From an uncultured Azospirillum sp. (GTDB lineage: Bacteria > Pseudomonadota > Alphaproteobacteria > RF32 > CAG-239), in contig CANDEX010000014.1 in the NCBI GenBank assembly GCA_947383875.1, forward strand, positions 1-27,833: a stretch of 27,833 nt of DNA, read 5' to 3'. The translations under genes were made by a program, and so were the position numbers. Below the pieces are notes generated by a model. That model saw only the letters and a program-made list of their open reading frames with translations, was not told where the DNA came from and ran no database searches. Shown here piece by piece: positions 1 to 27,833 of the stretch. How positions within the stretch are numbered: position 1 is the stretch's first letter; each line of letters begins with the position of its first letter.

Positions 1-284
1 GCATATTGCAGTTTTTGCTCTTCCGGCAAATTTGCAAAATACTTTTGAGCTTCTTGCACCGGATTAGATTGCACTCTTCCCAAATCTTGCAAAGCCGTAA
101 GCATACATTGATCACAAAAATTTTTATCTTGCGGATTTTCTGGAGATAAATAGGATGAAAAATTCCCAATCGCTGATATATATTGCTGATAAGTTCCCGG
201 CGTCGGATTCATATTAAATTGTTGACGCAAAAACATAACTTGTTGATATGCCGAATCTCTCTCGGCTAGAAGATTATTAATCAT
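1..284 (-). CDS. unrecognised protein, 5' part only (runs off left edge)
   Basis: This is an open frame on the minus strand that begins with ATG at 282-284 and stays open to base 1, giving about 94 residues before the window ends. A good Shine-Dalgarno, TGGAGG on the minus strand (291-296), sits 6 bases upstream, which is the main reason to treat it as a real gene. The protein starts MINNLLAERDSAYQQ and is rich in Gln, Asn and Tyr. It has no signal peptide or membrane segment in the visible part, and one Cys pair of form CxxC (FCDQCM) near residue 60. I do not recognise the family and the C-terminal part is missing, so no function is offered. It is followed upstream by the terminator of the channel gene, so it is probably a separate transcription unit. 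Confidence 0.7.
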   Translation of the reverse strand, partial: MINNLLAERDSAYQQVMFLRQQFNMNPTPGTYQQYISAIGNFSSYLSPENPQDKNFCDQCMLTALQDLGRVQSNPVQEAQKYFANLPEEQKLQY

Positions 285-370
285 CACAGACCTCCACCAA
301 AACCTTATAGTGGTAATGTATCACACCCAATCAACGCTGTCAATATTTTTTGTCCAAAACAGGAAAATCA

Positions 371-408
371 GATAAAAAAATACAGATTTGCCAAACAGCA
401 AATCTGTA
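371..408 (-). terminator. Rho-independent terminator of the channel gene
   Basis: A perfect 11-bp inverted repeat (TACAGATTTGC at 381-391, GCAAATCTGTA at 398-408) surrounds a 6-base loop. On the minus strand it is followed by seven T residues (374-380). It lies 20 bases past the stop codon of the ion-channel gene, so it ends the prepilin-peptidase/channel transcript. Confidence 0.88.
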
Positions 409-427
409 TCGTCAATCACCAAATATT

Positions 428-1144
428 TTACAGGCGGGATTTCAGCCTAAACTCTCTTTTTATTATCTCTCCCACTGCACTAAGCAGAAAACTGATAATA
501 ATTAAGAAAGAAATAAACACAAATGCCGTAAAGAAAAACCATGCATGAGGGAAGACAGACATCACCGGCCGCGCAATATTTGACGCCCAACCATCCAAAG
601 TGAAAACCTGCAACAATGTAAACAATGAATCTCCGAGAGTTGCAAACTCAACAAATATATCCCCAAACAAACAAACGGCAATAATTGCAAAAACATAAAA
701 GAAAATCGTAAACACAGCTAACATTGCCATAAATATCGGCAACAAAGCGATAAATGTATTAATAATGGACTTAAGCCGAGAAAACCGATTGACATATTTC
801 AACGAACGGAACAAGCGAAACGTTCTCATGACAATAAAATAGCTGGCAAACGGAACGGAAGAAACCGCCACAACAATCAAATCAAAAACATTCCATCCGG
901 ATTTGAAAAAACCTTTGCCATAAGCATACAGTTTCATCAGCATTTCCATGATAAAGATTGCCATACACAGGCGATCAAGAATGAATAACACATTATCAAA
1001 AAAGACATTGGTAATCTCTGAAGTCATGAACCCCAAAGCAACTGCATCCACACAAATCAGGAATAAAATAAAATAGTCAAAGCTTTTACCTTCAACCAAT
1101 TTTTTGACTTTTCGTTTATCTTTTTCCCATGCTTTTTTAATCAT
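428..1144 (-). CDS. voltage-gated cation channel, bacterial NaV (NaChBac-like) family
   Basis: A one-domain six-helix voltage-gated channel subunit of 238 residues, expected to assemble as a tetramer in the inner membrane. Approximate segments are S1 22-42, S2 52-74, S3 82-102, S4 103-120, S5 130-160 and S6 200-224. S4 carries R107, R110, R113 and K116 at the three-residue spacing of a voltage sensor. The pore helix and filter region FTLLQVFTLDGWAS (175-188) is the family signature, but the filter reads T-L-D-G-W where NaChBac has T-L-E-S-W. The ring carboxylate is therefore Asp184, followed by Gly185, so ion selectivity (Na+ or Ca2+) cannot be assumed. The tail after S6 is only about 14 residues, so the long C-terminal coiled coil seen in many relatives is absent. 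The ATG has an AGAGGA Shine-Dalgarno. It lies 45 bases after the prepilin peptidase gene and is probably co-transcribed with it. Confidence 0.88.
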   Translation of the reverse strand: MIKKAWEKDKRKVKKLVEGKSFDYFILFLICVDAVALGFMTSEITNVFFDNVLFILDRLCMAIFIMEMLMKLYAYGKGFFKSGWNVFDLIVVAVSSVPFASYFIVMRTFRLFRSLKYVNRFSRLKSIINTFIALLPIFMAMLAVFTIFFYVFAIIAVCLFGDIFVEFATLGDSLFTLLQVFTLDGWASNIARPVMSVFPHAWFFFTAFVFISFLIIISFLLSAVGEIIKREFRLKSRL

Positions 1145-1189
1145 TACTGTTATCCTCTGTTTAACTGTACGATGAGTGGTGATTTTAAC

Positions 1190-1870
1190 TTATTGCGCAT
1201 AAAATGCAACAATTATTGCAGCCATCGTGATAGCAGGCCCAAACGCCCCCGAACGCTGCCGTTTAAGCAACGCATAGCCGGCAAAAACAACGCAGGATAA
1301 AATAATCACATACAACAGCGATTCAAAACCCAGCCACGCACCAACGGCAGACAACAGCTTAATATCTCCGCCACCAAACACATCTTTGTTTTTCCAAACC
1401 AGAAACAAACTCGCCACCACCGGCAAGATATATCCGGCCACAGCACCGATTGAACTTTCAGCCGGACCAACCCAAGCTCCAATCAATACGGAATATAAAA
1501 ATCCGGCTAACAACAAAGGCATCGTTAAAATATCCGGAAGATACATTGTTTTATAATCAATTTCCTGCAATAACAGCAAGACCCAAATAAAAGCCAGATA
1601 CCACCAAACATAAGCCACCCCAAAACGCAGCACCGCAGCATACGAAACCGCCGCGGAAACAATACCATAACCTAAAGAGCGCATAACATAAGCACTCATC
1701 AGCTTTTGATAATGAGGATTATTTCTCTTCTTTTCAGCAGCAACCGTTTTCACCGGCCAAATTAAACGATATAAAGCATATCCCGGTGTCGCAGGCATAA
1801 ATTTAGCAAATCGTCTAGCCATATAGGGAACAAAAGCCCCAAACAAAAAACCAAAGAAAATATAAAACAT
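1190..1870 (-). CDS. prepilin peptidase-like A24 aspartic protease, no zinc domain
   Basis: A polytopic membrane protease of 226 residues from the type IV prepilin leader peptidase family. Both catalytic aspartates are visible: D105 in EIDYKTMYLPD (103-113) and D169 in the GxGDxK motif FGGGDIK (165-171). The late GAFGP motif (208-212) is also typical. The N-terminus GFLFGAF resembles the start of the N-methyltransferase domain of PilD-type enzymes, but the CxxC pairs that bind zinc are missing, so cleavage without methylation is likely (inference). No pilin or secretion gene is present in the window, so the substrate is unknown; Flp/Tad pilins would be a reasonable guess. The start is supported by an AAAGGAGA Shine-Dalgarno just upstream. 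It is first of a two-gene unit with the channel gene. Confidence 0.88.
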   Translation of the reverse strand: MFYIFFGFLFGAFVPYMARRFAKFMPATPGYALYRLIWPVKTVAAEKKRNNPHYQKLMSAYVMRSLGYGIVSAAVSYAAVLRFGVAYVWWYLAFIWVLLLLQEIDYKTMYLPDILTMPLLLAGFLYSVLIGAWVGPAESSIGAVAGYILPVVASLFLVWKNKDVFGGGDIKLLSAVGAWLGFESLLYVIILSCVVFAGYALLKRQRSGAFGPAITMAAIIVAFYAQ

Positions 1871-1925
1871 AACGATTCTCCTTTGTATATTGCCGCCAGT
1901 CTATCCCTAAAAAAATAAAATTTAA

Positions 1926-1956
1926 TTAAAAATCCCGGAACAGTTTTTGCCCGGGA
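1926..1956 (-). terminator. terminator of htpG
   Basis: A 6-bp GC stem (TCCCGG 1933-1938 with CCGGGA 1951-1956) and 12-base loop begin 6 bases past the htpG stop. On the minus strand the stem is followed by TTTTTAATT. It separates htpG from the prepilin peptidase gene downstream. Confidence 0.7.
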
Positions 1957-1962
1957 CTTTTC

Positions 1963-3816
1963 TTATTTGACGTTATTGTTAAAAGCGTGAAGAATATATC
2001 CGCTCACCACTTCCGAATAATAAGACGGATCTGTAATCGCCTCACCCTCTGCTATTTTTGCCTGATCTAACAGAATACGCGATACTTCTTCCACTTTCGG
2101 ACGCAACGCCTCATCCCCCATAGCTTCGCTCAGCTTGATAATCAGCGGATGATAGGGATTCAGCTGTAAAATCCGTGAACTCGCAAAAGCCGTTTGCTGC
2201 TGATGATTGCGCATCAGGCGTTCTAAATGAATGCTCATCTGCCCGTTTTCTACAGTCAAACTGACCGGCGATTTAGTTAATTTATCTGTTGTTGTTACTT
2301 TCGCCACTTCATTCTTAAACATCTCTGTCATCAAATCGGCAAGTTTCTGCAAAGACCCCTCTTCAGCTTTCGGCTCATCACGTTTTAAACCCAAATCAAT
2401 ATCTGCCTGAGAAATATGTTTGATGGCAAAATCATTATAATTCAACAAAGTTTGTGTCCAGAACTCATCAATCGGATCCACTAACAATAAAACTTCAATT
2501 CCCTTTGCTTTAAAAGCTTCCAACTGCGGATTATTCACCAAAGTTTTCACATCATCTCCGGTAATGTAATAAATCGCTTTCTGCTCTGGCTGAGCTCGAC
2601 CGATATATTCATCCAAAGAAGTCAATCGTTCAGCATCATGCGTTGAATAAAAACGAGATAACCCGGCAATTTCAATTCGATTCGCAAAGTCTTCATAAAT
2701 ACCTTCTTTAAATGCGATACCAAAGGCATCCCAGAATTTTTTATAATCATCATAATCCTTGCTGCGGTTTTTTAATTCTTTCAACAAACGATTCACCGTG
2801 CCGGAACGTATTTTGGCAATCAAAGGAGATTGTTGCAACATTTCACGCGAGATGTTCAGCGGCAAATCGGCAGAATCCACCACACCACGCACAAAACGCA
2901 GATACGATGGCATTAACTCTTCAACTTTATCAGAAATAAACACTTTATTGACATAAAGTTTTAATCCCGTTTTGCGATCAGGCTGAAACAAATCATACGG
3001 TGCTGAAGCGGGAATATACAATAATCCGGTATATTCAATATTACCTTCGGCTTTAAAATGCAGTGTCATCCACGGCTCATCAAAGTTCTTTGAAATATGA
3101 TGATAAAATTCTTTATATTGCTCCTGCGTAATCTCGCCTTTGTTTTTTGCCCACAAGGCCGACCCTGTATTAACCGTTTCCTCTCCGGCTTTTCCCAATT
3201 CCAAAACAATCGGATAATCAATATGATCAGAATAAGTTCGAATAATCTGCCGCAAATAAATCGTATCTGTAAATTCCTTGGCATCTTCCTTCAAAAACAG
3301 CTTAATAGACGTACCGTTATGGTCACGCTTGCCCTCGCTGATTTCAAAACCGCCGATTCCATCGGAAATCCAAACCCAAGCCTTATCTTCTCCGGCGCGA
3401 CGGGTCGTGATTTCCACTTTGTCCGCCACCATAAATGCCGAATAAAAACCGACACCGAATTGTCCGATTAAATCAACGGCTGAACCGTTATCTTTCACAT
3501 TCTTAACAAATTCTGCCGTTCCTGATTTGGCAATCGTACCGAGATGATTAATCAAATCATCTCGATTCATACCAATACCATTATCCTCAACAATCAATGT
3601 CTTATTTTCGGCATCGGGAATAATTTTAATTTTTAAACCGCCGGCATCTTTAGCAATATCAGGATGCGTCAAAGCCAAATACTTCAGCTTATCTAAGGCA
3701 TCACTGGCGTTTGAAATCAGTTCTCGTAAAAAAATCTGCCGTTCCGAGTATAGCGAATTAACCACAATATCCAACAATTTGCCGACTTCGGCCTGAAAAT
3801 CCATTTTATCACTCAT
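1963..3816 (-). CDS. htpG: HtpG, bacterial Hsp90 chaperone
   Basis: A cytosolic ATP-dependent Hsp90-family chaperone of 617 residues, the usual length. The N-terminal GHKL ATPase contains LRELISNASDA (30-40, catalytic Glu32), DNGIGM (78-83) and the lid loop GQFGVGF (118-124). The middle domain shows LYVNKVFISD and LPLNISREMLQ. The frame extends ten codons further upstream to an ATG at 3846, but I prefer the start at 3814-3816 (MSDKMDFQAEV). It has GGAG (3824-3827) at 7 bases, the longer start has no ribosome site, and the longer start overlaps the -10 element of the probable heat-shock promoter. The gene is a single unit with its own promoter and terminator. Function is well established for the family: folding and stability of client proteins under stress. 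Confidence 0.97.
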   Translation of the reverse strand: MSDKMDFQAEVGKLLDIVVNSLYSERQIFLRELISNASDALDKLKYLALTHPDIAKDAGGLKIKIIPDAENKTLIVEDNGIGMNRDDLINHLGTIAKSGTAEFVKNVKDNGSAVDLIGQFGVGFYSAFMVADKVEITTRRAGEDKAWVWISDGIGGFEISEGKRDHNGTSIKLFLKEDAKEFTDTIYLRQIIRTYSDHIDYPIVLELGKAGEETVNTGSALWAKNKGEITQEQYKEFYHHISKNFDEPWMTLHFKAEGNIEYTGLLYIPASAPYDLFQPDRKTGLKLYVNKVFISDKVEELMPSYLRFVRGVVDSADLPLNISREMLQQSPLIAKIRSGTVNRLLKELKNRSKDYDDYKKFWDAFGIAFKEGIYEDFANRIEIAGLSRFYSTHDAERLTSLDEYIGRAQPEQKAIYYITGDDVKTLVNNPQLEAFKAKGIEVLLLVDPIDEFWTQTLLNYNDFAIKHISQADIDLGLKRDEPKAEEGSLQKLADLMTEMFKNEVAKVTTTDKLTKSPVSLTVENGQMSIHLERLMRNHQQQTAFASSRILQLNPYHPLIIKLSEAMGDEALRPKVEEVSRILLDQAKIAEGEAITDPSYYSEVVSGYILHAFNNNVK

Positions 3817-3847
3817 TTTAATACTCCGATTAAACAATTTACCCATA

Positions 3848-3877
3848 ATATGGGAAGTAAAACCGCCGAGCGCAAGG
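3848..3877 (-). promoter_or_regulatory. candidate sigma-32 (heat-shock) promoter of htpG
   Basis: On the minus strand CCTTGCG (3871-3877) is followed, 16 bases after CTTGCG, by CCCATAT (3848-3854). This resembles the RpoH consensus CCTTGAA - CCCCATnT. Transcription would start near 3841, giving a leader of about 25 bases that carries the GGAG used for the 3816 start. No good sigma-70 pair was seen here. Basis: sequence match plus the known RpoH control of htpG in many proteobacteria. Confidence 0.6.
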
Positions 3878-3982
3878 TTTCCCCGTCAAATATTCATCAC
3901 AAAACGTTTTTTTGCTTGATTTTATACTAAATCCGGCTAGATTAAGCACTGACAAATGACTAACTAACTAGGAGTTAAATTT

Positions 3983-4216
3983 ATGGTTTCTGTTGTAAAC
4001 GATTCCTGCATCAAATGCAGATCCTGCGTTGAAGTTTGCCCGGTTTCCGCTTTCCGTGAAGGCGACAGCCAAATGGTTGTAGATCCGGATACCTGCATTG
4101 ATTGCGGCGTATGCATTTCCGAATGCCCGCAGGAAGCTATCAGCAACGATGCTGACGCTGACCCGAAATGGGTTGCTTTCAATGCCGAAAAAGCTGCTGA
4201 ATGGCCGGAAGCATAA
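3983..4216 (+). CDS. ferredoxin, two [4Fe-4S] clusters
   Basis: A 77-residue electron carrier with two clusters. The cluster ligands are plain: C9-x2-C12-x2-C15-x3-C19-P and C38-x2-C41-x2-C44-x3-C48-P, the symmetrical 2x[4Fe-4S] pattern with no long insertion between the halves. The short acidic C-terminal tail ends EKAAEWPEA. The ATG has TAGGAG at 8 bases and the gene is followed directly by a strong terminator, so it is a single-gene unit. The electron partners are not encoded in the window. A TATACT box (3923-3928) upstream could be its -10 element, but no matching -35 is seen. Confidence 0.95.
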   Translation: MVSVVNDSCIKCRSCVEVCPVSAFREGDSQMVVDPDTCIDCGVCISECPQEAISNDADADPKWVAFNAEKAAEWPEA

Positions 4217-4236
4217 TCTTTCCGCATTAAAGTTCC

Positions 4237-4262
4237 AGCCCCTGCATAAGCAGGGGCTTTTC
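4237..4262 (+). terminator. terminator of the ferredoxin gene
   Basis: A perfect 9-bp stem AGCCCCTGC (4237-4245) / GCAGGGGCT (4250-4258) with a 4-base ATAA loop is followed by TTTTC. It lies 20 bases past the ferredoxin stop. On the other strand the stem is followed by GGAAC, so it should act on plus-strand transcripts only. Confidence 0.92.
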
Positions 4263-4308
4263 ATATAAATAAACACTTCTGAGACAGGCTTTATCTTAAC
4301 GGCACAAA

Positions 4309-5631
4309 TTATCTGGCGACCTGTTTTCCCTTGCCGGGATGAAACGGCAACCCGTTTTTTCCGCCGCGACGAGACTTATTTCCGGGACGCGGTGCCATAT
4401 GCCGTTCACTTCTGTCAAAATATTGACGTTCTTCTTCGGCAAGAATCTTATCTTCGCTCTCCATTTCCTGCCGGCGATTTTCTGCTCTGCGATATTTTTC
4501 CAGAATCCGTTCTGATTCGATAAATTCTTTTTCCGCATGAGTACGATCTTCGGCACGCGGTCCGGTACCATATTTCTGTCCTTTTTCAGGAACAATTTCT
4601 TTGCGCCGCTCATGCATCATTTTTTTAACCGCCTCATTATGTTTTTCAAGATATTGGCGACAACCGGGCGGAATCGTTTGTAAATGTTCGGCTTCCAGAT
4701 TAATCACCCCCGGCGGATTTTTCAATTTCATTTTAAACTGCAACGCCGCAGCCAAAAGTTTATCACGAAATTCAGGGGTACGAATATTATTGAACTCTAT
4801 TGTATCTGCGCCGCTGTCATGCGCAGCTTTAACCAAAGCATAGAAATAATCATAATTCAAAGGTTGTCCCGGCTCTGTACTTTTAAGTGTGACATCAATC
4901 TTATCCGGCTGAGGCGACTTTTGGAGTGTGTAAATTGCTCCGCTGTCTCCGCGCTTACGAGCAACCGGACTCAATGGAGAAATCTCAATATCAACTACCG
5001 GATAATTCTTATCGTCCGAATTGGAACGAACTTCCGTAATTTTCCGCTTCGGTTGCCCTGTCGCCTTATCAACATTTTTATCACACCATTTTTGCAAAAA
5101 ATCGGGATAATTTTTGACCCAGCTTGGTTCCTCAGGTTCTGTTTCAATTTCAGTTTTCTTTTGTAAAGGGTGTTGCTGAGGCTTTACAGCTTTTTGCTCA
5201 CGCTGTTTCTTAAGCTCCTCAATTCGTTGTTCCGTACTTTTAACTTCCGGAATTATCTGAGCTTGTTGCGGGGCAACCGACTTATCTTCTGCCGCCTCAC
5301 TGATACTGAATATTTTAGGCTTATCTGCAGATTGTCGCGGTTGTTGCGCCAAAGAATGCGAAGTCGTTAATTCTTCCTCATTCAGACTGATGGCCCCTCG
5401 CTCGCTCAATAACGAAATTTGATCGAATTGAAGTTTGCCATCCCTTGTAACCAATTCTGCCAATGCTTTTTCATCTACAATTTTATAGCCAAGCTTTTCC
5501 AGTTGACTTTTTACCTTATCAATCGCCTGAATGCCTTGCTGCGGCTTCTTTGCTTTTTTAGCTGCTTCATACGCTCTTTTTTTAGCTTCAGCCTCTCGTT
5601 CGGCTTTAGATAGAATTTTCATTGTACTCAT
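4309..5631 (-). CDS. unrecognised charged, multi-region protein
   Basis: A 440-residue protein I cannot assign. Residues 1-30 form a Lys/Ala-rich helix. Residues 95-170 are a Gln/Pro/Lys-rich linker of low complexity. Residues about 205-315 look folded. The span 258-310 (ALVKAAHDSGADTIEF, then FRDKLLAAALQFKMKL) has the alternating helix-strand pattern of the LPD7-type domain found in relaxases and large polyvalent proteins; that likeness is by eye only. Residues 325-412 are a highly charged probable coiled coil, and 412-440 is a basic tail rich in Gly, Arg and Lys that could bind nucleic acid. There is no signal peptide or membrane segment. Upstream of ATG 5629-5631 the ribosome site is weak (TTGGGA). 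It has its own candidate promoter, so it may not depend on the gloB transcript. Confidence 0.75.
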   Translation of the reverse strand: MSTMKILSKAEREAEAKKRAYEAAKKAKKPQQGIQAIDKVKSQLEKLGYKIVDEKALAELVTRDGKLQFDQISLLSERGAISLNEEELTTSHSLAQQPRQSADKPKIFSISEAAEDKSVAPQQAQIIPEVKSTEQRIEELKKQREQKAVKPQQHPLQKKTEIETEPEEPSWVKNYPDFLQKWCDKNVDKATGQPKRKITEVRSNSDDKNYPVVDIEISPLSPVARKRGDSGAIYTLQKSPQPDKIDVTLKSTEPGQPLNYDYFYALVKAAHDSGADTIEFNNIRTPEFRDKLLAAALQFKMKLKNPPGVINLEAEHLQTIPPGCRQYLEKHNEAVKKMMHERRKEIVPEKGQKYGTGPRAEDRTHAEKEFIESERILEKYRRAENRRQEMESEDKILAEEERQYFDRSERHMAPRPGNKSRRGGKNGLPFHPGKGKQVAR

Positions 5632-5655
5632 CGTCCCAATGTTAGATATAAGCCT

Positions 5656-5684
5656 ATAGTATCACAAAAAACATATTTTGTCTA
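5656..5684 (-). promoter_or_regulatory. candidate sigma-70 promoter for the 4309-5631 gene
   Basis: Minus-strand TAGACA (5679-5684, 5 of 6 consensus) and TACTAT (5656-5661) are separated by 17 bases, with a TG just before the -10. The predicted start near 5649 leaves a leader of about 18 bases. Confidence 0.45.
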
Positions 5685-5691
5685 ATTTTTT

Positions 5692-6417
5692 CTATGCATT
5701 ACAAAGCTTCTTCAAAGCAGCAACACTCACAGCTTGCAAATAAGGATTGCACTGTTTTTCAACCCCTAAAGTAACGGGAGCAACTGACCGTTTATTTTGA
5801 ATTTTCTCTACGGCATTTTCAATATATTCTTTCAATATTTGGCTGTTCGGATTAAAATATTGAGCAAAACCAATACCGTGAATCGTATATTCATGCCCGG
5901 GATAAAAATTAACATCATTAGGAAGCTGCTTAATTTTTTGCAGAGATTCAAACATCATTTCAGCCGTGCCTTCAAATAATCCCCCTATACACAAATTGAA
6001 CAAAGTATCCCCGGTAAACAAAGCCTTAGCTTCCGGGAAATACCATAATATATGCCCGATAGTATGCCCATCCACACGAATAATCTGCGCCTGAGAATTC
6101 CCCAAATTAAAAAAATCCCCGTCTTCAAGAGCGATATCCAATCCCGGAATACGTTGACAATCTGCAGCCCCTCCGACAACTTGCGCACCATAGAGTTGTT
6201 TCAGTTCCAGATTGGCATCGGTATGATCATAATGATGATGCGTATTAAAAATATAATCCGGCTTGATATTAAGCTCTTTGCAACGATGAACTATCGGCGC
6301 AGCTTCCGAAGGATCAACAACTGCACTTTTTCCGCTTTCTTCATCAATCAGCAGCCAAGCGTAATTATCCATCGTGCCGGCTCGACATAAAACAGGTTCA
6401 ATTTTCAGATTGCTCAT
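5692..6417 (-). CDS. gloB: hydroxyacylglutathione hydrolase (glyoxalase II-like)
   Basis: A metallo-beta-lactamase-fold hydrolase of 241 residues, probably splitting S-lactoylglutathione to lactate and glutathione in methylglyoxal detoxification. Metal ligands are visible: THHHYDH (H60, H62, D64, H65), H118 in DGHTIGH, D137 in FTGDTLF and H175 in YPGHEYT. The C-terminal KQCNPYLQ matches the NPFLR-type end of glyoxalase II rather than generic family members, which makes GloB the best reading. I start at the ATG at 6415-6417 because GGAG (6425-6428) lies 7 bases before it; an ATG two codons earlier (6423) would have a spacing of only one base. It follows the HD-domain gene by a short gap and is probably co-transcribed with it. 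A related persulfide- or thioester-hydrolase role cannot be excluded. Confidence 0.85.
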   Translation of the reverse strand: MSNLKIEPVLCRAGTMDNYAWLLIDEESGKSAVVDPSEAAPIVHRCKELNIKPDYIFNTHHHYDHTDANLELKQLYGAQVVGGAADCQRIPGLDIALEDGDFFNLGNSQAQIIRVDGHTIGHILWYFPEAKALFTGDTLFNLCIGGLFEGTAEMMFESLQKIKQLPNDVNFYPGHEYTIHGIGFAQYFNPNSQILKEYIENAVEKIQNKRSVAPVTLGVEKQCNPYLQAVSVAALKKLCNA

Positions 6418-6440
6418 TGCCATTCTCCGTAATTTTTTTC

Positions 6441-8123
6441 TTATAAATAATCATCAGGATTAATTTCATCAATCTGATCCGGTGAAATATATTGATCGGC
6501 ATAAGCCAGATAAACTTTTCCGGATATAAAAACTCTGTATAAGTCCGGATCAATGTGACCGTTATTCTTCATCTCTCGCATAATATTCAAAACCTGAGAT
6601 AATTTCTTAGGTTCTTTATAAGGACGATCATTAGCCGTCAATGCTTCAAAAATATCGGCAATCGCCATAATCTTGGCCGGAACAGACATCTGACTGCCGA
6701 TAAGCCCGTTCGGATATCCTTTACCGTCAACCCGTTCATGATGAGCACCGGCATATTCCACAACCTTAGACAGCTCTTTAGGAAAAGGCAGAGCTTTCAG
6801 CATATCGATAGTAACAACGATATGCTCATTAATTTTATTGCGTTCTTCTTTGTTAATTGTCCCTTGCGGCACCTCCAGATTATATAATTCACCGCGATTA
6901 TACTGATCAAAAAGATGATCTTCTCTGTTTTGAAGCAAGGTTTCTACGGCCGGATTATCATAAATATCAGGATTTTTGATATGATCCCGCTCAGCCCAAG
7001 ACAATCCTTTCATACGGCTGAAATATCTGGTAAAAGGAATGCGAGATATCCGTTCCAATTCAGCATTGTCTCGCTCTGTCATTTTTTTATCACCAATATT
7101 ACACTGAGCAATAAAATCGTAATCCTGCTCCAATTGCTTAACCTTACTGACAAACTCAGCCTGCAGGTTCTCCGCATTATCAGCATTTGCCAATCTTTTT
7201 TTCAGATATTCAATATGAGCATCGCGCCGCAAAATTTCAAAACGATTACGAATTTCATGAATCCGATTATAAATGGTTTCAAGCTTAGTGGCTTTATCAA
7301 CAATATACTCCGGTGTGGTAACCTTTCCGCAATCATGCAGCCAAGAGGCAATATGCAACGTATACCAATCATTGCTGCTCATTTCAAAATCACGCAAAGG
7401 TCCGCTGTCTTCCTGAACGGCAGCCGTTGCCAACAACCTGGCAATAACGGGAACACGCTGGCAATGAGCACCGGTATAAGGAGATTTGGCATCAATAGCT
7501 CGCGCCAAAACTTCAATAAACGATTCCAAAAGCTGCCCATAAGCCTCATTAAGCTGCTTATTCTCCAACAACAAACCGATAATATTACAAACTGAAATGG
7601 TATTTTTTTGAACATCGGACGAAAAAGTCATGGTTCGACCGTTTTCATCCCGCGGATTAATGAACTGAGCCACACCGATAATATATCCGCGACGCGTATA
7701 TATCGGAAAGCTTAAAACAGAAAGGGTCGCATAATTATTGCTTTCATCAAAATCCGCAAAAAAGCGATTATCATAATCTTTATTGGCATAGACATTGTCT
7801 GCATTAATAACACTCTTGGTAAAGAAGCAGGTTTCAGCAACTGATTTCTGAGGTAAATTCTTTTGCTCCGGTAAAAAAACGGTCGGCGCGTAAATTAAAT
7901 TATCAGATCCGCGACGGGTAATTTTCAAACTCTTATTAACCATGTAACTCAGAGTAAGAAATTTTTCATCATCAATATTATAAAACAAATATCCGTCAGC
8001 CCGACATAACTCTGCAGCCGTATCCATAATTTTTTCAACGGCTTCAGCATGATTCGGCTCAGTCAGTGCCAAATCGCTGAGCTGTAAAATTGAAGTTAAA
8101 TCACGCGTATTTGTGAAGGCCAA
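6441..8123 (-). CDS. GAF plus HD-GYP-like phosphohydrolase
   Basis: A 560-residue cytosolic two-domain protein. Residues about 26-186 look like a GAF sensor domain, linked by a helix (186-205) to an HD-type phosphohydrolase. The metal-binding pattern is present: GAHCQRVP (H220), HDCGK (H263, D264), H434, HHERVDGKGYP (H461, H462, G467-P471) and D490. The last motif matches the HHE-x-DG-x-GYP signature of HD-GYP enzymes, which hydrolyse cyclic di-GMP; that activity is an inference. Unusual is a charged insert of about 140 residues (285-425) between the HD motif and the next histidine. The first codon is TTG (8121-8123), supported by AGGGAGA at 7 bases, with no better ATG nearby. It lies between the DUF2336 gene and gloB on the same strand. 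Confidence 0.85.
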   Translation of the reverse strand: MAFTNTRDLTSILQLSDLALTEPNHAEAVEKIMDTAAELCRADGYLFYNIDDEKFLTLSYMVNKSLKITRRGSDNLIYAPTVFLPEQKNLPQKSVAETCFFTKSVINADNVYANKDYDNRFFADFDESNNYATLSVLSFPIYTRRGYIIGVAQFINPRDENGRTMTFSSDVQKNTISVCNIIGLLLENKQLNEAYGQLLESFIEVLARAIDAKSPYTGAHCQRVPVIARLLATAAVQEDSGPLRDFEMSSNDWYTLHIASWLHDCGKVTTPEYIVDKATKLETIYNRIHEIRNRFEILRRDAHIEYLKKRLANADNAENLQAEFVSKVKQLEQDYDFIAQCNIGDKKMTERDNAELERISRIPFTRYFSRMKGLSWAERDHIKNPDIYDNPAVETLLQNREDHLFDQYNRGELYNLEVPQGTINKEERNKINEHIVVTIDMLKALPFPKELSKVVEYAGAHHERVDGKGYPNGLIGSQMSVPAKIMAIADIFEALTANDRPYKEPKKLSQVLNIMREMKNNGHIDPDLYRVFISGKVYLAYADQYISPDQIDEINPDDYL

Positions 8124-8130
8124 AAGATAT

Positions 8131-8137
8131 TCTCCCT
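8131..8137 (-). promoter_or_regulatory. ribosome binding site fixing the TTG start
   Basis: Minus-strand AGGGAGA lies 7 bases before the TTG at 8121-8123. It is the strongest ribosome site near the start of the HD-domain gene and is the reason for accepting a TTG initiator. Confidence 0.7.
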
Positions 8138-8186
8138 GCTTACTAAGGATTACAGTTTAGACCCGAGTTAGTTAAAAAATAATCAA

Positions 8187-9293
8187 TTAACTGATTTTAG
8201 AGATAAGATAATTAACATCTTCCTCGCTTAGTTCATCACTTGCGGCACTGACGGAAAGAATACGTTCAATAACTTTATGAATAAAAGCAGCCCGCTCACT
8301 TTTCTGACAACCGAAACGAATATCCCGAATGACGTTTAATGCACTGAAAACCGCAGGAAACATACTTTTGGGAATAAACGCTTTACGCAAGAGATTGCGA
8401 ATCATAAAATCGACTTGAAGATTAAAAAGAATTTTCCGAACTTCAAGCAACGGCGTGTTGGAAAGATAAACCAGAGCATATTCAAAAAACTTCAAATCCC
8501 CCATGCATATAGAACGAACAACCAATGACGGTGTCAGATGATTAGCCGTATAAAGCTGATGTACAAGCTCTTCAATCTGCTTATCACTGCTATATTCTTC
8601 AGAAATACGCAGCGTGGTTTTTTCTTTAACCTGCTCAACAATATCTGCAGCAATATTATCCGGCAGTTTATGTATAATAATCAACCGCCGTTGTAACTCT
8701 TCAGACAAAGAACTGACAATTTTTTCTATTACGGAAACCGGAAGATCAGAACGATAAACCAAATGTTTTTTAATATCTTCACTGTCGGAATATTTATCAA
8801 TAATCGAATCATAGGTTGCTTCAACAATACGAGCACTTTCATTAGAAATCAACACGCCGACAACTTCTTCCGAGCATTTGTCGACAATATATTGAGAAAC
8901 ATCTTCCGAGAGATTTTTGCGTTGCGCAACCGCCTTTTGTTTGCTAAGACTCTGAGCCTCTAAAATACTGATTAAATCTTCATTGGTAAGATTTGCATAA
9001 TATTTGATAAAAGGAACAGCCACGCTATCCTTGTCATTAATCAATTTCAGAATAATGTCACGCGGGATGGATTTGCAATTTTTCAAGCTCTCGGATAATA
9101 CTTCGCGAACTTTCACTTGAACATCGGCAACCATAAGGCGAAAAATATCTTCCGCCAATTTACGCCCGCGCTCACTGATATTCGTTCCGTTATAATAAGC
9201 GGAAACTTTTTGCGCGGTGACAGATTTATTCTCAACGGATAAATCGCGAGACAATCTGTCAATGTCTTGTTTTGTTAACCCAAGCTTTATCAT
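8187..9293 (-). CDS. DUF2336 domain protein
   Basis: A 368-residue, all-helical soluble protein that I match to DUF2336, a family found mainly in alphaproteobacteria. No catalytic motif is visible. The protein reads as repeated short helical pairs, for example VSQYIVDKCSEEVVGVLISN and ISERGRKLAEDIFRLM, consistent with a HEAT-like or ARM-like protein-binding scaffold. It has no signal peptide or membrane segment. The ribosome site before ATG 9291-9293 is weak (CGGAT). It precedes the GAF/HD-GYP gene by 63 bases on the same strand, so a shared signalling role is possible but unproven. No molecular function is known to me for this family. Confidence 0.75.
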   Translation of the reverse strand: MIKLGLTKQDIDRLSRDLSVENKSVTAQKVSAYYNGTNISERGRKLAEDIFRLMVADVQVKVREVLSESLKNCKSIPRDIILKLINDKDSVAVPFIKYYANLTNEDLISILEAQSLSKQKAVAQRKNLSEDVSQYIVDKCSEEVVGVLISNESARIVEATYDSIIDKYSDSEDIKKHLVYRSDLPVSVIEKIVSSLSEELQRRLIIIHKLPDNIAADIVEQVKEKTTLRISEEYSSDKQIEELVHQLYTANHLTPSLVVRSICMGDLKFFEYALVYLSNTPLLEVRKILFNLQVDFMIRNLLRKAFIPKSMFPAVFSALNVIRDIRFGCQKSERAAFIHKVIERILSVSAASDELSEEDVNYLISKIS

Positions 9294-9355
9294 GTTGGTT
9301 ATCCGTTATCTTTTTACCTACTTCTATCATAGAATAAATTAATTGAAAAGAATAA

Positions 9356-10327
9356 TTAATCTTTTGTTACAGAATTTTGTCGAGATTTTTGAATTTGTTC
9401 TTCCAGTTTACCCTCCAGCCAGTCATAATCCCCCAAAGAAGCTTCATCAAAATTAGTCAACTCATAAAAGGTTATCGTATAATCAAGCAAACCGGCAAAG
9501 TTTGTCAAATTGGAGTCAAAAACCATAGCGTTAGCTAAAGAACGTCCCAAAATCGGTTTATCTCGGCTTTCAATTTCGGCCCGCAAAAAACGAAGCTGAT
9601 GATAGTTGACCCCGGAATTAAGTTTATGCGCATAAGACCGCATAGAATCTAATATAGATGGAAAAATTTTGTATTTATAGCTGTTGTCTTCCGTTTCATC
9701 TTGAGGAATTAACCCCGGTTCATCGGAATACCACAACAACTCCCGATAAAGTGAATTACCTTCAGTAGCTGGCCGCGCTGTTCCCCAATTACTTTCTATT
9801 GCCGCAACAGCCATCAATAGTGACGGTGCCACTTTATTAACACGCAACATAAGCTCTTTCAAAATATAAGCATAACGCCGTTCCCCTTTCAGACGGGTAA
9901 ACACATCGTATTTTTCGGCCATCTGCTCCAAATAGTCTTCCTGCTCTGATGAAAGGTCGTGATTTTTCTGAAATTGCTTATCCGTTTCCCAAACCTTAAT
10001 CCGTTCGGCAACCAGTTCATCACTTAACTTTAAGGTCAACGGTCCGAGAATCTGCAAAAAAAGTTTATTACGCTTTTGCGGATCTTTTATTTGATTAAAA
10101 TCTTTCGGCAAACGAGTAAGAAAAATGGGTGGATAAATCCAGTTACGCATATAAATATAATCATTATAACCATATAACCGATATAAATCTTCCAATTCCG
10201 CAACCGTAATTTGGTCGACATATATGCCGTCATCTTTATATGCCACGTTTTCCTGCGACAAAGCCACTGCCGCTCCGGCAAAAAAGAAACAAAAAATTAA
10301 AAACACAAATCTCGGCAAACGCGTCAT
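9356..10327 (-). CDS. secreted glucosaminidase-like (Bax-type) peptidoglycan hydrolase
   Basis: A 323-residue exported protein. Residues 1-24 form a signal peptide (basic start, FVFLIFCFFFAGAAVAL core, cleavage likely near ALS-Q). The region 150-285 matches the glucosaminidase fold of Bax/FlgJ-type enzymes. AVAAIESNWGTARPATEGNS (173-192) holds the probable catalytic Glu178 in the family's AAIES-x-WG context. The expected reaction is cleavage of the N-acetylglucosamine-containing glycan backbone in the periplasm. The first half (25-145) has no recognised domain. Its ATG overlaps the stop of the Nfu gene by 4 bases (ATGA), so translation is coupled. The location at the end of a murJ-led run fits a wall-related role. 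Confidence 0.85.
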   Translation of the reverse strand: MTRLPRFVFLIFCFFFAGAAVALSQENVAYKDDGIYVDQITVAELEDLYRLYGYNDYIYMRNWIYPPIFLTRLPKDFNQIKDPQKRNKLFLQILGPLTLKLSDELVAERIKVWETDKQFQKNHDLSSEQEDYLEQMAEKYDVFTRLKGERRYAYILKELMLRVNKVAPSLLMAVAAIESNWGTARPATEGNSLYRELLWYSDEPGLIPQDETEDNSYKYKIFPSILDSMRSYAHKLNSGVNYHQLRFLRAEIESRDKPILGRSLANAMVFDSNLTNFAGLLDYTITFYELTNFDEASLGDYDWLEGKLEEQIQKSRQNSVTKD

Positions 10328-10875
10328 ACTTCTGCCGCTTCAAAATTTTTAACAGCTTTAACTTCCGGAATATAAGCTTTAAGTACCTTTTCAACACCTT
10401 CTTTAAGAGTAACCATTGCATAAGGGCAGCCGGCACAATTACCGCGCATTTCAACATAAACTATTCCCTGATTAAAACTTTTAAAAACAATATCACCACC
10501 GTCTTGTTTCACCGCCGGACGGATACGGGCATTTATCAGACCGATAATACGATTAATAACGTCAGCGTCATCAGAAGATGTTTCAGCCGGCGACACCGCA
10601 GTATCTCCTCCCAAAGAGATATAATCCATAATTTCGGCTAAAATCTGCGGCTTTAACTCATCCCAAGAAGCATTGTCTTCTTTGGTAACAGAAATCATTT
10701 CTGCCGTCATAAATAAAGATTTGATACCGCCAATATCAAAAATTTGCTCCGCCAAAGGTGATTTTCGCAAAGACTTTGCATCAACAAATTCGGCACTCCC
10801 TGATTTAAGAATCTGCGCAGGCGGAAAGAAATTCAAAACATTGATATCTGGTGTTTCTTGGGTTTCGATCAGCAT
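10324..10875 (-). CDS. Nfu-family Fe-S cluster scaffold/carrier
   Basis: A 183-residue Fe-S cluster carrier with two domains. The N-terminal domain (1-85) contains the Nfu_N pattern: TPDINVLNFFPP, then later a helix with WDELKPQILAEIMDYI. The C-terminal NifU-like domain (105-178) carries CAGCP (C147 and C150), the CxxC that holds a cluster at a dimer interface in this family. The linker is Ser/Asp-rich. It overlaps the upstream DUF2333 stop by one base (TAATG) and the downstream hydrolase by 4, so the three are translated as a coupled block. Function by family: delivery of [4Fe-4S] clusters to client enzymes. Confidence 0.93.
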   Translation of the reverse strand: MLIETQETPDINVLNFFPPAQILKSGSAEFVDAKSLRKSPLAEQIFDIGGIKSLFMTAEMISVTKEDNASWDELKPQILAEIMDYISLGGDTAVSPAETSSDDADVINRIIGLINARIRPAVKQDGGDIVFKSFNQGIVYVEMRGNCAGCPYAMVTLKEGVEKVLKAYIPEVKAVKNFEAAEV

Positions 10876-11927
10876 TATTTATTCCTCTCAGGCTGCGGTT
10901 GTTGTAATGTTTTTATGATTTGCGCCATCAGGCTGCGCGCTTTGTTGATATACATATTCAAGTATCCTAAATGATTAGGAGCTGTCAAGCTGTTGAGCTC
11001 ACCATTGCGGACAATAAGCGGCTGCAATAAAGAAGCATCTTCCAAAGCTTTCAGCAGACTAACCCAGTTACGATACAAATCGGCTCGAACAATGACATCC
11101 TTATAATCATGCCCCAAAGCCTTAAACAACAGATAATACGCATAGGCTTTTCCTTGCTGATAATAAAAAACATTATCTGAGTGAGTATCCCACCAGGATG
11201 AACTTTCTTCACGAATATAATCTTCCAAAGCTGTACTGCTTTTACGCAGATTAATGCGAGACTTATTTAATATATAAGCTAAATCATCGGCATTTCGATA
11301 AAAAATTTCGCGACCGGCACTCAAACCGGCATTATAATCTATCAACTGCCGACGAGCTTTTCGATACTGAATATTAGCCGAAGGTGCCAATAACAATTTG
11401 TTTTCAGGAGAAAACATCCAAACAGTTCCGGGATAACGCAGCAATTCTGCCGCCGCACTGAGATTAGATTGCTCCTCAGGCGCATTTATTTTCTTATCAG
11501 CCCTTTTGGCAAAAGAAGAAGCAAACTTGCTGAGAGCATCAAACATCCCCAACTGAAAATTGGGCATATCATCCAAAAAATAAGACGGATAAAAGAATGG
11601 CAAATTGGGTGTCCATAACTTTTCGTTGACCTCTCTGTTGACAATAAAGGCCATCATTTCTACCGTAGCTGATTGCTCCGGATGCGTTTCATTTATCTCG
11701 TATGAGGTATTGCGATCAATGTGACTAACCCACAAACCACCCAACGGATAATAAAAAAAGACAATTACGACACAGGCAATAATCAGTGTATGCCACCAAG
11801 AATTTAAGAAAGCCATAATCTTGTCAACAAGAACATCAAGCGAAAAGCTGTTATTAAACTTTTTCATCAGATTGCGCGCAAAAGCGGTTCCTTTCAAAAA
11901 CCAATCATTGAGCTTGATTCTGAGCAT
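10875..11927 (-). CDS. DUF2333 family membrane protein
   Basis: A 350-residue protein with one membrane segment (about 47-69, TLIIACVVIVFFYYPLGG) after a short basic cytoplasmic region, leaving a large periplasmic domain. I assign it to DUF2333 from overall architecture and conserved stretches such as EMMAFIVNREVNEKLWTPN and FYYQQGKAYAYYLLFKALG; the family has no known activity. Aromatic and Tyr/Trp-rich patches are frequent in the periplasmic part. ATG 11925-11927 has an AGGAAAG ribosome site and lies 23 bases inside the end of murJ. Its coupling to a lipid II flippase gene suggests an envelope role, which is inference only. Confidence 0.75.
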   Translation of the reverse strand: MLRIKLNDWFLKGTAFARNLMKKFNNSFSLDVLVDKIMAFLNSWWHTLIIACVVIVFFYYPLGGLWVSHIDRNTSYEINETHPEQSATVEMMAFIVNREVNEKLWTPNLPFFYPSYFLDDMPNFQLGMFDALSKFASSFAKRADKKINAPEEQSNLSAAAELLRYPGTVWMFSPENKLLLAPSANIQYRKARRQLIDYNAGLSAGREIFYRNADDLAYILNKSRINLRKSSTALEDYIREESSSWWDTHSDNVFYYQQGKAYAYYLLFKALGHDYKDVIVRADLYRNWVSLLKALEDASLLQPLIVRNGELNSLTAPNHLGYLNMYINKARSLMAQIIKTLQQPQPERNK

Positions 11928-13503
11928 TTTTCTTTCCTTTGTTTAAGAGCATCTTTAAAATGTCTGAGACACAAAGCACTCCTGTTAGTTTAGCCATTAT
12001 ACAAAAAGTTGCAACACCCAAAATGCATAATCCGGCAAAAAGCGGTAATTTTATCCGATATGGCGTCAGCCGCCAATTATCCAGTTTATAAAGTAATCCC
12101 CATTCGGCCATATAGATAATCCCGGCCATAACCAAAGAACAGAGGCAAATCTTTAAAATTTTACGATTAAGTGCGGCAGAATAACTCCAATAACCGCGTT
12201 TTTTTAGTCCGTGTAAATACTGTCCCAATGAAACAAAGGAAGCAATAGTTGTCGCCGTCGCAACACCGACATGACCGAAAGGCTTCATCAATGCGAGACA
12301 AAACATCAAATTTGTCACAAACACCACAATACTGTATTTTACCGGCGTTTTTGTATCCCCTCGAGCAAAAAAATTCGGGGCCAAAGCTTTAACAATAACA
12401 TACGACGGTAATCCGATTGAATACGCAACAACCGCTTGAGCCGTCATGAGTGAATCTTTCGCAGTAAAACGCCCGTGCAGAAAAAGAATATCAATAATCG
12501 GCTCAGCTAAAACAATCAAAGCCGCTGCAGCCGGAATAGATAGCAAAGCACCGTATTCAACGGCTTTATCCTGTGTCTGCCGCGCCTGAACAATTTCTCC
12601 GGCTTTTAGACGCTGCGAAAGAATTGGCAACAACGCAACACTAATGGCGGCTCCCACGACACCCAACGGCAGCTGTTGGATTCGGTTAGCATAATATAAC
12701 CAAGATATTGCCCCCGTCCCCACTAATGAAACAATAATCGTATCCACCACCATATTAATCTGATAAATACCCGCACCAAGCACACCGGGACCAATGCGCT
12801 TAAACAAGGTCTTTATTTGCGTATCTTTCAACAATTGTATGATATTAAACTGAGGGCGAATGCGAACACCGATACCGCGGAGAAAAAATGACAGCCATAA
12901 AATTTCAAGCAATCCGGCAATGGTTACCCCCCAAGAGATACCGTGAGCAGGAGTTTCACCAAAGGGAACAAAAGCAAAAACAGAAACTATCATCGTTAAG
13001 TTCAAAATGACGGGAGCTGCAGCCGGACCTGCAAATTTGCCAAAAGAATTAAGGATTCCCGATTGGAAAGAAACAACGGATATAAATAACAAAAACGGGA
13101 AAGTGATACGCGACAAATCAACGGATAATGCCATTTTATCCGGATCATCAGCAAAACCGGGTGCCATCACGTCGACCACCCACGGCATACAAAATTCCAT
13201 AAGAATCACAAAAAATGCCAGAAAAAACGTCAAAACCGAAATAGCTTGCGCCGCAAAGCGAACAGCTTCTTCTCTGCCATCAGTCACCAATTTATGAGAC
13301 AACATCGGAACGAAAGCCGTGGTAAAAGCCCCCTCGGCAAACAAACTGCGAAAAAGATTTGGCAATTTGAAAGCGACAAAAAAAGCATCTGAAATTGCAC
13401 CGGCTCCCAAAAAATTTGCCAGCATCATATCCCGGGCAAATCCTGTAAAACGGCTGATAAGCGTAAAACCGCCAAACGTGGCAATAGATTTAAATAAAGA
13501 CAT
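11905..13503 (-). CDS. murJ: MurJ lipid II flippase
   Basis: An inner-membrane flippase of 532 residues with about 14 hydrophobic segments, moving lipid II to the periplasmic face for wall synthesis. The N-terminal signature SRFTGFARD (17-25) is present. With the start chosen here, R18, R24, D39 and R52 coincide with the essential residues of E. coli MurJ, and R274 in YANRIQQLP corresponds to its R270. The reading frame can be opened at a GTG six codons earlier (13521), but ATG 13501-13503 has AGGA 5 bases upstream and the residue numbering supports it. The gene heads a minus-strand run with DUF2333, Nfu and the glucosaminidase. It is divergent from the small gene at 13716. Confidence 0.96.
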   Translation of the reverse strand: MSLFKSIATFGGFTLISRFTGFARDMMLANFLGAGAISDAFFVAFKLPNLFRSLFAEGAFTTAFVPMLSHKLVTDGREEAVRFAAQAISVLTFFLAFFVILMEFCMPWVVDVMAPGFADDPDKMALSVDLSRITFPFLLFISVVSFQSGILNSFGKFAGPAAAPVILNLTMIVSVFAFVPFGETPAHGISWGVTIAGLLEILWLSFFLRGIGVRIRPQFNIIQLLKDTQIKTLFKRIGPGVLGAGIYQINMVVDTIIVSLVGTGAISWLYYANRIQQLPLGVVGAAISVALLPILSQRLKAGEIVQARQTQDKAVEYGALLSIPAAAALIVLAEPIIDILFLHGRFTAKDSLMTAQAVVAYSIGLPSYVIVKALAPNFFARGDTKTPVKYSIVVFVTNLMFCLALMKPFGHVGVATATTIASFVSLGQYLHGLKKRGYWSYSAALNRKILKICLCSLVMAGIIYMAEWGLLYKLDNWRLTPYRIKLPLFAGLCILGVATFCIMAKLTGVLCVSDILKMLLNKGKKNAQNQAQ

Positions 13504-13636
13504 CTTTTTCCTGCAAAACACTATTTGTTAAGGATATATTATTGTTTTGTGTGCAGTATATTGTATAAAGGTTAAAAATACGACTAGAAAAATTATTTTA
13601 TTGCCTTATATTTTTAAGAAAATGTCAGTTTTGTTG

Positions 13637-13665
13637 TTGACAAAAGATAATTATATTGCGATAAT
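13637..13665 (+). promoter_or_regulatory. strong sigma-70 promoter for the 13716 gene
   Basis: TTGACA (13637-13642, perfect -35) and GATAAT (13660-13665, 5 of 6 in the -10) are separated by 17 bases. Transcription should start near 13672, giving a leader of about 44 bases with AGGAGA before the ATG. It is the best promoter match in the window. Confidence 0.85.
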
Positions 13666-13715
13666 AGACAAAAGAGATAAATAATAATCAATAAAGAATC
13701 TTTAGGAGAAGTTTT

Positions 13716-14027
13716 ATGGTTACTGATTTAAATGGTTTTAGAAAGCAAGAACCTCTAAACAGATTAGCAAGAGGCAATGAGTTTGGCGCAAATTCTAAAG
13801 AAGAAGCAATACCGCAACTTATGAAAGGACGCGGCATTAAAGAACTAAGCTCTGATTATTCTCTTAACGCAGAAGCAGACAAACACCCTTTATATAACGC
13901 CGTTTTGAAAAATAACGGACAAGCATTGTGCAGCGACAAGACAAAACCCCATTCGCCGGAAAAAGCTTTACAGGCAGCTCTATCAGGTGAAATGGGCAAA
14001 ATCCCCTCAAAAGGAATCAGCCGTTAA
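13716..14027 (+). CDS. unrecognised small hydrophilic protein, strongly promoted
   Basis: A 103-residue protein with no family I recognise. It is hydrophilic, with no signal peptide, membrane segment or repeat, and has a single Cys (C72). Gly, Asn, Lys and Glu are frequent. A possible amphipathic helix lies at 81-91 (PEKALQAALSG), and much of the rest is likely disordered. The case for a real gene is strong: a near-consensus promoter (13637-13665), AGGAGA at 7 bases before the ATG, and a terminator 41 bases after the stop make a complete single-gene unit. Such signals suggest an abundant product. It is divergent from murJ; the neighbouring genes give no clue to its job. Confidence 0.8.
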   Translation: MVTDLNGFRKQEPLNRLARGNEFGANSKEEAIPQLMKGRGIKELSSDYSLNAEADKHPLYNAVLKNNGQALCSDKTKPHSPEKALQAALSGEMGKIPSKGISR

Positions 14028-14067
14028 TCATTTCAAATGTAAGGCTTCTCTTAGCAAAATTTAAAAT

Positions 14068-14088
14068 CCTCCCTCGCGGAGGTTTTTT
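14068..14088 (+). terminator. terminator of the small 13716 gene
   Basis: A 5-bp GC-rich stem CCTCC (14068-14072) / GGAGG (14078-14082) with a 5-base loop is followed by six T residues (14083-14088). Confidence 0.8.
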
Positions 14089-14183
14089 ATTGTAAGCCTC
14101 CGGCATTAGAATTTAACTCTTGCGATTTATAACAAATCACGCTAAAAACAATACAAGTTTTAACATAATTTGAGATATTTATC

Positions 14184-15206
14184 ATGACTCCTAAAAATGA
14201 TATCATTTATGATGTTGTCGGTATCGGCAACGCAATTGTTGACGTTCTGGCGAAAGTCGGAGACGGCTTTCTCTCCGAACGCAATTTGGATAAAGGCGCA
14301 ATGACTTTAGTAGAGGCCAAACCGGCAGGAATGATTTATGCCGACCTATTGCCTGAACGTGAAGTCTCTGGCGGTTCTGCCGCCAATACTGTTGCAGCAA
14401 TAGCCTCTCTCGGCGGCACACCTGCCTTTATCGGCAAAGTTCATGATGACGAACTAGGGCAAGAATTCCAGCGTTCCATTGGCGCAGCCGGCGTTGATTT
14501 CTTTACGCAGCCACTGCTGCAAGGCCCCTCCACCGGACGCAGCATCGTTTTGGTGACCCCTGATGCCGAACGTTCAATGTTCACTTATCTGGGAGCAGCT
14601 CAAAAACTTTCTGAAGATGACATTGATGAAAATATCATCAAAAGCTCCCGTATTATCTATTTGGAAGGCTATGCCTGGGACAGTGACACAGCCCGTGCGG
14701 CAATGCTGAAAGCCTGCGAAATTGCACACAAATATGACAGAATGATTGCATTCAGTTTATCTGACCGTTGCTGTATTGACCGTCACCGGGAAGATTTTCT
14801 GCGACTGATTACCGACCATGTTGACATCATCTTCGGCAATGAAGAAGAAATCAAAGCTCTCTATGAAGAAGATGATTTTTACAAATGCTTAGACCTTATT
14901 AAAGATCAGGTCGAAATTGCAGCCATCACCCGCAACGCCAAAGGTTCTGTTATTGTCAATCGCCGCATCAAAATTTTCGTCGAAGCTGAAAAAGTCGAAA
15001 ACGTTGTAGACACAACCGGTGCAGGAGACTTATACGCCGCAGGCTTCCTTTATGGCTACACCCAAGGACGAAGCCTCGGAACTTGCGCGATGATAGGCGG
15101 CATTGCCGCGGCTGAAATCATCAGCCACTATGGAGCCAGAGCCGAAGTATCATTGCGCGGATTTGCCCGCAATCGCCTCCGCAGCTATGGAAAATCTTTT
15201 TCGTAA
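14184..15206 (+). CDS. PfkB-family sugar/nucleoside kinase, adenosine kinase-like
   Basis: A cytosolic kinase of 340 residues of the ribokinase (PfkB) family. The N-terminal VVGIGNAIVD (11-20) and the glycine pair in VSGGSAANTVA (61-71) belong to the substrate lid. The second family signature, VVDTTGAGDLYAAGF (274-288), contains the anion hole and catalytic base D282. FGNEEE (217-222) is the N-x-x-E type Mg-binding motif. The N-terminal GNAIVDVLAKV and LDKGAMTLV pattern resembles the adenosine kinase-like group common in alphaproteobacteria, so adenosine to AMP is the best guess; another nucleoside or sugar is possible. The ribosome site is weak (GAGA). A modest promoter candidate is TTGCGA (14120-14125) with TAAAAA (14143-14148). 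Confidence 0.85.
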   Translation: MTPKNDIIYDVVGIGNAIVDVLAKVGDGFLSERNLDKGAMTLVEAKPAGMIYADLLPEREVSGGSAANTVAAIASLGGTPAFIGKVHDDELGQEFQRSIGAAGVDFFTQPLLQGPSTGRSIVLVTPDAERSMFTYLGAAQKLSEDDIDENIIKSSRIIYLEGYAWDSDTARAAMLKACEIAHKYDRMIAFSLSDRCCIDRHREDFLRLITDHVDIIFGNEEEIKALYEEDDFYKCLDLIKDQVEIAAITRNAKGSVIVNRRIKIFVEAEKVENVVDTTGAGDLYAAGFLYGYTQGRSLGTCAMIGGIAAAEIISHYGARAEVSLRGFARNRLRSYGKSFS

Positions 15207-15234
15207 AAAATCACTTGCCGACGACAGGATTTTC

Positions 15235-15262
15235 TTGAAATTTAAATTCAAATTGCTATGGT
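15235..15262 (+). promoter_or_regulatory. candidate promoter of typA
   Basis: TTGAAA (15235-15240) and TATGGT (15257-15262) are spaced by 16 bases. A start near 15269 would give a leader of about 220 bases before typA. Confidence 0.45.
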
Positions 15263-15331
15263 AAAGCAAATTTAATGCGACAAAAGCAAACACTTTTAAT
15301 TATGTCATGCTTGGCAGAGACTTATAAGCAG

Positions 15332-15365
15332 ACGAGATAATTAAAATTGCGACATGACAACCGTT
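15332..15365 (+). repeat. 34-bp direct repeat, copy 1
   Basis: Bases 15332-15365 are identical over 34 bases to 15438-15471 (offset 106). The unit begins ACGAGATAATTAAAATTGCG. Copy 1 forms the 3' arm of the first leader hairpin. Confidence 0.95.
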
Positions 15366-15437
15366 ACCACACTCCGTTTTCTTTCATAAACGGATGTGTT
15401 GGAAGGAATTTTAATTTCGACGTGTACAAATGGGTAC

Positions 15438-15471
15438 ACGAGATAATTAAAATTGCGACATGACAACCGTT
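15438..15471 (+). repeat. 34-bp direct repeat, copy 2
   Basis: Second exact copy of the leader repeat. It ends two bases before the AGGAAAG ribosome site of typA and forms the 3' arm of the second hairpin, so its folding could affect access of ribosomes to typA. Confidence 0.95.
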
Positions 15472-15488
15472 TAGGAAAGAAAAAAAGA

Positions 15489-17309
15489 ATGAGTATGAGA
15501 AATATCGCCATCATCGCCCACGTTGACCACGGCAAAACCACTCTGGTAGATGGCTTGTTAAGACAAAGCGGAACTTTCCGTGACAATCAAAAAGTAGCTG
15601 AATGCGTGATGGACAGCAATGACTTGGAACGTGAACGCGGCATTACGATTCTGTCAAAGTGCACATCAGTCAATTGGAACGGAACCCATATTAATATCGT
15701 TGACACCCCGGGCCACGCTGACTTTGGCGGCGAAGTTGAACGCATCTTGTCTATGGTAGACGGTGTTGTCTTGTTAGTTGATTCTTCCGAAGGCCCTATG
15801 CCTCAAACAAAATTCGTACTAGGAAAAGCATTAAAACTCGGCTTAAAACCGATTGTCGTCATTAATAAAGCGGATAAAGCTGATGCTCGCGTTGATGAAG
15901 TCTTGGATGAAATTTTTGACTTGTTTGTCAGCCTGAATGCCAATGATGAACAATTAGACTTTCCGGTACTTTATGCTTCCGGCAGAAACGGCTGGGCCGT
16001 TAAGGAAATGACAGATGAAAAGAAAGATTTAAGCGCACTGTTTGAATTAATTCTGGATTATGTCCCCGAACCGGCTTGCGATATTAACGCACCTTTCTCC
16101 ATGTTAGCGACCACTTTGGAAGCAAACAAATTCATCGGTCGTCTGCTAACCGGAAAAATCCAAACAGGAACGCTGCACGTTAATGACACGGTTAAAATTC
16201 TTAACGGTGAAAATCAAGAACTGGAACGTGTCCGCATCAGTAAAATCTTAGCTTACCGCGGCTTAGAACGTGTCGCCTTGGAAGAAGCCCAAGCCGGAGA
16301 TATCGTTGCTGTCGCAGGTGTTGTTAAAGGCACTGTTGCCGATACTATTTGTGCATTAGATGTCAACCAGTCAATTAAGGCTCAACCGATTGATCCGCCG
16401 ACATTGGCAATGACATTCTCCATCAACGATTCCCCCATAGCCGGACGCGAAGGCGATAAGGTTACATCTCGGATGATTTGGGACAGATTATGTAAAGAGG
16501 CGGAGGGTAATATTGCCCTGAAAATTTCACGCACGGATTCTTCTGATGCCTTTGAAGTTGCCGGACGAGGTGAACTTCAGCTGGGTGTTTTGATTGAAAC
16601 TATGCGGCGTGAAGGATTTGAATTATCCATCTCCCGCCCCCGTGTTTTAATGAAGCGCGGTGAAGACGGACAGCTGCTGGAACCTTTTGAAGAAGTCGTC
16701 GTTGACGTTGATGAAGAATTTTCCGGCAGTGTCGTTGAGAAACTCGGTCAACGCAAAGCAGAACTGACAGAAATGATTCCGTCTCAGATTGGCAACAAAG
16801 TCCGCTTAATTTTTAATGCGCCATCCCGCGGCCTTATCGGTTATCACTCTGAATTTTTAACCGACACACGCGGCACCGGTATCATGAACCGCATTTTCAA
16901 AGACTATGAACCTTATAAAGGCGAAATTGACAGCCGCCGCAACGGTGTTCTGATTTCATCAGAAAACGGCACGGCAATCGCTTACTCCCTGTGGAAGCTG
17001 CAAGACCGCGGCCCAATGTTCATTGACGCGAACGTTCCGGTATATATTGGTATGATTATCGGCGAACACACCAAATCTAACGATTTGGAAGTTAATCCGA
17101 CAAAATCTAAACAATTAACCAATATTCGTGCCGCCGGAAAAGATGAAGCCATCGACCTGATTCCGCCGCGGAAATTATCATTGGAACAAGCTTTGTCTTA
17201 CATCCAAGAAGATGAACTTTTGGAAGTAACGCCTAAAACCCTGCGCTTACGCAAACGAATTCTTGATCCGATTGCCCGTAAACGCGCTAAACCCGAAATT
17301 ATGGCTTAA
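15489..17309 (+). CDS. typA: TypA/BipA ribosome-associated GTPase
   Basis: A translational GTPase of 606 residues, the normal family length. It binds 70S ribosomes and helps large-subunit assembly and stress or cold adaptation in species studied. G-domain motifs are clear: HVDHGKTT (11-18), ERGITI (49-54), DTPGH (72-76) and NKAD (126-129). They are followed by the EF-G-like beta-barrel and domains III and V ([20 protein letters not shown] begins the domain III signature), then the TypA-specific C-terminal domain ([20 protein letters not shown]). The frame extends upstream to a TTG at 15453, inside the direct repeat. The ATG at 15489-15491 is preferred because it follows AGGAAAG (15473-15479) by 9 bases and gives the standard start. 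A strong terminator follows the stop. Confidence 0.97.
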
Positions 17310-17310
17310 T

Positions 17311-17340
17311 AAAAAAAGCACCGCAAGGTGCTTTTTTTTT
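17311..17340 (+). terminator. terminator of typA
   Basis: The stem GCACC (17318-17322) / GGTGC (17327-17331) with a stable GCAA tetraloop is flanked by seven A residues on one side and nine T residues on the other. The A/T flanks extend the stem. It begins just after the typA stop. Confidence 0.95.
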
Positions 17341-17355
17341 ACAGATAGAATCAAA

Positions 17356-17383
17356 TTTAATCCCTGATAGCAGAGGGATTAAA
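17356..17383 (-). terminator. perfect inverted repeat, possible terminator for the rodA transcript
   Basis: TTTAATCCCT (17356-17365) and AGGGATTAAA (17374-17383) form a perfect 10-bp stem with an 8-base loop. On the minus strand it is followed by TTTGATTC, only modestly T-rich, so it is a weak candidate for ending the mre-rodA transcript that converges on typA. Confidence 0.45.
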
Positions 17384-17439
17384 AAACTTGGATAATAAGC
17401 ATAATACGATGTTAATTTTTTCCAACACATAAAGACAAA

Positions 17440-17563
17440 TTAAAACTGTTATATGAGTCAAATAGTAAGAATTAAGAGAGAAAAAAGCGCAGCGTACATA
17501 GAAGTACGTGAGCATTTTTTCTACTTGCCAATTATGTACTAGTTGACCATAGAACAGTTTTAA
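17440..17563. repeat. 124-bp imperfect palindrome (MITE-like) at the rodA stop
   Basis: Ends are perfect 11-bp inverted repeats, TTAAAACTGTT (17440-17450) and AACAGTTTTAA (17553-17563). The complementarity continues inward with a few mismatches and 1-2-base gaps through TATG-GTCAA-TAGTA, AATT and the A-run followed by GC. It ends at a central CGTAC (17493-17497) / GTACG (17504-17508) hairpin. The whole can fold into one long stem. The outermost TA on each side could be a TA target duplication, as made by IS630/Tc1-type elements, but this is inference. The right end supplies the TAA stop of rodA. No open frame lies inside. Only one copy exists in this window. Confidence 0.7.
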
Positions 17564-18702
17564 TCTTTGCCGATTTGAATGTTTCTATTTATATGTACCG
17601 ACAAGATAATACCAAAAGAAGCCATGATGGACAACATAACAGTACCGCCGTAAGAAATCAAAGGCAGAGGAATACCGACAACAGGAATTAGTCCCAAAAC
17701 CATTGAAATATTAATGAAAACATACATAAAATAGTTTGTGGCTAAGCCGATGGCAACCAACTTACCAAAGTAACTGGTGCTTTTAAGAGCAAAAGAATAA
17801 CTATATGCCAAAATAAGAAAGTTCAAAACAACAATCAAAACGGCTCCCATCATTCCAAACTCTTCGGAAAGCATCGTAAAAATAAAATCCGTATGTTTTT
17901 CAGGCAAAAAATTAAGATGACTTTGTGTCCCTTTGAGAAAACCTTTACCGAAAACACCGCCGGACCCTAAGGCAATTTTTGACTGAATAATATGATAACC
18001 GGACCCTAAGGGATCTCGCTCGGGATCAAGAAATGTCAGCACACGATTCCGTTGATAATCATGCAGAAAATGCCAAGCAACAGGCATAGAAACTAAACCA
18101 CCGGCAATAACAATACCGAATTTCCATAACTGCACACCAACGGCGAAAAAGATGGCTCCGGTTGTAAATAACAACATCAAAGCCGTACCCAAATCCGGCT
18201 GCAAAATAATCAATGCCGCAGGGAAAAGTGCCATCAACAGCGGCGGAATAATTCCTTTATTACTTTCAATCGTTTGCAAAGACGATGTATGAAAATAACG
18301 CGCCAAAACCAAAACCATAGCGATTTTCATTAATTCAGAAGGCTGAAGTTTAAAAAAACCCAAATTAATCCAACGCTGAGCTCCCATACCGATATGCCCT
18401 GTAATTTCCACCACAATCAGCAGCAAAAGCGTTCCGAAATAAAAGACATAAGCAAAACGCATCAACAGCCTAATATCAGTTAGAGCCAATAAAATCATCA
18501 GTACAAAACCAACGGCAAAACGGGCTAATTGGTTCAACGCCCAAGGCGACCAATTTCCGTTGGCTGCCGAATAAAGCATAATAATGCCGATAGAAGCCAG
18601 CATAATAATCAGCATTAAATACGAAAAACTCAGATTCGCCAACTTTTCGCGTATTGTCAGGGTCTGATTCCGAAATGTCGTTTCATAAGGTTTATACATC
18701 AT
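17560..18702 (-). CDS. rodA: RodA (MrdB), SEDS peptidoglycan polymerase
   Basis: A SEDS-family glycosyltransferase of 380 residues with about ten membrane segments. It polymerises lipid II into glycan strands for side-wall growth together with PBP2. Family motifs are visible: QPSELMKIAMV (120-130), LQPDLGTA (168-174), DPERDPLGSGYHIIQSKIA (226-244), the LPEKHTDFIF loop with the essential acidic residue D272, and the C-terminal LPLISYGGT. The ATG overlaps the mrdA stop (ATGA) and has GAGG 8 bases upstream, so it is translationally coupled. The coding sequence ends with GKD and a TAA that lies inside a terminal repeat of the 17440-17563 palindrome; the length is normal, so little or nothing has been lost. 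Confidence 0.97.
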   Translation of the reverse strand: MMYKPYETTFRNQTLTIREKLANLSFSYLMLIIMLASIGIIMLYSAANGNWSPWALNQLARFAVGFVLMILLALTDIRLLMRFAYVFYFGTLLLLIVVEITGHIGMGAQRWINLGFFKLQPSELMKIAMVLVLARYFHTSSLQTIESNKGIIPPLLMALFPAALIILQPDLGTALMLLFTTGAIFFAVGVQLWKFGIVIAGGLVSMPVAWHFLHDYQRNRVLTFLDPERDPLGSGYHIIQSKIALGSGGVFGKGFLKGTQSHLNFLPEKHTDFIFTMLSEEFGMMGAVLIVVLNFLILAYSYSFALKSTSYFGKLVAIGLATNYFMYVFINISMVLGLIPVVGIPLPLISYGGTVMLSIMASFGIILSVHINRNIQIGKD

Positions 18703-20531
18703 TCGACAGTCCTCACTTTTTCATTAACAGGATCAAGCCTCAAAGTCTCCTGTAGAAGCTTGCTGGCAATCGGTGCCGCTGCCGATGAACCGCCGCCGCC
18801 GTGTTCCACCAAAATTGCAACGGCATAACGCGGATTATCATGCGGAGCAAAAGCGATAAATAAAGCATGATCGCGATATTTCCAGGGCAATTCATCCTGT
18901 TTCAAAACACCTGTTTGACGTTCCTTCATCGAAATACGACGAACTTGAGTCGACCCTGTTTTACCGCTCATCATCTGTCCGTTAAGATTAAAATGCGACC
19001 GATAAGCCGTACTGCCGGGCACATTAACCACAGCAAACATTCCGTCTTTAACCAATTTTAAATTCTCATCAGAAACATTAATCTTTTTGATGGAAGATTT
19101 ATCAGTCACTTTAGTAAATGTGGGTTTAATTTCATAACCGCCATTAGCTATTCGCGCCACCATTGTCGCCAACTGCAGCGGGGTCGTTAAAATATACCCC
19201 TGTCCGATGCCGGAAATAACGCTTTCTCCTTGCTGCCAAGGCTCTTTAAATCGCCGCAACTTCCATTCCTTATCCGGAATCAAACCGGCTTTTTCATTCT
19301 CCAGACCGACATCAATCTTGCTGCCCAAACCAAACCGACGCGCCATATCGGCAATTTTTTCAATCCCCAGCCGCATAGCAACTTCATAAAAGAAAATATC
19401 ACAAGAATGAGCCAATGCTTCCACCACATTTAAATTGCCGTGCCCGCCTCTTTTCCAGTCATGGAAAATATGATTACCTAACGTCATCTGCCCCGTACAG
19501 TAAATATGCGTATCAGGCTTAATGACACCAGCTTCCAAAGCGGCCAAAACCACAAGCACTTTAAACGTTGAACCGGGAGAATACTGTCCAGAAATAGCCT
19601 TATCGGTTAATGGATGCTTTTCATTATTCAACCAAGATTTCCAATCCGTACTACTGACACCTTTAGTCATCAAATTAGGATCAAAAGACGGAGCCGAAAC
19701 AAAAGCCAAAATTTCACCGGTATTAACATCCAGCAAAATGGCCGCACCGCTCTCTTCACCAAACAACTCAAACGCTTTCTGCTGCAGTCTGGAATCTATG
19801 GTCAAAGTCAGCGGCTGACCAGGAACCCCGTCATTTTTTTCAATCTCTTTCATAATCCGGCCATAAGCATTGACTTCCAGCTTAAGACTACCGCCTTTCC
19901 CGCGCAAATCTTTTTCATAGAGCTTTTCTATTCCTGATTTCCCGATTTTAAATCCCGGAACCTGCAACAGCGGATCATCATCTTTTTTGGCTTCTTTATC
20001 ATTAACCGCAGCCACATATCCCAATATATGAGTCATGCTTTCGCCAAAAGGATAATCACGACTCAAGCCTTCATCAATATAAATTCCCGGCAAATCAGCT
20101 GCATTAAGCTGAATACGAGAGACTTCCTCCCATGACAAATTATCTTTTATTTTAATCGGCACAAAACTGCGATTGCGCTTCATTTCTTTTTTTATTTTTT
20201 CCTCTTCATCGTCAGACAAAGGCATAATTTTCTTAAAAGCATCCAATGTTTCTTGAACATTCGGTGTTTGTTCAGCCACAATCAGAGCCTGAAAATTCTG
20301 ACGATTCGTCGCAATCATCACGCCGTTACGGTCATAAATAACACCCCGCGGCGGAATAAGCAAACGCGTTGAAATTCGGTTTTCATCAGCCAATGTTTTA
20401 TAGCGATCGGCTTGATAAACCTGCAAATAATATAACCGTCCGACAATCACCAATAACAGCAAAAACTTACCCAGTGCCATGATGAGGGAGCGACGGATTA
20501 AAACTTTACCTTTATCGTTATCGCGATTCAC
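18699..20531 (-). CDS. mrdA: penicillin-binding protein 2, D,D-transpeptidase
   Basis: A class B PBP of 610 residues that cross-links glycan made by RodA during elongation. It has a short cytoplasmic tail, one membrane anchor (about 15-37), and the pedestal with RGVIYDRNG (62-70). The transpeptidase follows. Active-site motifs are S321-T-F-K324 (in SPGSTFK), S376-C-D378 (the SCD form usual for PBP2) and K524-T-G526 (SGKTGST). The ending HALFIAFAPHDNPRYAVAIL and HGGGGSSAAAPI is typical. It begins one base after the mreD stop and overlaps rodA by 4 bases, so it is part of one operon. It is the target of mecillinam-type beta-lactams in other bacteria. Confidence 0.97.
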   Translation of the reverse strand: MNRDNDKGKVLIRRSLIMALGKFLLLLVIVGRLYYLQVYQADRYKTLADENRISTRLLIPPRGVIYDRNGVMIATNRQNFQALIVAEQTPNVQETLDAFKKIMPLSDDEEEKIKKEMKRNRSFVPIKIKDNLSWEEVSRIQLNAADLPGIYIDEGLSRDYPFGESMTHILGYVAAVNDKEAKKDDDPLLQVPGFKIGKSGIEKLYEKDLRGKGGSLKLEVNAYGRIMKEIEKNDGVPGQPLTLTIDSRLQQKAFELFGEESGAAILLDVNTGEILAFVSAPSFDPNLMTKGVSSTDWKSWLNNEKHPLTDKAISGQYSPGSTFKVLVVLAALEAGVIKPDTHIYCTGQMTLGNHIFHDWKRGGHGNLNVVEALAHSCDIFFYEVAMRLGIEKIADMARRFGLGSKIDVGLENEKAGLIPDKEWKLRRFKEPWQQGESVISGIGQGYILTTPLQLATMVARIANGGYEIKPTFTKVTDKSSIKKINVSDENLKLVKDGMFAVVNVPGSTAYRSHFNLNGQMMSGKTGSTQVRRISMKERQTGVLKQDELPWKYRDHALFIAFAPHDNPRYAVAILVEHGGGGSSAAAPIASKLLQETLRLDPVNEKVRTVE

Positions 20532-20532
20532 C

Positions 20533-21051
20533 TCAAACCTCGTCTTTCATCAAAGCATTTTGCACAAAAGCATTGACCAAACTGACAACCGGATACAAAG
20601 CAATTGTAAACAACAGGCTGAACATCGCCAAAGATAAAGGCAAAAACTGGCTGTAATAAACCGAAACCAACAACCAGCGACTAAACATCGTCACCAATGC
20701 CATCAACGCAAACCCATACCATGTAACCACAAAGGGTTTCGCATTCAAATACACCGCCAAATTACTAACCAGCAAATACATCACAAGACAAGCAAAAACA
20801 TTTGACCCGAACGGTGCTGACGTAACAATATCTTCAACCAACCCCAAAAAATAAACAGAAAACAAATTAAAAACATCCGGCCGGTGTATCATCCAGAAAA
20901 AAACACATATCAAACCAACATCCGGTCGTAAAACATTTGCGGCGGCAAAATTAAGCGGCACAAACGACATCAATACCAAAACAATGGACACCAGCAACGG
21001 CAGCAAACGCTGAAAATAAACGGCGAGACTTTCGCGTAATTCTTCACTCAT
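20533..21051 (-). CDS. mreD: MreD, rod-shape membrane protein
   Basis: A 172-residue inner-membrane protein with about five hydrophobic segments. Sequence conservation is low, as is usual for MreD, and the call rests on size, topology and its place between mreC and mrdA. RPDVGLICVFFWMIHRPDVF and the LGLVEDIVTSAPFGSNVF stretch fit the family (GL-x-x-D-x-x-x-x-x-PFG). It links MreC to the elongation complex. The ATG has GGAGG 10 bases upstream, and the gene starts 5 bases after mreC. Confidence 0.9.
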   Translation of the reverse strand: MSEELRESLAVYFQRLLPLLVSIVLVLMSFVPLNFAAANVLRPDVGLICVFFWMIHRPDVFNLFSVYFLGLVEDIVTSAPFGSNVFACLVMYLLVSNLAVYLNAKPFVVTWYGFALMALVTMFSRWLLVSVYYSQFLPLSLAMFSLLFTIALYPVVSLVNAFVQNALMKDEV

Positions 21052-21056
21052 CTCCG

Positions 21057-21935
21057 CTATTCCTCCGCAGAATTGTCAGGAATAATTTCTTCTTGCTCCA
21101 GCATATCGGCTAAACCGTAGTCAACAATCTTAACATATTCCACGCGATCCAAATTACTTGAAGTCTTCACCTTAATATTATTCTTCTCAACGGAGCTGAT
21201 TCGCCCGACCGGCAATCCCGGAGGAAAGACACCGGCCACACCGGAAGTAACAACCCTGTCACCGATAGCAAGCTCGGCATCTAAGGGAACAAAAACCAAT
21301 TTGGGAATAGAAGTGTTATCTCCGGAAAGAATACCTCGGACACGTGTACGCTCCACCACGACTGGAATTTTGGAGTTAATATCCGTAATCAAAATGATTT
21401 TGGAATACATCTTTCCGACTTGTTCAATCCGTCCGATAACACCATTATCACTTAATACAACCTGCCCTTTTTTCACCCGACCGCTGTTTCCGGTATAAGC
21501 AATCAAAGAATGAGAGAACGCATTGCCCTCTTCGGCAATCACTCGGGCTGTAATATAGGTTGCTTCCGGCGGCGGCGTATAATTCAGCAAATTGGACAAC
21601 AGTTTATTTTCAATTTCTAACGCCCGCGCATGACTGTTCATCATAACCAACCGACGATTCTCTTCGCGCAACCGACTGTTATCTTCATGAATTTTTTTGA
21701 GTTCTCGGAAATAATCATACACGCCGGCCAAAACGCGTGCCGGAATAACTAAAACATCAATCAACGGACTGACAACATCCGTTGCAACAGATGACGTTTT
21801 TTCAATAATAACCGTATCTGTTTTATTAACTAACATCATAATGAAAGCGGATAAAAAGAGTATAACTATTGCAAACTTCTTCACCAGAAGCCGGATATTA
21901 CTCAAATGTATAAATAAAACTTTCCGCCGTTTCAT
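21057..21935 (-). CDS. mreC: MreC, rod-shape-determining periplasmic protein
   Basis: A 292-residue bitopic protein with a basic cytoplasmic start, a membrane segment (about 18-40) and a coiled coil (about 72-112) rich in Leu, Arg and Glu. The periplasmic beta-barrel domains follow (residues 120-275; GNSGRVKKGQVVLSDNGVIG and GDRVVTSGVAGVFPPGLPVG are family-typical). It scaffolds PBP2 activation in the elongasome. The tail after 275 is acidic. It is separated from mreB by about 140 bases, the only large gap inside the cluster, and is followed closely by mreD. Confidence 0.95.
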   Translation of the reverse strand: MKRRKVLFIHLSNIRLLVKKFAIVILFLSAFIMMLVNKTDTVIIEKTSSVATDVVSPLIDVLVIPARVLAGVYDYFRELKKIHEDNSRLREENRRLVMMNSHARALEIENKLLSNLLNYTPPPEATYITARVIAEEGNAFSHSLIAYTGNSGRVKKGQVVLSDNGVIGRIEQVGKMYSKIILITDINSKIPVVVERTRVRGILSGDNTSIPKLVFVPLDAELAIGDRVVTSGVAGVFPPGLPVGRISSVEKNNIKVKTSSNLDRVEYVKIVDYGLADMLEQEEIIPDNSAEE

Positions 21936-22024
21936 TAAATAATCCGCAATAAAAGCCTATAATTTTCTGCGAAGCCATGCGCCAAACAAAAACCGGACAC
22001 AAGCCTCTCGGAAACAAGGGCAGA

Positions 22025-22050
22025 GAGTGACCCCAAAAGACAGATCACTC
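22025..22050 (-). other. inverted repeat in the mreB-mreC gap
   Basis: GAGTGA (22025-22030) and TCACTC (22045-22050) form a 6-bp stem with a 14-base loop. GAGAG (22023-22027) can alternatively pair with CTCTC (22005-22009). No T-run follows, so it is not a standard terminator; it could influence expression ratio or RNA stability between mreB and mreC. Weak evidence. Confidence 0.3.
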
Positions 22051-22075
22051 ACCACCCGCAAAGCAGCTCCCACCA

Positions 22076-23116
<1,041 letters not shown>

Positions 23117-23187
23117 TTATATTTCTCCGGATATTATAAATTTGTTATTATTTGAGTTTTATAACCCTTTGCGCTATTGTGCAACCC

Positions 23188-24132
23188 TTATAATCGTTTT
23201 TTAACACCCAAAATAATATTTTCCTTTTCGTTTTTTTCGCCATGATAGCACGTATCAAGTACAATATCGGCAACAAGTTTGTTTTTAAACCACGTCATCT
23301 GGCGTTTAGCATATTGACGTGTGTGCAGTTTGGCCAAAGCAGAAGCCTCTTCTAAAGAACAATTTCCGGCAGCAAATTCCAACAGCTCCGGAACCCCGAG
23401 AGCTTTCATCGCCGGCAGATTTTTATCCAGCCTGCGCTCTCCCAGTCGAACCGCTTCTTTTAGGGCACCCGCTGCCAACATCTGCTCCCAGCGGCGATAA
23501 CAACGCTCATCCAGCTCCCGCTTAGCGGGAATAATTTTAATAACAATAAAATGCGCCTCCGGTAATTTTTTGAGCATAGGCTTCTGATGCCAAACACTCA
23601 AAGGCACACCCGTTTCCATAAAAACCTCATAAGCCCTGCGCACACGGGTTGTGTCATTCGGGCTTAGTTTCTCGGCAGTTGCGGCATCATGTTCTGCCAG
23701 CAGCGCATGCAGTTTCTGAACACCGCATTCCTCAAGCAAACTCATAACTTTGTGTCGAACTTCAGCAGACGTTTCGGGAATAGGTGTCGTCCCGTTAATC
23801 AAATTATCCAAATACAGCCCCGTTCCACCGACAACAATAGGCAATTTATCATCTTGCCAAGCCTGATGAATTTCACCAACAGCTCGCTCCAACCAATCAA
23901 CGACCGAACCATTAACTTCTGCCGGATAAATTTCATACAGTTTATGAGGAACTCTCTCTTTATCTGCCACTGAGGGCACGGCCGAAATGACCGGTGTATC
24001 CTGATACACTTGCATGGAATCTGCATTAATGACAACCCCGTTTAATTCCTCCGCCAAATCTAATGCCAAACCGGACTTTCCCGAGGCTGTCGGACCGGCA
24101 ATAACCACCACCGGAAACTTCTGTTCACCCAT
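23188..24132 (-). CDS. miaA: MiaA, tRNA dimethylallyltransferase
   Basis: A 314-residue cytosolic enzyme that adds a dimethylallyl group from DMAPP to A37 of tRNAs reading codons that begin with U. The P-loop GPTASGKS (13-20), INADSMQVY (35-43, with D38 in the tRNA/substrate site), and VVGGTGLYLDNLI are diagnostic, and YAKRQMTWFKNK near the C-terminus is the usual end. The ribosome site AGGA lies a little far (12 bases) from ATG 24130-24132. The gene sits upstream of mreB on the same strand and is divergent from the DUF3108 gene. Confidence 0.96.
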   Translation of the reverse strand: MGEQKFPVVVIAGPTASGKSGLALDLAEELNGVVINADSMQVYQDTPVISAVPSVADKERVPHKLYEIYPAEVNGSVVDWLERAVGEIHQAWQDDKLPIVVGGTGLYLDNLINGTTPIPETSAEVRHKVMSLLEECGVQKLHALLAEHDAATAEKLSPNDTTRVRRAYEVFMETGVPLSVWHQKPMLKKLPEAHFIVIKIIPAKRELDERCYRRWEQMLAAGALKEAVRLGERRLDKNLPAMKALGVPELLEFAAGNCSLEEASALAKLHTRQYAKRQMTWFKNKLVADIVLDTCYHGEKNEKENIILGVKKRL

Positions 24133-24219
24133 TTTATAATAAAATCCTTTATTTATACCGATTTTATGCTATTGTAACTGTCAAATTTTGATATTTTCTT
24201 AAGAAAGCCCATTCAACCG

Positions 24220-24999
24220 ATGAAAAAACTACTGCTGATATTGACGTTTATTTTCAGCCTGCCGAATATGGCGCAAGCTTTTAAAGTTGCCCATAACTTC
24301 ACCGTCTTTGTGGGGCCGTTCAATGCTAGTCAAACATCATTCACTTATGCCTTAACCCCCAATAGCTACGCAGTGTCATCCAAAATTAAAACCTTTGGAT
24401 TGTTTGATACGTTATATCCGTTTGAAGCGGCATACGCCACTACCGGACACATCAAAAACGGCAAATTAGAAACCTCCACCTACAAATATCAATCTCAATC
24501 CCGTTTCAGCAAACGCAAAAAGGAATTAATTTATAACGATGAAGGAATTCCTGTTTATCGTATTAGTGCCAAAAACAACAAAGAGAAAAAAGTAGAAATT
24601 GCACCCGATCCGCAAAACAACGAAACCACCGATCTGCAAACCGTTTTTGCAGAATTGGCATATCAATATAATCAACTGAAATTTTGCGATTCCCGCATGG
24701 AAGTTTTTGATGGCAAACGCCGCTTTGACATTATTTTTAAAGATGAAGGCCGAGAAGAATTGCAGCCCAATCAATATTCTCCATATAGCGGAACCGCTGG
24801 AAAATGCTCAATGTATATTGACAAACTTGGATCAGAAGGTGATGACCTGCTTTGGCAATTCACATCTGACCGCCCGATTTATTTTTGGATACTTGCTGAT
24901 GAAAAAAGCGGTATCCCTTTTATTGCCCGAGTTGAAGTTGAAGAAACGCCCCTCGGCAAAATGAACATCTACACTCATAAAGTTACCATCGAGGAATAA
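24220..24999 (+). CDS. DUF3108 family exported protein
   Basis: A 259-residue periplasmic protein with a clear signal peptide (MKKLLLILTFIFSLPNMAQA, cleavage after residue 20). The mature part is rich in beta-strand patterns and matches the DUF3108 layout: an opening F-x-V-x-VGPF strand, SSKIKTFGLFDTLYPFEAAY, YKYQSQSRFSKRKK, and late DDLLWQFTSDRPIYFWILAD followed by PFIARVEVE. The activity of the family is unknown to me; an outer-envelope lipid- or polymer-binding beta-structure is plausible but unproven. One disulfide is possible between two Cys residues in the second half. It is divergent from miaA and its end carries the ribosome site (GAGGA) of trhP, one base downstream, so the two are a coupled unit. 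Confidence 0.75.
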   Translation: MKKLLLILTFIFSLPNMAQAFKVAHNFTVFVGPFNASQTSFTYALTPNSYAVSSKIKTFGLFDTLYPFEAAYATTGHIKNGKLETSTYKYQSQSRFSKRKKELIYNDEGIPVYRISAKNNKEKKVEIAPDPQNNETTDLQTVFAELAYQYNQLKFCDSRMEVFDGKRRFDIIFKDEGREELQPNQYSPYSGTAGKCSMYIDKLGSEGDDLLWQFTSDRPIYFWILADEKSGIPFIARVEVEETPLGKMNIYTHKVTIEE

Positions 25000-25000
25000 T

Positions 25001-26437
25001 ATGTTAAATAAAGCCGAACTACTGCTGCCGGCAGGATCATTAACCAAACTGAAAACCGCCATTTTATATGGTGCAGATGCCGTCTATGCCGGAACCCCGG
25101 ATATGTGCCTTCGCGCCCAATCCAAAATGACATTGGAAGATTTGGAGGAAGGAATAAAATTTGTTCATGACCATGGAAAAAAAATATATTTAACCCTGAA
25201 TCTCTTTATGCATAACCGCGATACGGCAAAGCTGCCGCAGTTTGTCGACACATTACGCCAACTTCAGCCGGACGGTGTCCTCATTGCCGATCCGGGCGTC
25301 TTCCAATATGTTAAAGACCACGCGCCGGAACTAAACCTATTCGTTTCCACTCAGGCTAATATTTGCTCATCTTTAGCTGTACAATTCTGGCAAAACCAGG
25401 GCGCAAAACTTTGCGTGTTAGGGCGAGAAGTCACTTTTGAAGAAATGAAAGAAATCCGCAAACAATGCCCGGATATCCTGCTTGAATGCTTCATGCACGG
25501 CGCAATGTGTATGTCTTATTCCGGCCGTTGCCTGATTTCAAACTATTTGGCAGACCGCAGTGCCAATCAGGGAAAATGCGCCCACTGCTGCCGCTGGCAT
25601 TACAAACTTCACCTCCGCCTGAAAGACGGAACAATTAAAGAAATTGAAATCAACGAGCAAAACAAAGATGCCTTTGAATTTTTGCTTGAAGAAGAATTCC
25701 GCCCCGGAGAACTGTTTGAAGTTGTTGAAGACGAACACGGCGGCTATATGCTCAACTCCAAAGATATGTGTTTGCTCCCGCGCCTGCCGGATCTGCTGAA
25801 TATCGGAATGGATTCTCTTAAAGTAGAAGGCCGCAACAAAACAGAATATTATGCAGCCGTTGTCACACGAACTTACCGTCAAGCCATAGATGATTATTAC
25901 CAAAACCCGCAAGAATGGAACTACCAAAACTATATGGATGACCTACACACCCTGCAAAACCGCGGCTACTGCCTGGGTTTTCATGATGGTAAACTAACCA
26001 ATATCAGCCAAAACTATGAATACACCCGCACCTTAGGCGATTGGCTGTTCGCCGGTTCAATTATTGAATGGCAAGGCAACACGGCCATCTTTGAAATTCG
26101 TAACTATATTGACAAAGGTGAATTTATCGACTTTTTAATTCCCGGCACCATGGATAACCTCCGCATAACATTTGAAGCGTTTGAAGATGCCGACAGTGGC
26201 GAAATAACAACCAAAGTCTCTGCCGGACAAAGCAAAAAAATCCGCATTGATTTTAGTAAATACGTCAATGAACTCATCTCCTCAGGAAAAACAACAAAAA
26301 AAGGGTTGAGTCCGGAAGAAATCAAAAACATATTGCCGCAATACACCGTTGCCAGAAAACCGGCACCGTTGACCGGCAGCAATCGTAGCATGCTTGATGG
26401 AAAAAAAGCAGAATTTTCCCAACTATGTGAAAAATAA
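25001..26437 (+). CDS. trhP: TrhP/YegQ-type U32 family protein, tRNA hydroxylation
   Basis: A 478-residue U32-family protein. The signature ECFMHGAMCMSYSGRC (162-177) followed by NQGKCAHCCRW (189-199) is nearly that of E. coli YegQ (TrhP). It provides the cysteines (C170, C177, C193 and C197) thought to hold an Fe-S cluster. A second conserved block, MLNSKDMCLLPRLPDLL and LKVEGRNKTEYYAA, follows, then a C-terminal beta domain (about 345-425) present in the long members. In E. coli TrhP works with prephenate-dependent hydroxylation of uridine-34 in tRNA. It was formerly called a peptidase or collagenase, which is not supported. Ribosome site GAGGA lies 6 bases before the ATG, inside the DUF3108 gene. 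Confidence 0.9.
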   Translation: MLNKAELLLPAGSLTKLKTAILYGADAVYAGTPDMCLRAQSKMTLEDLEEGIKFVHDHGKKIYLTLNLFMHNRDTAKLPQFVDTLRQLQPDGVLIADPGVFQYVKDHAPELNLFVSTQANICSSLAVQFWQNQGAKLCVLGREVTFEEMKEIRKQCPDILLECFMHGAMCMSYSGRCLISNYLADRSANQGKCAHCCRWHYKLHLRLKDGTIKEIEINEQNKDAFEFLLEEEFRPGELFEVVEDEHGGYMLNSKDMCLLPRLPDLLNIGMDSLKVEGRNKTEYYAAVVTRTYRQAIDDYYQNPQEWNYQNYMDDLHTLQNRGYCLGFHDGKLTNISQNYEYTRTLGDWLFAGSIIEWQGNTAIFEIRNYIDKGEFIDFLIPGTMDNLRITFEAFEDADSGEITTKVSAGQSKKIRIDFSKYVNELISSGKTTKKGLSPEEIKNILPQYTVARKPAPLTGSNRSMLDGKKAEFSQLCEK

Positions 26438-26461
26438 CCCCTTACCTCTCACAGAAAAACT

Positions 26462-26491
26462 CAAACAAGGCTCTCCTTTGAGCCTTGTTTG
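26462..26491. terminator. shared bidirectional terminator between trhP and the 26511 gene
   Basis: A perfect 12-bp stem (26462-26473 with 26480-26491, containing AAACAAGGCTC) has a 6-base loop. On the plus strand the tail is TCTTTATATC. On the minus strand it is AGTTTTTCTG. Stop codons lie 25 bases away for trhP and 20 for the opposing gene. Confidence 0.88.
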
Positions 26492-26510
26492 TCTTTATAT
26501 CACCCCAACA

Positions 26511-27404
26511 CTAAATTTGACGTAACATCTTTTCTATTGATTTAAGACTAAACTCTTGCCCCGACAACAGCCAAACATCATGGGGGCTTAACTCATGCTG
26601 CAGCTGCTGAAGCATTTGTATCTTCCAAAGCTTATCATTAGGCAGATATTTATTGCCGACCCGTAACAGACGATTATACCACTTTTGGCGTTGTTGAGGT
26701 TCATTTTCCAGCATAAGCCGCCGCTCAATCGCCGTCATCATCAACAACGCCGTCCGCTGAGATAAAGCTTTTATTCTATTTTCTTCTTCCGTATTTTTCA
26801 AACGGTGATACAAATACTGCAACTTATCACAAGTCTCCAGCATATTTTGAAGTTTAACCCGGACAGAAACATCCGCTTTAGTCACATAGCTCAAAGCATT
26901 CTCCAGCAGCCATACGGCTTGTTGCGGATTCTCCGCATTTTCCGCCAATTTGGCATAGGCTGCATATTTATACCTTTCAGCCAATTCATCAATAATCTGT
27001 TCACGAGTTTTGAGCCACATGGTTTTATCACCAATCTGCTTATACACTCGGGAAATTTTATTTAAGGTTGAAATTTTTTCAGCACTGTCTTTAGCTGAAA
27101 GCAAAGCTGAAGAATAACTGTCTACAGCTTGCTTATAATCGGCATTCGTCCTCTTCTGATGAAACAAATGCGGATTCTTCCTCATCAACGCATCACCGAT
27201 ATTATTATATGACCAAAACATCACTGAATGCCTTTTAACGCTGTCATCCAGCTGACAAACAGGACTGTTTTCACAAAAGCGAACCACCTGCATATAAGCA
27301 GCAGCTTCCTCATCCGGTGATTGGGCTAAAGCCGCCGCTTGTGTAGCAAGCCGATATTGATGAAGAATATCCTGTGCAGGTGGTTCCATAGTTGAAGAGA
27401 CCAT
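26511..27404 (-). CDS. unrecognised helical-repeat (TPR-like) protein
   Basis: A 297-residue soluble protein that appears all-helical. Helical pairs such as YKQAVDSYSSALLSAK, KISTLNKISRVYKQIGDK and NPQQAVWLLENALSYV have the spacing and small-residue pattern of TPR-like repeats, but I cannot name a family. No signal peptide or membrane segment is present. The last 50 residues include a WY/LW-rich stretch and end with FSLKSIEKMLRQI, possibly a binding helix. ATG 27402-27404 has AGGAG at 6 bases, and that site overlaps the stop of the upstream cysteine-rich gene, so the pair is coupled. A protein-protein adaptor role is inferred from the repeats only. Confidence 0.72.
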   Translation of the reverse strand: MVSSTMEPPAQDILHQYRLATQAAALAQSPDEEAAAYMQVVRFCENSPVCQLDDSVKRHSVMFWSYNNIGDALMRKNPHLFHQKRTNADYKQAVDSYSSALLSAKDSAEKISTLNKISRVYKQIGDKTMWLKTREQIIDELAERYKYAAYAKLAENAENPQQAVWLLENALSYVTKADVSVRVKLQNMLETCDKLQYLYHRLKNTEEENRIKALSQRTALLMMTAIERRLMLENEPQQRQKWYNRLLRVGNKYLPNDKLWKIQMLQQLQHELSPHDVWLLSGQEFSLKSIEKMLRQI

Positions 27405-27413
27405 AAATCTCTC

Positions 27414-27761
27414 CTAATGCGTCGGCATATTTGTTTCCGAATTATCTTCTGTTGATTCTTGTTCTTTTTTATAATCCGCCGGATTCAAGCCGCCTGTTTT
27501 CAAACAATAATCATCTCTGTTCAAATCATACTGCGCATAGACAGGGCATTCCGGACACAAACAACCGCGATCCTCCTCAATGCAGCGGCTTTTCTCAAAA
27601 GCGCAATACATTGCTTCAAAATGATCGACATCCTCCAATTCACCCATCAGTTTATAAACATTTCCCGGCATATTTTTAATCTTACAGCCCAATGTATATG
27701 ACGGACAATCCATACAACGGCAATGTTCAAGATTTTCCTTAGTTCTGGCAACTTCACTCAT
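27414..27761 (-). CDS. cysteine-rich protein with duplicated CxCxxCPxY motif
   Basis: A 115-residue protein with ten Cys residues (14, 16, 19, 26, 53, 60, 67, 69, 72, 86), suggesting bound zinc or an Fe-S cluster. The motif C-x-C-x-x-C-P-x-Y occurs twice, CRCMDCPSY (14-22) and CLCPECPVY (67-75), an internal duplication. It recalls the small Cys-rich DUF2769-like proteins; I am not certain of the family. The C-terminal 25 residues are polar and probably disordered. I start at the ATG at 27759-27761, which has AGGAG (27769-27773) at 7 bases; the open frame runs on to a TTG at 27794 with no ribosome site. It precedes the helical-repeat gene by 9 bases. The promoter is not certain. Confidence 0.75.
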   Translation of the reverse strand: MSEVARTKENLEHCRCMDCPSYTLGCKIKNMPGNVYKLMGELEDVDHFEAMYCAFEKSRCIEEDRGCLCPECPVYAQYDLNRDDYCLKTGGLNPADYKKEQESTEDNSETNMPTH

Positions 27762-27833
27762 TATCTGTCTCCTAAAGGTTAATTTCACCCTCAAGAAGTA
27801 TGAAGCAATCTTTTAAATACAACCCTCAACCTT

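Follow-up and report, generated by a model that had tools for sequence, protein, structure and literature searches.

A tandem RNA element whose two folds compete around the typA ribosome-binding site belongs to a dispersed palindrome family of an alphaproteobacterial order

The typA Leader and Its Surroundings

The window analyzed here was the whole 27,833-nt stretch of contig CANDEX010000014.1 from an uncultured Azospirillum sp. (GCA_947383875.1). By Pfam, the leader is preceded by a PfkB-type kinase gene, typA/bipA (BipA_C and GTP_EFTU) occupies 15489–17309 on the plus strand, and a RodA/FtsW-type gene follows on the minus strand. A typA promoter was predicted by motif match only at 15235–15262 (+), with TTGAAA (−35) and TATGGT (−10) separated by 16 bp, and transcription would start at about 15269. 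The leader from 15269 to 15500 folded to −62 kcal/mol, compared with a shuffled mean of −38.0 (z = −6.44; 0 of 200 shuffles were as low).

A 34-bp sequence is repeated exactly at 15332–15365 and 15438–15471, 106 bp apart, as originally predicted. Its 32-bp core matched twice in the window with up to three mismatches and had no match in 100 shuffles. The original prediction described two hairpin modules, in which each copy of the repeat supplied a 3′ arm, and a third hairpin between them. Its pairings were correct, including the A/T stem of module 1 (15294–15303 with 15337–15346), but the repeated object is a unit of ~105–110 nt and not a hairpin 3′ arm. Module 2 and the third hairpin together form one complete unit (unit 2), with the third hairpin as its element H1, and module 1 is a decayed unit (unit 1). 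The two copies have only the final 34 bp in common. The strongest inverted repeat of the leader pairs 15377–15397 with 15463–15483 (21 nt, 90%) and buries the Shine-Dalgarno sequence (SD); it was absent from the predicted hairpins.

Unit 1 (15290–15365, +) contains the P2-like stem named above, an unrelated inner hairpin where P3 was expected, the conserved GAG and the tail ACATGACAACCGTT. The covariance model of the typA units (R1) found no match to it at E up to 1. Unit 2 was matched by R1 at 15368–15476 (+; 96.8 bits), and it was itself in the R1 training set. It begins with H1 (15367–15402, +), an anti-sequestor hairpin composed of a 5′ arm (15367–15379), the loop TCTTTCAT (15380–15387) and a 3′ arm (15388–15402). 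The anti-SD TTTTCTTTCAT (15377–15387, +) faces the SD region AGGAAAGAAAA (15473–15483, +). The switch strand, or mid (15388–15397, +), can pair either with the 5′ arm of H1 or with 15463–15472 of the tail ATGACAACCGTTT (15460–15472, +), which is conserved in the unit alignments A1 and A5 described below. Between H1 and the tail, P2 (15407–15416/15445–15454) encloses an internal loop and P3 (15422–15427/15434–15439), spanning 15407–15454 (+).

The Unit in Other typA Leaders

The relatives were the best 80 of 420 TypA matches. They came from MAG or uncultured contigs with titles such as Alphaproteobacteria, proteobacterium, Rhodospirillales and 'Azospirillum sp.', and ruminant gut samples were named in some. 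Part of their typA leaders contained the unit, comprising H1 with a pyrimidine-rich loop, a TGGAAG-type joint, a long P2, an inner P3 (GTGTAC/GTACAC), and then the tail ATGACGACCATTT and the SD. In alphaproteobacterial typA leaders, one to five tandem copies were found between the promoter and the ATG. The alignment A1, with 33 units from 21 loci and the window, gave 25 pairs by RNAalifold, with double changes in 19.

R1 found units scoring 40 bits or more in the typA leaders of 23 of the 80 loci and in the window, with 21 of these 23 loci and the window in its training set, and with several leaders shortened by contig ends. Minus-strand echoes of true units, which arise from the palindromic unit, were excluded from the counts. 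Matches above 80 bits were present in 28 of 153 genomes of the order of genome G001, of which 20 hold training loci and eight were new (G036, G063, G065, G075, G078, G087, G089, and G110). In seven of these eight genomes outside the training set, typA lay directly downstream of the units. The eighth, G036 (L204), had a contig end within an array of at least three units, with a typA-type promoter upstream. The longest arrays had five units (G087) and four units (G110).

Of the 77 typA leaders with 150 nt or more (three shorter ones were excluded), 64 contained a loose promoter motif, and in some of the 64 it lay at a plainly non-homologous place (e.g., L008, L063, L067, L076, L078, and L079). 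In unit-less leaders the distance from the motif to the ATG was 133 in L001–L003 and 48–172 where the motif was homologous. It was ~176–192 with one unit, 273–305 with two, and 389 with three (L019). The distance from these predicted promoters to the ATG increased by ~105 nt for each added unit.

Rfam gave no match in the window at the gathering score, and its four matches at E up to 1 on the typA loci L016, L026, and L038 did not fall on the unit. Identity with a known Rfam riboswitch or leader was rejected, as the unit had no match in the window, in these three typA loci or in 11 loci with dispersed copies.

Competing Pairings Around the SD

The pairings were examined in alignment A5, which holds one terminal unit from each of 29 leaders; L034, L028, and L005 were left out because they were diverged or cut by a contig end. 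In the stem that hides the SD (OFF; anti-SD with SD, and mid with tail), 97.8% of 551 cells were paired. Double changes occurred in 10 of its 19 pairs, four of them in the SD:anti-SD helix, and this was reached in 0 of 500 shuffles, which, like the permutations below, leave the relatedness among leaders in. Doubly changed cells numbered 69, compared with a shuffled mean of 19.6 and at most nine in slid versions. Further pair types showed no excess over the shuffles (147 of 500 reached the observed value). In H1, which belongs to the alternative fold (ON), 84.1% of 195 cells were paired and five of seven pairs had double changes (30 of 500 shuffles reached five). Its doubly changed cells numbered 15, against 5.6 by shuffling (0 of 500 reached it), and one slid version of H1 equaled the true one with 15. 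Again, further pair types were not in excess in H1 (201 of 500).

Partners from the same leader also fitted each other better than swapped partners. The SD region covaried with the anti-SD, with 102 for own partners compared with 92.3 ± 2.3 for swapped ones (11 distinct types), and 0 of 20,000 permutations were as good. The same result (0 of 20,000 each) was obtained from the own-partner duplex energies of H1 (25 types) and of mid with tail (19 types). Among the 29 units, which include six SD variants, 24 had 10 of 11 places paired between the loop and the SD, and the remaining five had 7–9. In the 12 multi-unit leaders, terminal units paired at 9.8 of 11 places and the 14 internal units at 8.8, with copy 1 of L043 anchored one base off in this comparison. 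Nine of the 14 internal units reached 10 of 11 SD-complementary places, like most terminal ones; thus, the terminal copy is not alone in having the anti-SD.

Two conserved and mutually exclusive pairings, one of which hides the SD, were therefore found within the limits of covariation and permutation, which supports a translational switch. The covariation and the upstream promoter motif support the claim that typA is preceded by a duplicated, cis-acting RNA element whose folds exclude each other. The alternative folds were first proposed for TGTCATG (15303–15309) and CATGACA (15353–15359), which lie at these positions. That pairing belongs to the decayed unit 1, and TGTCATG has no counterpart at the matching position in the aligned units. 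The pair of folds conserved across species is instead H1 against its 3′ arm with the tail.

Constrained folding at 37°C placed OFF below ON in 28 of the 29 leaders, the exception being L017. From 11.2 kcal/mol at 10°C, the mean gap narrowed to 8.0 at 37°C and 6.8 at 45°C. Because OFF is very stable in most leaders, switching at equilibrium would need a strong input. The fully free minimum-energy fold was sometimes below the constrained OFF fold, and hence the two-state picture is simplified.

A Dispersed Palindrome Family

The unit extends to a wider family of bulged palindromes of ~110 nt. R1 matched every one of the 25 genomes searched at E up to 1, with many matches lying away from typA, and in 22 genomes E was 1.4e-6 or lower. 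The alignment A3 of 27 dispersed copies, which excludes L138 and weaker fetched copies, formed a 30-pair hairpin with double changes in 22 pairs and an outer stem specific to each locus. A second model, R2, was built from dispersed copies only, with the typA units excluded. R2 matched 33 of 35 genomes at E up to 1e-3 and 122 of the 153 genomes of the order at 1e-6. In a sample of the class, nine of 385 genomes matched at 1e-6, of which four were of the same order (G001, G005, G008, and G022) and five were outside its 153 genomes (G241, G246, G258, G402, and G425; 40–78 bits). The genome-wide R1 and R2 searches of the order and the class sample used stricter filters, by which weak matches were lost.

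R2 scored the typA units of other genomes at 37–96 bits. Since this model, trained without typA units, matched unit 2 of the window at 15373–15486 (+) with 68.8 bits (E = 1.7e-15), the typA units and the dispersed copies are one family. The typA unit of the window is part of a genome-wide repeat family that was invisible to the original prediction.

At 1e-6, R2 matched 16 times in G030 and 15 times in G085 (judged by score only), and the five G030 copies examined had similar outer parts. These five copies (L159–L163) have the flank ATCCAAGAGTTTG in common and lie after a terminator-like hairpin, and several adjoin a partial second copy, as if recently amplified. Near-identical copies in G018 (L141, L142, L145, L180, and L181) follow genes ending in ...TNCTDYCDFCGG, which suggests that they were copied together with the gene ends.

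The window itself probably contains one diverged member of the family, weak by score, as a long inverted repeat in the interval from typA to the rodA-like gene (17439–17564, no strand assigned). Its outer stem (17439–17450/17553–17564) extends across the stop codon (17560–17562) of the rodA-like gene, which is on the minus strand. R1 gave a weak match at 17442–17541 (21.8 bits, E = 0.1), R2 gave none at E up to 1e-4, and the minus-strand fold had a z of −7.69.

Genomic Context and Sense of the Copies

In 38 of 99 distinct contexts, an opposite-strand ORF of at least 100 aa had its stop codon within 16 nt of one fixed end of the copy, and in three of 99 a same-strand ORF terminated at the opposite end. 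Positions drawn at random from these loci gave 3.1 and 2.3%, respectively. The 100-aa cut-off misses small genes such as rpmD. With ORFs of at least 45 aa and a wider margin, a stop was near in 64 of 105 rows (51 distinct C-termini), some of these perhaps being chance ORFs. Twenty proteins, hand-chosen at strong-match loci and not a census, were named by NCBIfam: L1, L30, L25, EF-Tu (a fragment), S15, L9, L10, L15, PNPase, YebC/PmpR, PPDK, FabF, FabG, KdsB, thioredoxin, LpxD, the AmpG family, sodium-translocating pyrophosphatase and, below the cut-off, a MacB-like permease; one of the 20 had no NCBIfam match. By eye, the rpmD|rplO site recurs in nine genomes, where the outer stems differ yet stay paired.

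Copies were also found within the permuted tmRNA gene of two genomes, three in L128 and four by the model (five by eye) in L155. They lie at L128:1779–2420 (−) and L155:1421–2314 (+), apparently in the intervening segment. ARAGORN detected no tmRNA in L128, L155, or L183, and Rfam found it in L128 and L155; L183, which covers the same place as L128, was left out of the Rfam run. At the gathering score, Rfam found only tmRNA on the 11 dispersed loci. In G005, all seven fetched loci other than tmRNA and typA had copies in frame before a prepilin-type MVEMLG motif, with putative start codons. At least seven such prepilin-like ORFs were seen there (L156, L158, and L168–L172), and the region before MVEMLG is built of in-frame palindromic copies.

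At typA the modeled strand is the transcribed strand, and the mRNA at stop codons contains the complementary one. In the transcribed sense, the typA units had 42 wobble pairs against 18 A-C mismatches (26 against 14 once thinned at 85% identity), a count that the sense of the model may favor. In a comparison biased by a model built in the typA-like sense, 74 thinned dispersed copies gave 121:39 in the typA-like sense, or 83:36 minus one column, and the 29 thinned copies from the 40 best gave 33:13, or 17:13 minus the same column. A hand count of the 27 A3 copies was about even outside this column. A few apical loops were compared by eye for trans pairing between typA units and opposite-strand 3′ UTR copies, and no match was found among them.

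Patchy Presence at typA

On a TypA tree of 85 rows, the unit was present in 30 leaders (L005, L028, and L034 were labeled as unit-bearing), absent in 54 and unlabeled in one; the ratio of 30:54 should not be read as a frequency, as seven of the 30 entered the tree on the strength of carrying the unit. The pattern implied 17 changes, at least seven of them on starred branches, on a tree in which gain and loss look alike. The lack of both the pairing and the repeat in related genomes had been named beforehand as evidence against the element. This lack was found in the closest relatives (L001–L003, 94–96% TypA), and 29 other leaders have the unit. The unit is dispensable, because the nearest relatives of the window lack it at typA, and it is either old in the order or re-acquired. 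A tail-like remnant, seen by eye in some unit-less leaders (L008, L009, L023, and L037), points to loss there. As regards the empty site expected of a MITE, the unit-less leaders were by eye too divergent for one to be defined. In L001–L003, a different inverted repeat around CCCGTGAGG...TTTCACGGG lies ~100 nt upstream of typA and is possibly another control element.

Proposed Mechanism and Alternatives

The typA leader of the window contains a real, conserved and often tandem structured RNA from a repeat family, with two competing folds at the SD. We consider it probable that such leaders control translation as RNAs built from one to five tandem units of ~105–110 nt and work by strand exchange around the SD; regulation of typA by them is likely from the sequence comparisons. 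In the terminal unit, the 3′ arm of H1 would have two possible partners. When it pairs with the upstream 5′ arm (ON), the tail and the SD would be free and typA translated. When it pairs with the tail (OFF), the H1 loop would be brought onto the SD, and a long bulged hairpin would block initiation. Since H1 is made first in transcription, a new mRNA should start in ON, and it would then refold to the more stable OFF unless something intervenes. Candidates for this are initiating ribosomes, a protein or small molecule on the conserved P2/P3 internal loops, and RNase III cutting the long hairpin. The unit would descend from, or have common ancestry with, the palindromic repeat family spread in the order.

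A selfish palindromic repeat may merely be tolerated in the typA leader, its arms being kept complementary by replicative template-switching 'correction' and not by selection on the RNA; we regard this as unlikely, at an appreciable level. It agrees with a family found at many unrelated places, including the seven in-frame G005 loci and the tmRNA of two genomes, with the 16 copies in G030 (the five fetched ones being alike) and the 15 in G085 (by score only), with an outer stem that is locus-specific yet self-complementary in the aligned copies, and with the patchy presence at typA. However, template switching should erase mismatched internal loops, which are conserved in A1, A3, and A5. It also leaves the excess of wobble pairs over A-C mismatches at typA in the transcribed sense (42:18), which the sense of the model may favor, and the own-partner pairing of H1, the second use of the same strand, to be accounted for.

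The long hairpin may instead serve mainly as an RNase III substrate, whose cleavage would expose the SD or determine how stable the mRNA is; the copies in 3′ UTRs and tmRNA would then be processing sites as well. The long bulged helices do lie in transcribed places, past stop codons, between r-protein genes and inside the tmRNA gene, and at several loci a copy stands before a terminator by eye. RNase III cuts the Correia/NEMIS repeats of Neisseria, according to excerpts of PMC2229807 and PMC10969869. An enzyme that cuts double-stranded RNA would not need conserved internal loops or H1, and we find this explanation rather improbable.

Tandem ligand-sensing aptamers, in which a metabolite or protein binds each unit and tandem copies sharpen the response, would fit the arrays of up to five units and the residues that are invariant within and near the internal loops. 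This is a clearly improbable reading, as Rfam has no match on the unit in the window and three typA loci and finds only tmRNA on the dispersed loci, and as the loops recur in stop-codon copies, where the mRNA carries the opposite strand and sensing is not expected. An RNA thermosensor, which the original prediction suggested and for which the importance of E. coli BipA at 20°C (PMC6962249, in excerpt) might speak, is hardly credible and was rejected on the folding energies, because OFF is favored more in the cold, the opposite of cold induction, the SD helix is too stable to melt in the physiological range as a simple heat sensor, and the gut or rumen samples named for some relatives are not expected to be cold.

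Returning to translational control by strand exchange, a broader and tentative reading, held with low confidence, is that the palindrome family was domesticated at several levels in this order. These would be fixed-orientation hairpins on the stop codons of housekeeping genes, ribosomal ones included, a tmRNA spacer, a prepilin leader peptide and a tandem, copy-number-variable switch at typA, and a shared factor that recognizes their conserved internal loops could link them into a translation regulon. If the switch is true, it would clearly exemplify a dispersed palindromic repeat turned into a tandem RNA switch on a conserved translational GTPase, and dispersed copies are still present for comparison with the tamed typA copies. 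The system would be a testable one for how repeat RNAs get tamed, and an uncultured alphaproteobacterial order gains a new RNA family.

Comparison with Known Systems

A full-text literature search described neither a typA/bipA leader switch nor such a repeat in this order in the titles and abstract openings among the matches listed. Stable stem-loops in bacteria favor the 50 bp past stop codons according to an excerpt of one further paper. Rickettsia palindromic elements (RPEs) are inserted in frame in genes and also inside tmRNA and M1 RNA (excerpts of PMC2229807 and PMC10969869). The family here resembles these palindromes of ~105–150 bp, which are dispersed in an alphaproteobacterial group, form long stem-loops, and lie in frame in proteins and inside tmRNA (same excerpts), and it likewise occurs in frame in ORFs (the seven G005 loci) and in tmRNA (two genomes). 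It differs from RPEs, by description only, in its hosts, its conserved asymmetric internal loops, its stop-codon-anchored orientation, and its tandem 5′-leader copy with SD pairing.

YPAL/RU-2, ERIC/RU-1, and Correia/NEMIS are also small stem-loop repeats, of which some share a transcript with their neighbors and affect mRNA stability or processing, and YPAL is found in company with upstream genes (excerpts of PMC2229807 and PMC10969869). A leader switch is not described for those repeats in the same excerpts. The family here also differs from them in keeping orthologous places across species, for example rpmD|rplO.

REP elements are palindromes often found 3′ of genes. The elements here are much longer, and RAYT/Y1_Tnp (PF01797) was found in only four of 12 genomes. 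Mobilization by RAYT in the manner of REP was rejected, since PF01797 was absent in eight of the 12, including G005, G010, and G017 with ~20 or more copies each.

In translational riboswitches and r-protein leaders, the strand that sequesters the SD can instead pair with a partner upstream, in an anti-SD/anti-anti-SD exchange. The SD-sequestering strand of the typA leader also has such an alternative upstream partner. The typA unit differs from those leaders in having no Rfam match and no known ligand, and in being common to a dispersed repeat.
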